Positions 1-64,000 of a DNA stretch of 64,000 nucleotides are shown here, in pieces (positions within the stretch are counted from its first letter, which is position 1; each line of letters starts with the position of its first letter). The notes beneath the pieces were generated by a model, which had not been told where the DNA came from, searched no databases, and saw only the letters and a list, made by a program, of their open reading frames with translations. A program made the position numbers and the translations under genes. Origin of the DNA: Reyranella sp. (GTDB lineage Bacteria > Pseudomonadota > Alphaproteobacteria > Reyranellales > Reyranellaceae); contig JAQSDW010000211.1 in the NCBI GenBank assembly GCA_029946105.1, forward strand, positions 50,494 through 114,493, given 5' to 3'.

Positions 1-11
1 TCATGAGAAGA

Positions 12-31
12 CGCGCGACTGGAGTCGCGCG
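12..31 (-). terminator. Possible terminator hairpin after the Bug-family gene
   Basis: Nine bases on each side of a GG loop are perfectly complementary (CGCGCGACT and AGTCGCGCG). The hairpin lies 18 bases past the stop codon of the minus-strand binding-protein gene. In that gene's direction it is followed by a pyrimidine-rich but not pure-T stretch (TCTTCTC), so termination strength is uncertain. Confidence 0.45.
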
Positions 32-49
32 CCCCCAGCGACGACCCCG

Positions 50-1030
50 TCACTCCGGCTCGATGCCGGCCTCCTTCGCGATCTCGCGCCAGGTCACGAG
101 CTCGTCCTTGACGCGCTTGGCAAAGACATCCGGCGCCTCGCCGCCCGGTTCGCTGGCGAGGTCGCGGATCTTGGCCAGGGTCTCGGGCTCGGCCAGCACC
201 GCCACAACGTCGTCGCGGATGCGGTTGGCCAGTGCCGGCGGCATGTTGCCGGGCCCGAACAGCGAGAACCAGGCCCACTGGTCGACGCCCTTCACGCCGG
301 CTTCCACCATGGTCGGTATCTCGGGCAGCGCCGCCAGCCGCTTGCCGCTGGTCACCGCCAGCATGCGCAAGGTCCCGGCGCGGTGCTGCGACATCACCGT
401 GAGCGGGCTGGTGAAGCCCACCGGAATATGGCCGCCCGCCAGCTCCTGCATCATCGGCGCGGCCCCCTTGTAGGCCACGTTCTCGATCTTCAGCCCACTG
501 CGCAAGCGGAACAGCTCGCCGACCATGCGCGTCGTGTTCTCGGTGCTGCCGAACGTGTACTTGCCGGGATTGGCGCGGGCGGCGGTCAGGAACTTGTCTA
601 TCGTATCGAAGCCCGCCTTGGGCGAACCGACCAGGGCGAGGGTGCCGACCACCAGCGGCGTGATCGGCGTGAAGTCGCGCTCGGTGTCGTAGGGCAGCGT
701 CTTGGTGGTGAAGGGATTGATGGTGTGGGCGCTGGTCATGATCAGCAGCGTGTAGCCATCGGGGGCCGATTTCGCGACGATCTCGCTGCCTAAAATGCCG
801 CTGGCGCCACCCTTGTTGTCGATGATGACGGTCTGCTTCCAGCGCTCGGCCAGCCGCGGCACGATCAGGCGCGCCACCAGGTCGGTACCGCCACCCGCCG
901 GATAAGGCACCACGACGCGGACCTGCTTGGTCGGGAAGTCCTGCGCCCGCACAACAGTCGGGGCGAGGCCGGCAGCCAACCCGAGGGCCGCCGTGCCCGC
1001 GACGAAGCCGCGGCGTTTCATGCCTGTCAT
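50..1030 (-). CDS. Bug/TctC-family periplasmic solute-binding protein
   Basis: This is an extracytoplasmic binding protein of the tripartite tricarboxylate transporter (Bug) family, about 326 residues, the usual length. The N-terminus has a twin-arginine-like or Sec signal (MKRRGF, then an Ala/Gly/Leu-rich core ending VRAQ). The mature protein starts with the family pattern FPTKQVRVVVPYPAGGGTD and keeps NKGGASGILGSEIV, which shapes the carboxylate pocket. The start at 1030 is chosen because GGGAGG lies five bases upstream; a second ATG three codons later is possible, and the reading frame continues further upstream without a ribosome site. No TctA or TctB gene is adjacent, as is common for orphan Bug proteins. 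It is divergent from the D-aminoacylase-type gene, so the ligand could be an acylated amino acid or another carboxylate; this is inference. Confidence 0.9.
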   Translation of the reverse strand: MTGMKRRGFVAGTAALGLAAGLAPTVVRAQDFPTKQVRVVVPYPAGGGTDLVARLIVPRLAERWKQTVIIDNKGGASGILGSEIVAKSAPDGYTLLIMTSAHTINPFTTKTLPYDTERDFTPITPLVVGTLALVGSPKAGFDTIDKFLTAARANPGKYTFGSTENTTRMVGELFRLRSGLKIENVAYKGAAPMMQELAGGHIPVGFTSPLTVMSQHRAGTLRMLAVTSGKRLAALPEIPTMVEAGVKGVDQWAWFSLFGPGNMPPALANRIRDDVVAVLAEPETLAKIRDLASEPGGEAPDVFAKRVKDELVTWREIAKEAGIEPE

Positions 1031-1102
1031 GCAATCCTCCCAGTCTTTCCTTGGCGCCATTTCCTTGCCGACAGACTAGGGTTGCCAGCGGAGGAAACCA
1101 AG

Positions 1103-2788
1103 ATGTTCGACCTGGTCATTAAGGACGCACAGATTTTCGACGGCGCGGGCTCCGCCCCGGTGCACAGCGACCTCGGCGTGACGGCGGGCAAGATCGCCGC
1201 CATCGGACCCAAGCTCGGCGCCGCGAAGGAGACGGTGAACGCCCGCGGCCTCGCGCTCGCGCCCGGCATCATCGACGGCCACACCCATTACGACGCCCAG
1301 ATCACCTGGGATCCGTTCGTCGATCCCTCGCCCGCGCTGGGCGTCACCACCGCCATTCTGGGCAACTGCGGCTTCACGATAGCGCCCTGCCGGCCCCAGG
1401 ACCGCGACCTCACCATGCGCCATCTCACCCACGTCGAGGGCATGTCGCTCGACGCCTTGCGCGCCGGCATCCGCTGGGAGTTCGAGAGCTTCCCGCAATA
1501 TCTCGACATGCTGCAGCGGCTGGGTGTCGGCCCCAACGTCGCCTGCTTCTCCGGCCATTCCTCCGTCCGCACCTGGGTGATGGGCGAGCAGGCGACCGAA
1601 CGCACCGCCACCGACGACGAGATCGCCAAAATGGTGACGCTGGTGCGCGAAGGCATGGCAGCCGGCGCCGTGGGCTTCGCCACCTCGACCGCCGAAGCGC
1701 ACAACGGCGAGGGCGGCACGCCGATGCCGTCGCGCCTGGCCGACGACCGCGAACTGCGCGCGCTGGTCCGCGCCATGGGCGACAGCGGCCGCGGCGTCTA
1801 CATGCTGACCAAGGGCAGCAAGACCTCCATTCCCTACCTCGAGGAGCTCGCGATCGAGGCCAGGCGCCCGGTGGTGATCGCGGCCCTCTTCCATTCCAAC
1901 ACCAATCCGACGGCGGCCTTCACCACGCTCGACCAGGTGAACGCCGCCCGTGGCCGCGGCCATCAACTCGTGGCGCAGACCTCGTGCTGCCCGCTCAGCA
2001 TGGATTTCACCTTCAAGAGCCCCTACCTGTTCGAGAGCATGGAGTCGTGGAAGCCGGCCATGGCGGCGCACGGCGATGAAGCCTTGAAGGAGGTCTATCG
2101 CGATCCGTCGTGGCGTGCCGCGGTCCGCCGCGAGATCGACGCGGCGCGCGGCCGGCTGGTGTTCAACGGCGAATGGGACAAGCTCTTCATCGTCGAGGCC
2201 GCGCGGCCCGAGAACCGCAAGCTGGAAGGCGCGCCCCTCGCCCAGCTCGCCGCCGCCGCCGGCAAGGAGCCGCTCGACTTCATCCTCGACTTCGCACTCT
2301 CCGAGGACCTCGACACCCAGTTCGTGGCCCAGCTCCTGCACAATGACGAGAAGGCGGTGGGAAAAATCCTCGCCGACCCCAACACCCACATCTCGTTGAG
2401 CGATGCCGGTGCCCATCTCACCTTCTTCTGCGACGCGGGCTTCGGCCTGCATCTGATGGGCCACTGGAGCCGCGACCTCGGCGTGCTCGACCTGCCGCAG
2501 GCCGTGCACCGCCTGACCGGCCAGCCCGCCAGGCTGTTCGGCCTCGAGGGACGCGGCCTGTTGCGCGAAGGTTATGCCGCCGACCTGATGCTGTTCGATC
2601 CCGCGACGGTGGCGCGCGGCCCCAAGCGCCGTGCCCACGACCTGCCCTCGGGCGCGGCGCGTCTCACCACCTCGGCCGTCGGCCTGCAGGGCGTGTGGAT
2701 CAACGGCACCAAGACAGCCGATGAAGACGGCTTCTGCATCGACCGGAACGCGCGACCGGGTGAAGTGCTGCGCAGCTTCGCGGCCTGA
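1103..2788 (+). CDS. N-acyl-D-amino-acid deacylase (D-aminoacylase) family amidohydrolase
   Basis: This amidohydrolase-superfamily enzyme of 561 residues is expected to hydrolyse N-acyl-D-amino acids or similar amides in the cytoplasm. The beta-sandwich edge is at residues 1-60 (MFDLVIKDAQIFDG). The metal-binding HTHYDAQ follows, then the family-typical stretch LGVTTAILGNCGF, whose Cys is a zinc ligand in D-aminoacylases. Near the C-terminus SLSDAGAH supplies the catalytic Asp. The ATG at 1103 has GGAGG eight bases upstream; an in-frame TTG at 1082 is less likely. It is divergent from the Bug-type binding-protein gene with 72 bases between the starts, which suggests shared control. The family is broad, including dihydropyrimidinase-like and cytosine-deaminase-like members, so the substrate is not settled. 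Confidence 0.88.
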   Translation: MFDLVIKDAQIFDGAGSAPVHSDLGVTAGKIAAIGPKLGAAKETVNARGLALAPGIIDGHTHYDAQITWDPFVDPSPALGVTTAILGNCGFTIAPCRPQDRDLTMRHLTHVEGMSLDALRAGIRWEFESFPQYLDMLQRLGVGPNVACFSGHSSVRTWVMGEQATERTATDDEIAKMVTLVREGMAAGAVGFATSTAEAHNGEGGTPMPSRLADDRELRALVRAMGDSGRGVYMLTKGSKTSIPYLEELAIEARRPVVIAALFHSNTNPTAAFTTLDQVNAARGRGHQLVAQTSCCPLSMDFTFKSPYLFESMESWKPAMAAHGDEALKEVYRDPSWRAAVRREIDAARGRLVFNGEWDKLFIVEAARPENRKLEGAPLAQLAAAAGKEPLDFILDFALSEDLDTQFVAQLLHNDEKAVGKILADPNTHISLSDAGAHLTFFCDAGFGLHLMGHWSRDLGVLDLPQAVHRLTGQPARLFGLEGRGLLREGYAADLMLFDPATVARGPKRRAHDLPSGAARLTTSAVGLQGVWINGTKTADEDGFCIDRNARPGEVLRSFAA

Positions 2789-2840
2789 TTTCCGTCAACC
2801 TCGTTCATTGTGTTGCGTAAGCATCCGGGTATTGTGCCTG

Positions 2841-3611
2841 ATGATCGATCATTCCTATTTGCCGTTCTGTATCCTTGCATTCGTTGCAATGTTCGGCGGC
2901 GCCCTGATCGGCATCTTTGCGGCGCGGGCCCTGCCGGAGCATCACCTGAGCAGCGCATCGGCAAGCGCCGTCAAACTGTCGACCACCATCATCGTGTCGC
3001 TGACGTCCCTGGTGCTTGCCTTGATGTTGACGTCGGCGAACAGTTCCTTTTCGATCAATACGGGGATCCTGAAGAAACTCAGTTCGGACCTCATTCACCT
3101 CGACAACATACTGCGGCTCTACGGTCCGGAAGCGAACGAGGCGCGTACGAACCTCCGGGCCTATGCCACCAAGAAGAACGAGGAATTGTTCGTCGCGTCG
3201 GAAAGATCACCGACCGAAAATCGCGAGGCCTCCATTCTGCTGGACACGCTTCTCAGCGCGATCCTGGTGTTGTCCCCCACTGACCGACAACAAACGGCAC
3301 TGGTCTCGCAGGCTCAGGGCATTACCGCCAACCTCTACGCCGAACGATGGATGTTGTGGGAAAATCCCGGCACCACGGTTCCCGTACAATTCCTCTTCGT
3401 GCTGATCTTCTGGCTCTTTCTCATCTTCCTCAGCTTCGGGATATTCGCCCCCGTCAATGTCACGGTGATCACGAGCTTCTTCCTGAGCGCTCTCGCCGTC
3501 ACGGGAGCCATTCTCCTGATCCTCGAGCTGGGTGATCCGATGCACCGCAGCTGGATTCAGGTATCCAGCGATCCGCTGCGCAACGCGATCCTCGAGATCG
3601 GACGTCCGTAA
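2841..3611 (+). CDS. DUF4239/bestrophin-like integral membrane protein
   Basis: This is a 256-residue membrane protein of unknown function. Hydrophobic segments lie at about residues 6-28, 46-68, 185-208 and 215-240, with a charged loop of about 110 residues between segments two and three. This two-plus-two layout, together with the conserved region where helix 2 runs into Ser/Asn-rich sequence, is typical of DUF4239 proteins annotated as bestrophin-like. The ATG at 2841 precedes MIDHSYLPF; the frame is open further upstream but overlaps the previous gene. No clear Shine-Dalgarno site is seen. It stands alone, 52 bases behind the deacylase gene. Ion-channel function is not established for this family. 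Confidence 0.7.
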   Translation: MIDHSYLPFCILAFVAMFGGALIGIFAARALPEHHLSSASASAVKLSTTIIVSLTSLVLALMLTSANSSFSINTGILKKLSSDLIHLDNILRLYGPEANEARTNLRAYATKKNEELFVASERSPTENREASILLDTLLSAILVLSPTDRQQTALVSQAQGITANLYAERWMLWENPGTTVPVQFLFVLIFWLFLIFLSFGIFAPVNVTVITSFFLSALAVTGAILLILELGDPMHRSWIQVSSDPLRNAILEIGRP

Positions 3612-3655
3612 ACATAGAGGTCGGCGACGGCACGCCGTACTGACGTATCATCAGG

Positions 3656-4228
3656 CTAGGCGGCGGAACGGTAGGCGTAGCGCTCGCCCGGCGGCAGCGG
3701 CAGCGCGCGCCTGAAAATCCACATCACGCCTTCGTCGAAGGCGGTGCGCGTCGCCGTCGCCTTGGCGAGGTAGGCGCCGAGCGGTGCCGTCGCCGGATCG
3801 CCACCTTTATCCGGATCGAAGCCTGCACGGTGCGTGAGCAGCTGGGCGATCGTAACACCGAGCAGGCGCCGATCGGCCGGGGTGCCGAGCCGGGCAATGG
3901 TGCGCTGGAGCGCCTGCGACAGGGGTGTGTCGAAGGCGAGCCGCCCGTCGTCGATGAGACCGGCGATGCAGACGCCGGTCACGGCCTTGGAGAGGCTGGC
4001 CATCGGCAGCGGCTGGCCGATACCGTCGCGGCCCATCGCCGCCTCGTGGGCGACGCGGCCCTGATGCAGCACGGCGAGGCCGCCGGTGGTGCGGCCGTTC
4101 CGGCCCATCCAGCCGCGCCAGGCCTGTTCGACCTCGGCCACGGTCTGGGCGCGCGCCTCGGCCGCGGCAAAAACTACCGCTGCCGCTGTTAGCAACAGGA
4201 CCGGGATAAGGACGCGAAAGCAACGCAT
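3656..4228 (-). CDS. Beta-lactamase-fold serine hydrolase, C-terminally truncated
   Basis: This 190-residue protein has a signal peptide (MRCFRVLIPVLLLTAAAVV, cleavage near ARAQ) and the first half of a class C beta-lactamase/esterase domain. The nucleophile motif S-L-S-K is present in MASLSKAVTG, and ITIAQLLTHRAGFD-like sequence follows. The protein stops at PPGERYAYRSAA, just where the second catalytic motif (Tyr-x-Asn, normally YSN) should begin, and here it reads YRS. Full-length relatives run about 150-250 residues further. Only 44 bases separate the stop from the convergent gene, so the missing half is not simply in another frame nearby. It is either a decayed fragment or an unusual short form. 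AGGAGG lies nine bases before the ATG. Confidence 0.6.
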   Translation of the reverse strand: MRCFRVLIPVLLLTAAAVVFAAAEARAQTVAEVEQAWRGWMGRNGRTTGGLAVLHQGRVAHEAAMGRDGIGQPLPMASLSKAVTGVCIAGLIDDGRLAFDTPLSQALQRTIARLGTPADRRLLGVTIAQLLTHRAGFDPDKGGDPATAPLGAYLAKATATRTAFDEGVMWIFRRALPLPPGERYAYRSAA

Positions 4229-4285
4229 TGCAGAAAGCCTCCTCGGGCGGGTAAAAGCGGCTCCAACAGCAAGGATACCACCGGC

Positions 4286-4534
4286 ATGGCCGTACAATAC
4301 TTCGCCAAGGTCAGCGCGACCGACCACGAAAAGCTCCAGAAGCTCGTGAAGCACTACCCCGGCGCCTCCTATGCCGACTGGCACCTGAAGGAGACCGCCC
4401 GCATGGCCGAGTGGCGCGCCCGCCGGCACACCATCCAGATGGTCCAGGTCACGCCGGAAGAGTTCGTGGCCTTCTGCGAGCGCACCGGCTCGCCGTGCGA
4501 CATCATCACCTTCAAAGCCTTCATCTGCCGCTGA
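4286..4534 (+). CDS. Small soluble protein of unknown function (82 aa)
   Basis: I do not recognise this 82-residue protein. It is hydrophilic, has no signal or membrane segment, and is rich in His, Lys and aromatic residues (for example HYPGASYADWH and ITFKAFICR). Two Cys occur in the C-terminal third, at FCERTGSPC, plus a third near the end. AAGGAT lies about ten bases before the ATG, supporting translation. It sits between a divergent hydrolase fragment and a co-directional small lipoprotein gene 19 bases on, with which it may be co-transcribed. No function is proposed. Confidence 0.6.
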   Translation: MAVQYFAKVSATDHEKLQKLVKHYPGASYADWHLKETARMAEWRARRHTIQMVQVTPEEFVAFCERTGSPCDIITFKAFICR

Positions 4535-4553
4535 CCGCGATGAGGGGAGCGCA

Positions 4554-4751
4554 ATGAGGCGACTTGCAGGGCTCGTGGCAGGGTTCGTGGCAGGGCTCGT
4601 GATGGCACTTGTCGGCATCGGCGTGCTGGGCGGATGCTCGACCGATCCCTATGCGCCCTACGACTTCAAACGCGTTCCCGGCTACACGCCGCCCGGCGGG
4701 ATATCCTCGCCGGCGCGCGTGACGACCCTGCGGCTGGAATCGCAGCGTTGA
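4554..4751 (+). CDS. Small putative lipoprotein (65 aa)
   Basis: This 65-residue protein begins MRRLAG, followed by a long Gly/Val/Ala-rich hydrophobic segment and a lipobox L-G-G-C at about residues 25-28. It would mature to a lipid-anchored peptide of about 38 residues. GGGGAGCGC just before the ATG can act as ribosome site. The mature part is rich in Pro, Tyr and Gly (DPYAPYDFKR, GYTPPGG) and has no known domain. Small orphan lipoproteins of this kind are common in Proteobacteria; its role is unknown. The previous small gene ends 19 bases upstream. Confidence 0.6.
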   Translation: MRRLAGLVAGFVAGLVMALVGIGVLGGCSTDPYAPYDFKRVPGYTPPGGISSPARVTTLRLESQR

Positions 4752-4769
4752 CGGGATAGTCGACGGCTC

Positions 4770-5840
4770 TCAGCGACCATGGGCCTTCTGCAGCCGCTTC
4801 TCGCGCGAGCGGCTCCACTGCGAGAGGCCGAAGCAGGCGAACCAGTAGATGGCACCGGCGAACACATAGGCCTCCATGTTCATGCCGACCCACGCCGGAT
4901 CCGCAAGGGCTGCCTGCGCGATGCCCAACAGGTCGAAGATCGAGACGATCAGGACCAGCGTCGTGCTCTTGAAGAGCGAGATGAACTCGTTGGTCATGGC
5001 CGGCAGCGAGATCCTGAGCGCCTGCGGCAGCACGATCAGCCGCATGATGCGCCAGTAGCCGAGGCCCAGCGCCTGGGCGGCCTCGGTCTGGCCGTCGGGC
5101 AGCGCCTGCAGGCCGCCGCGCACCGCCTCGGCCATGTAGGCCGCGATCACGAAGGCGAGCCCGATCACGGCGCGCGCCAGGCGATCGACATTGAAGCCGG
5201 TCGGCATGATCAGCGGCAGCAGCAGCGAGGCCAGGAAGATCACGGTGATGATCGGCACGCCGCGCCAGAATTCGATGAACACGATCGAAGCGAAGCGAAT
5301 GAGCGGCAGGCGCGAGCGGCGGCCCAGCGCCAGCAGGATGCCGAGCGGCACCGCGATCAGCCCGGCATAGATCGCCAGGAACAGGGTGAGCATCAGCCCG
5401 CCCCATTCGCGCGTCTCGACGATTTTCAGGCCGAACCCGCCATGGAGCAGCCAGATGCCGAGCGGCGGCAGGACGAGCGCCACGGCGATAGTCAGTTCCC
5501 TGCGCCGTGGCAGGACGCGCCACGACAGGGCGGCGCCCGCGAACGCCGCCAGCATGCCCAAGAGATCGACGCGCCAGCGCTCGGGCACGGGATACTGGCC
5601 GTACATGAATTGCGCGAAGCGGGCGCGGATGAAGACCCAGCAGGCGCCGGAGCTGGTGCAGTCCTCGCGCGACGCACCCTTCCAGTTGGCTTCGACCAGC
5701 AACCAGTCGACCAGCGGCACCGAGATGCGCCACACGACATAGAGGCAGAGCAGCGAGACCACGGTGTCGAGCCAGGTCGCGAACAGGCGCTGGCGGAGGA
5801 CGGCGAGCCAGCCGGGCAGTGGGGGTGCTACGCTCTTCAT
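4770..5840 (-). CDS. aapM: General L-amino-acid ABC transporter permease AapM
   Basis: This inner-membrane permease of the polar/general amino-acid ABC transporter family has 356 residues. It has an N-terminal extra region with two hydrophobic segments and a loop carrying two cysteines (EDCTSSGAC), as in AapM/YhdY, then the HisM-type core. The coupling helix EAVRGGLQALPDGQTEAAQALGLG is the EAA motif that contacts the ATPase. Its start overlaps the upstream permease gene by ATGA (5837-5840), so translation is coupled. Together with aapQ and aapJ it should import glutamate-like, basic and aliphatic amino acids. The fourth member, the ATPase AapP, does not follow: the next gene downstream is on the other strand. 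Confidence 0.92.
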   Translation of the reverse strand: MKSVAPPLPGWLAVLRQRLFATWLDTVVSLLCLYVVWRISVPLVDWLLVEANWKGASREDCTSSGACWVFIRARFAQFMYGQYPVPERWRVDLLGMLAAFAGAALSWRVLPRRRELTIAVALVLPPLGIWLLHGGFGLKIVETREWGGLMLTLFLAIYAGLIAVPLGILLALGRRSRLPLIRFASIVFIEFWRGVPIITVIFLASLLLPLIMPTGFNVDRLARAVIGLAFVIAAYMAEAVRGGLQALPDGQTEAAQALGLGYWRIMRLIVLPQALRISLPAMTNEFISLFKSTTLVLIVSIFDLLGIAQAALADPAWVGMNMEAYVFAGAIYWFACFGLSQWSRSREKRLQKAHGR

Positions 5841-6991
5841 CGCGTCACCAGTTTATGGCGCGCGTTGTACCAGTTCATGAAGATCGATACCGCGATGCCG
5901 ATGGTGAGGTAGATGCCGAGCGTGATGGCGATGATCTCGATCGCCTGGCCGGTGGCGACCAGCGCCGAACCCATGAACACCGCCACGATCTCCGGATAGG
6001 CGATGGCGGCGCCAAACGAGGAATTCTTGATCAGGTTGAGATACTGGCTGGTGATCGGCGGGATGATCACCGGCATCGCCTGCGGGATCACCACCAGCCG
6101 CACGACGCGGCCTGGCGTCAGGCCGAGCGCCCGCGCCGCATCGAGCTGGCCCTGGCGCACCGACTGGATGCCGCCGCGCACGACCTCGGCGATGAAGCCC
6201 GCGGTGTAGGTGCTGAGCGCCATGAACAGCGCCACGAACTCCGGCACCAGCACGAAGCCGCCGCGATAGTTGAAGCCGCGCAGGATCGGCAGGTCCCAGC
6301 TGGTGAGCGCGCCGGCCCAGACGAAGAGCATGAGCGGCAGCGCGCCGCAGAGCACAAAGCCCACGACCCATACCGGAAAATCCTGGCCGGTCCGCGCCTG
6401 GCGTGCCCGGGCCCAACGCGCCAGCACGATCTGCACGACGACCAGGACGAGGACCGCCAGCAGCGCCAGATGAAAGCCCGAGACGTCGTTCGGCGTCGGG
6501 ATCGAGAGGCCGCGGCGGTTGAGGAAGATGAGCCCCAGGAAGTCGAAGCTTTCCTTGGGCGTCGGCAGTGCGGCCAGCACGCCGAAGTACCAGAACAGCA
6601 CGAAGAACAGCAGCGGGATGTTCCTGACGAACTCGATATAGACCGCAGCGAGCGTCGAGAGCAGCCAGTTGCGCGACAGCCGCATCAGCCCGACGGTGAA
6701 GCCCACCACGGTGGCCAGGAAGACCGACGCCACCGACACCAGCAGCGTGTTGACGATGCCGGTCCACAGCAGCGCCCAGATCGTGTCACTGGGCTTATAG
6801 CCGGTGAGGTTGAACGGCACTTCGATGCCGGAGTCGCGCCACAGGAAGTTGAAGCCCGAGGCGATGCCGGCCTTCACCATGTTGTCGGAGGCGTTCTTGA
6901 CGAAGAACACCACGACCGCGACCAGCGCGACCGAGGCCAACACCTGCCAGAAGATATCGCGAACCTTGCGGTCGCGCAGGAACGCTTTCAT
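5837..6991 (-). CDS. aapQ: General L-amino-acid ABC transporter permease AapQ
   Basis: This is the 384-residue partner permease of AapM. It shows the AapQ/YhdX layout: a first transmembrane segment near residues 15-33, a long periplasmic stretch, then the HisM-type core with several helices. The EAA coupling loop near residue 290 reads EVVRGGIQSVRQGQLDAARALGL. The stop codon overlaps the aapM start by four bases. The gap to aapJ upstream (about 150 bases) is filled by a palindromic repeat, a common place for mRNA processing between binding-protein and permease genes, so the binding protein may be made in excess. Confidence 0.92.
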   Translation of the reverse strand: MKAFLRDRKVRDIFWQVLASVALVAVVVFFVKNASDNMVKAGIASGFNFLWRDSGIEVPFNLTGYKPSDTIWALLWTGIVNTLLVSVASVFLATVVGFTVGLMRLSRNWLLSTLAAVYIEFVRNIPLLFFVLFWYFGVLAALPTPKESFDFLGLIFLNRRGLSIPTPNDVSGFHLALLAVLVLVVVQIVLARWARARQARTGQDFPVWVVGFVLCGALPLMLFVWAGALTSWDLPILRGFNYRGGFVLVPEFVALFMALSTYTAGFIAEVVRGGIQSVRQGQLDAARALGLTPGRVVRLVVIPQAMPVIIPPITSQYLNLIKNSSFGAAIAYPEIVAVFMGSALVATGQAIEIIAITLGIYLTIGIAVSIFMNWYNARHKLVTR

Positions 6992-7016
6992 GGCTGGGCG
7001 CTTCTCGACTTCATTC

Positions 7017-7131
7017 TCCTCTCCCCCGCTTCGGCGCTGTTTACAGCGCCTGTGGGGAGAGGACGGGTGAGGGGGTTAGGCACAACGTCGACGGCCCCCT
7101 CACCTAACCTCTCCCCCTAGCGGGGGAGAGG
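7017..7131. repeat. Palindromic intergenic repeat, copy 1
   Basis: This element of about 115 bases lies between aapJ and aapQ. Its ends are complementary (TCCTCTCCCCCGC and GCGGGGGAGAGG), with inner arms GGTGAGGGGG/CCCCCTCACC and a small hairpin GGCGCTGTTTACAGCGCC. A near-identical copy in inverted orientation is at 9536-9650. It looks like a REP/RPE-type mobile palindrome that folds into one long hairpin. It has no coding potential. Confidence 0.8.
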
Positions 7132-7143
7132 CATATGAAAAGC

Positions 7144-8169
7144 TCACTGGAACGGCGGCGTGAACAGCAGGCCGCCCTTGGTCCACAGCGCGTTGGCGCC
7201 GCGTGCCAGCTTGAGGGCTGAGCCCATGCCGACGGTGCGCTCGTAGCTTTCGCCGTAGTTGCCGACCTGCTTGATGAGGTTGTAGGCCCAGTCGTCCGAC
7301 AGGCCCATCATGCCGCCGAACTTGCCCTCGACACCCAGCAGCCGGCGGACTTCGGCGCTCTGAGACTTGGCCTTCATTTCGTCGACGTTCTTCGACGTCA
7401 CACCCAGCGCCTCGGCGGCGATCTGCGCGTTCAGCACCCAGCGCACGACGAGCTGCCAGCGCTCGTCGCCCCAGCGCGTCACCGGACCCTGCGGATCGTT
7501 GGAGATGATCTCGGTCAGGATCTGGTGCTCGGCCGGGTCCTTGAACTTGATGCGCTGGCCGGCCAGCGCGCCGATGCCGGCGGTATAGGCGTCGCAGCGG
7601 CCCTGGTCGTAGGCCGAGATCGCATCGTCGTTCTTCTGGAAGTTGATGATGGTGACCTTGAGGTTGCGCTCGCGGAACCAGTCGGCCGCCATCTTCTCCT
7701 CGGTCGAGCCGGCGGCGACGCAGATCGTGGCGTCGGCCAGGTCCTTGACCGCCGCGACCTTGGCCTTGGTGCGCACGACGAAGGTCTGGCCCTCGTAGAA
7801 GTTGATGCCCTGGAAGTTCACGCCGAGCGTGGCGTTCCGCGAGAAGGTGATGGTGGTGTTGCGCGACAGCAGGTCGACCTGACCCGACTGAAGTACCGCC
7901 CAGCGCTGCTGCACCGAGGTCGGGGTGAATTTCACCTTGGTGCTATCGCCAAGGACGGCGGCGGCCAGCGACTTGCAGTAATCGACGTCGAGGCCGGTCC
8001 ACTCGCCCTTGTCGTTGGCGAAAGAGAAGCCCGGCAGCCCCAGATGCACGCCGCATTCGATGTGCCCGCGCGCCTTGATGGCGTCGAGCGTGGCGCTGGG
8101 TGCCAGCTGCTGGGCCTGCGCGGTCCCCGCGACGAAGACCGCGGCGGCGGCCAAAGCAATGAACTTCAT
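7144..8169 (-). CDS. aapJ: General L-amino-acid ABC transporter substrate-binding protein AapJ
   Basis: This periplasmic binding protein of 341 residues has a signal peptide (MKFIALAAAAVFVAGTAQA, cleavage before QQL) and a type II periplasmic binding fold. Family features include GHIECGVHLGLPGFS at residues 32-46, the substrate-contacting LLSRNTTITFSRN, and IISNDPQGPVTRWGDERW, typical of AapJ/BztA rather than single-substrate glutamate binders. AGGGGGA lies six bases before the ATG; the longer upstream frame has no ribosome site. It is first in aapJQM and divergent from hutF, 46 bases away, so one regulatory region may serve both. This fits amino-acid or histidine-degradation control, as an inference. 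Confidence 0.93.
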   Translation of the reverse strand: MKFIALAAAAVFVAGTAQAQQLAPSATLDAIKARGHIECGVHLGLPGFSFANDKGEWTGLDVDYCKSLAAAVLGDSTKVKFTPTSVQQRWAVLQSGQVDLLSRNTTITFSRNATLGVNFQGINFYEGQTFVVRTKAKVAAVKDLADATICVAAGSTEEKMAADWFRERNLKVTIINFQKNDDAISAYDQGRCDAYTAGIGALAGQRIKFKDPAEHQILTEIISNDPQGPVTRWGDERWQLVVRWVLNAQIAAEALGVTSKNVDEMKAKSQSAEVRRLLGVEGKFGGMMGLSDDWAYNLIKQVGNYGESYERTVGMGSALKLARGANALWTKGGLLFTPPFQ

Positions 8170-8215
8170 GAAATCCCCCTCAACAGGTGCTGGCCGATAC
8201 CGTACAAGCCATCGC

Positions 8216-9550
8216 ATGGCGAGTAAATTGCACCTCGAAACGGCACTCACGCCCCAAGGGTGGAAGCACGACCTCGTGGTCGGCATCGACCATGGCGTCA
8301 TCACCGCGATCGAGCCGGCAGGCCAAAGCGCCGCCGACCGCATCTCCGGCGTCGTGGTGCCCGGCCTGCCCAACCTGCACAGCCACGCCTTCCAGCGTGC
8401 CATGGCCGGCCTCACCGAAAGGCGCGGCACCGGGACCGGAGCAGAGACCGATTCTTTCTGGACCTGGCGCGAGCAAATGTATCGCTTCGTCGACCGGCTC
8501 ACGCCCGACGAAACAGAAGCGATCGCGGCCCTCGCCTACATGGAAATGCTCGAGGCGGGTTTTACCTGGGTGGCGGAGTTCCACTATCTCCATCACCAGC
8601 CCGACGGCCGGCCCTACGACAATGTGGCCGAGATGTCGAAGCGCATCGTGGCCGCCGCCGACACCGCCGGCATCGGCCTCACCCTGCTGCCGGTGCTCTA
8701 TCGCCAGAGCGGCTTTTTGGGCAAGCCGCCGACACAGATGCAGCGCCGCTTTCTCAACGACCGGGACTCCTACGCGCGCCTGATGGAAACCCGCGTGCCC
8801 GGCGGCATCCTCGGCATTGCCCCTCACTCATTGCGCGCCGTCACGCTGGAAGATCTCGCCTGGGCCGCCGCGACCTGGCGCGGCCAGCCGGCGCATATCC
8901 ATGTGAGCGAGCAGACGCGCGAAGTCGACGACTGCCTCGCCGCGCACAAGAAGCGGCCAGTCGACCTGCTGCTCGACACGGTGGATGTCGATGCGCACTG
9001 GTGCCTGGTCCATGCCACGCACGCGGATGCGAACGAGATCGCGCGCATCACCCGGGCGCGGGCGATCGTCGGCCTCTGCCCCATCACCGAGGCCAATCTC
9101 GGCGACGGGCTGTTCGACGTGCCGGCGCTTCTCGCCAACGGCGGCCAGTTTGGCATCGGCTCCGACTCGCTGGTGCGCATCTCCGCCGCCGACGAGCTGC
9201 GCACCCTGGAGTACGGCCAACGCCTGATGCACCGCCAGCGCAACGTGCTGGGTGAAGCCGGACGCTCGACTGGCCGGCGCCTGTTCGACGAAGCCCTCGC
9301 GGGTGGCGCGCAAGCCGTGGGCGCGCCCGTCGGCGCGATCGCCGTCGGCCAACGCGCCGATTTCGTCGTGCTGCACGCCGACGGTTTTCGGGATGATGCG
9401 GCCCTCGATGCCTGGCTGTTCACCGCCGACAACGCCGCGATCAAGACGGTCTATCGCGGCGGCATCCCCGTGGTGCAGCAGGGCCGCCATCGCGACCGCG
9501 ACGCGATCGTCGCCCGTTACCGCAAAGTTCTTTCACCTCTCCTCCGCTAG
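8216..9550 (+). CDS. hutF: Formimidoylglutamate deiminase HutF
   Basis: This amidohydrolase of 444 residues converts N-formimino-L-glutamate to N-formyl-L-glutamate and ammonia, in the five-step histidine degradation route. The metal-binding HSHAFQRAMAGLTERRG is the HutF signature, followed by SFWTWREQMY. IAPHSLRAV and HIHVSEQ carry further ligands and substrate contacts, and GIGSDSLVRIS supplies the catalytic Asp. The ATG at 8216 gives MASKLHLE; no good Shine-Dalgarno site is visible and the frame is open upstream across the aapJ start, so the exact start is moderately certain. No other hut genes (hutH, U, I, G) are in the window. Its divergent neighbour is the Aap binding protein. Confidence 0.93.
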   Translation: MASKLHLETALTPQGWKHDLVVGIDHGVITAIEPAGQSAADRISGVVVPGLPNLHSHAFQRAMAGLTERRGTGTGAETDSFWTWREQMYRFVDRLTPDETEAIAALAYMEMLEAGFTWVAEFHYLHHQPDGRPYDNVAEMSKRIVAAADTAGIGLTLLPVLYRQSGFLGKPPTQMQRRFLNDRDSYARLMETRVPGGILGIAPHSLRAVTLEDLAWAAATWRGQPAHIHVSEQTREVDDCLAAHKKRPVDLLLDTVDVDAHWCLVHATHADANEIARITRARAIVGLCPITEANLGDGLFDVPALLANGGQFGIGSDSLVRISAADELRTLEYGQRLMHRQRNVLGEAGRSTGRRLFDEALAGGAQAVGAPVGAIAVGQRADFVVLHADGFRDDAALDAWLFTADNAAIKTVYRGGIPVVQQGRHRDRDAIVARYRKVLSPLLR

Positions 9551-9650
9551 GGGGAGAGGATGGGTGAGGGGGTTACGCACGACCTTCGATGCCCCCTCAC
9601 CTAACCTCTCCCCACAGGCGCTGTAAACAGCGCCGAAGCGGGGGAGAGGA
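9536..9650. repeat. Palindromic intergenic repeat, copy 2 (inverted)
   Basis: Reverse-complemented, this element matches the repeat at 7017-7131 almost base for base at both ends, including GGCGCTGTTTACAGCGCC and the GGTGAGGGGG arms; the central 15-20 bases differ. Its left edge overlaps the last codons of hutF, so the repeat supplies that gene's C-terminus and stop. The two copies form a 2.4-kb inverted pair around aapJ-hutF. Confidence 0.8.
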
Positions 9651-9695
9651 ACATGACGTCGCCCTGATTGGCATGGACCTTGCGGCAGCGGGACC

Positions 9696-10973
9696 ATGAA
9701 CACCCCTGCTCCAGTCTACGACCTGCTGCTGCGCGGCGGGCGCGTCATCGATCCGGCATCGGGCTTCGACGGCGTCGCCGACCTCGCCATCAAGGATGGC
9801 CGCATCGCCGCCCTCAAGGAGGACCTACGCGGCACCGCGCGCGAGACCCTCGACGTCAGTGGCCGCCTCGTCCTGCCCGGCATGATCGACACCCACGCCC
9901 ACATCTACACCTACGTCTCGGGCCGCTTCGGCCTGCCGGCCGACATGGTGGGCGTGGAGAGCGGTGTCACGACCGTCGTCGACCAGGGCGGCGCCTCGTG
10001 CATGACCTTCCCCGGCTTCGCCAAGTTCATCGCCGAACCGGCCGAGAGCCGCGTGCTCTCCTTCCTCTCGGCCTATGTGGTGGGCGGCCTCGAAGGCCAT
10101 TTCTATCCCAGCCTGTACGGGCCGGAGAGCGTCGACGTGGCCGCCACGGTGAAGACGGCGCGCGCCCACCCTGGCCTGATCCGCGGCATCAAAGTCCATG
10201 CCGAGGTGGGCGGCATCACGCGCTGGGGCCTCGACGTGCTGCGCAAGGCCGCCGAGATCGGCCGCGAATCAGACCTGCCGGTCTACATGCACTTCGGCCA
10301 GATGTGGACCCTTCCCGAAGGCAGCAACGGTGTCGATCCCGACGGCATCCTGCCGGCGGTGGTCGAGTTGATGCGGCCGGGCGATATCCTCGCCCATCCC
10401 TTCACCCGCCATCCCGGCGGCTTCATCGACAAGCACGGCAAGCTTCATCCCATCGTCGATGCAGCACTGGCGCGCGGCCTGAAGATCGACGTCGGCCACG
10501 GCAGCCACTTTTCCTTCCGCATGGCACGCCTCGCGCTCGAGGCCGGCGTGATGCCCGACACGCTGGGCGCCGACATGCACGGCTACAACACGCGCATGAC
10601 GCCGCCGCCCGGCACGCCCGCGACGCATCCCGATCCCGAGGAAGCGCATCCCTTCGCCGGCGCGGCGCGCTTCAGCCTCTGCTACGCGATGACCGAGCTG
10701 CTGGCACTCGGCCTCACGCTGCAGCAGATCGCGCCCATGGTGACGACCAACGCCGCCGCCATGCTCGGCCTTCAGGGCGAGATCGGCACGCTCACGCCCG
10801 GCGCCATTGCCGATGTCTCGGTGTTGGCCGACGACCGCGGCCGCTTCAAGCTGGGCGACAACGAGGGCACGGAAATAATCGCCGACCGCATGCTGACGCC
10901 GCTGTTCTGTCTCCGCGCCGGCCGGCGCCACGACGCCGGCGCGCCGATCCTGCCCGAAGTGCTGGCGGCCTAG
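9696..10973 (+). CDS. Amidohydrolase/deacetylase family metallohydrolase
   Basis: This 425-residue dihydroorotase-like amidohydrolase has an N-terminal strand domain (YDLLLRGGRVIDPASGFDG) and the metal pair DTHAHIY near residue 67. A lysine in GIKVHAEVGG, near residue 165, is at the place of the carboxylated Lys bridging two metals. The remaining motifs are HPFTRHPGGF, VGHGSHFSF and GADMHGYNT with the catalytic Asp. The pattern matches enzymes annotated as amidohydrolase/deacetylase (EF_0837-like) that act on acylated amino acids or sugars; substrate unknown. GCGGGACC before the ATG is a weak ribosome site. The gene follows hutF after the palindromic repeat and may be expressed separately. 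Confidence 0.82.
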   Translation: MNTPAPVYDLLLRGGRVIDPASGFDGVADLAIKDGRIAALKEDLRGTARETLDVSGRLVLPGMIDTHAHIYTYVSGRFGLPADMVGVESGVTTVVDQGGASCMTFPGFAKFIAEPAESRVLSFLSAYVVGGLEGHFYPSLYGPESVDVAATVKTARAHPGLIRGIKVHAEVGGITRWGLDVLRKAAEIGRESDLPVYMHFGQMWTLPEGSNGVDPDGILPAVVELMRPGDILAHPFTRHPGGFIDKHGKLHPIVDAALARGLKIDVGHGSHFSFRMARLALEAGVMPDTLGADMHGYNTRMTPPPGTPATHPDPEEAHPFAGAARFSLCYAMTELLALGLTLQQIAPMVTTNAAAMLGLQGEIGTLTPGAIADVSVLADDRGRFKLGDNEGTEIIADRMLTPLFCLRAGRRHDAGAPILPEVLAA

Positions 10974-11055
10974 CTTTCACCAGAACTGCAACGCCATCGA
11001 TTGAAACGCCCGGCCGGCGCCCGTACGCTTGACGCCCACGCGGAGGATGCGGGCG

Positions 11056-12654
11056 ATGCAACGGCTCTCGAAGGCGCTTCTCGCCATCCTGCTGGCAACG
11101 GCGGCGCTCCTCTGCACACTGCCGGCGACGGCACAGGAAAAGCCTCTCACGTGGCCCGCCCGCGAATGGCCTCTCTCCTCACCCGAGGCAGAGGGCATGA
11201 GTTCGCAGTCTCTTGCCGACCTGGTCGCCTTCGGTGCTGCCAACGCCATGGACAGCCTGCTGGTGACGCGCCACGGCCGGATCGTCCTCGACGCGACCTA
11301 CGCGCCCTTCCAGGCCGGCCTCAAGCACCGCATCTATTCGAGCACCAAGTCGGTCACCGCCACCCTGATCGCGCTGGCGATCCGCGACGGCAAGCTCGAC
11401 AGCACGGACCGCAAGGTGGTCGACTTCTTCCCCGAGCTCGCGATCGCCAACCTCGACGACGCTAAGAAGGCGATCACGATCCGCCACCTGCTCGACATGA
11501 CATCGGGCCTCGACTGGGACGAGGGGGTGAACGGCGGATTCGCAACCTACGTTGCCATGGAGCGCAGCCCGAACTGGGTGCAGTTCATCCTCGACCGCCC
11601 GATGGCAGCAGTGCCCGGCACGGTCTTCTACTACAACACCGGCAACAGCCACCTGCTCTCGGCCATCCTCGGCAAGGTGACCGGCCGCAGCGCGCTCGAC
11701 TATGCCCGCGAGACCCTGTTCGGACCGCTCGGCATCGAAGACGTGAGGTGGCGGGCCGACCCGCAGGGCATATCGGGCGGCGGCAACGGCCTCTACCTGA
11801 AGCCCGGCGACATGGCGAAGTTCGGCTATCTCTATCTGCGCAACGGCCAGTGGGCGGGCAAGCAGATCGTGCCGGCGTCGTGGGTCGACGCCGTGCGCGC
11901 GGCCAACATCGACATGAAAGAGAGCTGGTCCACGCGCCTCAGGTACGGCAGCCAGTTCTGGGTGATTCCCTCCAAGGACGTCTTTATGGCGGTCGGCTTG
12001 CGCCGCCAGCTCATTGTCGTCATGCCGAAGCACGACATCGTGGTGGTCGCCACTGGCTCGGCGCACTTCCCCTCCCGCGGCGGCCTCAACACGGGCGGCG
12101 GGGCCTTCTCGCCGACCTACGGCTTCGAGACGCTGGTCGCCCGCATCGAGGCCGCCGTGAAGTCCGACACGGCGCTGCCGCCCGATCCCCCGGCGACAGT
12201 CGCTCTGGCCGAACGCCTGCGCGAGGCCACCCAGGACAAGCCGGCACCGGTCGGCGGATCGTCGGACCTGGCGAAAACCATCTCCGGCCGGACCTACAAG
12301 CTCGATCCCAACCCGCTCAACGTCACGTCGCTCACCCTGAAGTTCGACGGTCTGCAGGGATCGTTCGAATACGAGATCGGTGATCGGCAGACCGTGGCGC
12401 CGCCGGGGCGATACGGCGGGCCGATCGGGCTCGACGGCCACTATCGCATCGGCGGTCGCTTGATCTTCGGGCCCAGCGCCGCGCGCGGCGGATGGCTCGC
12501 CGACGGCACGACCCTCGTCACCGAGGTCCAGACGCTCGGCAACGACGATGCGAGCCGGCTCACGTACGCCTTCAGCGGCAAGACCGTCGAGCTCGACATC
12601 GAATGGGCGGCCGGCTATCCGAGGATGAAGCTGCGAGGACAGGCCGACGACTGA
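11056..12654 (+). CDS. Secreted beta-lactamase-fold serine hydrolase with C-terminal extension
   Basis: This 532-residue protein has a signal peptide (LLAILLATAALLCTL, cleavage near ATAQ). A complete beta-lactamase/esterase domain covers about residues 30-375: the S-x-x-K motif is in YSSTKSVTAT and the Tyr-x-Asn motif in FYYNTGNSHLL. The last 130 residues form a beta-rich extension seen in some penicillin-binding-protein-related esterases. GGAGG lies nine bases before the ATG at 11056; upstream in-frame ATGs lack good spacing. Such proteins are esterases, amidases or D-amino-acid peptidases; beta-lactamase activity should not be assumed. It stands alone between the deacetylase and dioxygenase genes. 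Confidence 0.85.
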   Translation: MQRLSKALLAILLATAALLCTLPATAQEKPLTWPAREWPLSSPEAEGMSSQSLADLVAFGAANAMDSLLVTRHGRIVLDATYAPFQAGLKHRIYSSTKSVTATLIALAIRDGKLDSTDRKVVDFFPELAIANLDDAKKAITIRHLLDMTSGLDWDEGVNGGFATYVAMERSPNWVQFILDRPMAAVPGTVFYYNTGNSHLLSAILGKVTGRSALDYARETLFGPLGIEDVRWRADPQGISGGGNGLYLKPGDMAKFGYLYLRNGQWAGKQIVPASWVDAVRAANIDMKESWSTRLRYGSQFWVIPSKDVFMAVGLRRQLIVVMPKHDIVVVATGSAHFPSRGGLNTGGGAFSPTYGFETLVARIEAAVKSDTALPPDPPATVALAERLREATQDKPAPVGGSSDLAKTISGRTYKLDPNPLNVTSLTLKFDGLQGSFEYEIGDRQTVAPPGRYGGPIGLDGHYRIGGRLIFGPSAARGGWLADGTTLVTEVQTLGNDDASRLTYAFSGKTVELDIEWAAGYPRMKLRGQADD

Positions 12655-12727
12655 GAATTTCGCCGCCCGGAGCCTGACCGGCCGCAGCCCTTGGACGAAA
12701 GCCCGGCTTGGTCCTAGTCTTTCCGTC

Positions 12728-13591
12728 ATGACAGGCCCCACCGCGACGACCTACGAACGCATCACCGTCTCGCCGATTTCGGGCGCGCTGGGCGCCGAGA
12801 TCGGCGGCGTCGACATCGCAGCCGGGCTCGACGACGCCATGATCGCCGAGATCCGCCGCGCGCTGCTCGACCATCTCGTCATCTTCTTCCGCGACCAGCG
12901 GCTCGACGATGCGAGCCACAAGGAATTCACCCGCCGGTTCGGAAAGATCTTCATCCATCCCAACTTCAACACCGGCGAGGGCGATCCCGAGATCGTGCGC
13001 GTGGTCCGCCAACCCGGCGACGAGCGCATCATCGGCGAGGAGTGGCATTCCGACACCACGATGATGCCCGAGCCGCCGATGGGCGCCATCCTCTATGCGC
13101 TCGACGTACCGCCGTTCGGCGGCGACACGCTGTTCGCCAACCAGTATCTCGCCTGGGAGACCTTGTCGGACTGCATGAAGGCGATGCTGGCCAACCTCAA
13201 GGTGGTGCACAGCGACATCAAGGTGGCGGGCCCGCACAACAACCTCAACGCCCGCCGCTCCAGCAAGATCCGCGAGGACTCCAACTGGCGGCCGACCGAG
13301 AACGTACATCCGGCGGTGCGCACCCATCCCGAGACCGGCCGCAAATGCCTGTTCGTGAACCACTCCTACGCCCGTCGCTTCGACGGCATGACCGACCACG
13401 AGAGCAAGCCGCTGCTCGACTTCCTGATGGAGCACGGCCACCGCCCCGAATTCACCTGCCGCTTCCGCTGGCAGTCGGGCTCGATCGCCTTCTGGGACAA
13501 CCGCTGCACCAAGCACCTCGCCGTGCACGATGCGGGACCATTTCACCGCCGCATGCAGCGCACCCAGATCGCCGGCGATGCGGTGGTGTGA
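12728..13591 (+). CDS. TauD/TfdA-family Fe(II)/2-oxoglutarate dioxygenase
   Basis: This 287-residue oxygenase uses 2-oxoglutarate and O2. The iron ligands are visible: His107-x-Asp109 in EEWHSDTTM and His263 in NRCTKHLAVHDAG. A following Arg in HRRMQRTQIAG binds 2-oxoglutarate. The start is family-like (ITVSPISGALGAEIGGVD). Members act on taurine, alkylsulfonates, 2,4-D or quaternary amines; nothing nearby fixes the substrate. The ATG at 12728 has no strong ribosome site. A small gene follows 30 bases later and may be co-transcribed. Confidence 0.9.
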   Translation: MTGPTATTYERITVSPISGALGAEIGGVDIAAGLDDAMIAEIRRALLDHLVIFFRDQRLDDASHKEFTRRFGKIFIHPNFNTGEGDPEIVRVVRQPGDERIIGEEWHSDTTMMPEPPMGAILYALDVPPFGGDTLFANQYLAWETLSDCMKAMLANLKVVHSDIKVAGPHNNLNARRSSKIREDSNWRPTENVHPAVRTHPETGRKCLFVNHSYARRFDGMTDHESKPLLDFLMEHGHRPEFTCRFRWQSGSIAFWDNRCTKHLAVHDAGPFHRRMQRTQIAGDAVV

Positions 13592-13621
13592 GCGACCGTC
13601 CATGAGGGAGGGGAAGTCGCG

Positions 13622-13801
13622 ATGATGATCGGTGGGCGCTATATCAAGCGCATCGACGCCACCCGGGCGGTCTACGAGATCGTGGCGCGCCGCAACGAGG
13701 CCGGTGGCAGCCCACAATGGGTCCTGCGGGCCACCGACGGCTCGCACCGCGAGGAATATGTGAGCGACGGCGCCCTGCGCCAGGAATGGATGCGCGTGTA
13801 G
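13622..13801 (+). CDS. Very small protein of unknown function (59 aa)
   Basis: A 59-codon frame starts ATGATG (MMIGGRYIKRID) with a strong GGGAGGGGAA ribosome site nine bases upstream and ends at TAG. The peptide is hydrophilic, with an equal mix of acidic and basic residues and two Trp (PQWVLRATDG, QEWMRV). Codon choice is GC-rich at the third position, like neighbouring real genes. It follows the dioxygenase gene by 30 bases, so it is probably in the same transcript. I do not recognise a family. Confidence 0.6.
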   Translation: MMIGGRYIKRIDATRAVYEIVARRNEAGGSPQWVLRATDGSHREEYVSDGALRQEWMRV

Positions 13802-13893
13802 AACCGCCGGTACCTGATCGAATCGGTCGGCAGCGTTCCGAGTCTTCTCGTCGTCGTCTTGAAAACGGAGTCCGAAGCTCAAATCATCCCGCT

Positions 13894-14193
13894 TCAGGCT
13901 ACCGGGGCCACCGGCACGTTGCTGCGGACGAACGCCACAAGGTCGCCCACCGTGACGATTCCTTCGGCGGCGCTGTCGGAGATTTCGATGCCGAACGAAT
14001 CCTCGATCGCCATGATGAGTTCCACGAGATCGAGGCTGCTGGCGCCGAGACCGGCCACGAAGTCGGCGTCGGCTGCGACCCGTCCCGGGTCGATGCCGAG
14101 GACCCGCGCGGTGATCTCCCGCACCTGGTCGGCGATGTCGGTCGCGGTGGTCGTCGGCCGGGCTTCCGGCGCGGTCGGCTGCAGTTGGGTCAT
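13894..14193 (-). CDS. Orphan acyl carrier protein
   Basis: This 99-residue protein has a phosphopantetheine attachment site. Residues 1-18 form a Pro/Thr/Ala-rich leader; residues 19-95 form the four-helix carrier domain. The prosthetic-group serine is Ser53 in LGASSLDLVEL. The residue before it, normally Asp (DSL), is Ser52. The rest (IMAIEDSFGIEISD) is typical, with an acidic helix II that docks partner enzymes. GAGAGGAAC precedes the ATG. No synthase, ligase or acyltransferase lies beside it, so its pathway cannot be told from context. Confidence 0.85.
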   Translation of the reverse strand: MTQLQPTAPEARPTTTATDIADQVREITARVLGIDPGRVAADADFVAGLGASSLDLVELIMAIEDSFGIEISDSAAEGIVTVGDLVAFVRSNVPVAPVA

Positions 14194-14481
14194 GTCACGT
14201 TCCTCTCTGGGGTGGTCGATTGTAACGACCCTGTCGGAGAAGACTCAGTTCCTTTTTGGACATCTTGACGAAAGGATAGCGTATGGGGCCTCAACATTCC
14301 TATTCCCTGCGGACCAGGGTAGCCAGGCTCACCGAGAACGACCTTTCCCAGAGTGCCGGTCCAGTGCCAGCAAAATGCCCGCGCGCCATAGGACACAACC
14401 CAAAAGTAGGCCTATTTACAATATCCTATCTTCCTGCTAATCCTACTCCGCCAGAACCGGAAGGAACCACGGGAGGAACAG
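14194..14481. other. Intergenic region, no gene seen
   Basis: These 288 bases lie between the divergent acyl carrier protein and helix-turn-helix genes and are the longest gap in the window. The base composition is lower in GC than the surroundings (for example CTATTTACAATATCCTATC near 14411-14430), fitting a promoter-bearing region. Short frames on both strands lack ribosome sites and coding character. No clear hairpin, tRNA or repeat was found. Confidence 0.6.
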
Positions 14482-15309
14482 ATGACCGCCGAAGAAGCCC
14501 TGGAAAAGATCGAGACCTACGGCGACTTTATCCATGTGCCGCAGATCTACCGCGACATGGGCCTGACACGGCTCAGGATACTGGTGGCGGAAGCCGCCAA
14601 GCCGCCGCAGCCGAGCGCGATGGACCGCATGCCGGTGCCGCGGCTCAACTACAATCCGCTCGACCGCGCGCTCGGCCGTCCCACGCCGCCGGCCGAAAAG
14701 GAGCCCGACCCGGCCGAGCCGGAGGCACCACCGACACAGGAACCCAAAACCCTGGTGCACCGCGCCATCGCCAAGGAAGGCCGGCTGTCGACACCGGGCC
14801 GCCGGCGCGCCGCGTTCCGCAGCCATCTGGCGCGCTGCCCCACGATCACCGAGGCCGCTGCCCGCACCGGGGTGGACCGGCGCACCGTCGCCCGCTGGCG
14901 CAAGACGTTTCCCGCCTTCGACGCGATGTGCCGCGCGATCATCGAGACGCGCCGCCAGGAAGCCGTCGAGGACGCCGTGCTGGCCGCCGCCCATGTCGAG
15001 GTCCGGCCGGTGTTCTATCGCGGCAAGAAGGTCGGCCAGCACACCAGGCGCGACCGCGCCACCGGCCTCTATCTCCTGAAGCAGGCCGACGCCGCCGCCC
15101 TCCGCGCTGAACACCGCGCCGAACAGCGCCGCGCGGCGGACGCTGATTTCGACGTGCGCGTCGCCGCCGCGGTCCAAAAGGAGGTCGAGCGGCAGATTTC
15201 GAAAATGTCCCGTCCGGCGGGACCTCAGCCTGCCCAGGCGACAGGCGAATTGCCGAGCGCCGACAACGACATGGACGCTGCTGGACGGGAAATGGCGCGC
15301 GCGCGCTAG
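14482..15309 (+). CDS. Helix-turn-helix protein with Pro-rich linker, unknown function
   Basis: This 275-residue hydrophilic protein starts after GGGAGGAACAG. Residues 1-70 are an unassigned helical part, and residues 72-90 a Pro/Glu-rich linker. Around residues 118-145 the pattern ITEAAARTGVDRRTVARWR followed by FPAFDAM resembles the helix-turn-helix of phage terminase small subunits and related homeodomain-like proteins. The rest is Ala/Arg/Glu-rich and probably coiled (residues 190-235). No terminase large subunit or phage gene is nearby, so it is more likely a chromosomal DNA-binding protein. The next gene, mmsA, starts 56 bases later. Confidence 0.6.
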   Translation: MTAEEALEKIETYGDFIHVPQIYRDMGLTRLRILVAEAAKPPQPSAMDRMPVPRLNYNPLDRALGRPTPPAEKEPDPAEPEAPPTQEPKTLVHRAIAKEGRLSTPGRRRAAFRSHLARCPTITEAAARTGVDRRTVARWRKTFPAFDAMCRAIIETRRQEAVEDAVLAAAHVEVRPVFYRGKKVGQHTRRDRATGLYLLKQADAAALRAEHRAEQRRAADADFDVRVAAAVQKEVERQISKMSRPAGPQPAQATGELPSADNDMDAAGREMARAR

Positions 15310-15365
15310 CGTCCGGGAAAATGTCCCATCGCCGTGCTAGAAAGGGACAAAGAGCGGAGGAATTC

Positions 15366-16862
15366 ATGGCAGACAGGATCGGACATTTCGTCGGCAACAA
15401 GCGGGTCGCGGGCATGAGCGGCCGCCAAGGCGACGTCACCAACCCGGCGACCGGCGAGGTGACGGCGATGGTGGCCTTCGCCTCCGAGGCCGAGATCGAC
15501 GATGCCGTGCAGCTCGCCAGGAAGGCGCAGGTCGCGTGGGCGGCGACGCCGCCACTCCGGCGCCAGCGCGTGATGTTCAACCTCAAGCACCTGATCGAAA
15601 AGCGCATCGACGATCTCGCGCGCATGATGTCGATGGAGCACGGCAAGACCTTCGACGACGCCAAGGGTGAAGTCGGCCGCGGCCTGGAGGTGGTGGAGTT
15701 CTCCTGCGCCATCGCCCATCACATGAAGGGCGACTTCACCGAACAGGTCGCCTCCGACATGGACTCGTGGTCGATCCGCCAGCCGCTGGGCGTGGTGGCG
15801 GGCATCACGCCGTTCAACTTCCCGATCATGATCCCGTGCTGGATGGGCGCCATGGCGGTGGCCTGCGGCAATGCCTTCATCCTGAAGCCGTCGGAGAAGG
15901 ACCCCTCCGCGCCGATGCTGCTGGCCGAGCTGTTCGCCGAGGCAGGCGCGCCGGCCGGTATCTTCCAGGTGCTGAACGGCGACAAGGTGGCGGTCGACGC
16001 GTTGCTGCATCATCCCGACGTGCCGGCGATCTCGTTCGTGGGTTCGACCGCGATCGGCGAGTACGTCTATCACACGGGAACGCAGCGCAATAAGCGCGTG
16101 CAGGCCCTGTGCGGCGCCAAGAATCACATGGTGATCATGCCCGACGCCGACCTCGACCAGGTGACGGATGCGCTGATCGGCGCGGGCTATGGCGCGGCCG
16201 GCGAGCGCTGCATGGCGATCTCGGTCGCGGTCGCGGTGGGCGACGTCGGCGACCGGCTGATGGAGAAGCTCGCGCCGCGAGTCGCTGCGCTCAAGGTCGG
16301 GCCGGGGCTCGATCCGCAGTCGGAGATGGGGCCGCTGGTGACACGCCAGCACAAGGACAAGGTGATGGGCTATGTCGACATTGGCGTGAAGGAAGGCGCC
16401 AAGCTCGTCGTCGACGGCCGCGGCCTGAAACTGCAGGGCTACGAGAAAGGCAACTTCATGGGCGGCTGCCTGTTCGACAACGTCACCACCGACATGAAGA
16501 TCTACAAGGACGAGATCTTCGGGCCGGTGCTGTCGGTGGTGCGCGCCAAGGATTTCAGCGAGGCGATCGGCATGGTCAACGACCATGCCTACGGCAACGG
16601 CACGGCGATCTTCACCCGCGACGGCGACTCGGCGCGCGCTTTTGCCAGCGGCGTGCAGATCGGCATGGTCGGCATCAACGTGCCGATCCCGGTGCCGGTG
16701 GCCTATCACAGCTTCGGCGGCTGGAAGGCCTCGATCTTCGGCGATCACGGCGTCTACGGCATGGAAGGCGTGCGCTTCTACACCAAGCTCAAGACCATCA
16801 CCGCGCGCTGGCCGACCGGCATCCGCTCCGGCGCCGAGTTCAACTTCAAGGCGCGGGCCTAG
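15366..16862 (+). CDS. mmsA: CoA-acylating methylmalonate-semialdehyde dehydrogenase
   Basis: This NAD-dependent aldehyde dehydrogenase of 498 residues converts methylmalonate semialdehyde, or malonate semialdehyde, to propionyl-CoA or acetyl-CoA in valine, beta-alanine and inositol breakdown. The MmsA-type start (IGHFVGNKRVAG), the cofactor loop GITPFNFPIMIPCWM and the catalytic Cys282 in AGERCMAIS identify it. Other aldehyde dehydrogenases have GQxC here, whereas GERCMA is the CoA-acylating form. GGAGG lies five bases before the ATG. Neighbouring genes do not form a valine pathway; the FAD oxidoreductase 60 bases downstream may be co-transcribed and supply an aldehyde, as an inference. Confidence 0.92.
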   Translation: MADRIGHFVGNKRVAGMSGRQGDVTNPATGEVTAMVAFASEAEIDDAVQLARKAQVAWAATPPLRRQRVMFNLKHLIEKRIDDLARMMSMEHGKTFDDAKGEVGRGLEVVEFSCAIAHHMKGDFTEQVASDMDSWSIRQPLGVVAGITPFNFPIMIPCWMGAMAVACGNAFILKPSEKDPSAPMLLAELFAEAGAPAGIFQVLNGDKVAVDALLHHPDVPAISFVGSTAIGEYVYHTGTQRNKRVQALCGAKNHMVIMPDADLDQVTDALIGAGYGAAGERCMAISVAVAVGDVGDRLMEKLAPRVAALKVGPGLDPQSEMGPLVTRQHKDKVMGYVDIGVKEGAKLVVDGRGLKLQGYEKGNFMGGCLFDNVTTDMKIYKDEIFGPVLSVVRAKDFSEAIGMVNDHAYGNGTAIFTRDGDSARAFASGVQIGMVGINVPIPVPVAYHSFGGWKASIFGDHGVYGMEGVRFYTKLKTITARWPTGIRSGAEFNFKARA

Positions 16863-16922
16863 GCGGCGATCGGCACGATACCTGCTCAGCCAGGTACTGC
16901 ATTCCCAACCGAGTGAGACCTG

Positions 16923-18221
16923 ATGGCCGAGCCCTTTCCTCTTGAACCTTCGCTGTGGGCCGCGACGGCGCCGCCGGCGCCACCGACACCGCCGCTCGCG
17001 GAGCCGGTCTCGACCGATGTTTGCATCGTGGGCGCGGGCTATGCCGGCCTCTCGACCGCATTGCATCTCGCCGAGCGCGGCATCAAGGCTGTCGTGCTCG
17101 AGGCCAAGGAGCCGGGCTTCGGCGGCTCGGGTCGCAACGGCGGCCAGGTGATCCCGGGGCTGAAGTTCGATCCCGACGAGCTCGAGAGCATGTACGGCCC
17201 CGAACGCGGACCGCGCCTCGTCGACTTCGTCGGCAGCACCGCCGATGTCGTCTGGGAGCTGATCGACAAGCACAAGATGGACGTTCCCAATACGCGCACC
17301 GGCTGGCTCCAGACCGCCATTTCGAGCCAGGCGGTCGGGCCGATCGAGGCCCGCGCGGCGCAATGGCAGAAGCGCGGCGCGCCCGTCGAGGTGCTCGACA
17401 AAAAAGAGACGGCCCGGCACGTCGGCCACGAACAGTATCTCGGCGCCTGGATCGATCGCCGCGCCGGCGTGGTCCAGCCACTCGCCTATGCGCGCGGCCT
17501 TGCCCGCGCGGCGCTGGCGGCGAGCGCTTCGGTCCACGGCGATACGCCGGCCACCAGCCTGGTGCGCGAGAACGGCAAATGGATCGTCGGCACCGCGCGC
17601 GGAGCGACCGTGACGGCGGATCGCGTGGTGCTGGCCACCAACGGCTATACCGGCGATCTCTGGCCGCATCTGCGCCAGACCATCATCGCCGCCAATTCCT
17701 TCCAGGTCGCGACCAAGCCGCTGTCGGACAATGTCCGCAAGTCGATCCTGCCCGGCGGCCAGGCGGCCTCCGATTCACGCCGCATCGGGCTCTACTACCG
17801 GCTCGACCACACCGGCCGCTTCCTGCTGGGCGGCCGCGGCACGATGCGCGAGCCCAGGCAGGTGGAGGACTGGAACCATATCGAGACGATGATGGAGAAG
17901 ATGTTCCCGCAGCTCAAAGGCGCCGGCATCGACTTCCGCTGGGGCGGCCGGGTGGCGGTGACGCGCGATCACCTGCCCCATCTGCACGAACCGGCGCCCG
18001 GCCTGCTGATCGACATCGGCTGCATGGGGCGCGGCGTGGCGCTGCAGTCGGCGATGGGGCGGGCGATGGCGGCCTATATCGCGTCGGGCGACCCGATGGC
18101 GCTGCCGCTGCCGCCCGGCAAGGTCAAGCCGCTGCCGTTCCACGGCCTGAACAAGCTCTACTTCCAGGCCTTCGTCACCTGGTATCGCTTCCTCGACCGG
18201 CGCGACGCCAACGCCCTCTGA
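16923..18221 (+). CDS. FAD-dependent oxidoreductase, amine oxidase/DadA-like (PuuB type)
   Basis: This 432-residue flavoprotein of the D-amino-acid oxidase family has the Rossmann dinucleotide motif V-x-G-A-G-Y-A-G-L near residue 38 (TDVCIVGAGYAGLS) and GFGGSGRNGGQVIPGL, characteristic of gamma-glutamylputrescine oxidase and related enzymes. A second FAD-contact region is LVLATNGY-like in the middle, and the C-terminal stretch is DIGCMGRGVALQ. It oxidises a secondary or primary amine to an aldehyde or imine. It lies 60 bases behind an aldehyde dehydrogenase gene, a pairing that suits amine-to-aldehyde-to-acid catabolism. It faces the ABC binding-protein gene tail to tail. Confidence 0.86.
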   Translation: MAEPFPLEPSLWAATAPPAPPTPPLAEPVSTDVCIVGAGYAGLSTALHLAERGIKAVVLEAKEPGFGGSGRNGGQVIPGLKFDPDELESMYGPERGPRLVDFVGSTADVVWELIDKHKMDVPNTRTGWLQTAISSQAVGPIEARAAQWQKRGAPVEVLDKKETARHVGHEQYLGAWIDRRAGVVQPLAYARGLARAALAASASVHGDTPATSLVRENGKWIVGTARGATVTADRVVLATNGYTGDLWPHLRQTIIAANSFQVATKPLSDNVRKSILPGGQAASDSRRIGLYYRLDHTGRFLLGGRGTMREPRQVEDWNHIETMMEKMFPQLKGAGIDFRWGGRVAVTRDHLPHLHEPAPGLLIDIGCMGRGVALQSAMGRAMAAYIASGDPMALPLPPGKVKPLPFHGLNKLYFQAFVTWYRFLDRRDANAL

Positions 18222-18233
18222 CCGGCTTCGGCG

Positions 18234-19814
18234 TTACTTCTTCTCGATGTTCCAGAAGACGGGCACCGGCGAGACGACGCTGCCGGTGACGTTCTTGCGG
18301 ATCGCCATGGCGTTGTTGTACTGGCCGAGGAAGGCATGCGTCGGCACCTCGGCGGCGCGGAGCTGGATCTTCTCGACGATCTCCTTGCGCCTGGCCTCGT
18401 CGGTCTCGTCGGCGAAGGCCGCGCGCAGGCGGGTGAGTTCGTCGTCGCACGGCCAGCCGAACCAGGCCTTGTCGCAGGTGGCGCCGATGAAGCTGTAGGT
18501 CAGCGGATCGAGCGAATCGGCGCCCGAGGTGGAGGTGATGAGCACGTTCCAGCCGCCTTTGTCCGGCGGATCCCTCTTGGCGCGGCGGCTGACCAGCGTC
18601 TGCCAGTCCATCGACTGCATGTCGACCTTGAGGCCCGACTTCTCCATCAGCGACTTGGCGATCGGCGCCATGTTGGTGAGCACGTAGAGGTCGGTCGAAT
18701 GCAGCAGCACGACGGGCGTGCCGTCGTAGCCGCCTTCGGCCAGGAGCTGCTTGGCCTTGGCGAAGTCGCTCTCGTACTTGTCGGCGAAGCCCGCGGTGGT
18801 CTCGTAGGGACCGCCGCACATGAACATGGCCTTGCAGACCCTGTAGTACTCGGGATCGCCGATGACGCCATTGAGGAAGTCGAGCTGGTTGAGGCCGTAG
18901 AGCATGGCCTGGCGGGCCTTGGCGTTGTCGAACGGCTTGAAGAGCTGGTTGAAGCGGAAGATGTACTGGTTGCCCCACTTGTTGGTGGTGACCAGTCCGA
19001 TGTTCTTGTCCTTCTTCAGGATCGGATAGAGGTCGTGCTGCGGCGTCTCGATGATGTCGATCTCGCCCGCCGCCAGCGCATTGACCGCGGTCTGCTGGTC
19101 GGGCATCGCCAGCCACTCGACACGGTCGACCTTGGCGATCTTGCCGCCGGCCAGGCCCGAGGCCGGCTCGGTACGCGGCTTGTACTTGGGGTTCTTGACG
19201 TAGACGGTCTTGTCGCCGGGCTTCCACTCGTCGGCCTTGAAGATGAACGGCCCGGAGCCCACGAACTCCTTGATCTGGTCGCCCGCCGGCGTCTCGGCGA
19301 CGCGCTTGGGCATGATGAAGGGATTGCCCGAGGGCTTGGCCAGCGCCTGCAGCATGACGCCGGTCGGCGCCTTGAGCACGATCTGGAAGGTCTTGGCATC
19401 GACTGCCTTGGCCTCGACCACCTTGGTCCACAGGATCTGGCCCAGGCCATCGCGCACGGCCCAGCGCTTGAGCGACGCCACGACATCGTCAGGCGTCACC
19501 GGCTGGCCGTCGTGGAATTCGAGGCCGTCGCGGAGCGTGAAGATCCAGGTCAGCTTGTCGGGCGAGACGTCGTACTTCTCGACCATCTGCGGCTTGATCT
19601 TGAGCTCGCCGTCCAATGCGAACAGCGTGTCGTAGATCATGTAGCCGTGGTTGCGCACGATGAAGGCCGTAGTCCAGATCGGATCCAGGATCTTCACGTC
19701 CGAATGCATGACCACGCGCAGCGTCGTGGGCTGCCGTGGGGGCTGCTGCGCCTCGACCGCGGCAGGCGCCGCGAGCGCCAGCGCCGCCAGTAGTCCGAGA
19801 AGTCCCTTACGCAT
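18234..19814 (-). CDS. ABC transporter family-5 substrate-binding protein (peptide/nickel type)
   Basis: This periplasmic protein of about 526 residues has a signal peptide (MRKGLLGLLAALALAAPAAVEA) and the SBP_bac_5 fold. The early motif LRVVMHSDVKILDPIWTT and DKLTWIFTLRDGLEFHDGQPV are diagnostic. AAGGAGA lies six bases before the ATG at 19814, which decides the start. The first eight bases overlap the end of the upstream GMC oxidoreductase gene, so translation is probably coupled. No permease or ATPase genes are adjacent. Family members bind peptides, opines, glycosides or small organic molecules; the coupling to an alcohol oxidoreductase hints at a non-peptide ligand, as an inference. Confidence 0.9.
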   Translation of the reverse strand: MRKGLLGLLAALALAAPAAVEAQQPPRQPTTLRVVMHSDVKILDPIWTTAFIVRNHGYMIYDTLFALDGELKIKPQMVEKYDVSPDKLTWIFTLRDGLEFHDGQPVTPDDVVASLKRWAVRDGLGQILWTKVVEAKAVDAKTFQIVLKAPTGVMLQALAKPSGNPFIMPKRVAETPAGDQIKEFVGSGPFIFKADEWKPGDKTVYVKNPKYKPRTEPASGLAGGKIAKVDRVEWLAMPDQQTAVNALAAGEIDIIETPQHDLYPILKKDKNIGLVTTNKWGNQYIFRFNQLFKPFDNAKARQAMLYGLNQLDFLNGVIGDPEYYRVCKAMFMCGGPYETTAGFADKYESDFAKAKQLLAEGGYDGTPVVLLHSTDLYVLTNMAPIAKSLMEKSGLKVDMQSMDWQTLVSRRAKRDPPDKGGWNVLITSTSGADSLDPLTYSFIGATCDKAWFGWPCDDELTRLRAAFADETDEARRKEIVEKIQLRAAEVPTHAFLGQYNNAMAIRKNVTGSVVSPVPVFWNIEKK

Positions 19815-21432
19815 GCCTGTCTCCTTGACGCGCATCCTCGATCATCATTGCCGCGGCCTTGTCGGCGATCATGATCGTGGGTGTGTTGGTGTTGCCCGAG
19901 GTGATGGTCGGCATCACCGACGCATCGACCACGCGCAGCCGCTCGAGGCCGATGACGCGGAGCCGCTCGTCGACCACCGCCATCGGGTCGGACGGCAGGC
20001 CCATCTTGGCCGTGCCGATCGGGTGAAAGATGGTCGTGCCGATGTCGCCCGCGGCCTTGGCGAGCGAGGACTCGTCGTCGCCGACGCTCGGTCCCGGCAG
20101 GTATTCCTCGGGCCGGAATGGTTCCAGCGCCGGCTGCTTCATCAGGCGGCGCGTGACGCGGATCGCATCGGCGGCGACCCGGCGGTCCTCGGGCGTCGAG
20201 AGATAGTTGGGCGCGATCAGCGGCTTGTCGGCGGGATCGGCCGAGCGCAGCCGGATCGTGCCGCGCGAGGTCGGGCGCAGGTTGCAGGCGCTCACCGTGA
20301 TCGCCGGGAAGCGATGCAGGGGTTGGCCGAACTTGTCGAGCGAGAGCGGCTGCACGTGGAACTCGATGTTGGCCCGCTCGTGGTCGGGCGAGGAGGTGGT
20401 GAAGATGCCGAGCTGCGAAGGCGCCATGGTGAGCGGGCCCGTGCGGAACAATGCATATTCCATGCCCATGAGCGCGCGCCCGATCAGCGAATGGTAGGTC
20501 GCGTTCAGCGTCTTGGCGTCATGCACCTTGAAGATGGCGCGCTGCTGCAGATGGTCCTGCAGATTGCGGCCGACACCCTGGCGGTCGAGCACGGTGGCGA
20601 TGCCGTGCTCGCCCAGCCACTCGGCCGCACCGACGCCGGAGAGCTGCAGGATCTGCGGTGAGCCCACGGCACCCGCCGCCAGGATCACCTCGCCCTTGGT
20701 TCTTGCCTCGACGACCTGGTCGTTCTGGCGGAAGCGCACGCCCACGGCGCGCCTGCCCTCGAAGATCACCTTCTCGACCAGCACGCCGGTTTCCAGCCTG
20801 AGGTTCGGCCGGTCGAGCACCGGCTTCAGAAACGCCTTGGCCGCGGACATGCGCAGCCCGCGCTTCTGGTTGACGTGAAAGTAGCCGACGCCGTTGTTGT
20901 CGCCGGTATTGAAGTCGGCCGTCCGCGGAATGCCCATCTCGGTCGCCGCCCTGGTGACGGCATCGAGCACGTCCCACTTCACGCGCATCGCCTCGACGCG
21001 CCACTCGCCGCTGCCGCCATGATGCTCGGTGTCGCCGAGGAAATGCCCGTCGAGTTTCCGGAAGACCGGCAGCACGTCGTCCCAGCCCCAGCCGGTGAGG
21101 CCGAGCTGGCGCCAATGGTCGTAGTCGGCGGCCTGGCCGCGCATCGAGATCATGCCGTTGATCGCCGAGCAGCCGCCGATGACCTTGCCGCGCGGATAGT
21201 TGAGCGCGCGGCCGTTCAGCCCCGGCTCCTTCTCGGTCTGGAACATCCAGTCGGCGCGCGGGTTGCCCATGGCGAAGAGATAGCCGACCGGAATGTGGAA
21301 CCAGATCCAGTTGTCGCAGCCGCCCGCCTCCAGCACCAGGACGCGCGATGTGGGATCGGCCGACAGCCGGTTGGCGAGCACGCAGCCGGCTGAGCCCGCG
21401 CCCACGACGATGTAGTCGAAGTCTCCAATCAT
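19807..21432 (-). CDS. GMC-family oxidoreductase (choline dehydrogenase-like)
   Basis: This FAD enzyme of about 541 residues oxidises an alcohol. It has the N-terminal FAD motif FDYIVVGAGSAGCVLANRL and the GMC signature 1 region YPRGKVIGGCSAINGMISMRG. Signature 2 is in GSPQILQLSGVG, and HPIGTAKMG carries the catalytic His near the C-terminus, followed by DASVMPTITSGNTNTPT. Two adjacent ATGs (21435 and 21432) are possible and no strong ribosome site is seen. It is transcribed ahead of the family-5 binding-protein gene with an eight-base overlap. The substrate is unknown; choline cannot be assumed because betaine genes are absent. Confidence 0.9.
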   Translation of the reverse strand: MIGDFDYIVVGAGSAGCVLANRLSADPTSRVLVLEAGGCDNWIWFHIPVGYLFAMGNPRADWMFQTEKEPGLNGRALNYPRGKVIGGCSAINGMISMRGQAADYDHWRQLGLTGWGWDDVLPVFRKLDGHFLGDTEHHGGSGEWRVEAMRVKWDVLDAVTRAATEMGIPRTADFNTGDNNGVGYFHVNQKRGLRMSAAKAFLKPVLDRPNLRLETGVLVEKVIFEGRRAVGVRFRQNDQVVEARTKGEVILAAGAVGSPQILQLSGVGAAEWLGEHGIATVLDRQGVGRNLQDHLQQRAIFKVHDAKTLNATYHSLIGRALMGMEYALFRTGPLTMAPSQLGIFTTSSPDHERANIEFHVQPLSLDKFGQPLHRFPAITVSACNLRPTSRGTIRLRSADPADKPLIAPNYLSTPEDRRVAADAIRVTRRLMKQPALEPFRPEEYLPGPSVGDDESSLAKAAGDIGTTIFHPIGTAKMGLPSDPMAVVDERLRVIGLERLRVVDASVMPTITSGNTNTPTIMIADKAAAMMIEDARQGDRHA

Positions 21433-21534
21433 CATCGATCCGTAGCACACAAGCCGACCCGCGAAATAGTGGGGCTATTGCCCCGCCCGCTGGACGGCGC
21501 ATAATTTGGCCAACGCATCCAAGGGAGCGACGCC

Positions 21535-22677
21535 ATGCAGTACAAGCGCATTTCGGCCGACAGCCATCTCGACCTGCCCTGGATGCCACCCGATCTGTTC
21601 ACGTCGATGGCACCGCGCGAGATGAAGGACCGCATGCCGTTTGTCACCGACACCGACGACGGTCCGAAGTGGATGTCCAAAACAGGCGCCACCTTCGGCT
21701 TCAAGAATGGCGTCGGCCCAGCCGGCTCGAAATACATCCCCGGCAAGCACGGCCGCGTCGACATCATGGCCGAGACCGGCCTCTACTCCGACGGCGCCAA
21801 GGACATCCGCCGCGTCTCCGATCCGCATCTGCGCATCAAGGACCTCGATCGCGACGGTGTCGATGCCGAGGTGATCTACGGCATCCTGGGTGCCGCCAGC
21901 CGCCTCAACGACCGCGAGGCCGGCAACCAGATGCTGACGATCTACAACGACTGGCTGAAGGATTTCTGCAGCCACTATCCCGACCGCCACATCGGCCTCG
22001 CCTGCCTGCCCTACGGCGACATCGATGCCGCGGTGAAGGAGATCCATCGCGTCGCCAAGATGGGCATCAAGGGGCTGGAGCTTTCCTGCTCGTGGGACAT
22101 GGAGCCGATGTGGCATCCGATGTGGGAGCCGCTGTGGAAGGCGGTGAACGACGTCCAGCTGCCGCTGCACTTCCACACGTTCCCGGCGGTGCCGCCCAAC
22201 ATGATCGAGAAGCATCCCGGCCGCGTCGGCCGCTCGGTGTTCTTCACCATCGTCTCGGGCTTCCAGATGAACCTGGTGAACATCCTGGCCGCAATCATCG
22301 GCGCCAACGTGCTGGAGCGTTATCCCAACGTCCGCATCGCCTTCGGAGAGTCGGGCTCGGGCTGGATACCCTACGCGCTCGACCGGATGGACTTCGAGTG
22401 GGAGGACCGCTTCACCGACCTCGGCCTCAAGATGAAGCCGTCGGACTACTGGCGCCGCCAGTGCAAGGCCACGTTCCAGTTCGACCGCATCGGCGCCAAG
22501 CTGATCGACGACATGGGCGCGGAAAGCCTGATGTGGGGCTCCGACTACCCGCACGGCGATGGCGTGTGGCCGCACTCCGACAAGTACATCAGGGAACAGT
22601 TCGCCGACGTCCCGGCCGAGCAGGTCAAGATGATCACCTGCACCAACGCCGGAAAATTCTACGGGCTCATTAACTAA
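21535..22677 (+). CDS. Amidohydrolase-2 family protein (ACMSD-like)
   Basis: This 380-residue metal-dependent hydrolase or decarboxylase has the start motif RISADSHLDLP near residue 5, where the Asp-x-His replaces the usual HxH. HFHTFPAVPP in the middle, GESGSGWIPYALDRMD and WGSDYPHGD with the catalytic Asp complete the ACMSD-type barrel. GGGAGC precedes the ATG. Members hydrolyse or decarboxylate aromatic or lactone substrates; substrate unknown here. It is divergent from the GMC oxidoreductase gene and overlaps the next minus-strand gene by eight bases at the 3' ends (22670-22677). Confidence 0.87.
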   Translation: MQYKRISADSHLDLPWMPPDLFTSMAPREMKDRMPFVTDTDDGPKWMSKTGATFGFKNGVGPAGSKYIPGKHGRVDIMAETGLYSDGAKDIRRVSDPHLRIKDLDRDGVDAEVIYGILGAASRLNDREAGNQMLTIYNDWLKDFCSHYPDRHIGLACLPYGDIDAAVKEIHRVAKMGIKGLELSCSWDMEPMWHPMWEPLWKAVNDVQLPLHFHTFPAVPPNMIEKHPGRVGRSVFFTIVSGFQMNLVNILAAIIGANVLERYPNVRIAFGESGSGWIPYALDRMDFEWEDRFTDLGLKMKPSDYWRRQCKATFQFDRIGAKLIDDMGAESLMWGSDYPHGDGVWPHSDKYIREQFADVPAEQVKMITCTNAGKFYGLIN

Positions 22678-23284
22678 CGAGATCGCTCTTCGACACGGTG
22701 TGTCGGAGAGCGAAGACCTCGCCCTCGGGCGCGTGCCGGGTACGCGCCGCCTGGGCTGCCTCGACCGACCAGAAGAAAGCAACCAGCGCCCGTTCGATCT
22801 GACGATCGGGCGCGGCGCGCAGGTCCTTTTCCGTGGTGTGCGCCTGGCCGAGGTTGGCCTGGCCCGCCAGCATGTCGACGCGCGCGGTCTGGAGCCCGGC
22901 CAGCGTGTCGAAGGGCGCGGTGTTGCCCACGGTCGTGCGCAGCGTCAGCACGGCGCCGCCGATGCCGCCGCCCCAGCGCTGCTCGACCGTGCAGACGGTG
23001 CGCCAGGTGTCGCGGAACTTCGGGAAGATGGCGCGGCTCATCTCGGTCGGATTGCCGAGGCGCGCGTAGTATTCGGCGCTCTCGAACGCGCCCGTCGTCT
23101 CGGCGTCGTAGAACAGGAGATAGCGTCCCGGATTGTCGACGCCCTTGAAGCGGCTGCCGCGCAGCCAGCCGGGACAGCCGACACGCTCCTGGGCATGCTC
23201 GTGGCTGTGCCAGTGCTCGAAGAGCGAATCGTCGGCCGGATCGATGTCGACCCAGATGGCGAGGACCGCTTGGCCGCCGCTCAT
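22670..23284 (-). CDS. Conserved hypothetical protein, dimeric alpha/beta-barrel-like
   Basis: This 204-residue soluble protein has no signal peptide. Its start (AVLAIWVDIDPADDSLFEHW, then HSHEHAQER) and RGSRFKGVDNPGRYLLFYD are like the small EthD/DUF4286-type ferredoxin-fold proteins, here about twice the usual length, so two such folds are possible (residues 1-105 and 105-204). The ATG overlaps the stop of the upstream serine hydrolase gene (ATGA at 23281-23284), showing an operon. No function is claimed; EthD-like proteins often support oxygenases or handle small aromatic compounds. Confidence 0.65.
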   Translation of the reverse strand: MSGGQAVLAIWVDIDPADDSLFEHWHSHEHAQERVGCPGWLRGSRFKGVDNPGRYLLFYDAETTGAFESAEYYARLGNPTEMSRAIFPKFRDTWRTVCTVEQRWGGGIGGAVLTLRTTVGNTAPFDTLAGLQTARVDMLAGQANLGQAHTTEKDLRAAPDRQIERALVAFFWSVEAAQAARTRHAPEGEVFALRHTVSKSDLVS

Positions 23285-24369
23285 GTCGCGCGCACCGCGT
23301 TGGTGAAAGCGACAACTTCGTTGCGCCGGTGATGGTCGGCCGGCGGCGCGTAGAGCGGCTGCGGGAAGGCGCCCAGCGTCACCACGACCAGGCCCTCGTT
23401 GCGGAAGATGTCGATGCGCTGGCCGGCATGGCCGAGGGCTGCCATCACGCCCTTGCCGAGCCACCAGCTGTAACCGTAGTGCGTGATGTCGACGACCGGC
23501 GGCGCCGCGAGCGCGAAGGCCGGCGTCGCCGCGGCCTCGACCCATCCCTCGGGCAGCACGCGCTTTCCGCCGATCACGCCGTCGTCCAGGACAAACAGTC
23601 CGAAGCGGCCGAAGTCGCGCAACACCATGCCGGCGCGGCTGCCGCCGATCTCCTGGCCGCCCTCGCTTTCGAGTGTGTAGAAGGCGTCGCATTCCATGCC
23701 GGCGGGCTGCCAGATCTTTTCCGACATGTAGTCGGCGAGCGGCTTGCCGATCGCCTGGGTGAGTGCCGCGCCCAGCAGATAGGTATCGCCGGAATTGTAG
23801 AGAAAGGCGGCGCCGGGCGGATGGGCGCGCGGCAGCGACGCCATCAGCCGCAGCACGCCGCCCGGCGCCTTGTCGGCCAGCGACTTGCTGTAGCGGTTCA
23901 CGTCGGAATGTCGATCCGTATAGTCCTCGTTCCAGCGCACGCCGGACGACATGGTCATGACATGGCGCAGCGTCACGCCCTCGTAGGCCGAGCCCCGCAA
24001 GGCTGGCAGATAGCGCGTCAGCTCCTCGTCGATCGACGCGATGGCGCCGCCGTGCACCGCGGCACCGACCAGCATCGCCGTCATCGACTTCACGGTCGAC
24101 ATGGTCGACCAGCGATCGTGCTCGCCGAGGTCCAGGCCATAACGCTCCAGCACGACCTTGCCGTGGCGCAGCACCAACAGACCCGAGATCACGTTACGAT
24201 CCATGAACGAGGCGACATCGTGCTCGCGGCCATCGACGAGGTAGCGCGGCGCGATCTCTTCGCCGCGCGGCAGCTCGCGCACGTTCGGCCCACGGTGGAT
24301 CACGCGGTGGGCGAACAACTGGTCGACGATGCGATAGGCGTAGGGCTGGATCGACGGCGGCAGCAGCAG
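23281..24369 (-). CDS. Beta-lactamase-fold serine hydrolase (start uncertain)
   Basis: This cytoplasmic-type protein of about 360 residues without a visible signal peptide has both catalytic motifs of the family: S-x-x-K in MSTVKSMTAML and Tyr-x-Asn in FLYNSGDTYLL. SYGYSWWLGK-like sequence (HYGYSWWLGKG) near the C-terminus supplies the third motif region. No ATG exists at the expected start. GGGAGG lies five bases before a CTG at 24369, an in-frame TTG is at 24318, and a CTG at 24417 overlaps the TGA of the preceding RAM-domain gene (CTGA). I list 24369 as the best-supported start. Its stop overlaps the following hypothetical gene by four bases. Esterase, amidase or peptidase activity is likely. 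Confidence 0.8.
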   Translation of the reverse strand: MLLPPSIQPYAYRIVDQLFAHRVIHRGPNVRELPRGEEIAPRYLVDGREHDVASFMDRNVISGLLVLRHGKVVLERYGLDLGEHDRWSTMSTVKSMTAMLVGAAVHGGAIASIDEELTRYLPALRGSAYEGVTLRHVMTMSSGVRWNEDYTDRHSDVNRYSKSLADKAPGGVLRLMASLPRAHPPGAAFLYNSGDTYLLGAALTQAIGKPLADYMSEKIWQPAGMECDAFYTLESEGGQEIGGSRAGMVLRDFGRFGLFVLDDGVIGGKRVLPEGWVEAAATPAFALAAPPVVDITHYGYSWWLGKGVMAALGHAGQRIDIFRNEGLVVVTLGAFPQPLYAPPADHHRRNEVVAFTNAVRAT

Positions 24370-24413
24370 GAAATCCTCCCCGCGCGGGAGGTGCCTGCGC
24401 GGCGCGGCCGTAG

Positions 24414-24653
24414 TCAGGAAAACGCCTTGAAGGTGATGAGGGTGAAGGTGTCCTTCACGCCGCCCAGCGTCTGGACCTTGCTGGTGACGAAGTGGCCGAT
24501 GTCGGTCTTGTCGTCGAGATAGCACTTCATCAGAAGATCGTACTGGCCGGAGGTCGAGTAGACCTCCGACACCTGCTCGACTGAAACGGCGTCGTCGGCA
24601 ACCTCATAGGCCTTGCCGAGTTCGCATTTCACCATGACGAAGATCGTCTGCAT
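24414..24653 (-). CDS. Standalone Lrp/AsnC ligand-binding (RAM) domain protein
   Basis: This 79-residue protein consists only of the effector-binding half of Lrp/AsnC regulators, without a DNA-binding helix-turn-helix. The pattern is a ferredoxin-like fold: strand MQTIFVMVKCELGKAYEVAD, then VSEVYSTSGQYDLLMKCYLD, and the end GGVKDTFTLITFKAF. Such small RAM proteins form dimers to decamers, bind amino acids and can modulate full Lrp proteins. It lies 11 bases behind the helicase gene and directly before the serine hydrolase gene, so it may share their transcript. Confidence 0.88.
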   Translation of the reverse strand: MQTIFVMVKCELGKAYEVADDAVSVEQVSEVYSTSGQYDLLMKCYLDDKTDIGHFVTSKVQTLGGVKDTFTLITFKAFS

Positions 24654-24664
24654 CGACGGCTATT

Positions 24665-26293
<1,629 letters not shown>

Positions 26294-26445
26294 TTAATTT
26301 CCGTGGTTTAGTCCATTCTATCCGCTGGACTTTGGAGCGGTCTCGTAAGGCTCGTGGATCGGGCCGGACCGCTGGCGCGCCTGATATGAGGCTTGATAAG
26401 CCCCAAGTCAATGTGCAGGCAGCGGGAGGCTGCCCACCGGTCCGG

Positions 26446-26742
26446 TCAGGCCTTGAGCTCGATTTCGACGAAAACGAACTCGAAATCGTTGGGGTTTATG
26501 ACGTCGTGCTCGACCCCGATCTGGCGGGCGTAGGACACCCCGGCCCGAAGCGGCGCCGGCACGGTCGTCTTGCCGTCATAAATATGCAGCTCGCCGGTGG
26601 TCACCGGAACCACGACATAGTCATGATTGTGGCGGTGCCAGCCGGTGTGGCCGCCGGGCGGAAACCGCCATTCAGTCACCATTACCCGGTCGTTCTCGAC
26701 CTGGACGGAGGGCTTGGCGAGGGGGCGTTCTTTGTCGGTCAT
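26446..26742 (-). CDS. Small cupin-domain protein
   Basis: This 98-residue single cupin has motif 1 as GGHTGWHRHNHDYVVVPVTTGEL, with three His and no Glu in its usual place, and motif 2 near VEHDVINPND. The metal site is therefore probably His-rich. The protein fills the whole domain with no additional part. Single cupins of this kind are often annotated as cytoplasmic or beta-alanine-degradation-associated (BauB-like) proteins, but no pathway gene is near. It is oriented with the helicase gene downstream and divergent from the MATE exporter gene. Confidence 0.85.
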   Translation of the reverse strand: MTDKERPLAKPSVQVENDRVMVTEWRFPPGGHTGWHRHNHDYVVVPVTTGELHIYDGKTTVPAPLRAGVSYARQIGVEHDVINPNDFEFVFVEIELKA

Positions 26743-26836
26743 GCACGAAAGCTAATGGACCCCCGGCTGTTTTGTCAGGTGACAGGCCAGCGCACCTTGA
26801 TAGGGTGCATATGCACTCAAATTTCGGGGTCCCGCC

Positions 26837-28207
26837 TTGTCCTCCATCGCCGTCGCCGCTCCCGTCCGGGCCCACCCTCTGCTGACCGCCCCGATCGGAT
26901 CGAGCCTGGTGAAGCTCGCCGGCCCGACCACGGCGGTGATGGTGGCGCAGACCTTCGTCGCCATCGCCGAGACCTTCATCTTCGGTAGGCTGGGCACCGC
27001 GGCGCTGGCCGGCTTCGCGCTCGTTTTTCCCCTCATGATGATGATGACGATGATGGCCGCGGGCGGCATGGGTGGCGGCGTGGCGGCCGCCATGGCGCGC
27101 ACGCTGGGCGCCGGCCGCAAGGACGATGCGCGGGCACTGGTGCTGCATGCCCTGATCCTGGGCGCCGTGCTGGCGATGCTGTTCACGCTGCTGGCCTGGA
27201 CCGTGGCGCCCGGCCTCTACAGGTTGCTGGGCGGCGACGATCACGCGCTCGCGCACGCCCTCACCTATTCCCACGTGCTGTTCAGCGGCGCGATCGTGAT
27301 CTGGGCCAACTTCTTCCTGTCGGCGCTGCTGCGCGGTGGCGGCGACGCGGCCACGCCCGGCCGCTACATGCTGCTGTCGTCGATCGCGCAGGTGCCACTC
27401 TCTTATGTACTGGCGCTCGGCATCGGCGACTGGCCCGGCCTCGGCATGGCCGGCCCGGCGATCTCCTCGCTTCTCACGTCAGCCGTGTCGGCGCTGTTGC
27501 AGGCGCGCGCGTTGTGGGGCGGCAAGCTGGGCTTCGTCCCGGGGCTGGGTGGCCTGGCGCTTCAGGGCCGTCTGTTCTGGGACATCCTCCGCGTCGGACT
27601 GATCGCCTCCTTCTCGGCCTTCACCGCCAACCTCACCGCCATGCTGGTGACGGGGCTGGTCGGCCGCTTTGGCGTGGCAGCACTCGCGGGCTACGGCATC
27701 GGCGTGCGGCTGGAATTCATGCTGGTGCCGCTCGCCTTCGGCATCGGCTCGGGCCTGACGACGATCGTGGGCGTCGCCGCCGGCGCCAACGACTGGCGGC
27801 GCGCGGTACGGGCCGCCTGGATCGGCAGTCTCGTTGCCGGCCTCGGCATCGGCGCCTTCGGCTGGATCGTGGCGCTCGTGCCCGAGGGCTGGGCGCGCCT
27901 GTTCACCAGCGACCCCGACGTGATCGCCGCGACCGTTGGCTACATCACGCATGTGGCGCCGTTCTACTGCCTGTTCGGCGTCGGCATGACGCTCTCCTTC
28001 GCAAGCCAGGGCGCGGGCCGCATGAAGGCGCCGTTCTTCGCCGGCGTCACGCGCCTATTCGTGGCGACGCTGGGCGGCTGGCTCGCCGTCGAAACCCTGG
28101 GCTGGGGCCTGGACGGAGTCTTTACCGCCATCGCCGTCGGCATGATCACCTTCGGCGTGCTGATCGCCGGACCGTTACTGATCCACCCCTGGCGCGGCCG
28201 AGCGTGA
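26837..28207 (+). CDS. MATE-family multidrug/toxin efflux protein
   Basis: This 456-residue inner-membrane transporter has about 12 hydrophobic segments in two homologous halves. The first half opens with LVKLAGPTTAVMVAQTF and FGRLGTAALAGFALVFP, the second with LRVGLIASFSAFTANL and LAGYGIGVRLEFMLVPLAFGIGSGL. Such proteins exchange Na+ or H+ for cationic drugs or metabolites. The start is assigned to a TTG at 26837 because no in-frame ATG precedes the first helix; the ribosome site is weak, so the start is uncertain by some codons. It overlaps no neighbour and stands as a single gene. Confidence 0.9.
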   Translation: MSSIAVAAPVRAHPLLTAPIGSSLVKLAGPTTAVMVAQTFVAIAETFIFGRLGTAALAGFALVFPLMMMMTMMAAGGMGGGVAAAMARTLGAGRKDDARALVLHALILGAVLAMLFTLLAWTVAPGLYRLLGGDDHALAHALTYSHVLFSGAIVIWANFFLSALLRGGGDAATPGRYMLLSSIAQVPLSYVLALGIGDWPGLGMAGPAISSLLTSAVSALLQARALWGGKLGFVPGLGGLALQGRLFWDILRVGLIASFSAFTANLTAMLVTGLVGRFGVAALAGYGIGVRLEFMLVPLAFGIGSGLTTIVGVAAGANDWRRAVRAAWIGSLVAGLGIGAFGWIVALVPEGWARLFTSDPDVIAATVGYITHVAPFYCLFGVGMTLSFASQGAGRMKAPFFAGVTRLFVATLGGWLAVETLGWGLDGVFTAIAVGMITFGVLIAGPLLIHPWRGRA

Positions 28208-28237
28208 TAGACTGCCCTCCCCATGCGGGAGGGCGTC

Positions 28238-28921
28238 ATGCAGCGCGGCAGCACGATCTCGACCTGGAACCGTAATCCCGCCGATGAAGAGGCGATGGGC
28301 GCCGCGCATGCGCCGATCTGGCGGCGCATGATCGACGTCGCCATCCACTGCGATCTTCGCGAAGCGACTGTGCTCGATTATGGCTGCAACCAGGGCGGCT
28401 TCCTGCGGATGCTGCACGATCGACACCCCTTCCACGACGCGGTCGGCATCGACATCGCCCGCGAGTCCGTGGCGCGCGCCGAACTGCTGAAGGGCCATCG
28501 ACCGATCGAATACAAGGTCGGCAACAGCGCCGCCGCGCTCGGCCGCACGTTCAACTTCGCCTTCAGTCACGAGGTGCTCTACCTGCTGCCCGATCTCGCC
28601 GCGCATGCGGCCGATATCAAAGTCGCTCTGCGGCCGGGCGGTGCCTACATAGCCGCCATGGGTTGCCACACCGACAGCGCCGTGTGGCCACGGTGGCGCA
28701 AAGTACTCAGCGAAACCTCATCGATCCCGCTCTACAACCACGCGCTCGACGGCGTGGCGAAGGCCTTCTCCGAAGCAGGCTTCACCGTCGGCGTACGGCC
28801 GCTCGATCTCGACGCCTTCATGCCAGTGACCGTGGGCAGCGCCTATTTTCCGAAGGTGGTCGATCAGTTGCGCTACTATAGCCAGGACAAGGTACTGTTC
28901 CGGTTCGTGCGCTCTCCCTAG
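28238..28921 (+). CDS. Class I SAM-dependent methyltransferase
   Basis: This 227-residue protein has the S-adenosylmethionine motif I as VLDYGCNQGGFLRML near residue 50, motif II acidic residue in AVGIDIARES, and a post-I region FAFSHEVLYLLPDL. No membrane segment or metal site is seen. GGGAGGG lies four bases before the ATG at 28238, better placed than the ATG at 28223. The acceptor is unknown; the fold suits small molecules. It is followed 11 bases later by the MAPEG-like gene and probably shares a transcript. Confidence 0.85.
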   Translation: MQRGSTISTWNRNPADEEAMGAAHAPIWRRMIDVAIHCDLREATVLDYGCNQGGFLRMLHDRHPFHDAVGIDIARESVARAELLKGHRPIEYKVGNSAAALGRTFNFAFSHEVLYLLPDLAAHAADIKVALRPGGAYIAAMGCHTDSAVWPRWRKVLSETSSIPLYNHALDGVAKAFSEAGFTVGVRPLDLDAFMPVTVGSAYFPKVVDQLRYYSQDKVLFRFVRSP

Positions 28922-28932
28922 GAGATCCCTTC

Positions 28933-29345
28933 ATGGCAATGCCGGCCCTGCCGTTCGTCACCGCCTTCTATGCCGCCCTGACCGGACTACTGTGCGTGGT
29001 GCTGTCGGTGCTGGTGATCCGTCAGCGCATGCAGAGACGCATCAGTATCGGCGACGGCGGTGATGCCGAGCTGGGACGCATGGCCCGCGTGTTCGGAAAC
29101 TTCGCCGAGTATGCCGCGCTGGTCTTGATTTTGCTGGCCCTGCTCGAAATCTGCGGCGGCCCGCGCTGGCTGGTGCACGCGTTGGGCGGCTGCTTCATCG
29201 TCGGCCGCCTTGCCCATGCCTATGGCTTTCCGGGACGACGGACATCAACCCCGGCCGGTCGGCCGGCGTCACCCTGACGCTTCTCACCATCCTGGTGTCG
29301 TCGGTCGCGCTGCTGCTGATCGTGGGCCGGAAGATCTTCGTCTAG
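28933..29345 (+). pseudogene. MAPEG-family membrane protein interrupted by a frameshift
   Basis: The first 98 codons encode a MAPEG-type protein (glutathione-S-transferase-related membrane family): helix 1 FYAALTGLLCVVLSVLVI, then RMARVFGNFAEYAALVLILLALLE with the family Asn and Glu, then GRLAHAYGF. At about 29227-29229 (GGCTTTCCGGG) the frame shifts. In the listed frame it ends shortly at 29277 in non-family sequence. In the frame offset by one base the family continues naturally as SGTTDINPGRSAGVTL and a last helix TLLTILVSSVALLLIVG, ending with TAG at 29343-29345. One extra T in the T run would restore a normal 137-residue protein. It is a pseudogene, or a sequencing error at a homopolymer. 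Confidence 0.85.
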
Positions 29346-32300
29346 CCGCGCGCGCCGAGCTTACGGAGCGAGCGGTCGATCCAGAGCGCGCCGATCTTTT
29401 CCTGCGCTCCGTTCTGCCGCAGCCGTTGCCGCAGGTTGGCGAAGTCGACGCGGTCGAGCTCCTGATCTTGGTTGAAGCAGGAGAACACCACCGTTTCCTT
29501 GCCGGTCACCGGATCCTTGTGGAGCTGCAGGCACTGGGCGCAGATCTCCTTCATCATGCATTGCATAGGCGAGTTGATCGACCCAAGCGCGCGATGGCCG
29601 GGCTTGAGGTAGGCTTTCAGTACGCCATGACGCGCCAGGCGCACGGCGTTCATCATGCCGTCGGAACCAATGGCCACGATGCGGTCGGCGTCGCTGAACG
29701 GGATCGGCTGCGGGCCCAGTTCGCCTGCCGCGTACTTGCGCATCGTCTCGACGATGTTGTCGACGGTCGACTTGTCCTGCGGCCGGTCGGCCGGGAAACC
29801 CGGCGCCTCGTCGCAGCTCCACACCACGACATCGGCTGCGGCCTCGATCTCCTCGACCTTGTAGCGGTCGCTCACCTTCTTGTAGCCGGCGAAGTAGAGC
29901 ACCTTGCTGCCGGCCTTGCGGAAGGCCTGGCCGATCGAGAACAGCACGGCGTTGCCGAGACCGCCACCGGCCAGCACCACGGTTTCTCCCGGCTCGATCT
30001 CCGTCGGCGCGCCGGTCGGCCCCATGACGATCACCGGCTCGCCGGGCTCGAGCAGCGCGCAGAGATCGGACGAGCCGCCCATCTCCAGCGTGATCAGCGA
30101 CAGCAGGCCCTTGTCCTTGTCGACCCAGGCGCCCGTCAACGCCAGGCCCTCCATGGTGAGCAGCGTGCCGTCGACTTTCTTCGAACGCGCCTCGTAGTTC
30201 TGCAGGCGGTAGAACTGGCCCGGCTCGAAGTTGCGCGCCGCGGCCGGCGCCTCGACGATGACCTCAACGATGGTGGGCGTCAGCCGATCGACGCGCACGA
30301 CCGTCGCACGCCAGTCGCGGTTGGCTTCGGCCAGGATGGCTTCGGGCGATCGCGCGGGCGCCGCCAGCCGCGCCATCGTCCGGCTGAGCACCGGATAGCC
30401 CTGCTTGGCGCCGCCCATGGCCTTCACGACGTTGCCGGCGAACGACGGATGCAGGTCGCCGAAGAACGACATGTTGCGGCCGTCGCCGTGGCGATACATC
30501 AGCACGCGCACGTCGGCGGGCTTGCAGACGCGCTCGGGCGTGGCCGGGTTGCCCTCCTCATCGAGCGCGCGGAAATACTTGCCGTCGATGAAGGCATGCG
30601 TCGCGTCCTCGCGCGCCAGCACCGTGTTGGGCTGCGTGCCCGCCGCCACCAGGATGGTACGCGCCGGCAGCGTCGCCTCGATCTTCGTCCCGCTCTGCTC
30701 GCCCGCCACCTTCAGGGCGCAGGCATGTCCGTTGGCGTCGACCTCGACCGCGACCGGCGACAGGCCTTCGACGAAGCGGATGTCCTCCTCCAACGCCTTG
30801 AACACTTCCTCGTGGTTCAACGTATAGGACGGCGACTCGATCAGGCGGCGGCGATAGACGAGCGACACGCCGCCCCAGCCGTTCACCAGCCCGGCGATAT
30901 CAGGCGTCCGTCCCTCGCGCTCTGCGGTGGCACGCTCAGTGCGAATGGCCCGGGCGTGGCCCAGGAATTCCTGCGCGATCTCGCGTTCCTCGTCGTTCCA
31001 GGCCGCGTTCACGACGGCCTCGCCGCGTTCGGCGACCAGGATCTCGTGCCGGGCCAAAAACTTCTCGACCTGCAGCGGGTAGTAGGCGAGCGATTCGGTG
31101 GCGGTGTCGATGCCGGTCAGGCCGCCACCGATCACGATCACCGGCAGGCGGATCTGCAGATTGGCGATGGACTCCTTCTTGGCGGCACCCGTGAGCTGCA
31201 GTGCCATCAGGAAGTCCGAGGCCGCGCGCACGCCGCGCGCCAGGCCGTTCGGCAGGTCGAGCACGGTGGGTTTGCCGGCGCCGGCGCAGAGCGCGATGTG
31301 GTCGAAGCCCATGGCGAAGGCGCCCTCCACCGTCACCGTGCCGCCGAAGCGCACGCCGCCGAACATCGAGAACTGGCCTCGCCGCTCCAGCAGCAGCCGC
31401 ACCATCTTCAGGTAGTTCTTGTCCCAGCGCACGGTGATGCCGTACTCGGCGACGCCGCCAAATCCCGCCATCGCGCGCACCCCCAAACCCTCGCGCAGGC
31501 TGGCGACATCATCGACGGCGGCGAACGGCACGCGCGTGCCGTCGGCCACGACACCCGACTGTTCGGGCGGCAGCGGCTCGATCTTGAGGCCGTCGATCGC
31601 CACTACCGTGTGGCCGTCGTTCATCAGGTGATGCGAGAGGTTGAAGCCCGCAGGACCCAGGCCCACCACCAGCACGGTGCGGCCGGTCGAGGGACGCGGG
31701 ATCGGACGGCTGAGGTTGAGCGGGTTCCAGCGCGTCAGCAGAGAATAGATCTCGAACCCCCACGGCAGCGCCAACACGTCCTTCAGCGTCCGGGTCTCGA
31801 TCTGCGGGATGTCGACCGGTTCCTGCTTTTGATAGATGCAGGCCTTCATGCAGTCGTTGCAGATGCGGTGCCCGGTGGCGGCGACCAGCGGATTGTCGAC
31901 CACGGCCATCGCCAGCGCGCCGACGGAGAAGCCCTCGCTCTTGAGGAGGTTCATCTCCGAAATCTTTTCCTCGAGCGGGCAGCCCGCCAGCGTGACGCCG
32001 AACGGCGACTTCTGGAAGGCGCCCGTCTTGCGATCCTTCAGGCCGCGCGAGCAGCTGTCCTTGCCCTGGTTGTGGCACCAGATGCAGTAGTTGGTATGAT
32101 CGAGGGCGCGCACGAGATCGAAGCCCTCGTCGGTGAGCGCAAAGCCCTCGCGATAGCGCAGCATCGACCGCGGCAATTTCATGCGCGTGACGCCGTCGAC
32201 GACCTCCGTTTCGATCGGCACCAGATGCTCGGGATCGATCTTGTGCGGCACCTTGAACAGCGGGCCGTCGCGATGGCGCTTCTTGCCCTCGGGATTGTGC

Positions 32301-32845
32301 AACGCCCAGGCGGCGTAGCGCACCAGCGCCTCGATCTCGGGCGTCGGTGTCTCGACCTTGAATTCGGCGCCGACGAGTTCGCGAACCCGGAGCGCGAAGG
32401 CGAGTTCCCAGTTTTCCAATCCATCGGCGAGAGTTGCGCCGATCTCGACGCCCGCCGTGACACTGTCGCCGTCGAGCGCCATCGCGGCATCGGCCTTGAT
32501 GGCGCGCGTGACGTAGCGCTGCACGAACAGCCGCTTGCAGTCGTAAAGCGGCGCCAACCTGACGTGCCGGCCGCGCAGCTCGGCCACGGGGCCCGCCACA
32601 CCGAACAGGGCGCCGATGAAATCCTCGAGCGGCCGGGCGAGTTCGATCAACAGGTTCGACTCGTCCTTGGGCGCAAGCTGGTCCGGTGTCGCGCGCGCCG
32701 TCATCAATCGCGCATGAAGGCCGGCGTCGACACCCTGCAGCCAAGCGGCGAATGCAGCGTCGAGGCGGCCGAGACCATCGCGGTCGTAGAGGTCGTTGAA
32801 GGCGAACCCGTGGGAGAGCACGGGCGCCGGCCGGGACGCATTCAT
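29342..32845 (-). CDS. Giant FAD/Fe-S oxidoreductase: GltD-like plus PyrK/FNR-like fusion (NfnB-NfnA-like)
   Basis: This 1,167-residue protein resembles a fusion of the two Nfn-type (NADH-dependent ferredoxin:NADP oxidoreductase) subunits. Residues 1-240 are unassigned. Cysteines at 254, 257, 265, 289, 329, 332 and 336 could hold two iron-sulfur clusters, as at the front of GltD-like proteins. Around residue 400, RTVLVVGLGPAGFNLSHHL starts a two-dinucleotide-fold FAD/NADPH region with a second Rossmann motif (VIVIGGGLTGIDTATE). From about residue 820 a ferredoxin-reductase-like module (FEPGQFYRLQNYE, VLAGGGLGNAVLFSIG) ends with C1096-x5-C1102-x2-C1105-x17-C1123, the PyrK/NfnA [2Fe-2S] pattern. 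The ATG at 32845 is the first family-like start. Its stop shares a CTAG palindrome with the MAPEG stop. Electron bifurcation is a possibility, not shown. Confidence 0.72.
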   Translation of the reverse strand: MNASRPAPVLSHGFAFNDLYDRDGLGRLDAAFAAWLQGVDAGLHARLMTARATPDQLAPKDESNLLIELARPLEDFIGALFGVAGPVAELRGRHVRLAPLYDCKRLFVQRYVTRAIKADAAMALDGDSVTAGVEIGATLADGLENWELAFALRVRELVGAEFKVETPTPEIEALVRYAAWALHNPEGKKRHRDGPLFKVPHKIDPEHLVPIETEVVDGVTRMKLPRSMLRYREGFALTDEGFDLVRALDHTNYCIWCHNQGKDSCSRGLKDRKTGAFQKSPFGVTLAGCPLEEKISEMNLLKSEGFSVGALAMAVVDNPLVAATGHRICNDCMKACIYQKQEPVDIPQIETRTLKDVLALPWGFEIYSLLTRWNPLNLSRPIPRPSTGRTVLVVGLGPAGFNLSHHLMNDGHTVVAIDGLKIEPLPPEQSGVVADGTRVPFAAVDDVASLREGLGVRAMAGFGGVAEYGITVRWDKNYLKMVRLLLERRGQFSMFGGVRFGGTVTVEGAFAMGFDHIALCAGAGKPTVLDLPNGLARGVRAASDFLMALQLTGAAKKESIANLQIRLPVIVIGGGLTGIDTATESLAYYPLQVEKFLARHEILVAERGEAVVNAAWNDEEREIAQEFLGHARAIRTERATAEREGRTPDIAGLVNGWGGVSLVYRRRLIESPSYTLNHEEVFKALEEDIRFVEGLSPVAVEVDANGHACALKVAGEQSGTKIEATLPARTILVAAGTQPNTVLAREDATHAFIDGKYFRALDEEGNPATPERVCKPADVRVLMYRHGDGRNMSFFGDLHPSFAGNVVKAMGGAKQGYPVLSRTMARLAAPARSPEAILAEANRDWRATVVRVDRLTPTIVEVIVEAPAAARNFEPGQFYRLQNYEARSKKVDGTLLTMEGLALTGAWVDKDKGLLSLITLEMGGSSDLCALLEPGEPVIVMGPTGAPTEIEPGETVVLAGGGLGNAVLFSIGQAFRKAGSKVLYFAGYKKVSDRYKVEEIEAAADVVVWSCDEAPGFPADRPQDKSTVDNIVETMRKYAAGELGPQPIPFSDADRIVAIGSDGMMNAVRLARHGVLKAYLKPGHRALGSINSPMQCMMKEICAQCLQLHKDPVTGKETVVFSCFNQDQELDRVDFANLRQRLRQNGAQEKIGALWIDRSLRKLGARG

Positions 32846-32956
32846 TGCCAGATATCCAGACGGAGCGAGGGGTATTTTGTTCGTACGCGAACCGATTAGC
32901 CGGGGCGGCGGTCCAGCGCAAGGCATCGCGCCTCATGCGGCCGATTAGCGACATTT

Positions 32957-34036
32957 ATGCCAGATGACGGCGCCGCCGGCTTCGCGCATGGTCCGCCGTC
33001 CATGCAAACCGCTCCCGCTTCCGTGCGCAACTGGCTGATCGTCGTTGCCGTCATGATCCTTTTGATGATCGTGATCGGTGCGCTCACGCGGCTGACGGAA
33101 TCGGGCCTGTCGATGGTCGAATGGCGGCCGGTGACCGGCTGGCTGCCGCCGCTCTCCGACGCCGCCTGGAGCGCCGAACTGGAGAAGTATCTTTCCTCGC
33201 CGCAGGGAAGATTGATCAATCGTGGTTTCAATGTCGTGGAATTCAGGCAGATCTTCTGGCTGGAATACAGCCACCGCCTGTGGGGCCGGCTGATCGGCGT
33301 CGTCTTCGCGCTGCCGCTCGCCTGGTTCTGGATTCGAGGCCAGCTCACGCCCTACCTGAAGCCCCGACTGCTGGCCTTGCTGGTGCTGGGTGGCCTGCAG
33401 GGCGCGCTGGGCTGGGCGATGGTGGCGTCGGGCCTGATCGACCGCCCCTCGGTCAGCCACTACCGGCTCGCGGCCCATCTCCTGCTCGCGGTGGCGCTCT
33501 ACGCCTACACCGTCTGGCTGGTCCTCGAACTCGGGCCGCAAGCCGCGCGGCGTGATGATGCCGGTAATGACAGAGGAGCGGCACGTGCGACGGCGGTGCT
33601 GATCACCCTCCTCTTCGTCGTCCTCACCTGGGGCGCGCTGATGGCCGGGCTGCGAGCGGGCACGGCGCACAACACCTTCCCCACCATGTCGGGCCACTGG
33701 ATCCCGCCGGGCTTGTTCGAGCTCTCGCCGTGGTGGCTCAATCCGTTCGAGAACGGCACGACGATCCAGTTCACCCATCGCTGGCTGGCCAAGCTCCTGG
33801 TGCTGGGCGTGCTGGTTCTGGCGTGGCGCGTGCGACGACCCGAAACGCTGGCTGCGGCGGCGATGGCACTGCTGCAGCTAAGTCTCGGAATTGCCACGAT
33901 TCTGAGTGGAATCAACATCGGCCTGGCAACGGCGCATCAGGCCGGCGCGGTGATCCTGCTGACCAGCCTAATCGTGGTCCGCCATCGCCTGACGCCTTCT
34001 CGGCAGCGCCCGGTCTCGGCTATGATTGGTGGATGA
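32957..34036 (+). CDS. ctaA: Heme A synthase CtaA/Cox15
   Basis: This integral membrane enzyme of 359 residues converts heme O to heme A for aa3-type cytochrome oxidase. About eight transmembrane helices are visible. Four conserved His positions fit heme binding: WLEYSHRLWGRLIG, SHYRLAAHLLLA, FTHRWLAK and TAHQAGAVILL. The family start GALTRLTESGLSMVEWRPVTG is clear. Translation may begin at 32957 or at the ATG at 33002; neither has a strong ribosome site. The stop overlaps the start of the next gene (ATGA at 34033-34036). No other cytochrome oxidase assembly genes are in the window. Confidence 0.94.
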   Translation: MPDDGAAGFAHGPPSMQTAPASVRNWLIVVAVMILLMIVIGALTRLTESGLSMVEWRPVTGWLPPLSDAAWSAELEKYLSSPQGRLINRGFNVVEFRQIFWLEYSHRLWGRLIGVVFALPLAWFWIRGQLTPYLKPRLLALLVLGGLQGALGWAMVASGLIDRPSVSHYRLAAHLLLAVALYAYTVWLVLELGPQAARRDDAGNDRGAARATAVLITLLFVVLTWGALMAGLRAGTAHNTFPTMSGHWIPPGLFELSPWWLNPFENGTTIQFTHRWLAKLLVLGVLVLAWRVRRPETLAAAAMALLQLSLGIATILSGINIGLATAHQAGAVILLTSLIVVRHRLTPSRQRPVSAMIGG

Positions 34037-35955
34037 CCGGCAGGCTCAACTGGCCCAGATCGCTTGCTGCCGCGCCGTCTCTGGCGAAGCGGCCGTTCGT
34101 CCTGGCCGGCGTTACGACCCTACTCGTCGGCGCCGCCCTGATCGGCGCCTGGCTGACGCGCCCCGCCGCCACGGTGGAAAGGCATGCCGCCGGTGAAGCG
34201 TCATCCACCTCGCCCCCTGCCACCTCGTCCCCCGCCAACGCGACCTCGATCGTCGTGCCGGAGGCGCCGCCGCCCCCCGAACTGACCAGCGCCGATGTTG
34301 CCCGCAGCGGCGATCCGTCGGCTGCAACCTCCACGACGGCATCGACACTCCCGGCCGAGCCCCCCAAGCCCATCGACTGGGCGGCGATGCCGATCGACGA
34401 GCTGCGCCCGAGGGCAGCTGCCAACGAAATCCCCGCCATGGAAGAACTGGCCCGGCGGCTGGTCCAGGGCGCGGGCGTGACCAAGGACCAGCAGGCCGGC
34501 GCGGGATGGCTGCTGCGCGCCGCCCAGAGCGGCTCGGCGCAGTCGGCCTTCAACGTCGCGGTGATGTACGAGCGCGGCTTCGTGGTCGAGCGCGACTCCG
34601 CACGCGCCATCGAATGGTACCGCAAGGCCATCGCGGCCAACCTGCCCGCCGCAAAGCACAACCTCGCCCTGCTGCTGCGCGACGGAAAGGGCGCGCCGCG
34701 CGACGGCAAGGAAGCCGTCGAACTGCTGCGTTCGGCGGCGCGCCAGGGCATGGCGGCGTCGATGTTCACGCTGGGCGACATCCACGAACGCGGCGATGCC
34801 GCGCCAAAGGATGCCGCAACGGCGCTCGCCTGGTTCGCCATCACCGCAGAATTCGAACGCCAGACAAATCGCGGCGCCGAGACGGCGCTGGCCAAGACGG
34901 CGAGCCAGCGCAGCCAGACGCTGCAGCGCATCCTGACGCCGGCTGAGCTCGAGCGGGCGCAGCAGCTGGGACAGAGCGAGTTCAAGCTCATCGTCGAGGC
35001 GCTGTCCCCGCCCAAGCCGGTGTCACCGATCACTCCGACTCCGGCCGAGGTTGCGGCAGCCGCGCCCGATCCCGCGCTGCCGCTCAGCGACATCGATCCA
35101 CCGGGTTGGCCCAAAGCGGCCAACGACCAGATCCGCGTCATCCAGCAGGCGCTGTTCGATCTCAAGTTCCTCCGCGACAAGCCCGACGGTTCCATGGGTC
35201 CGATGACCCGCGCGGCCATCCGCTCGTTCCAGCGCAGCAACTCGATGCGTGAAATCGGCGAGCCGACCCGTGACCTCTACGCTGCGCTGAAGGACTCGCT
35301 GGCCAGTCGCGATGTTGTCGCCAATTCGCCTCTGCCCTTGCCGCCCCCCGAGAAGGCCGAGAACCCGACGATCGATCTGCCGAAGGTGGAATTGTCGAAG
35401 CCTGATGCGCCCAAGATCGACGTCGCGAAGGCCGAGGCTGCGAAGATTGAGGCGGCAAACGCCGAAGCAGCAAAGGTTGAAGCTGCGAAAGTGGAGGCTG
35501 CAAAGGTCGAAGCAGCAAAGGCTGAAGCTGCAAAGGTAGAGGCGGCAAAGGTCGAAGTTGCAAAAGCCGAAGCAGCGAAGGCCGTGCCCGCGACCATCGA
35601 TATCGGCCGTCCGGAACTTCCGCCGCCACCGCCGACATCGGCGGAGATCGCGCGCGCGATGTCTAACGCGACGCCCAAGGAGATGCTGGCCGCCGCGACC
35701 AAGGACGCGCCCGCCCCGATCGTGCCGGAGGCCTGGCCGACGGCACCTGTCGATCAGGTGAGAGCGATCCAGCAACTACTGCGCGACCTCAACTTTTCCA
35801 ACGACACGCCCGATGGCCTGAACGGTCCCAATACACGCGCCGCGATCCGCGACTACGAACGCGCCGCCGCTCTCGGCGTGACCGGTGAGCCGAGCAGGGT
35901 TCTGTTCGACTCGTTGATGGAGTTGCGCCTGCTCATGGTGCCGAAGGCCAAGTGA
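34033..35955 (+). CDS. Sel1-repeat and peptidoglycan-binding-domain envelope protein
   Basis: This 640-residue, single-pass protein has a transmembrane anchor at about residues 22-42 (FVLAGVTTLLVGAALIGAW) and a Pro/Ala/Ser/Thr-rich linker to residue 115. Sel1-type tetratricopeptide repeats follow (about 130-265; AFNVAVMYERGFVVERD, AKHNLALLLRDGKG, MFTLGDIHERGD). Two peptidoglycan-binding-like domains lie at about residues 357-415 and 566-620 (each with RVIQQAL or RAIQQLL and GPMTRAAIR or GPNTRAAIR). Between them is a segment of ten near-perfect five-residue repeats (A-K-V/A-E-A). The gene starts inside the ctaA stop codon, so translation is coupled. It probably tethers to the cell wall and gathers partner proteins; its client is unknown. 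Confidence 0.8.
   Translation: MTGRLNWPRSLAAAPSLAKRPFVLAGVTTLLVGAALIGAWLTRPAATVERHAAGEASSTSPPATSSPANATSIVVPEAPPPPELTSADVARSGDPSAATSTTASTLPAEPPKPIDWAAMPIDELRPRAAANEIPAMEELARRLVQGAGVTKDQQAGAGWLLRAAQSGSAQSAFNVAVMYERGFVVERDSARAIEWYRKAIAANLPAAKHNLALLLRDGKGAPRDGKEAVELLRSAARQGMAASMFTLGDIHERGDAAPKDAATALAWFAITAEFERQTNRGAETALAKTASQRSQTLQRILTPAELERAQQLGQSEFKLIVEALSPPKPVSPITPTPAEVAAAAPDPALPLSDIDPPGWPKAANDQIRVIQQALFDLKFLRDKPDGSMGPMTRAAIRSFQRSNSMREIGEPTRDLYAALKDSLASRDVVANSPLPLPPPEKAENPTIDLPKVELSKPDAPKIDVAKAEAAKIEAANAEAAKVEAAKVEAAKVEAAKAEAAKVEAAKVEVAKAEAAKAVPATIDIGRPELPPPPPTSAEIARAMSNATPKEMLAAATKDAPAPIVPEAWPTAPVDQVRAIQQLLRDLNFSNDTPDGLNGPNTRAAIRDYERAAALGVTGEPSRVLFDSLMELRLLMVPKAK
35425..35574 (+). repeat. 15-base tandem repeat (10 units) coding A-K-x-E-A
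   Basis: Ten consecutive 15-base units encode Ala-Lys-Val/Ala/Ile-Glu-Ala inside the Sel1/peptidoglycan-binding protein; one unit has Asn for Lys and one ends in Val. The units differ at third positions, so the array is not brand new, but units four to nine are close. The peptide should be one long charged alpha-helix of about 50 residues. Confidence 0.85.
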
Positions 35956-35965
35956 CGTCCGGCGG

Positions 35966-36808
35966 TCAGTCGGAATTCAGCCGGCCGGCATGCCGCCACC
36001 AGCGATCGGGCAACCCCGCCGCCGCCCGGCCCGCGGCATCGACGCCGTCGTAAAGCGCAAAGCAGGTGGCACCGCTGCCGCTCATCGCGGCGTAGCGCAC
36101 GCCCTCGGTCCGGCCCAGCGCTGCCAGCACATCGCCGATCGCGGGCCTGAGCGAGATCGCGGCATCGGCGAGATCGTTGCCACGCGCGGCCAGCGCAGCA
36201 ACGAGAACACCCAGATCCTGCCACGCGGACGGAACGGGCACTGCCGTCGAGAAAGACCCTCGGCGCGCGGCAAAGACCTCGGGCGTGGCAAGCGGCGTGC
36301 GCGGATTGACCAGGAGGATGGCGCAGGGCGGCAGCGAAGGCGCCGGCCGCAGGACCTCGCCCACGCCCGACACCAGCACCGGCTTGTCGGCCAGGCACAT
36401 CGGCACGTCGGCGCCGAGTGCTGCGGCCAGATCGAACAATTCCTCGACCGGCATGGCCACGCGCCACAGATCGACCAGCGCGTGAAGCGCGGCCGCGGCA
36501 TCGGCCGATCCGCCACCGAGGCCGGCGGCCACGGGAATATGCTTGGCAAGACGCAGTGCTGCGCGCGGCGACACGCCGGCGCGATCGGCCAGCAGGCGCG
36601 CCGCCCGCAGTACGAGGTTGTCGGCCTCACCGGCCAGGCTGGGTGCCTCGGGGCCTTCGAGTGCCAGCGACAGGCGGTCGGACGGGCCGACCTCGACGGT
36701 GTCGGCGAGGTCGGTGAAGGCAACCAGCGAGTCGAGCAGATGGTAGCCGTCGGCGCGGCGTCCGACGACTTTCAGCCAGAGATTGACCTTGGCGCGTGCC
36801 AGCCGCAT
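35966..36808 (-). CDS. ispE: 4-diphosphocytidyl-2-C-methyl-D-erythritol kinase IspE
   Basis: This GHMP-family kinase of 280 residues phosphorylates CDP-methylerythritol in the non-mevalonate isoprenoid pathway. The substrate-binding start ARAKVNLWLKVVGRRADGYH, the ATP loop PVAAGLGGGSADAAAAL near residue 95, and the C-terminal MSGSGATCFALYDG glycine-rich motif are all intact. The length is normal. It is last of a minus-strand group, 29 bases behind the TPR protein gene and after etfQO, an arrangement known from other alphaproteobacteria. It is convergent with the Sel1-repeat protein gene, ten bases apart. Confidence 0.96.
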   Translation of the reverse strand: MRLARAKVNLWLKVVGRRADGYHLLDSLVAFTDLADTVEVGPSDRLSLALEGPEAPSLAGEADNLVLRAARLLADRAGVSPRAALRLAKHIPVAAGLGGGSADAAAALHALVDLWRVAMPVEELFDLAAALGADVPMCLADKPVLVSGVGEVLRPAPSLPPCAILLVNPRTPLATPEVFAARRGSFSTAVPVPSAWQDLGVLVAALAARGNDLADAAISLRPAIGDVLAALGRTEGVRYAAMSGSGATCFALYDGVDAAGRAAAGLPDRWWRHAGRLNSD

Positions 36809-36837
36809 GGCGCGAGTCCGGCCGACGCGCGGTCGGA

Positions 36838-38622
36838 TCAGCCGCCCTGCTTGGGCGCAGCAGCGGGCTTTTCGTAGACGGTCGGCTTATCGTTGCCGGA
36901 ATTGATCCCGTTGGCGATCTTGTCCTTGATCACCGACACGCGATCCTTGTCCGGCTTTTGATTGAGCGCGCGCTCCCACTCGAAGCGCGCCTCGCGCTTG
37001 CGACCGACGTGCCAGTAGGCGTCGCCCAGATGCTCGGTGATGGTGGGGTCGTCGCCCTTCTGCTCGCTCGCCCGCTCCAGCCACTCGACGGCCTTGTCGA
37101 ACTGGCCGACCCGGTAGAACGCCCAGCCGACGCTGTCGGTGATCGCTCCGTCGTCCGGACGCAATGCCGTCGCCTGCATCAGCATCTTCATGCCCTGGTC
37201 GAGATGCAGGCCCTGGTCGACCCAGCTGTAGCCGAGATAATTCAGAACGTGCGGTTGCTCGGGCGAGAGCTCGAGCGCCTTCTTCATGTCGACTTCCGCC
37301 TTCGGCCACTGCTTGGTCCGCTCGAGTGCGATGCCGCGGCCGAAATAGATCGGCCAATGCCGTTCGTCGACCTTGCGCAGGCGGCTGATCGCAATGTCGT
37401 AAGCGGCAACCGCTTCGGAATAGCGTTCGCGGCCGCGCTGCAGATCGGCCAGGGTCAGGGCCGCATCGATGCGGTCGGGCTTTTCCGCGATCAGCGTGTT
37501 GAGCCGGCTGACCGACTGGTCGAAGCGGTCGAGCTGGGCGTCGAGCGCCGCCATCCGCAGGCGCGCCTGCCACGACAGCGGCGAGATCGTGTCGATCTTG
37601 GCCAGCGCGGCAATGGCCTTGGGGATCTGCTGGAACTGCTCGTAGAGGCTCGAGATCATCAGCCAGGCGAAATCGTGATCCGGCTTCAGGTTGACGGCGA
37701 GCTGGTCGAAGATCAGCGCCAGGTCGGCGCGCTGATTGCGCGGATCCGACGCCAGGATGCCGCCGATGTCGAACAGGATCTCGGCGATTCCCGCCGCTGG
37801 CGAGGGCGCCTTGGCGGCCGGCGCGTTGGCCGCGACCAGGGCATCCATCAGCACCGAATCGCTGAAGCGCTCGCCGTAGCCCTTGAGAAGCTGCCGCGCC
37901 TCGTCGTTTTTTCCGAGCCGGCGCAACCCTTCGGCAGCGGCCAGTGTCGTGCGCAGGCCGCGGGCATCGAGGGATGTTGCGCGGCGATACTTCGCCTCCG
38001 CCGCCGCGCGATCGCCCGCCAGCTCGTCGATCTGCGCCTCGATGATCAGCGCCGGGGCCTCGGCATTCTCGCCGGCCGCCGGCTTGAGTTTGGCCACGAA
38101 CGAACGGGCGGCGGGGAAATCCTTCTCGCCGGCTTTCAGCCAGGCCATCACATAGTCGCGCAACGGGCCGAGCTGGTTTTCCGAGCCGATGCGGCTGAGC
38201 TGTTGCTCGGCTGCCTTGTACTCGCCCTTCTTGATCGCCAGGACCGCCAGCACGAGATTGCCGAAGCCGTCACCCGGGCGTGCCGCCAGCACCGCCGGCG
38301 CGAGCTGTGCCGCGGAGTCGATGCGACCGGCATACATGCGCATGCGGAAGGCGGCATAGATCAGTTCGGGATCGGTCGGCGCCAACGCGAGGGCGGCGTC
38401 CATCTGGTCGGCGGCGGCGTCGTAGTCGTGATCCTGCTCGGCCACGCGGCCGGCGAGATAGCGGCCATCGATGGTTGCCGCGATCAGGCGGCCACGCTGG
38501 GGTTGAGACTGTGATTGCGGCGGTGTCTTCGCTTGGGGCGTTCCGCCCTGCTGGGCGTCGACGGTCGCCGGGAGCGCAAGAAGCAGCGCAGCCGGAAGCA
38601 GCGTGAGGAGTGTGCGTCGCAT
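36838..38622 (-). CDS. Tetratricopeptide-repeat protein, exported
   Basis: This 594-residue protein has a signal peptide (MRRTLLTLLPAALLLALPAT, cleavage near VDAQ) and then many TPR motifs through almost its whole length. Clear units include DYDAAADQMDAALALAPTDP near residue 55 and, near the C-terminus, HVLNYLGYSWVDQGLHLDQG, ITDSVGWAFYRVGQFDKAVE and ITEHLGDAYWHVGRKREA. The C-terminal block is conserved in alphaproteobacterial proteins located between etfQO and ispE. It should act as a periplasmic scaffold; partners are unknown. The ATG at 38622 lies five bases from the end of etfQO, so the two genes form an operon. Confidence 0.86.
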   Translation of the reverse strand: MRRTLLTLLPAALLLALPATVDAQQGGTPQAKTPPQSQSQPQRGRLIAATIDGRYLAGRVAEQDHDYDAAADQMDAALALAPTDPELIYAAFRMRMYAGRIDSAAQLAPAVLAARPGDGFGNLVLAVLAIKKGEYKAAEQQLSRIGSENQLGPLRDYVMAWLKAGEKDFPAARSFVAKLKPAAGENAEAPALIIEAQIDELAGDRAAAEAKYRRATSLDARGLRTTLAAAEGLRRLGKNDEARQLLKGYGERFSDSVLMDALVAANAPAAKAPSPAAGIAEILFDIGGILASDPRNQRADLALIFDQLAVNLKPDHDFAWLMISSLYEQFQQIPKAIAALAKIDTISPLSWQARLRMAALDAQLDRFDQSVSRLNTLIAEKPDRIDAALTLADLQRGRERYSEAVAAYDIAISRLRKVDERHWPIYFGRGIALERTKQWPKAEVDMKKALELSPEQPHVLNYLGYSWVDQGLHLDQGMKMLMQATALRPDDGAITDSVGWAFYRVGQFDKAVEWLERASEQKGDDPTITEHLGDAYWHVGRKREARFEWERALNQKPDKDRVSVIKDKIANGINSGNDKPTVYEKPAAAPKQGG

Positions 38623-38627
38623 ACCTG

Positions 38628-40289
38628 TCACATGTTGGGGTAATTGGGGCCGCCGCCACCTTCGGGCACCGCCCAATCGATGTTCTGCGCCGGATCCTTG
38701 ATGTCGCATGTCTTGCAGTGCACGCAATTCTGCGCGTTGATCTGGAAGCGCGGCTGGCCGTTGTCGGCCGTCACGACTTCATAGACGCCGGCCGGGCAAT
38801 AGCGCTGCGCCGGCTCGGCATAGAGCGGCAGGTTGACGGCGATCGGGATCGACGGATCGCGCAGCTTCAGATGAACCGGCTGGTCTTCCTCGTGATTGGT
38901 GCTCGAGAGGAACACCGAGGAGAGCTTGTCGAAGGAGATCACACCGTCCGGCTTGGGATACTGAATGGGCTGGAATTCGCTGGCCGGCCGCAAGGTCTCG
39001 TGATCGGCCTTCTTGTGATGGAAAGTCCACGGCAGGCGGATGCCGAGATCGTGCATCCACATGTCGAAGCCACCGTAGATCGTGCCCACCATGGTGCCCC
39101 AGCTCAGCGCCGGCTTCACATTGCGCACCTTGTCGAGATCCTTCCAGATCCACGACGCCTTCACCTTCACTGGATAGGCGATCAGCTCGTCGCCGCCGGT
39201 CTTGCCCGCCGCCAGTGCCTCGAATGCCGCTTCGGCCGCGAGCATGCCGCTCTTGATGGCGTTGTGGCTGCCCTTGATGCGCGGCAGGTTGACGAAACCG
39301 GCCGAGCACCCAATCAGCGCGCCGCCCGGGAACGTGAGCTTCGGCACCGACTGCAGGCCGCCTTCGTTGATGGCGCGCGCGCCATAGGCCAGCCGCTTGC
39401 CGCCCTGCAGATATTTGGCGACGTCGGGATGGGTCTTGAAGCGCTGGAATTCGTCGAACGGCGACAGATAGGGATTCTCGTAAGAGAGGTGCACGACGAA
39501 GCCGATCGACACCAGGTTGTCGCCGAAGTGGTACATGAACGAGCCGCCGGCGCCGCCGGTTTCCGACAGCGGCCAGCCCTGCGAATGCACGACCAGGCCT
39601 TTCTTGAAATTGGCCGGGTCGACCTGCCACAGCTCCTTGAGGCCAATGCCGAATTTCTGCGGGTCGACACCGTCGCGCAGGTCGAACTTCGACATCAGCA
39701 ACTTGGCGAGCGAGCCCCGCGCGCCTTCGGCGATCAGCGTGTACTTGGCGTGGAGCTCCATGCCGGGCGTGTAGCTATCCTTGTGCTTGCCGTCCTTGGC
39801 GATGCCCATGTCGCCGGTGGCAACACCCTTCACCGATCCGTCGTCGTTGTAGAGCACCTCGGCGGCGGCGAAGCCCGGATAGATCTCGACGCCCAGCGCC
39901 TCGGCCTGCTGGCCGAGCCAGCGGCAGACATCGCCCAAACTGACGATGTAGTTGCCGTGATTGTTCATCAGGCGCGGCAATGCAAAATTGGGGAAGCGGA
40001 ACGAGCCTCCCTTGGTGAGCCACAGGAATTGATCGTCGCTCACCTGGGTCTCGAGCGGCGCGCCCTTCTCTTTCCAGTCGGGCATCAGCTCGTTGAGGCC
40101 AATCGGATCGACCACCGCGCCCGACAGGATATGGGCGCCGATCTCCGAGCCCTTCTCGAGCACGCAGACCGAGACCTCGTGATTACGCTCGGCCGCGAGC
40201 TGTTTCAGGCGAATCGCCGCCGACAGTCCGGCCGGGCCGCCCCCTACGATCACCACGTCGTATTCCATAGCCTCGCGCGCCATGCCCAT
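38628..40289 (-). CDS. etfD: Electron transfer flavoprotein-ubiquinone oxidoreductase
   Basis: This 553-residue membrane-associated enzyme passes electrons from electron transfer flavoprotein to ubiquinone, draining fatty-acid, amino-acid and choline oxidation. The FAD motif [19 protein letters not shown] is near residue 10. The C-terminal cluster CPAGVYEVV followed by [13 protein letters not shown] gives the four cysteines of the [4Fe-4S] centre, and the protein ends [10 protein letters not shown] as in the family. The ATG at 40289 is favoured; ATGs at 40283 and 40268 are possible. It heads the group etfQO-TPR-ispE and diverges from the MetX-like gene by about 110 bases. Confidence 0.95.
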
Positions 40290-40401
40290 CTCGCTCTGCA
40301 ATGTCTTTTCCAGATGGACGCGCCGCCGGCCGGCGGCGATCCTTCCGTCGTAGATAGCCTGTCGGGGGCAGGATCGCCACCCGCGGAAAAGGGGAATTCC
40401 C

Positions 40402-41427
40402 GTGGCGGCATTGACCGAGATCGACAGCAAAATCTTCTCTGCCCGTGAATTCCGGCTGGAAAGTGGCCAGACCCTGCCAATTCTCGAATTGGCCTACGAG
40501 ACCTACGGCATGCTCTCGCCCAAGAAGGACAACGCCATCCTCGTCGTGCACGGCTACACGTCGAGCCATCACGCTGCAGGCAAGAATTCACCCGGCAAGC
40601 AGGGCCGCGGCGTCCCCGAGGGGGCGGCCGGCTGGTTCGACGGGCTGATCGGTCCGAGCAAAGCCATCGACACCGACCGCTATTTCGTCATCTCGGTGAA
40701 CGCGCTGGGCTCGGCGCATGGCAGCACTGGTCCCAACTGCACCGATCCGCGCACCGGCAAGCCCTACGGCCCGACCTTCCCCGAGATCACCCTGCGCGAC
40801 ATGGTCGCGAGCCAGAAGCTGCTGGTCGATTCACTCGGCCTGAAAAGCCTCGTCGCCGTAATCGGCCCATCGATGGGCGGTTTCCAGTCGTTCCAATGGG
40901 CGGCATCCTTCCCGGGCTTCATGAAGGGCATCGCCGCTTCCGTCACCGCGCCGCGTGCGCCCGGCCGGCTGGGCGGACTCGAGGCGCTCCAGAAGCGTCT
41001 TGCCGCCGATCCGAACTGGAACGGAGGCTGGTACTACGAGAATGGCGGCATTCCCGGCACGCTCGAGCAGATCCGCTACGAGACGCTGCTGAACTACGGC
41101 CAGGGCGAGGCCGAAGCCAAGGTCGCGGCGAAGAGCTGGGCGAAGATCTACGACGGACATTCGCTGGTTACCTTGCGGCGCGCGATCGACGGTTTCGACA
41201 TTACCAGGCAGTATGACCAGCTGAAGAAGACGAAGGTCCTGTACGTGATCTCCAAGACCGACAAGCTGTTCGATCTCACCGATTGCGCCGCCCACGCGCT
41301 CGACATGCGCAAGGCCGGAGTCGACCTCACCTATGTCGAGATGCCGTCGGACAAGGGACACATGGCGAGCCACGCCGATGCCGCCATGTGGGCGCCGATC
41401 CTCGGCGCGTTCATGAAGAGCCTTTGA
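40402..41427 (+). CDS. Homoserine O-acetyltransferase-like (MetX-family) alpha/beta hydrolase
   Basis: This 341-residue alpha/beta-hydrolase fold protein is close to homoserine O-acyltransferases. The family stretch [19 protein letters not shown] is present, with the nucleophile Ser157 in [12 protein letters not shown] (classical MetX has GGSMGG). The Asp/His of the triad fall in ISKTDKLFD and [11 protein letters not shown]. It starts with GTG after AGGGGA. The methionine role is plausible but the elbow change and the oxidoreductase and DNA-repair neighbours leave room for an esterase or another acyltransferase. Its TGA overlaps the next ATG (TGATG), giving coupled translation with the uracil-DNA glycosylase gene. 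Confidence 0.75.
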
Positions 41428-42266
41428 TGGACGCGACGGCACTCCCGCACGAAGACCTCGCCGCGCTGTTGAAGTGGTACGTCGATCACGGGCTCGACGA
41501 GACCATCGGCGAGGAGGCCGTCGACCGCTTCGCCCTGCCGCCGCCGGTTGCCGTCACGCCGCCGAGCGCACCGCCCCGGAACGCCGCAGCGCCGACACCG
41601 ATCCGCGCGGCCATGCCGCCACCCCTGGCGCGCGCGCCGGTGCCGCTCGAATCGCCGCAGCTCGTCGAGGACGCCCGCGAGATCGCGCGCCGCTGCACCA
41701 CCATTGCCGAACTCGAGGAAGCGGTGCGCGCGTTCGAAGGCTGCGCGCTGAAGCGCACCGCCAAGAACACGGTGTTCGCCGATGGCGTCGCCGGCGCCCC
41801 GATCATGGTCGTGGGCGAGGCGCCGGGCGCCGACGAGGATCGCCTCGGCAAGCCGTTTGTGGGTGTGAGCGGCCAGCTCCTCGACCGCATGTTCGCCGCC
41901 CTCGGCATGAGCCGCGAGCGCGACCTCTACATCACCAACATCCTGTTCTGGCGGCCGCCCGGCAATCGCACGCCGACGCTGGCCGAGCAGTCGATCTGCC
42001 TCGCCTTCACGCGCCGCCATATCGAACTGGCCCGGCCCAAGCTGCTGGTGCTGGCCGGTGGCACGGCGGCCAAGGCGGTGCTCGACACCACCGAAGGCAT
42101 CATGCGGCTGCGCGGCAAATGGACGACGCTCAAGCTCGACGACGGCACCGAGGTGCCGACGATGCCGACCTTCCACCCCGCCTTCCTGCTGCGCACGCCC
42201 GCCAGCAAGCGCCAGAGCTGGCTCGACCTGCTGGCGATCGACAAGAAGCTGAAGGAATTAGGCTAG
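41427..42266 (+). CDS. Uracil-DNA glycosylase, family 4-like
   Basis: This base-excision repair enzyme of 279 residues removes uracil from DNA. Residues 1-80 are a Pro/Ala-rich extension with WYVDHGLDETIGE near the front, common in alphaproteobacterial forms. Motif A is GEAPGADEDRLGKPFVG and motif B is HPAFLLR; ITNILFWRPPGNRTP is also family-typical. I count only three cysteines in the whole protein (in RRCTT, EGCAL and SICLA), so the four-Cys iron-sulfur set of thermophilic family-4 enzymes is incomplete. Its start overlaps the MetX-like stop by one base. Confidence 0.88.
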   Translation: MDATALPHEDLAALLKWYVDHGLDETIGEEAVDRFALPPPVAVTPPSAPPRNAAAPTPIRAAMPPPLARAPVPLESPQLVEDAREIARRCTTIAELEEAVRAFEGCALKRTAKNTVFADGVAGAPIMVVGEAPGADEDRLGKPFVGVSGQLLDRMFAALGMSRERDLYITNILFWRPPGNRTPTLAEQSICLAFTRRHIELARPKLLVLAGGTAAKAVLDTTEGIMRLRGKWTTLKLDDGTEVPTMPTFHPAFLLRTPASKRQSWLDLLAIDKKLKELG

Positions 42267-42286
42267 CGGGGGGTGATTCGACGTCC

Positions 42287-42400
42287 GTCCATCGTCTCGA
42301 CCGAAGCGCCGAAGGCGCGAAGTGGAGAGACCTTCTCTCCCCGATAAGCTGCTTATCGTAGAAAGTAGACCCCTCGGCTACGCTCGGGGTGACGGTGTTT
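42287..42400. repeat. Intergenic palindromic repeat between convergent genes
   Basis: This non-coding stretch holds several small inverted repeats: GCGCCGAAGGCGC near 42306, GATAAGCTGCTTATC near 42344, and a CCCTCGGCTACGCTCGGGG type hairpin near 42371. The last pattern (TCGGCTACGCTCGGGGTGAC) is a widespread alphaproteobacterial intergenic repeat. Being between convergent uracil-DNA glycosylase and GNAT genes, it may also act as a two-way terminator. Confidence 0.6.
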
Positions 42401-42420
42401 TCTAGTCGATAGCGACGAGA

Positions 42421-42843
42421 TCAGAGAGTCTTCCTGAGGAAGAATTTCTTGTGGCCCTTGGGATAGTCGTCGAGCGTGCCGAAGACCTCGTAGCCGCGCT
42501 TCTCATAGAACGGCCGCGCCTGGAAGGAATGCGTATCGAGCGTGGCCAGATGACAATGGTGCTCGCGGGCATGGGCCTCCGCCGCATCCATCAGGCGGGT
42601 GGCATTGCCCTTGCCGCGCGCCGCCTCGTCGACCCAGAGAATCGATATATGCAGGCAGCCACCCCAGATCATGCCGAGCAGGCCGCCCATCAACTCGCCC
42701 CGCTCGCTCTTCAGGAAGTAGTTGGTGGGGTAGTAGGCCGAAACGCCGGTCGCCGCGAAATTGTGGAAGATGACGCCGTTCTTCACTCGTTCGGCGGAGG
42801 GGCTGCTTTCCGCCGGGTCGAACACCAGTTCGAGCTTGTCCAT
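42421..42843 (-). CDS. GNAT-family N-acetyltransferase
   Basis: This 140-residue acetyltransferase has the acetyl-CoA motif A in ILWVDEAARGKGNATRLMD, where the R/Q-x-x-G-x-A loop reads RGKGNA, and motif B in FYEKRGYEVFGTLDDYPKG. The substrate is unknown; small GNAT enzymes modify amines on metabolites, antibiotics or proteins. It lies 52 bases downstream of fdsD in the same direction and could be read through from the formate dehydrogenase operon, but nothing suggests a functional link. Confidence 0.86.
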   Translation of the reverse strand: MDKLELVFDPAESSPSAERVKNGVIFHNFAATGVSAYYPTNYFLKSERGELMGGLLGMIWGGCLHISILWVDEAARGKGNATRLMDAAEAHAREHHCHLATLDTHSFQARPFYEKRGYEVFGTLDDYPKGHKKFFLRKTL

Positions 42844-42895
42844 TGTCCCGTCTCCGCGCGTTGGAATGGCGCGAAGCTGGTGTGGCCGAAGTCCG

Positions 42896-43147
42896 CTAGG
42901 CTGACAATCCCTTTTCAGGAACCTTCGCCTCTTTCAGGCGGCCGACAGCTTCACGAACGGGACCGTCGAGACCGGCGCCGCCTTTGGCCAGATGTGCCGC
43001 GATGGCGATGCGCATACGCGGTTCCCAGAACCTGTTGATGTGGTTGGTGATGGCCCCGACCGTGTCGCCGCCGCGCTGCGGCGTGAAGAACCGGCCCATC
43101 TGGTTGGCCATCATCACCAGCTTGTCGACCGAATGGTCCGACGACAT
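42896..43147 (-). CDS. fdsD: NAD-dependent formate dehydrogenase delta subunit
   Basis: This 83-residue protein of the FdsD family has the conserved start LVMMANQMGRFF and HINRFWEPRMRIAI. It is needed for assembly or stability of the molybdenum formate dehydrogenase. It begins six bases after fdsA. In most fds operons the order is fdsG-B-A-C-D, with fdsC (an FdhD-type sulfurtransferase that matures the cofactor) between A and D; here that gene is missing from the operon and must be elsewhere if present. Confidence 0.93.
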   Translation of the reverse strand: MSSDHSVDKLVMMANQMGRFFTPQRGGDTVGAITNHINRFWEPRMRIAIAAHLAKGGAGLDGPVREAVGRLKEAKVPEKGLSA

Positions 43148-43153
43148 GACTGC

Positions 43154-46000
43154 CTACTCCGCCGCGATCTTGGCGGCGATGCGCCGGCTATGCTCGGCCT
43201 GCGCATTGTATTCGCGCTGCCATTCGCTCGGTCCGTTCGACGGCGTGACCTGCACCGCCGTCACCTTATACTCGGGACAATTGGTCGCCCAATCCGAGAA
43301 GTCGGTGGTGATCACGTTGGCCTGCGTGTCGGGATGGTGAAACGTCGTGTAGACGACACCCGGCGCCACGCGGTCGGTGATCTGGGCGCGCAACGCCGTA
43401 CCACCGGCTCGGCTGTCGACCTTGACCCAGTCGCCATCGCGGACGCCGCGTAGCTCGGCATCCTGCGGATGAATTTCCAGCACATCCTCGCCGTGCCACA
43501 CGACGTTGTCGGTGCGTCGCGTCTGCGCCCCAACATTGTACTGGCTGAGGATGCGTCCGGTCGTGAGCAGCAGCGGGAAGCGCGAACCCGTGCGTTCGTC
43601 GGTAGGCACATACTCCGTGATCATGAAGTTGCCCTTGCCGCGCACGAAGCCGCCGATATGCATGACGGGCGTGCCGAGCGGCGCCTTCTCGTTGCACGGC
43701 CACTGGACCGAGCCGACCTTGTCGAGCAGATCGTAGGAAACGCCGGCGAAGGTCGGCGTCAGCGCCGCGATCTCGTCCATGATCTCGGACGGATGGCTGT
43801 ACGGCATCTCGAAGCCCATCGCCTTGGCGATGGCGAGCGTGATCTCCCAGTCGCCCATGCCATTCTTCGGCGTCATGACCTTGCGCACGCGGTTGATGCG
43901 GCGTTCGGCGTTGGTGAACGTGCCGTCCTTCTCGAGGAAGGTCGAACCCGGCAGGAAGACGTGGGCGTAGTTGGCCGTCTCGTTCAGGAACAGGTCCTGC
44001 ACGACCACGCATTCCATCGCCTGCAGCGCCTTCACGACATGCACGGTGTTGGGATCGGACTGGAGGATGTCCTCGCCCTGGACGTACAGCCCCTTGAAGA
44101 CGCCGTCGATCGCCGCATCGAACATGTTGGGAATACGTAAGCCGGGCTCATGGTCGAGCGGACGACCCCACAGCTTCTCGAACATGGTGCGCGTGGCGTC
44201 GTCGGAGATGTGACGGTAGCCGGTGAGTTCGTGTGGGAAGGAACCCATATCACAGGCGCCCTGGACGTTGTTCTGGCCCCGCAACGGGTTCACGCCGACG
44301 CCCTGCTTGCCGAGGTTACCCGTCACCATCGCCAGGTTGGCGATCGCCATGACGGTGGTCGTGCCCTGGCTGTGCTCGGTGACGCCGAGGCCGTAATAGA
44401 TCGCGCCATTGCCGCCGGTGGCGTAGAGGCGCGCCGCACCTCGGATGTCCTCGGGCGACACGCCGGCCATCACGCCAACCGTCTCCGGGCTGTTCTGCGG
44501 CTCTGACACGAAGGCCGCCCAATGCTCGAAGGCATCGCGGTCGCAATATTCGCGGACGAAGGCCTCGTTCACGAGACCTTCGGTGACGATGGTGTGCGCC
44601 AGTGCGTTCAGGATCGCGGCATTGGTGCCGGGCCTGAGCGGCAGGTGATACTGCGCCTCGATGTGCGGCATGCGCACGATGTCGGTGCGGCGCGGATCGA
44701 CGACGATCAGCTTGGCACCGGCGCGCAACCGCTTCTTCATGCGTGAGGCGAAAACCGGATGGGCGTCGGTCGGATTGGCGCCGATGATCAGGATCACGTC
44801 GCTGTGCTCGACCGAATCGAAATCCTGCGTGCCGGCCGACGTGCCGAAAGCAGTGCTCAATCCGTAGCCGGTCGGCGAATGGCAGACGCGGGCACAGGTA
44901 TCGACGTTGTTGTTGCCGAAGCCGCCACGCACCAGCTTCTGCACCAGGTAGGTCTCTTCGTTGGTGCAACGCGACGAGGTGATGCCGCCGATCGCCAGCC
45001 GGCCATGCTTTTCCTGCAGGCGCTTGAATTCCGACGCGACACGGCCGATCGCCTCGTCCCAGCTCACCTCGCGCCACGGCTGGTCGATGCTCTCACGGAT
45101 CATCGGATTGAGGACACGCTCCTTGTGGTTGGCGTAGCCCCAGGCGAAGCGGCCTTTTACGCAGGAATGGCCGCGATTGGCCTTGCCGTCCTTGTAGGGG
45201 ACCATGCGCACCAGCTCCTCGCCGCGCATCTCGGCCTTGAAGCTGCAGCCGACGCCGCAATAGGCGCAGGTCGTGACCACCGAATGCTCGGGCTGGCCAA
45301 TCTCGATCAGGCTCTTTTCCGACAGCGTGGCGGTCGGGCAGGCCTGCACGCAGGCGCCACAGGACACGCACTCGGAGCTCAGGAAATCGTCGCTCAGCAT
45401 GCCGGCCGAAACCTTGGAGTCGAAGCCGCGGCCCTGAATGGTGAGCGCGAAGGTCCCCTGCACTTCCTCGCAGGCGCGCACGCAGCGCGAACAGACGATG
45501 CATTTGGAGGCGTCGAAGGTGAAGTACGGGTTCGACTCGTCCTTCTCGAGCTTGAGATGGTTCTCGCCGGCGTAGCCGTAGCGCACATCGCGCAGGCCGA
45601 CGGCGCCTGCCATGTCCTGCAGCTCGCAATCGCCGTTGGCGGCGCAGGTCAGGCAATCGAGCGGATGGTCGGAGATATAGAGTTCCATCACGCCTTTGCG
45701 GACCTGCTTCAACCGTTCGGTCTGGGTCGACACGACCATGCCCGGCGCGACCGGCGTCGTGCAGGACGCGGGCGTACCGGCGCGGCCGGCGATCTCGACC
45801 AGGCAGAGCCGGCATGATCCGAAGGCATCGACAGAATCGGTGGCGCAGAGCTTCGGCACCTGGATGCCGGCGTCCATGGCGGCGCGCATGATCGACGTGC
45901 CGGCGGGAACCGTCACCTGGTTGCCGTCGATGGTGAGCTTGACCGTTTCGGCCGATTTGCTGACCGGCGTGCCGTAGTCGATCTCGTGAACGAGAGACAT
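43154..46000 (-). CDS. fdsA: NAD-dependent formate dehydrogenase alpha (catalytic) subunit
   Basis: This 948-residue molybdenum enzyme oxidises formate to CO2. The front is like complex I NuoG: a [2Fe-2S] domain (CATDSVDAFGSCRLC), then a His/Cys-type site in DCLTCAANGDCELQ, then two [4Fe-4S] motifs CIVCSRCVRAC and CVSCGACVQAC. The molybdopterin part begins with CAYCGVGC and HSCVKGR. Cys373 in ARVCHSPTGYG is the molybdenum ligand (Cys, not selenocysteine), followed by the active-site His374. GAGGAGAG precedes the ATG; it starts 13 bases after fdsB. Electrons pass to FdsB/FdsG and NAD+. Confidence 0.97.
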   Translation of the reverse strand: MSLVHEIDYGTPVSKSAETVKLTIDGNQVTVPAGTSIMRAAMDAGIQVPKLCATDSVDAFGSCRLCLVEIAGRAGTPASCTTPVAPGMVVSTQTERLKQVRKGVMELYISDHPLDCLTCAANGDCELQDMAGAVGLRDVRYGYAGENHLKLEKDESNPYFTFDASKCIVCSRCVRACEEVQGTFALTIQGRGFDSKVSAGMLSDDFLSSECVSCGACVQACPTATLSEKSLIEIGQPEHSVVTTCAYCGVGCSFKAEMRGEELVRMVPYKDGKANRGHSCVKGRFAWGYANHKERVLNPMIRESIDQPWREVSWDEAIGRVASEFKRLQEKHGRLAIGGITSSRCTNEETYLVQKLVRGGFGNNNVDTCARVCHSPTGYGLSTAFGTSAGTQDFDSVEHSDVILIIGANPTDAHPVFASRMKKRLRAGAKLIVVDPRRTDIVRMPHIEAQYHLPLRPGTNAAILNALAHTIVTEGLVNEAFVREYCDRDAFEHWAAFVSEPQNSPETVGVMAGVSPEDIRGAARLYATGGNGAIYYGLGVTEHSQGTTTVMAIANLAMVTGNLGKQGVGVNPLRGQNNVQGACDMGSFPHELTGYRHISDDATRTMFEKLWGRPLDHEPGLRIPNMFDAAIDGVFKGLYVQGEDILQSDPNTVHVVKALQAMECVVVQDLFLNETANYAHVFLPGSTFLEKDGTFTNAERRINRVRKVMTPKNGMGDWEITLAIAKAMGFEMPYSHPSEIMDEIAALTPTFAGVSYDLLDKVGSVQWPCNEKAPLGTPVMHIGGFVRGKGNFMITEYVPTDERTGSRFPLLLTTGRILSQYNVGAQTRRTDNVVWHGEDVLEIHPQDAELRGVRDGDWVKVDSRAGGTALRAQITDRVAPGVVYTTFHHPDTQANVITTDFSDWATNCPEYKVTAVQVTPSNGPSEWQREYNAQAEHSRRIAAKIAAE

Positions 46001-46013
46001 CGTGCTCTCCTCT

Positions 46014-47567
46014 CTATTCCGCCGCTGCCGCGAGGCGCGGGCGGGTGAAGTCCTCGGGGAAATGTTTTATGGCGCTCATCACCGGATAGGGCGTGAAGCC
46101 GCCGAGCGCGCAGAGCGAGCCGAATTTCAGCGTCTGGCAAAGGTCGGTGATCAACGCGAGGTTGGCTTCGGCGCGGTCGCCGGCGATGATCTTGTCCATC
46201 GTCTCGGTGCCGCGCACCGAGCCGATGCGGCAGGGTGTGCACTTGCCGCAGGATTCGATGGCGCAGAATTCCAGGGCGAAGCGCGCCTGCTTGGCCATGT
46301 CGACGCTGTCGTCGAACACCACGACGCCGCCATGGCCGATCAAGCCATCGCGGGCGGTGAAGGCCTCGTAATCGAACGGCGTATCGAACAAGCCGCGCGG
46401 GAAGTAGGCGCCGAGAGGCCCGCCGACCTGCACGGCGCGCGCTGGCCGGCCACTGGCCGTGCCGCCACCGATATCGTCGACGATTTCGCCCAGGGTCAGG
46501 CCGAAGGCCGCCTCGAACAGGCCACCATGCTTGACGTTGCCGGCAAGCTGGATCGGCATCGTGCCGCGCGAGCGGCCCATGCCGAGATCGGCATAGTGCT
46601 TGGCGCCGTCGGCCAGGATGGCGGGCACCGTGGCGAGCGAGATCAGGTTGTTGATGACAGTCGGCCTGCCGAACAGGCCCTTGTGCGCCGGCAGCGGCGG
46701 CTTGGCGCGCACCTGGCCGCGCTTGCCTTCGAGGCTCTCGAGCAGCGAAGTCTCCTCGCCGCAGACATAGGCGCCGGCGCCGACGCGGACCTCGATGTCG
46801 AACTTCGCCTCGGCGCCCAGCAGGCCCTCGGCTTCGGCCAGGACGATGGCGCGTTCCATGACGCGGATGGCGTCGGGATATTCGGATCGGATGTAGAGGT
46901 AGCCCTTGGTCGCGCCGACGGCGAAGCCTGCGATCGTCATGCCCTCGATCAGCACGAAGGGATCGCCTTCCATGATCATGCGGTCCGCATAGGTGCCCGA
47001 GTCGCCTTCGTCGGCGTTGCAGACGATGTATTTGCGATCGGCCCCCATGGCGGCCGTCGTGTCGGCGACGGTCTTCCACTTGATGCCGGTCGGGAAGCCC
47101 GCACCGCCGCGGCCACGCAGGCCCGACTTCGTGACCTCCTCGACCGTGCCGGCGGCGCCCAGGCTCCTGGCGCGCTCGAGGCCGCGATAGCCGCCATGGG
47201 CGCGGTAATCAGCCAGCGACAGCGGATCGACGATGCCGCAACGCGCGAAGGTGATGCGCGTCTGACGCTTCAGGAAGGGAATGTCCTCGGGCCGGCCGAC
47301 GCACAGCGGATGGGCGGCACTGACCGGCAGGCCGCCGGCGAAGAGACCGGGAACATCCTTGGCCGTCATTGGCCCGAAGGCGATGCGTCCACCCAGCGTC
47401 TCGACCTCGATCATCGGCTCGAGCCAAAAGAGACCACGCGAGCCGGTACGGACAACATCGATGGCGAGGCCGAGCTGCTTGGCTTCGGCTGCGATGGCGG
47501 CAGCCACGCGATCGGCGCCGACGGCACGCGCGGCGGCGTCGCGGGGAACGAAGATCCGGGTCGTCAT
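46014..47567 (-). CDS. fdsB: NAD-dependent formate dehydrogenase beta subunit
   Basis: This 517-residue diaphorase subunit, homologous to NuoF, binds FMN and NAD+. The glycine-rich FMN/NAD motif GRGGAGFPTGIKW is near residue 140, YICNADEGDSGTY-like sequence follows (IVCNADEGDSGTYADR), and the [4Fe-4S] centre is in ESCGKCTPCRIGSVRG near the C-terminus. The N-terminal 100 residues are the thioredoxin-like leader found in FdsB and HoxF. The ATG overlaps the fdsG stop by four bases, giving coupled translation. It transfers formate-derived electrons to NAD+. Confidence 0.97.
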   Translation of the reverse strand: MTTRIFVPRDAAARAVGADRVAAAIAAEAKQLGLAIDVVRTGSRGLFWLEPMIEVETLGGRIAFGPMTAKDVPGLFAGGLPVSAAHPLCVGRPEDIPFLKRQTRITFARCGIVDPLSLADYRAHGGYRGLERARSLGAAGTVEEVTKSGLRGRGGAGFPTGIKWKTVADTTAAMGADRKYIVCNADEGDSGTYADRMIMEGDPFVLIEGMTIAGFAVGATKGYLYIRSEYPDAIRVMERAIVLAEAEGLLGAEAKFDIEVRVGAGAYVCGEETSLLESLEGKRGQVRAKPPLPAHKGLFGRPTVINNLISLATVPAILADGAKHYADLGMGRSRGTMPIQLAGNVKHGGLFEAAFGLTLGEIVDDIGGGTASGRPARAVQVGGPLGAYFPRGLFDTPFDYEAFTARDGLIGHGGVVVFDDSVDMAKQARFALEFCAIESCGKCTPCRIGSVRGTETMDKIIAGDRAEANLALITDLCQTLKFGSLCALGGFTPYPVMSAIKHFPEDFTRPRLAAAAE

Positions 47568-48037
47568 CGACCGGCCTCCCGCAGGATGTCGTCGAACGAT
47601 GAGGACGTCAGCCGCGCGATCGGCTCGCCATCGAGCATGGCCGAGGGCGCGCAGGCGCAGAGGCCCAGGCAGTACGTCGCCTCGACGGTGAGACGGCCGT
47701 CGGGCGTCGTGTCGCCCCAGTCGACACCGAGCCGATCGAGGAACGCACGGGCGAGGCGCTCGCCATCCATCGACTGGCAGGCCTCGGCGCGGCAGAGTTT
47801 CAGCACATGCTGGCCGGCCGGCTGCTCGCGAAAATCGTGATAGAAGCTGACCACGCCATGGACCTCGGCGCGGGTAAGGTTGAGCGCGTCGGCCACGAGG
47901 CGCACGGCAGCCGGCGGAACACACCCGAAAACGGCCTGAAGATCGTGCAGGATGGGCAGCATCGCCCCTTCCCGCCCGTAGTGCCGGCGGATGATGCTAT
48001 TGGCCTCGGCTTCGTCCCACGCGGCTGCCTTGGGCAA
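47564..48037 (-). CDS. fdsG: NAD-dependent formate dehydrogenase gamma subunit
   Basis: This 157-residue NuoE-like subunit carries a thioredoxin-fold [2Fe-2S] cluster whose four cysteines are C-x4-C in CRAEACQSMDG and C-x3-C in YCLGLCACAPS. It is first of the operon fdsGBA-D. The ATG at 48037 has AAGGAGAC upstream. The 152-base region before it carries a perfect inverted repeat that fits a LysR operator. Confidence 0.96.
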   Translation of the reverse strand: MPKAAAWDEAEANSIIRRHYGREGAMLPILHDLQAVFGCVPPAAVRLVADALNLTRAEVHGVVSFYHDFREQPAGQHVLKLCRAEACQSMDGERLARAFLDRLGVDWGDTTPDGRLTVEATYCLGLCACAPSAMLDGEPIARLTSSSFDDILREAGR

Positions 48038-48108
48038 GCTCTGTCTCCTTGTATTTGTGGGACAATCTGCCTGTCGCAGGCCTTGATCAATAAAGCTGTT
48101 GGATGCTG

Positions 48109-48127
48109 CGATAGAACATATCTATCG
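48109..48127. promoter_or_regulatory. Candidate LysR operator of the fds operon
   Basis: The inverted repeat CGATAG-N7-CTATCG contains ATAG-N7-CTAT and fits the T-N11-A form bound by LysR-type regulators. It lies about 72 bases before the fdsG start. On the minus strand TTGACT (48137-48132) lies just upstream and could serve as a -35 box, with the right half-site falling at the -10 place. The adjacent upstream gene codes for a LysR protein. Confidence 0.5.
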
Positions 48128-48189
48128 TTGAAGTCAATTTGGTCGGTAATGAGGCGATGTACGCCTAATATATTGATATTAAAGGATTT

Positions 48190-49083
48190 TTATCTCAGCC
48201 TATCGGCAAGTAATTTTGCCTCGGCGACCAAGGCGGCGGCCAACGGCTGCATGGGTTCGCGGTCTGGGACGACCAGCCCGATGCTGTGAACCGCCTCCGG
48301 TTCGACGATCGGGATCGACCGCAGGTGCTCCGTCAGGCCAAGGGTGTCGGCGAGTTTCTCAGGCATCACGCTCGCCCAACGGCCCGTCCGCACATGCGAA
48401 AACAGGACGATCATCGAGTTGGATTCGAGCGTGGGATCGGGCACGCCGCCGCCCGCGGCGCGCAGCAGCTGATCAATGATGCGCCTGTTCTGCATGTCCG
48501 GCGTCAGCAGGCAGAGCGGGATCTTGGCGACTTCGGCCCAGGTGACGCTGTCGCGATCGCCGAGCGGGCTCGTTTCCGAGGTGAGCAGGCGATATTGTTC
48601 AAGATAAAGCGGCACCGCGCGCACCCGGCCGAGCGGTTCATTGTCGATATAGGTGAGGCCCGCATCGATTTCGAGATTCTCGAGCATCGACAGGATCTCG
48701 ATCGAGGTCCGCGACAGCACGGTAAACGTCACGTTGGGATGCTTGGCGCGAAAGGGCGTGGTGAGCGCCGACACCATGGGAAGCACCGTCGGGATCGCGG
48801 CGACCTTCAGCCGGCCGACCAGGCCCTGCTTGAGGGCCCGCAATTCCTGCCGCATCGCACGACTGTCGGCCACGATGCCGCGCGCCCACTCGAGGACGCG
48901 TTCTCCCTCGGCGGTGAAGGCGATGAAGCGCGAGCTGCGATGAACGAGAAGCACGCCCAGCGTCGCCTCGAGCTGCTTGATGCCTGCAGAAAAGGTCGGC
49001 TGGGTCACGCCGCACTGCTCGGCGGCCTTGCCGAAGTTCTTTTCCCGCGCCAGGGCGAGAAGGAATTCAAGTTTGTCGATCAT
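48190..49083 (-). CDS. LysR-family regulator, probably of formate dehydrogenase
   Basis: This 297-residue transcription factor has an N-terminal winged helix (LEFLLALAREKNFGKAAEQCGVTQPTFSAG, residues 5-34) and a LysR substrate-binding domain from about residue 90. Because it lies directly upstream of fdsG in the same direction, and fds operons elsewhere are controlled by a LysR protein (FdsR), that role is likely. It is also divergent from tctC by about 105 bases, so the same protein could link formate oxidation with carboxylate uptake. Effector binding residues are not identified. Confidence 0.9.
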   Translation of the reverse strand: MIDKLEFLLALAREKNFGKAAEQCGVTQPTFSAGIKQLEATLGVLLVHRSSRFIAFTAEGERVLEWARGIVADSRAMRQELRALKQGLVGRLKVAAIPTVLPMVSALTTPFRAKHPNVTFTVLSRTSIEILSMLENLEIDAGLTYIDNEPLGRVRAVPLYLEQYRLLTSETSPLGDRDSVTWAEVAKIPLCLLTPDMQNRRIIDQLLRAAGGGVPDPTLESNSMIVLFSHVRTGRWASVMPEKLADTLGLTEHLRSIPIVEPEAVHSIGLVVPDREPMQPLAAALVAEAKLLADRLR

Positions 49084-49188
49084 GTGCCCACACGGGATAC
49101 GAGCACCGGCGCTCGACCGGTTGGAAAAACCATTGTAGGATTATTGCAAGAACTACCAAGAAAAGATCTCTGGGAAGGAACCAAAACC

Positions 49189-50202
49189 ATGATCGATTCG
49201 CTTCGATTCCGTGCGCTTGCCTTTGCGGTCTCTGCCGCAATGGTAGCGAGCCTTGGCGTTGCTCCGGCAGGCGCGTGGGAGCCGACACGCAACGTCGAAT
49301 TCATCGTTCCCGCCGGTACCGGCGGTGGCGCCGACCAGATGGCGCGAATGATCCAGGGCATCGTCGCCAAGCACAATCTGATGAAACAGACGATGGTGGT
49401 CATCAACAAGGCGGGCGGCGCCGGCGGCGAAGGCTTCCTCGACGTCAAGGGCGCCAAGGCCAACCCGAACAAGCTGGTCATCACGCTGTCGAACCTGTTC
49501 ACCACGCCGCTGGCGACAGGCATTCCCTTCTCGTGGAAGGACATGACGCCGGTGGCGATGCTGGCGCTGGACGAGTTCGTGCTCTGGGTCAACGCCGACT
49601 CGCCCTACAAGACGGTCCAGGAATACGTGGCGGCGATCAAGGCGGCACCGGACGGCCAGTTCAAGATGGGCGGCACCGGCTCGAAGCAGGAAGACCAGAT
49701 CATCACCGTCGCGCTGGAAAAGGCGATCGGCAAGAAGATGACCTACGTCCCCTACAAGGGCGGCGGCGAGGTCGCGGTCCAACTCGTCGGCAAGCACATC
49801 GATTCGACTGTCAACAACCCGATCGAGGCGGTGGCACAATGGCGTGCCGGCAAACTGCGCCCGCTCTGCGTGTTCGACTCAAAGACTCTGCCGTACCCGG
49901 ACAAGATCGCCGGCGACAAGTCGTGGGCCGACATCCCGACCTGCAAATCGCAGGGGCTGGACATCGAGTACGTAATGCTGCGCGGCGTCTTCATGCCGGC
50001 CGGCGTTCCGAAGGAAGCGGTCGACTACTACGTCGAACTGTTCAAGAAGGTTCGCGCCACGCCGGAATGGGCGCAGCTCATGAAAGACGGTGCCTTCAAC
50101 ACCTCGTTCATGACCGGCGCCGACTATGCGAAGTGGGTTGAGAACGAGGACAAGCGCCATCGCGACCTGATGAAGGAAGCGGGCTTCCTGGCCACCAATT
50201 GA
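49189..50202 (+). CDS. tctC: Tripartite tricarboxylate transporter binding protein TctC
   Basis: This 337-residue periplasmic binding protein has a signal peptide (FRALAFAVSAAMVASLGVAP, cleavage near AGAW) and the Bug family start VEFIVPAGTGGGADQMAR. INKAGGAGGEGFLDVKG forms the first carboxylate loop, and GSKQEDQII with VPYKGGGEVAVQLVG the second. GGAAGGAA lies about ten bases before the ATG. It is followed by tctB and tctA, so all three parts of one secondary transporter are here. Adjacency to oxalyl-CoA decarboxylase suggests oxalate or a related small dicarboxylate as ligand; that is inference. Confidence 0.93.
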   Translation: MIDSLRFRALAFAVSAAMVASLGVAPAGAWEPTRNVEFIVPAGTGGGADQMARMIQGIVAKHNLMKQTMVVINKAGGAGGEGFLDVKGAKANPNKLVITLSNLFTTPLATGIPFSWKDMTPVAMLALDEFVLWVNADSPYKTVQEYVAAIKAAPDGQFKMGGTGSKQEDQIITVALEKAIGKKMTYVPYKGGGEVAVQLVGKHIDSTVNNPIEAVAQWRAGKLRPLCVFDSKTLPYPDKIAGDKSWADIPTCKSQGLDIEYVMLRGVFMPAGVPKEAVDYYVELFKKVRATPEWAQLMKDGAFNTSFMTGADYAKWVENEDKRHRDLMKEAGFLATN

Positions 50203-50266
50203 GCACAGCCGGCCTGTAACGCCTCCCGTCATGTCCCAGTCCCGATAGAGTACTTAGAGGCCGTTC

Positions 50267-50770
50267 ATGTCCAATCCGCCGGATGATCCCGACTCGGTCG
50301 GGCCGCGGCAACGCCATGTCGAGCTGGGTGTTGCCGCCTTCATGGTGGTGCTGGGCGCCATCACCATCTTCGGCAGCCTGAAGGTCGGCATCGGCTGGGG
50401 AGCGGAAGGACCGAAATCCGGATTCTTTCCCTTCTGGATCGGCCTGCTGATCGTGGGCACGAGCGTCTTCAACTTCGTCTGGGCCTACATCACGCCCAAT
50501 CGCAAGCTGTTCGCCGAATGGGGGCAGATCAATCAGGTACTCAAGATCGTGTGGCCGATGGCGATCTATGTCGCCGCGGTTCCGTGGCTCGGCATCTATG
50601 TCTCCTCGGCGCTGCTGATCATCGGTTTCATGCGCTGGCTCGGGCACTATGGCTGGCCCCTCACCCTGGGCGTTGGTCTGGGATTGCAGGTCATCATCTA
50701 CGTGACGTTCGAAAAGTGGTTCCTGCTGTCGTTGCCAAAGGGGCCACTCGAGGACCTGCTCGGGCTCTAG
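50267..50770 (+). CDS. tctB: Tripartite tricarboxylate transporter small membrane subunit TctB
   Basis: This 167-residue membrane protein has four hydrophobic segments (about residues 18-37, 48-70, 85-112 and 120-145). The typical pattern GPKSGFFPFWIGLLIV follows the first helix. It is the poorly conserved small partner of TctA. AGAGG precedes the ATG. It lies between tctC (64 bases upstream) and tctA (33 bases downstream). Confidence 0.92.
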   Translation: MSNPPDDPDSVGPRQRHVELGVAAFMVVLGAITIFGSLKVGIGWGAEGPKSGFFPFWIGLLIVGTSVFNFVWAYITPNRKLFAEWGQINQVLKIVWPMAIYVAAVPWLGIYVSSALLIIGFMRWLGHYGWPLTLGVGLGLQVIIYVTFEKWFLLSLPKGPLEDLLGL

Positions 50771-50803
50771 AACCCGAGGCCAATACGGAAATCCGGGGGA
50801 TCG

Positions 50804-52309
50804 ATGGAAAGCATTGGCGATTTGCTCAACGGTTTTGCCGTCGTTCTGAGCTGGCAGAACCTGCTTTACATGGTGATCGGCATCGTCCTGGGCGTGATCA
50901 TCGGCGTCCTGCCGGGCCTGGGCGGCGCCAACGGCGTGGCGATCCTGCTGCCGCTCACCTTCAGCATGTCGCCGACATCGGCCATCATCCTGCTGTCCTG
51001 CATCTACTGGGGCGCGCTGTTCGGCGGCGCCATCACCTCGATCCTGTTCAACATCCCGGGCGAACCATGGTCGGTGGCGACCACATTCGACGGCCATCCC
51101 ATGGCGCAGAAGGGCCAGGCGGGCGAGGCGCTCACGGCAGCCTTCACCTCGTCGTTCGTGGGCGCGCTGTTCGCCGTCATCGTCATTACCCTCGCGGCAC
51201 CACTGGTCGCGAGCTTTGCGCTACAATTCGGCCCGGCCGAGAAATTTTCGGTGTTCTTCCTGGCGTTCTGCAGCTTCGTCGGCATGGGCAAGGAACCGCC
51301 GACCAAGACCATCGCGGCGATGATGCTGGGCTTCGCGCTGGCCGCGGTCGGTACCGACACCGTGACCGGCCAGCTTCGTCTGACCTTCGGTTCGACCGAG
51401 CTCCTGGGCGGCTTCGATTTCCTGATCGCCGTGATCGGCCTGTTCGGCATCGGCGAAATTCTGCTGACCATGGAAGAAGGGCTGAGCTTCAAGGGCAAGG
51501 CCGCGGGCATCAATCCCGCCGTGGTCCTGCAGACCTGGAAGGAATTGCCGCGCTACTGGATGACCTCGCTGCGCTCGTGCCTGATCGGCTGCTGGATGGG
51601 CATCACCCCCGCCGGTGCGACGCCGGCCTCGTTCATGAGCTACGGCATCGCCAAACGGGCGTCGAAGAACGGCGACAAATTCGGCACCGGCGAGATCGAA
51701 GGCGTCATCGCGCCGGAGACCGCCGCGCATGCCGCCGGCACATCTGCGCTGCTGCCCATGCTGTCGCTCGGCGTGCCGGGATCGCCGACCGCCGCCGTGC
51801 TGCTGGGCGGCCTCCTGATCTGGGGCCTGCAGCCCGGGCCACTGCTGTTCGTCGAGCAGAAGGAATTCGTCTGGGGCCTGATCGCCAGCATGTACCTCGG
51901 CAACATCGTCGGCCTCGTGGTCGTGCTGACCATGGTGCCGTTCTTCGCCGCCATCCTGCGCGTCCCGTTCGCCATCATCGCGCCGGTCATCCTGGTGATC
52001 TGCGCCATCGGCGCCTACACCGTGCACAACAACAGCTTCGACGTCGTGATGATGCTGGTCTTCGGCGTCGCCGGCTATTTCCTGAAGAAGTGCAACTACC
52101 CGATGGCGCCGCTGGTCCTGGCCATCGTGCTGGGGGACAAGGCCGAGGAGGCTTTCCGGCAGTCGCTGCTGATCTCCCAGGGCAGTCTCGGCGTCTTCTG
52201 GTCGAGCGGCCTAGTCGCCACGATCATGAGCCTGGGCCTGATCGCCCTGTTCTGGCCGTTCCTGTCGAACCTGTACGGCCGGATCCTCACCCCCGCTTTC
52301 CGAAAATAA
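50804..52309 (+). CDS. tctA: Tripartite tricarboxylate transporter large membrane subunit TctA
   Basis: This 501-residue permease has about 11-12 transmembrane helices. The diagnostic TctA motif is near the front: GVIIGVLPGLGGANGVAILLPLTF. The repeated counterpart later in the protein is near TSALLPMLSLGVPGSPTAAVLLGGL. With TctB and the periplasmic TctC it forms a Na+- or H+-driven carboxylate importer. GGGGGA precedes the ATG. It ends the transporter group; about 110 bases separate it from the GntR regulator. Confidence 0.95.
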   Translation: MESIGDLLNGFAVVLSWQNLLYMVIGIVLGVIIGVLPGLGGANGVAILLPLTFSMSPTSAIILLSCIYWGALFGGAITSILFNIPGEPWSVATTFDGHPMAQKGQAGEALTAAFTSSFVGALFAVIVITLAAPLVASFALQFGPAEKFSVFFLAFCSFVGMGKEPPTKTIAAMMLGFALAAVGTDTVTGQLRLTFGSTELLGGFDFLIAVIGLFGIGEILLTMEEGLSFKGKAAGINPAVVLQTWKELPRYWMTSLRSCLIGCWMGITPAGATPASFMSYGIAKRASKNGDKFGTGEIEGVIAPETAAHAAGTSALLPMLSLGVPGSPTAAVLLGGLLIWGLQPGPLLFVEQKEFVWGLIASMYLGNIVGLVVVLTMVPFFAAILRVPFAIIAPVILVICAIGAYTVHNNSFDVVMMLVFGVAGYFLKKCNYPMAPLVLAIVLGDKAEEAFRQSLLISQGSLGVFWSSGLVATIMSLGLIALFWPFLSNLYGRILTPAFRK

Positions 52310-52346
52310 TCACAGCTAATCACAGCCCAATGGGCGGCGCGGGCGA

Positions 52347-52390
52347 TTGACGCCTTCCGACTCCGTGGCATTATGAATTATGTATTATAG
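52347..52390 (+). promoter_or_regulatory. Promoter-like region with three ATTAT heptamers before gntR-oxc
   Basis: In very GC-rich surroundings, ATTATGA, ATTATGT and ATTATAG follow each other directly (52370-52390). TTGACG at 52347-52352 is placed 18 bases before TTATGA, a plausible -35/-10 pair. The heptamers would overlap the -10 box, as expected for an operator of the adjacent GntR regulator. Confidence 0.4.
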
Positions 52391-52419
52391 ACTCTAGGGC
52401 AGAGGGGGACGTCGGTGCC

Positions 52420-53109
52420 ATGAGCGAAAGTCGTGTGGTGGTCGCTCCGATCGACAGCCCGGAGACGTTCAAGGACAAGGCCTACACGGCCTTGCGGAAC
52501 GTCATCGTGTCGTCGGACGTCTACCGCTCGCGCACCGATATCCGGCTCGACGAGCGTCAGCTCGCCCAGGACTTCGGCATCTCGCGCACCCCGGTGCGCG
52601 AGGCCATGGCCCAGCTGGAACGCGAGGGCTTCGTGCGCTCGGTGCCGCGACGCGGCATCTATGTCGTGCGCAAGACCAAGGAAGAGGTGATCCAGATGAT
52701 CACCGCCTGGGCGGCACTCGAGAGCATGGCGGCGCGGCTGATCACCGAGCGCGCTAGCGATGCCGACATCGCGGGGCTCCGGCGCATGTTCGCCACCTTC
52801 GAGGGCGACCGACTGCACGCCAAGCTCGACGAGTATTCCGAGGTCAACATCAACTTCCACCAGACGATCATCGAGCTGAGCGGCAATCACGTGCTCATCC
52901 GTCTGGCCGAGAACCTGTTCACCCATATGCGGATGATCCGCCGCCAGACCATCGGCGAGGAAGACCGCGTCGATCGCTCGATCCGCGACCACATGAACAT
53001 CATCCAGGCCCTCGAGGCGCGCGATACCGAGCGCGCCGAGGACCTGGTGCGCCAGCATGCGCTCGGCCTTGCCGCGCATGTCGCCAAGCACGTCGACTAT
53101 CTGGATTGA
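52420..53109 (+). CDS. GntR-family (FadR/FCD subfamily) regulator
   Basis: This 229-residue regulator has a winged helix ([28 protein letters not shown], about residues 47-74) and an all-helical FCD ligand-binding domain (about residues 88-220). His and Asp residues in [14 protein letters not shown] and in the last helices are the usual metal ligands of FCD domains that sense organic acids. It lies 32 bases before oxc, so it probably controls the oxc-frc group and itself. The ligand could be oxalyl-CoA, oxalate or glyoxylate; unknown. Confidence 0.92.
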
Positions 53110-53141
53110 GAATTAGCTGGATTGAGAACTGGGAGGATATC

Positions 53142-54872
53142 ATGGCCGAAGCGGCATTGAAAAAGCCTGAGGCGGAAGAAGCGGAAGAACTGACCGACGG
53201 CTTCAACCTCATGATCGACGCGTTGAAGCTGAACGGCCTCACGACGATCTACGGCGTGCCCGGCATCCCGATCACCGACTTCGGCCGCATGGCGCAGGCA
53301 GCGGGCATCCGCGTCCTGTCGTTCCGTCACGAACAGAATGCAGGCTATGCCGCGGCGATTGCCGGCTTCCTGACGAAGAAGCCCGGCGTCTGCCTCACCG
53401 TGTCGGCGCCCGGCTTCCTGAACGGTCTCACGGCGCTCGCCCATGCCACGACCAACTGTTTCCCGATGATCCTGATCTCGGGCTCGTCGGAGCGCGAGGT
53501 CGTCGACCTGCAGCAGGGCGACTATGAGGAGATGGACCAGCTCGCCATCGCCAAGCCCCTCTGCAAGGCGGCCTTCCGCGTGCTGCACGCCGCCGACATC
53601 GGCATTGGTCTCGCCCGCGCCATCCGCGCCGCCGTCTCGGGCCGTCCGGGCGGCGTTTATCTCGATTTGCCGGCCAAGCTGTTCGGCCAGGTGATGAATG
53701 CCGAGGCCGGCAAGAAGTCACTCGTCAAGGTGATCGACGCCGCACCAGCCCAGATCCCCGCACCCACTGCCATCAAGCGCGCACTGGACGTGCTGAAGGG
53801 CGCCAAGCGTCCGCTGATCATTCTCGGCAAGGGCGCCGCCTACGCCCAGGCCGATGATGCGATCCGCAGCTTCGTCGAGAAGAGCGGCGTGCCGTTCCTG
53901 CCGATGAGCATGGCCAAGGGTCTGCTGCCCGATACGCATCCGCAGTGCGCCGGTGCGGCGCGTTCGACGGTGCTGAAGGATTCCGACGTCGTCATGCTGA
54001 TCGGCGCGCGTCTCAATTGGCTGCTGTCGCACGGCAAGGGCAAGGCTTGGGGCGATGCCCCCAAGAAATTCATCCAGGTCGACATCGAACCCAAGGAGAT
54101 GGACAGCAACGTCGAGATCGCCGCGCCCGTGGTCGGCGATATCGGCTCGTGCGTTGCGGCGCTACTGGAGGGCATGGGCAATAGCTGGACGAAGGGCCCG
54201 ACCGACTGGATGGGCGCCGTTTCATCCAAGCGCGAGGAGAACGTCGCCAAGATGGCGCCGCGCCTCATGAACAACAACTCGCCGATGGACTATCACGGCG
54301 CGCTGGGCGTCTTGCGCACCATCATCAAGGAGCGTCCGGACGCGATCCTGGTCAATGAAGGCGCCAACACGCTCGACCTGACGCGCGGCGTCATCGACAT
54401 GTACAAGCCGCGCAAGCGGCTCGACGTCGGTACCTGGGGCGTCATGGGCATCGGCATGGGCCAGTGCATTGCTGCCGCCGTCGAGACCGGCAAGCCGGTG
54501 CTTGCGATCGAGGGTGACAGCGCCTTCGGCTTCTCCGGCATGGAGGTCGAAACGATCTGCCGCTACAACCTCCCGGTCTGCATCGTCATCTTCAACAACG
54601 ACGGCATCTATCGCGGCACTGACGTCAATAGTGTCGGCAGCGATCCCGCCCCGACCGTGTTCGTCAAAGGCTCGCGCTACGACAGGATGATGGAGGCCTT
54701 CGGCGGCGTCGGCATCCACGCCACGACACCCGATGAACTGAAGCGCGCCGTCAACGCGGCGATGGACTCCGGCAAGCCCACGCTGATCAACGCGGCGATC
54801 GATCCGGCCGCCGGCAGCGAGAGCGGCCGCATCGGCAATCTCAATCCGCAAAGCAAGCTCAAGAAGAAGTAG
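53142..54872 (+). CDS. oxc: Oxalyl-CoA decarboxylase
   Basis: This thiamine-diphosphate enzyme of 576 residues converts oxalyl-CoA to formyl-CoA and CO2. The activating Glu64 is in SFRHEQNAG. The thiamine/metal motif begins Gly458-Asp459-Ser460 and ends Asn485-Asn486, with the standard spacing. [19 protein letters not shown] and a small C-terminal tail are typical of Oxc and differ from acetolactate synthase. GGAGG lies before the ATG at 53142; an earlier in-frame ATG at 53106 overlaps gntR and has no ribosome site. It precedes frc by nine bases, giving the classic oxalate-degradation pair. Confidence 0.96.
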
Positions 54873-54881
54873 GGGACGACC

Positions 54882-56312
54882 ATGGCCAAGAAGAAGGCGA
54901 AGAAGGACAAGGTGAAGGCGAAGGACAAGGTCAAGGATAAGGCGAAGTCCGGCAAGAAGCGGGCACTCAAGCTCATCGCCAAGACGCCGAAGATCTCCTC
55001 CAAGCCCTGGGGCAAGGACGGCAAGGCGCTCGACGGCGTGAAGATCCTCGACTTCACCCACGTCCAGTCGGGCCCGACCTGTACGCAGCTCCTGGCATGG
55101 TTCGGCGCCGACGTGATCAAGGTCGAGCGGCCGGGCCAGGGCGACATCACGCGCGGCCAGCTGGTCGACGTGCCGGGCGCCGACAGCCTCTATTTCACCA
55201 TGCTCAACCACAACAAGCGCTCGATCACGCTCGACTCCAAGAGCAAGGAAGGCATGCGGGTGCTCGAGCGATTGGTGAAGACCTGCGACGTGCTGGTCGA
55301 GAACTTCGCGCCGGGCGCGCTCGATCGCATGGGCCTCACCTGGGAGCGCATCCATTCCTGGAACCCGCGCATGATCGCGGCTTCGGTGAAGGGGTTCGGT
55401 CCCGGCGCCTATGAAGACTGCAAGGTCTACGAGAACGTGGCGCAGTGCGCTGGCGGCTCGGCCTCGACCACGGGCTTCCTCGACGGCCCGCCGCTGGTCA
55501 CCGGCGCTCAGATCGGTGATTCGGGCACCGGCCTGCATCTGGCACTCGGCATCGTGAGCGCGCTCTACCAGCGCAACCGCACGGGCCGCGGCCAGCACGT
55601 GCTGTGCGCCATGCAGGATGGCGTGCTCAACCTCTGCCGCGTGAAGCTGCGCGACCAGCAGCGGCTCAAGGCGGGCCCTCTCAAGGAGTACACGCAGTTC
55701 GGCCAGAACATCCCATTCGGCGAAGCCACGCCGCGCGCCGGCAACGATTCGGGCGGCGGCCAGCCCGGCGTCATCCTGAAGTGCAAGGGCTGGGAGACCG
55801 ATCCCAACGCCTACATCTACTTCATCACCCAGGCGCCGGTGTGGGAGAAGATCTGCGACCTGATCGGCCAGCCCGACTGGAAGACCCATCCCGACTACGC
55901 CAAGCCGCCGGCCCGCCTTCCGCGGCTCACGGAGATCTTCGGCCGGATCGAGCAGTGGACCATGACCAAAACCAAGTTCGAGGTCATGAACGAGTGCAAC
56001 GCACTCGATATCCCGGTCGGCCCGATCCTGTCGATGAAGGAGATTGCCGAGGACCCGGCGCTGCGGGCGACCGGGACCGTCGTCGAGGTCGATCATCCCA
56101 AGCGCGGGCCGTATCTCTCGGTCGGCAATCCGATCAAGCTGTCCGACTCAATCACCGAGGTGAAGCGCTCCCCGCTTCTGGGCGAGCACACCGACGAGAT
56201 CCTGTCGAAGGTGCTGAAGTTCACGCCGCGCGAGATCGCCGAGATCAAGGCCTCGGGCGCGACCGGCGAACAACCTAAAGCCGCCCCTCCCCAAGCCCGG
56301 GCTGCGGAGTAA
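54882..56312 (+). CDS. frc: Formyl-CoA:oxalate CoA-transferase with lysine-rich leader
   Basis: This class III CoA-transferase of 476 residues moves CoA from formyl-CoA to oxalate, giving oxalyl-CoA and formate. The core begins [18 protein letters not shown] near residue 51. The catalytic aspartate is Asp213 in [10 protein letters not shown], 44 residues later than Asp169 of the Oxalobacter enzyme, so the whole offset is an N-terminal extension ([20 protein letters not shown], continuing Lys-rich to about residue 45). A short Pro/Ala tail ends the protein. The gene overlaps neither neighbour: nine bases after oxc and three before the formyltransferase gene. Confidence 0.94.
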
Positions 56313-56315
56313 AAC

Positions 56316-57245
56316 ATGCGCATCGTGGTCCATGGCCAGCAGGCCTTCGGCAAGGCCGTGCTGGAGGCGCTGCTGAAGCGCGGCGAGAACGTGGTCGGCG
56401 TCTATGTGGCGCCCGAGAAGCCCGGGCAGAAGGCCGATCCGCTGAAGGAAGCAGCCCTCGCGGCCAAGCTGCCGATCTTCCAGCCAGCCTCTTACCGAAA
56501 GCCCGAGGTCTGGGAAGAGTTCAAGGCACTGAAACCCGACCTGCAGGTCATGGCGTTCGTGACCCTGTTCGTGCCCGAGGAATTCCTCAACGTCCCGACG
56601 CACGGCTCGATCCAGTATCACCCGTCGCTGCTGCCGGCCTATCGCGGCGCCAGCGCGATCAACTGGCCGATCATCCTGGGCGAGAAGGAAACCGGCCTGT
56701 CGATCTTCTGGCCCGACAACGGCCTCGATACCGGCGACGTGCTCCTGCAGAAGAAGACGCCGCTCGGCCCCAAGGACACGCTGGGCACGGTCTACTTCGA
56801 CCGCCTGTTCCCGATGGGCGTCGAGGCGATGCTGGAGGCGGTCGACCTGGTGAAGGCCGGCAAGGCGCCGCGCCTCAAGCAGGACGAAAAGCTCGCGACC
56901 TACGAAGGCCGCGCCACCGCCGACATCGCCCGTATCGACTGGGGCAAGTCGTGGCGGCAGATCGATCCGCTGATTCGCGGCTGCAACCCGGCACCCGGTG
57001 CCTGGTCGACGCTCGACGGCAAGAACCTGCAGATCTTCGACATCCAGCCCTTGCCCGCCCGCGATCCCAAGGGCATCGCCGGCAAGATGGGCGAGATCGT
57101 CGAAGTTACTGCCGACGGCTTCACCGTCGTCTGCGCCGACGGCCGCATCAAGGTCTTGCGCGTGAAACCTGCCGACGGTCCGAAGGTCGGCGCCGGAGAA
57201 TTTGCGTCAGCGGTGAAGCTCGCCGTCGGCATGCGATTCGCCTGA
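56316..57245 (+). CDS. Free-standing formyltransferase like the N-terminal domain of 10-formyl-THF dehydrogenase (ALDH1L1)
   Basis: This 309-residue protein covers a formyl_trans_N domain (1-180) and a C-terminal Fmt-type barrel (200-305). The sequence is closer to the hydrolase domain of ALDH1L1 than to methionyl-tRNA formyltransferase: HGSIQYHPSLLPAYRGASAI, SIFWPDNGLDTGDVLLQK. Catalytic His102 and Asp138 keep the 36-residue spacing of His106/Asp142 in ALDH1L1; the Asn of ordinary formyltransferases is Gln100. The aldehyde dehydrogenase part is absent. It sits three bases after frc and before formate-THF ligase. Possible roles: formyl transfer between folate and formyl-CoA, or formyl-folate hydrolysis to formate. 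Neither is shown. Confidence 0.8.
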   Translation: MRIVVHGQQAFGKAVLEALLKRGENVVGVYVAPEKPGQKADPLKEAALAAKLPIFQPASYRKPEVWEEFKALKPDLQVMAFVTLFVPEEFLNVPTHGSIQYHPSLLPAYRGASAINWPIILGEKETGLSIFWPDNGLDTGDVLLQKKTPLGPKDTLGTVYFDRLFPMGVEAMLEAVDLVKAGKAPRLKQDEKLATYEGRATADIARIDWGKSWRQIDPLIRGCNPAPGAWSTLDGKNLQIFDIQPLPARDPKGIAGKMGEIVEVTADGFTVVCADGRIKVLRVKPADGPKVGAGEFASAVKLAVGMRFA

Positions 57246-57251
57246 GTTCAT

Positions 57252-57365
57252 ACCCCTCCCCTTCGCGGACTCCGCGAAGGGGAGGTGGCGCCCTCTTAGG
57301 GCGACGGAGGGGTCATGACCCCTCCGCCCCGTAAGACGGGCCACCTCTCCCGATGACGGGGGAGG
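57252..57365. repeat. Multi-palindrome intergenic element before fhs
   Basis: The element holds a perfect hairpin of at least 13 base pairs (CTCCCCTTCGCGG and its complement, 57256-57284) and a perfect 22-base palindrome at 57305-57326 (CGGAGGGGTCATGACCCCTC, then CG). The outer arms GGTGGCGCCC and GGGCCACC also pair. It is a REP-like element, unlike the 7-kb and 9.6-kb repeats. It may terminate or process the upstream oxc-frc message. Confidence 0.75.
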
Positions 57366-57392
57366 AGGATAAAAAAGGAAGGAAACAACTCA

Positions 57393-59090
57393 ATGGCCGG
57401 CACGCAGCACAGTAATCCGAAATCCGATATCCAGATCGCGCAGGAAGCCAAGAAGCGGCCGATCATGGAATTGGCGAAAGAGAAGCTGGGTATCGCGCCC
57501 GAGAATCTCGATCCCTATGGCCACTACAAGGCCAAGATCTCGATGGACTACATCAAGTCACTGCAGGGCAAGCCCAACGGCAAGCTGATCCTGGTTTCGG
57601 CGATTTCGCCGACGCCGGCTGGCGAAGGCAAGACCACGACCACCGTGGGACTGACCGACGCGCTGAACCACATCGGCAAGAAGGCCATGCTGTGCCTGCG
57701 CGAACCGTCGCTCGGGCCGAGCTTCGGCATGAAAGGTGGTGCGGCCGGCGGCGGCTTTGCCCAGGTTGTGCCGATGGAGGACATCAACCTCCATTTCACC
57801 GGCGACTTCCATGCCATCGGCGCCGCCCACAACCTCCTGTCGGCGCTGATCGACAACCATATCTACTGGGGCAACGCGCTCGGCATCGACGGGCGACGCG
57901 TGGCGTGGCGCCGCGCCATCGACATGAACGACCGCAGCCTGCGCGAGATCGTCTCGTCGCTGGGCGGCGTCGCCAACGGCTTTCCGCGCCAGGACGGCTT
58001 CGACATCACGGTCGCGTCGGAGGTGATGGCCATCTTCTGCCTCGCCAAGGACCTCGAAGACCTGAAGACGCGGCTCGGCAATATCATCGTGGCCTACACC
58101 CGCGAGCGTAAGCCAGTGCGCGCCTCGGAGCTGAAGGCGCACGGGCCGATGACGGTACTGCTGAAGGACGCGCTGTCGCCCAACCTCGTGCAGACGCTCG
58201 AGGGCACGCCCGCCTTCATCCATGGCGGCCCGTTCGCCAACATCGCGCACGGCTGCAACTCGGTGCTGGCCACGACCACGGCGCTGAAGCTGGCGGACTA
58301 TGTGGTTACCGAGGCGGGCTTCGGCGCCGATCTGGGTGGCGAGAAGTTCATCGACATCAAGTGCCGCAAAACAGGCCTGATGCCAGACGCCGTGGTGCTG
58401 GTGGCCACGATCCGCGCACTGAAAATGCACGGCGGGGTCAAGAAGGAAGACCTAAAAACCGAGAACCTGAAGGCACTGGAAACCGGCATGGCGAACCTGC
58501 AGCGCCACGTCGAGAACATCAAAATGTTCGGCCTGGTGCCGGTGATCTCGATCAACCGCTTCAGCGCCGACACCGATGCCGAGATCGCCCTGGTCAAATC
58601 CGCCTGCGCCAAGCTCGGTGTCGAGGCGGTGATGGCCGACCATTGGGCCGAGGGCGGCAAGGGCGCCGCCGACGTCGCGCGCGCGGTGGTGAAGGTGATC
58701 GACGAGGGCAAGAGCAAGATGAAGCTGCTCTATCCCGACGAGATGCCGCTCCTGGAAAAAATCCGCACCATCGCCAAGGAGATCTACCGCGCCAAGGACA
58801 TCGCCGCCGACAAGTCGGTGCGCGACCAGCTCGCCTCGTTCGAGGCGATGGGTTTCGGCAACGTGCCAGTCTGCATTGCCAAGACGCAGTACAGTTTCTC
58901 GACCAACCCTGACGCCAAGGGCGCACCGTCCGATCACATCGTGACGGTGCGCGAGGTGCGGCTCTCGGCCGGCGCCGGGTTCGTCGTCGCGGTCTGCGGC
59001 GACATCATGACCATGCCCGGCCTGCCCAGGACCCCGGCCGCCAACAGCATCGACGTGGCGGCCGACGGCAAGATCGTCGGGTTGTTCTAG
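57393..59090 (+). CDS. fhs: Formate-tetrahydrofolate ligase
   Basis: This 565-residue enzyme makes 10-formyl-THF from formate, ATP and THF. The ATP loop [14 protein letters not shown] is near residue 70. [28 protein letters not shown]-type sequence (partly listed) and PCRxTGLxP-like [22 protein letters not shown] are family hallmarks. AAGGAAGG precedes the ATG. It is the last plus-strand gene of the oxalate/C1 group, convergent with malate synthase, 12 bases apart. With Fds it offers two fates for formate: oxidation or assimilation into C1 metabolism. Confidence 0.97.
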
Positions 59091-59102
59091 AGAGGGATCG
59101 CC

Positions 59103-60722
59103 TCAGGCCGCCTTCTTTTCCTCGGCGATGATGCGGTCGTAGGCCGGCAGCGTCAGGAACTCGTAGAACTGCGCCTGCTCGACCAGCTCGATCATGAGCT
59201 GGGCCGCCTCCTCGTGGCGGCCCTTGGCATAGGCCTCGTCGCCGATCTGCGCCTTCACCTTGTCGAGTTCCTCGCGCACGATCTCGCGCACCATCTCCTT
59301 GGTGATGAGACGTCCGTCGTTCAGCGTCTGGGCATGGCGCACCCACTGCCAGACCTGGGCGCGGCTGATCTCGGCGGTGGCGGCGTCCTCCATCAGGTTG
59401 AACAGCGGCACGCAGCCGATGCCACGCAGCCACGCCTCGACGTAGCCGATGCCCACCGCCACGTTCTGGCGCAGGCCGGCCTCGGTCTTGGTGCCCTCGG
59501 GCATCGCGATCAGGTCGGCTGCCGTCACGTGAACGTCCTGGCGCTTGCGCGCGATCTGGTTGGCTTCCTTCATGATGACGTCGAACTCGCCCTTGGCGAT
59601 CTCGACAAGGCCGGGATGGGCGACCCAGGTGCCGTCGTGGCCGTCGGCCGCCTCACGCTTCTTGTCGGCGCGCACGCGGCCCATGGCCTCGTCGTTGGCC
59701 GCCGGATCGTTCTTGATCGGGATCTGCGCCGCCATGCCGCCCATGGCGTGAACTTCGCGGCGATGGCAGGTCTTGATCAGGAGCTGGCTGTAGCTGCGCA
59801 GGAAATGCGAGGTCATGCCGACCTGCGCGCGGTCCGGCAGCACCGACCATGCCTGCTCGCGGAACTTCTTGATGAAGCTGAAGATATAGTCCCAGCGGCC
59901 GCAGTTGAGGCCGGCCGAATGATCCCTGAGTTCCCACAGGATCTCGTCCATCTCGAAGGTGGCGAGGATGGTCTCGATCAGCACCGTGGCCTTGATCGAC
60001 TTCTGCGGCACGCCGAGTGCTTCCTGGGCGGCCACGAACACGTCGTTCCACAGCCGCGCCTCGAGATGGCTCTCGATCTTGGGCAGGTAGAAATAGGGGC
60101 CGGTGCCGCGGGCGAGCGCTTCCCTCGCGGTGTGGAAGAAATAGAGGCCGAAATCGAACAGCGAGCCCGACATAGGCGCGTCGTCGACCGTCACGTGCTT
60201 CTCGGGCAGATGCCAGCCGCGCGGACGGACGAAGAGCACCGCCGTCTTGTCGTTCAGCGTGTAGGTGCGGCCGTTGTTGGGATCGACGAAGTCAATCTCA
60301 CGGTGGACGGCGGCGGCGAGGTTGAACTGGCCCTCGATCATATTGTCCCAGGTCGGCGTCGATGCATCCTCGAAGTCAGCCATGAAGACGTTGGCGCCGC
60401 AGTTGAGCGCATTGATGATCATCTTGCGGTCGACCGGCCCGGTGATCTCGACCCGGCGGTCGAGAATGTCCTGGGGCAGCGGCGCCACGGTCCAGTCGCT
60501 CTCCCGGATATGCGCCGTCTCCGGCAGGAAGTCAGGCTTCTCGCCGGCATCGAGCCGCTTCTGGCGCTCGGCACGGGCGGCCAGCAGTTCCTCGCGGCGG
60601 CCATTGAACTTGCGCTGCAGGTCGGCCACGAACGCAACTGCCTCTTTGGTAAGCACCTTTTCGTAGCCCGGCTTGATTTCGCCATCGATGATCACGCCCG
60701 CCGGAAAGTCCAAAGCCGCCAT
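59103..60722 (-). CDS. aceB: Malate synthase A
   Basis: This 539-residue enzyme condenses glyoxylate and acetyl-CoA to malate. The length and the motif [20 protein letters not shown] identify form A rather than the larger form G. The stretch [10 protein letters not shown], the acetyl-CoA/Mg2+ site in [20 protein letters not shown], and the conserved end region with [19 protein letters not shown] are clear. GAGGGA precedes the ATG. Isocitrate lyase is not in the window, so the glyoxylate may come from another route: urate/allantoin via PuuD, or oxalate-related chemistry. Confidence 0.96.
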
Positions 60723-60807
60723 TATCGTTTTCCCTCACGCCTAGAATCATTTTGCGCGGGCGATTTACAGTCTTGAGACCCTGCCCGGCAAGGCTGTACG
60801 AGAGAAT

Positions 60808-61995
60808 ATGGATGCTGCCTATGTCGCGGATTGGCTGAATCTCGTGCTGCGCTGGGCCCACATGATTGTGGGCATCGCCTGGGTCGGCGCCTCGTTCTAT
60901 TTCATCTGGCTGGACAACCACCTGCACAAGCCGCTCGATCCGGCCGACGCGGCCAAGGGCATCGGCGGCGAAGTCTGGGCCGTGCACGGCGGCGGTTTCT
61001 ATACCGCCAAGAAATTCACCCTGGCGCCGGCGACGCTTCCGCCCGAGCTGCACTGGTTCAAGTGGGAAGCCTACACGACGCTGATCACCGGCTTCTTCCT
61101 GCTTTGCCTCGTCTACTACTACGGTGCCGAAATCGCGCTCATCGACCCCTCGGTGATGGATCTCGGCAAGGCCGAGGCTATCGCGATTGGCCTGGCGTCG
61201 CTGGTCATCGGCTGGCTGGTCTACGATGCTCTCTGCCGCTCGGCTTTCGGCAGCGACGATGCCGTGCTGGGCGGCCTGCTGTTCCTCTATTGCGCAATCG
61301 CCGCCTGGGCGCTCTGCCACCTCTTCTCCGGCCGCGGCGCCTACATCCACTTCGGCGCCATGCTGGGCACGATCATGGTGCTCAACGTCTACTTCGTGAT
61401 CATTCCCGGTCAGCGCGAGCTGGTGAAGGCCAAGGAGGAAGGCCGCACGCCCGATCCGAAGCACGGGCTGATGGGCCGCCAGCGCTCGGTCCACAACACC
61501 TATTTCACCCTGCCCGTGCTGTTCACCATGATCAGCAACCATTACGCCGGCCTCTACGGCCACGAATGGAACTGGGTCCTGTTGCTCATGATCTCGGTGG
61601 CCGGCGCGCTGATCCGGGTGTGGTTCGTCCAGCGCCACAAGGGCGGTGCCAATCCGCTGGTGCTGGCCGCCGGACTGGTCGTGCTGGGGCTGACCGCCGT
61701 GCTGGCGTTGCCGCGGCCGAGCGCCGATGGCGGCGGTCCCGTCGCCTTCGACCAGGTGCAGCCCATCATCCAGGCGCGTTGCGTCTCCTGCCATGCCACG
61801 AAACCCACCCAGGAGGGGATCGCCGCGCCCCCCAAGGGTGTGATCCTGGAGACACCGGCCGAAATCCATCTGCGCGCCGCCGCCATCTACCAGCAGGCCG
61901 CCCAGTCCCGGGTCATGCCCCCCGGCAACATGACCCACATCACCGATGCCGAGCGACGCATGATTGCGCGCTGGTTCAAAGGCGGCGCACAATAG
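60808..61995 (+). CDS. puuD: Urate hydroxylase PuuD (membrane-bound, cytochrome c domain)
   Basis: This 395-residue inner-membrane protein oxidises urate to 5-hydroxyisourate. About eight transmembrane helices are present in the DUF989 part (residues 1-300), beginning LRWAHMIVGIAWVGASFYFIW, with conserved His in GRQRSVHNTYFTLPVLFTM and NHYAGLYGHEWN. The C-terminal c-type heme site is Cys325-V-S-Cys328-His329, with the axial Met in SRVMPPGNMTHI. It is divergent from aceB and starts an apparent transcription unit with the two small genes that follow. Other purine-breakdown genes (uraH, OHCU decarboxylase, allantoinase) are not in the window. Confidence 0.94.
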   Translation: MDAAYVADWLNLVLRWAHMIVGIAWVGASFYFIWLDNHLHKPLDPADAAKGIGGEVWAVHGGGFYTAKKFTLAPATLPPELHWFKWEAYTTLITGFFLLCLVYYYGAEIALIDPSVMDLGKAEAIAIGLASLVIGWLVYDALCRSAFGSDDAVLGGLLFLYCAIAAWALCHLFSGRGAYIHFGAMLGTIMVLNVYFVIIPGQRELVKAKEEGRTPDPKHGLMGRQRSVHNTYFTLPVLFTMISNHYAGLYGHEWNWVLLLMISVAGALIRVWFVQRHKGGANPLVLAAGLVVLGLTAVLALPRPSADGGGPVAFDQVQPIIQARCVSCHATKPTQEGIAAPPKGVILETPAEIHLRAAAIYQQAAQSRVMPPGNMTHITDAERRMIARWFKGGAQ

Positions 61996-61999
61996 GCGG

Positions 62000-62464
62000 A
62001 TGATCCTCCGCTCCGGCGGTCTGCCCTGGCGCCGCCTGCTCACCGCCGCGCTGGCCGTGGTCGCGATCTTTCTGTTCTGGTCCCAGGTCTCCGAGCGCGG
62101 CGGCCGTGTGTCTCCGCGCGAATCGGCCACGGCCGAGACGCGCGAGCCCGGGGTGACCAGGGGGTGGGGCACCGCCGTCGGCTTCGCCGATGCCCGCCGC
62201 CTCGACGAGCATTTCGAAAAGCACGGCGCCGAATTCGGCCGCATCACCAAACAGGATTACCTGCGGCAGGCGCAATTGCTGCGCGATGCCACGGTGGCCG
62301 ACCCGATCCTTCAAACCGTCCGGCGCGACGGTGTCACCACGCGCTTCGACCGGCAGACCGGGGCCTTCATCGCCTTCAATCCCAACGGCGTCATCCGGAC
62401 CTTCTTCAAACCCAACGACGGCGAGCGCTACTATCGCCGCCAAGCGGAGCGCGGCAGCGAATGA
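62000..62464 (+). CDS. Membrane-anchored putative RNase-type toxin-domain protein
   Basis: This 154-residue protein has one N-terminal hydrophobic segment (residues 12-28) after a basic start, so it is anchored or exported. A linker to residue 60 follows. The rest shows a pattern I associate with BECR-fold RNase toxin domains at the ends of polymorphic/CdiA toxins: HFEKHGAEFGRITKQDYL (71-88), Arg108-x-Asp-Gly, Asp117 and TG, then NGVIRTFFKP (129-138). Candidate catalytic residues are His71/His75, Arg133, Thr134 and Lys137. It starts four bases after puuD and its TGA overlaps the next ATG. The assignment rests on remembered sequence pattern, without a database search. Confidence 0.6.
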   Translation: MILRSGGLPWRRLLTAALAVVAIFLFWSQVSERGGRVSPRESATAETREPGVTRGWGTAVGFADARRLDEHFEKHGAEFGRITKQDYLRQAQLLRDATVADPILQTVRRDGVTTRFDRQTGAFIAFNPNGVIRTFFKPNDGERYYRRQAERGSE

Positions 62465-62841
62465 AACCACCCCCGCCCCCCGGCCCTCCCGACGTCAAGG
62501 ACCTGGCCGAACTGGTCGACCAGTGGGCCACCTTCTGCGCCGCCCTCGAACGGCAGGACTACAGCTTCGATCTCGACAACTGGCTGAACGACGTCGACAT
62601 CCGCGAGCTGATCTTCGAGGCGCTGCCGATGTTCAGCCGCGAGGAGATGGGCGATCATGCGCTCAAGCTCGACGAAGCCGACAAGCAGTTCATGGCCGGC
62701 ACGCGCGACTTCAAGCGCTGCGTCTGGGGCAGCGGAACGGCCAAGAAGGAAAAATGGACGGCGCCGAAGAACTGGTGGTACTTCCGCACGCCGCGGCGAA
62801 CCAACGCCCAGCTCGAGGACGAACTGGCCACCGTGAGATAA
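62461..62841 (+). CDS. Small acidic protein, putative partner/immunity of the toxin-like protein
   Basis: This 126-residue soluble protein is not recognised as a family. The first 60 residues are rich in Asp and Glu (DVKDLAELVDQWATF, DLDNWLNDVDIRELIFEALP) with a Pro-rich start. The last part is basic and aromatic (KEKWTAPKNWWYFRTPRRTN). Its ATG overlaps the stop of the toxin-like gene (62461-62464), so both are made in a coupled way. Gene size, acidity and order are those of immunity proteins behind RNase toxins. The evidence is context only. Confidence 0.55.
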   Translation: MKPPPPPGPPDVKDLAELVDQWATFCAALERQDYSFDLDNWLNDVDIRELIFEALPMFSREEMGDHALKLDEADKQFMAGTRDFKRCVWGSGTAKKEKWTAPKNWWYFRTPRRTNAQLEDELATVR

Positions 62842-62850
62842 AGGCGTGAG

Positions 62851-63618
<768 letters not shown>

Positions 63619-63627
63619 GGGGAAACG

Positions 63628-64000
63628 ATGCGAGCGTTGGTGTGCGAGGCCTATGGCCCGATCGAGTCCCTAAAGATCATGGACATGCCCAAGCCCGCGC
63701 CCGCGCCAGGCGAGGTTCTCGTCAAGGTAGGTGCTGCTGGCGTGAGCTTCGCCGCCCTGCTGGGCATCCAGGGCAAGCACCAGAACAAGCCGCCGCTGCC
63801 CTTCGTGCCGGGCAACGAGATCTCGGGCGAGGTCGTGGCGCTGGGCGATGGCGTCGACCATCTCAAAGTCGGGCAACGCATTGCCACGGGCGGCAGCCGC
63901 GGCGGCTTCGCCGAATATTGCGTCACCATCGCCGCCAACGCCGTGCCGATCCCCGACGCCTTGCCCTACGCCGAAGCAACGAACTTCCCGACGCTCTATC
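63628..64000 (+). CDS. NADPH:quinone oxidoreductase/zinc-less alcohol dehydrogenase, 5' part
   Basis: Only the first 124 codons are in the window. The start MRALVCEAYGPIESLKI, followed by GEVLVKVGAAGVSFAALL and PFVPGNEISGEVVALGDGV, is the GroES-like N-terminal half of medium-chain dehydrogenases of the quinone-oxidoreductase type; the catalytic-zinc Cys of alcohol dehydrogenases is replaced (GVSFAALL). AAGGGGAAA precedes the ATG. The Rossmann half lies beyond position 64000. Confidence 0.88.
   Translation, partial: MRALVCEAYGPIESLKIMDMPKPAPAPGEVLVKVGAAGVSFAALLGIQGKHQNKPPLPFVPGNEISGEVVALGDGVDHLKVGQRIATGGSRGGFAEYCVTIAANAVPIPDALPYAEATNFPTLY

Follow-up and report, generated by a model that had tools for sequence, protein, structure and literature searches.

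The hydrolase domain of ALDH1L1 passes a formyl group from 10-formyltetrahydrofolate (10-formyl-THF) to carrier-bound phosphopantetheine, and methionyl-tRNA formyltransferase (Fmt) carries a PAGRG-type loop with a role in tRNA recognition. During oxalate breakdown, oxalyl-CoA decarboxylase (Oxc) yields one formyl-CoA per oxalyl-CoA and formyl-CoA:oxalate CoA-transferase (Frc) spends one formyl-CoA for each next oxalyl-CoA; the cycle is thus closed, with no net formyl-CoA, and losses must be made good. The need to prime this cycle has been published, together with a formyl-CoA half-life of 1.9 h, and YfdE, an acetyl-CoA:oxalate CoA-transferase, has been proposed as a separate enzyme that primes Oxc/Frc from acetyl-CoA in E. 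coli (PMC3720670). When isolated, the ALDH1L1 hydrolase domain hydrolyses 10-formyl-THF in vitro only with a free thiol, e.g. mercaptoethanol, and replacement of its Ile104, which stands at the position of the Fmt Asn, by Asn leaves less than 10% activity (PMC4388273). The N-terminal domain of HypX (HoxX) transfers formyl from 10-formyl-THF to CoA (PMC6802093; reviewed in PMC12134894), a first half-reaction that is followed by CO formation in a protein fused to an enoyl-CoA-hydratase-like decarbonylase and serving hydrogenase maturation. Among the open-licence papers to which our literature search was confined, we found no description of direct formyl exchange between CoA and folate as free metabolites, and none of the gene fmtL described below.

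The window, by which we mean the whole 64,000-nucleotide stretch of Reyranella sp. DNA that was analysed, contains an operon with the gene order TctCBA, GntR regulator, oxc, frc, fmtL and fhs (Table 1), in which fmtL follows the frc stop at 56312 after a gap of three bases and has GGAG six bases before its ATG. Its product belongs to the Formyl_trans_N superfamily, with scores of 118.6 bits for PF00551 and 69.2 bits for PF02911 (Formyl_trans_C), both above the gathering score, and the motifs HPSLLP, RGASAINW, SIFW and GLDTGD can be read in it. These motifs, the 309-residue reading frame, the pair His102/Asp138, Gln100 in place of Asn, the short gap after frc and the downstream fhs had been listed in a preliminary description of the locus, and all were confirmed. 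Its statement that the protein is free-standing also holds: in the window FmtL carries neither an aldehyde dehydrogenase domain nor a carrier-protein domain, the ORF simply ending before fhs, and the ORF and Pfam checks likewise revealed no HypX-type enoyl-CoA-hydratase-like fusion. No match to the PurU model was present among the NCBIfam hits of the window. Since orthologs with 84-97% identity occur in about 30 genomes of the same genus, and the confirmed relatives from one scan across named genomes number 571, the gene is not a product of chance. From its placement, motifs, operon and co-occurrence, we infer, with confidence slightly better than even, that FmtL is a formyl-CoA:tetrahydrofolate formyltransferase, its substrates and direction being predictions.

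Table 1. Features of the oxalate operon and adjoining sequences
Feature	Position	Strand	Evidence or remark
fdsG, formate dehydrogenase gamma subunit	47564..48037	-	NF004638 218.5 bits, cut-off 198
LysR-type regulator	48190..49083		
ORF containing TctC	48286..50202		
TctB + TctA, tripartite carboxylate transporter	50267..52309	+	Pfam TctA 500.7 bits
GntR/FCD-family regulator, operon head	52420..53109	+	Pfam FCD and GntR
oxc, oxalyl-CoA decarboxylase	53142..54872	+	TIGR03254 1031.6 bits, cut-off 739.4
frc, formyl-CoA:oxalate CoA-transferase	54882..56312	+	TIGR03253 689.6 bits, cut-off 504.2
fmtL, free-standing ALDH1L1-N-like formyltransferase	56316..57245	+	309 aa, ATG; predicted formyl-CoA:THF formyltransferase
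fmtL-fhs gap	57246..57385		140 bases; stem-loop chain
fhs/ftl, formate-tetrahydrofolate ligase	57393..59090	+	NF010030 930.6 bits, cut-off 652
Malate synthase-like gene	59103..60722	-	Convergent to operon

The Tct transporter likely takes up the acid substrate. TctA recurs upstream in relatives, where the TctC labels mark homologous DNA only, the query having been one frame off, and a homolog of the GntR/FCD regulator recurs at the same place in most related loci. Translation of oxc likely starts at the ATG at 53142, the ORF itself opening at 53106. Divergent from the operon lies fdsG with the LysR-type regulator, and the fds formate dehydrogenase is predicted to be a formate sink; in many relatives the gene after fhs is fdsB-like. 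The gap between fmtL and fhs was found to contain a chain of strong stem-loops (-87.7 kcal/mol, z -7.4), which may represent a palindromic repeat or else act within the operon as an mRNA-processing/attenuation element. The malate synthase-like gene, which recurs beside the operons of several close relatives, could serve glyoxylate derived from oxalate.

FmtL is closer to the ALDH1L1 hydrolase domain than to Fmt. Its best sequence matches in the PDB are ALDH1L1 hydrolase domains (E 5e-63 to 4e-61), as against E 3e-46 for the best Fmt match, that of E. coli, and its score of 160.1 bits with the NCBIfam fmt model (TIGR00460) lies under the curated cut-off of 201.5. In a maximum-likelihood tree of 39 rows, built without HypX and PurU on account of long-branch problems in an earlier tree, FmtL and ALDH1L1-N fell on one side of a branch against Fmt/ArnA with support of 100/98, and the AU test on FmtL monophyly without ALDH1L1 gave p 0.20 in the same tree. 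These three lines bear out the earlier assignment of the protein as ALDH1L1-N-like and not an ordinary Fmt. With the AlphaFold model of FmtL (mean pLDDT 93), the first five Foldseek matches were all ALDH1L1 hydrolase structures at about 40% identity; the VIA Z scores for E. coli Fmt (34.9) and ALDH1L1 (33.4) were close, and the two therefore cannot be told apart by fold alone.

Comparison with the ALDH1L1 domain (PDB 4qpd, 1s3i and 2bw0), to which FmtL is about 40% identical across the fold, showed that the two share a His-Ser-Asp triad, a residue other than Asn two positions before the His, the folate contacts, and the sequences HPSLLP and RGxSxINW. However, ALDH1L1 has Ile at the key position where FmtL has Gln, Cys or Leu, and FmtL differs further in being free-standing, in residing in bacterial oxalate operons and in its predicted partner, free CoA. 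The HypX N-terminal domain resembles FmtL in its Formyl_trans_N fold, HP motif and lack of the Asn, and has RGPSALDW, but shares only about 20% identity with FmtL and has an altered triad Ser; its first half-reaction is the chemistry proposed here for FmtL, or its reverse. Fmt has the same two-domain architecture, fold and His/Asp pair, but retains Asn at the key position. YfdE, to whose proposed role as an Oxc/Frc primer that of FmtL can be likened, has an unrelated CoA-transferase fold and primes with acetyl-CoA, not formyl-THF.

In the 34 FmtL relatives compared, His102, Ser104 and Asp138 were invariant, and the position equivalent to the Fmt Asn was occupied by Gln (29), Cys (4) or Leu (1) and never by Asn, which is kept by the water-using deformylase PurU of E. 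coli. Pro103 (of HP), Ser113, Asn or Asp at 116, and Trp117 are common to FmtL, ALDH1L1 and HypX but not to the three Fmt compared, and the PAGRG-type loop insertion of these Fmt is missing in FmtL, as it is in ALDH1L1. The folate-site residues Asp134, Asp138 and Tyr196 are conserved. Arg282 and Lys290, invariant in FmtL and mostly different in Fmt, lie where the ALDH1L1 rows have ended or have a gap, and are candidate CoA contacts only. The motifs shared with ALDH1L1 and HypX suggest that the partner is a pantetheine thiol, and by analogy CoA would be the obvious thiol for a free-standing enzyme encoded next to frc. FmtL would thus catalyse 10-formyl-THF + CoA <-> formyl-CoA + THF through His102, Ser104 and Asp138, with the CoA thiol (or the formyl thioester) replacing the carrier-bound pantetheine of ALDH1L1, and would tie the formyl-CoA pool of Oxc and Frc to folate one-carbon metabolism.

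Linkage of fmtL to oxalate genes, for which the preliminary description had proposed a database search, was found in many genomes. Two outcomes named there as refuting, a place among ordinary Fmt in the tree and an absence of oxc/frc linkage elsewhere, were examined and not observed. In the approximately 30 orthologs of the same genus, fmtL lies between frc and fhs whenever the contig extends far enough. Among the best 80 loci of named genomes, whose hosts include Reyranella, Pseudolabrys, Pseudorhodoplanes, Hansschlegelia and Methylopila, frc adjoins fmtL in 68 of the 77 and fhs in 59 of the 76 with enough sequence; these loci are the closest relatives of FmtL and hence a biased set, and evenly drawn samples were used to remove the bias. 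In the class sample of 387 alphaproteobacterial genomes, fmtL was present in 34, oxc in 21 and both in 17, i.e. fmtL occurred in 17/21 oxc genomes versus 17/366 others (odds ratio 87, p 6e-17; by genus, 13 shared genera, p 3e-13). In the phylum sample (319 genomes), oxc was present in eight of nine fmtL genomes (p 8e-9), and 19 of 27 oxc genomes were devoid of fmtL, so that oxalate breakdown in itself does not require the gene. Shared ancestry makes these p-values overstate independence, and the order-level sample comprised three genomes only. None of the oxc genomes, whether they carry fmtL or not, had a YfdE above cut-off. The fmtL gene lies beside frc in Alphaproteobacteria and probably also in Betaproteobacteria, and is linked to enzymes that produce and use formyl-CoA. 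A further example is the Paracoccaceae plasmid pLA6_002, with the order GntR-oxc-frc-"fmt_2"-fhs, on which the fmtL gene (L125:8001-8918) lies within an oxalate operon yet is annotated fmt_2, methionyl-tRNA formyltransferase, an instance of the wrong name under which public records list this family. Near this fmtL is a ketopantoate-reductase-like gene that might encode an oxalyl-CoA reductase.

Fhs was found in 32 of the 34 fmtL genomes of the class sample (94%) and not in every one, versus 152/353 others (p 2e-9; genus level, p 1e-5), and fhs adjoins fmtL even in one locus lacking oxc (G183). However, no Fhs was found in six fmtL-bearing genomes (G590, G620, G678, G741, G347 and G447), indicating that coupling to the ligase is not general. 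Three of the six (G590, G620 and G678), complete genomes outside the class and probably betaproteobacterial, have oxc-frc-frc-fmtL and FolD but no Fhs. In these small genomes (L158:5021-10382, L159 and L160), the two frc genes differ from each other, being 62% and 76% identical to that of the window, and the second may be an alternative primer.

Variant operons were also observed. In nine loci (L035, L037, L071, L093, L102, L115, L116, L126 and L127), frc is kept and the place of oxc is taken by a ThDP enzyme with about 25% identity to oxc, which among solved structures is closest to 2-hydroxyacyl-CoA lyases and scores under the curated HACL and OXC cut-offs. The swap (e.g. L035:5729-7444 and L037:10510-12186) occurs in otherwise identical TctA-GntR-frc-fmtL(-fhs) operons, one of them in a single-contig genome of 1.4 Mb. 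The enzyme may decarboxylate oxalyl-CoA in place of Oxc or may act on another 2-hydroxy acid; as both ThDP enzyme types make formyl-CoA, FmtL is consistently partnered by an enzyme that makes formyl-CoA and by the formyl-CoA transferase. Many of the more distant members (45-65% identity) occur as solitary genes, unaccompanied by frc or oxc, and some of these may therefore do something else. For example, seven relatives of about 57% identity (L111, L112, L113, L114, L118, L119 and L120) have neither oxalate genes nor a common neighbourhood, that of L118 coming after a phytanoyl-CoA-dioxygenase-like gene.

The direction of the proposed transfer is nearly balanced. The preliminary description had suggested that formyl may be moved from formyl-CoA to THF, saving the ATP of the ligase, but this saving is a weak argument: the Frc/Oxc cycle yields no surplus of formyl-CoA, and any formyl-CoA taken for folate is paid for by another oxalate activation. 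The opposite direction, which that description missed, is the refilling of formyl-CoA with 10-formyl-THF supplied by Fhs; it fits most operons at least as well, and formyl movement between CoA and THF has, by analogy, a close precedent in HypX, in the direction from 10-formyl-THF to CoA. If the reaction is right, we consider the chances a little above even that it runs mainly toward formyl-CoA in operons with Fhs, such as that of the window, a slight preference only, and a little below even that it runs mainly toward 10-formyl-THF, carrying oxalate carbon to folate. In the refilling direction, Fhs (formate + ATP + THF) and FmtL would jointly act as a formyl-CoA synthetase, which would prime the cycle and replace formyl-CoA that is hydrolysed or oxalyl-CoA that is drawn off for growth. 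That the pair is such an ATP-driven two-enzyme system, converting formate + ATP + CoA to formyl-CoA through 10-formyl-THF to prime or refill the Oxc/Frc cycle, is offered as a tentative proposal, possible rather than probable. In the oxc-frc-frc-fmtL genomes, which lack Fhs, FmtL would use 10-formyl-THF made by FolD, or run forward and be the sole formyl entry into folate. A one-way reaction of formyl-CoA + THF to 10-formyl-THF + CoA, with oxalate carbon entering the folate/serine cycle without the ligase, overlaps our main reading as a sub-case and seems to us rather doubtful. Such a step is likely downhill, judging from the usual hydrolysis energies of thioesters and 10-formyl-THF, the Fhs-less oxc-frc-frc-fmtL genomes would have no other formyl entry to folate, and the serine-cycle-like mtkAB genes beside the operon in several Rhodobacterales-type loci and one Paracoccaceae plasmid fit forward assimilation. 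Nevertheless, the Fhs present in most fmtL genomes would make it redundant, it would draw on a cycle without net formyl-CoA unless another CoA ester activates oxalate, and ALDH1L1 and HypX, the relatives with known chemistry, run the opposite way.

A thiol-activated 10-formyl-THF deformylase, resembling the isolated ALDH1L1 domain with mercaptoethanol (PMC4388273) or PurU and balancing the folate pool during growth on oxalate, would suit the stand-alone members outside oxalate operons as a general hydrolase, but next to Fhs it would amount to a futile ATP-burning cycle, it gives no account of why fmtL keeps company with frc and with both types of enzyme that produce formyl-CoA, and PurU of E. 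coli keeps the Asn that is absent from FmtL; we regard it as unlikely. We think it improbable that FmtL uses some other thiol or amine, such as a carrier protein or a metabolite, with loose ties to oxalate: although the fold accommodates many acceptors and the neighbours of distant members vary, linkage to frc is tight and repeated, oxc co-occurs, and no recurrent carrier-protein gene adjoins fmtL. Its position adjoining frc would also suit a formyl-CoA hydrolase draining formyl-CoA to formate, but such an enzyme would waste the thioester needed by Frc, and neither the conserved folate site (Asp134, Asp138 and Tyr196) nor the association with Fhs would be explained, making this highly improbable. 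Identity as an ordinary Fmt was rejected: a second methionyl-tRNA formyltransferase would agree with the overall fold and with the routine fmt annotation, but with the sub-cut-off score, the lack of the catalytic Asn and of the PAGRG-type loop, the ALDH1L1 side of the tree, and a separate ordinary Fmt (34% identical to FmtL) in the genome of the window, it is barely conceivable.

If FmtL is the formyl-CoA:THF formyltransferase proposed here, a widespread gene misnamed tRNA formyltransferase would gain a testable function, and the means by which oxalate users maintain their short-lived formyl-CoA primer would be explained. The enzyme would be useful for synthetic formate/formyl-CoA pathways, formyl-CoA being short-lived and hard to supply. 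It would also connect the two carriers of formyl groups, CoA and folate, directly with each other, and thereby tie oxalate breakdown to one-carbon metabolism.
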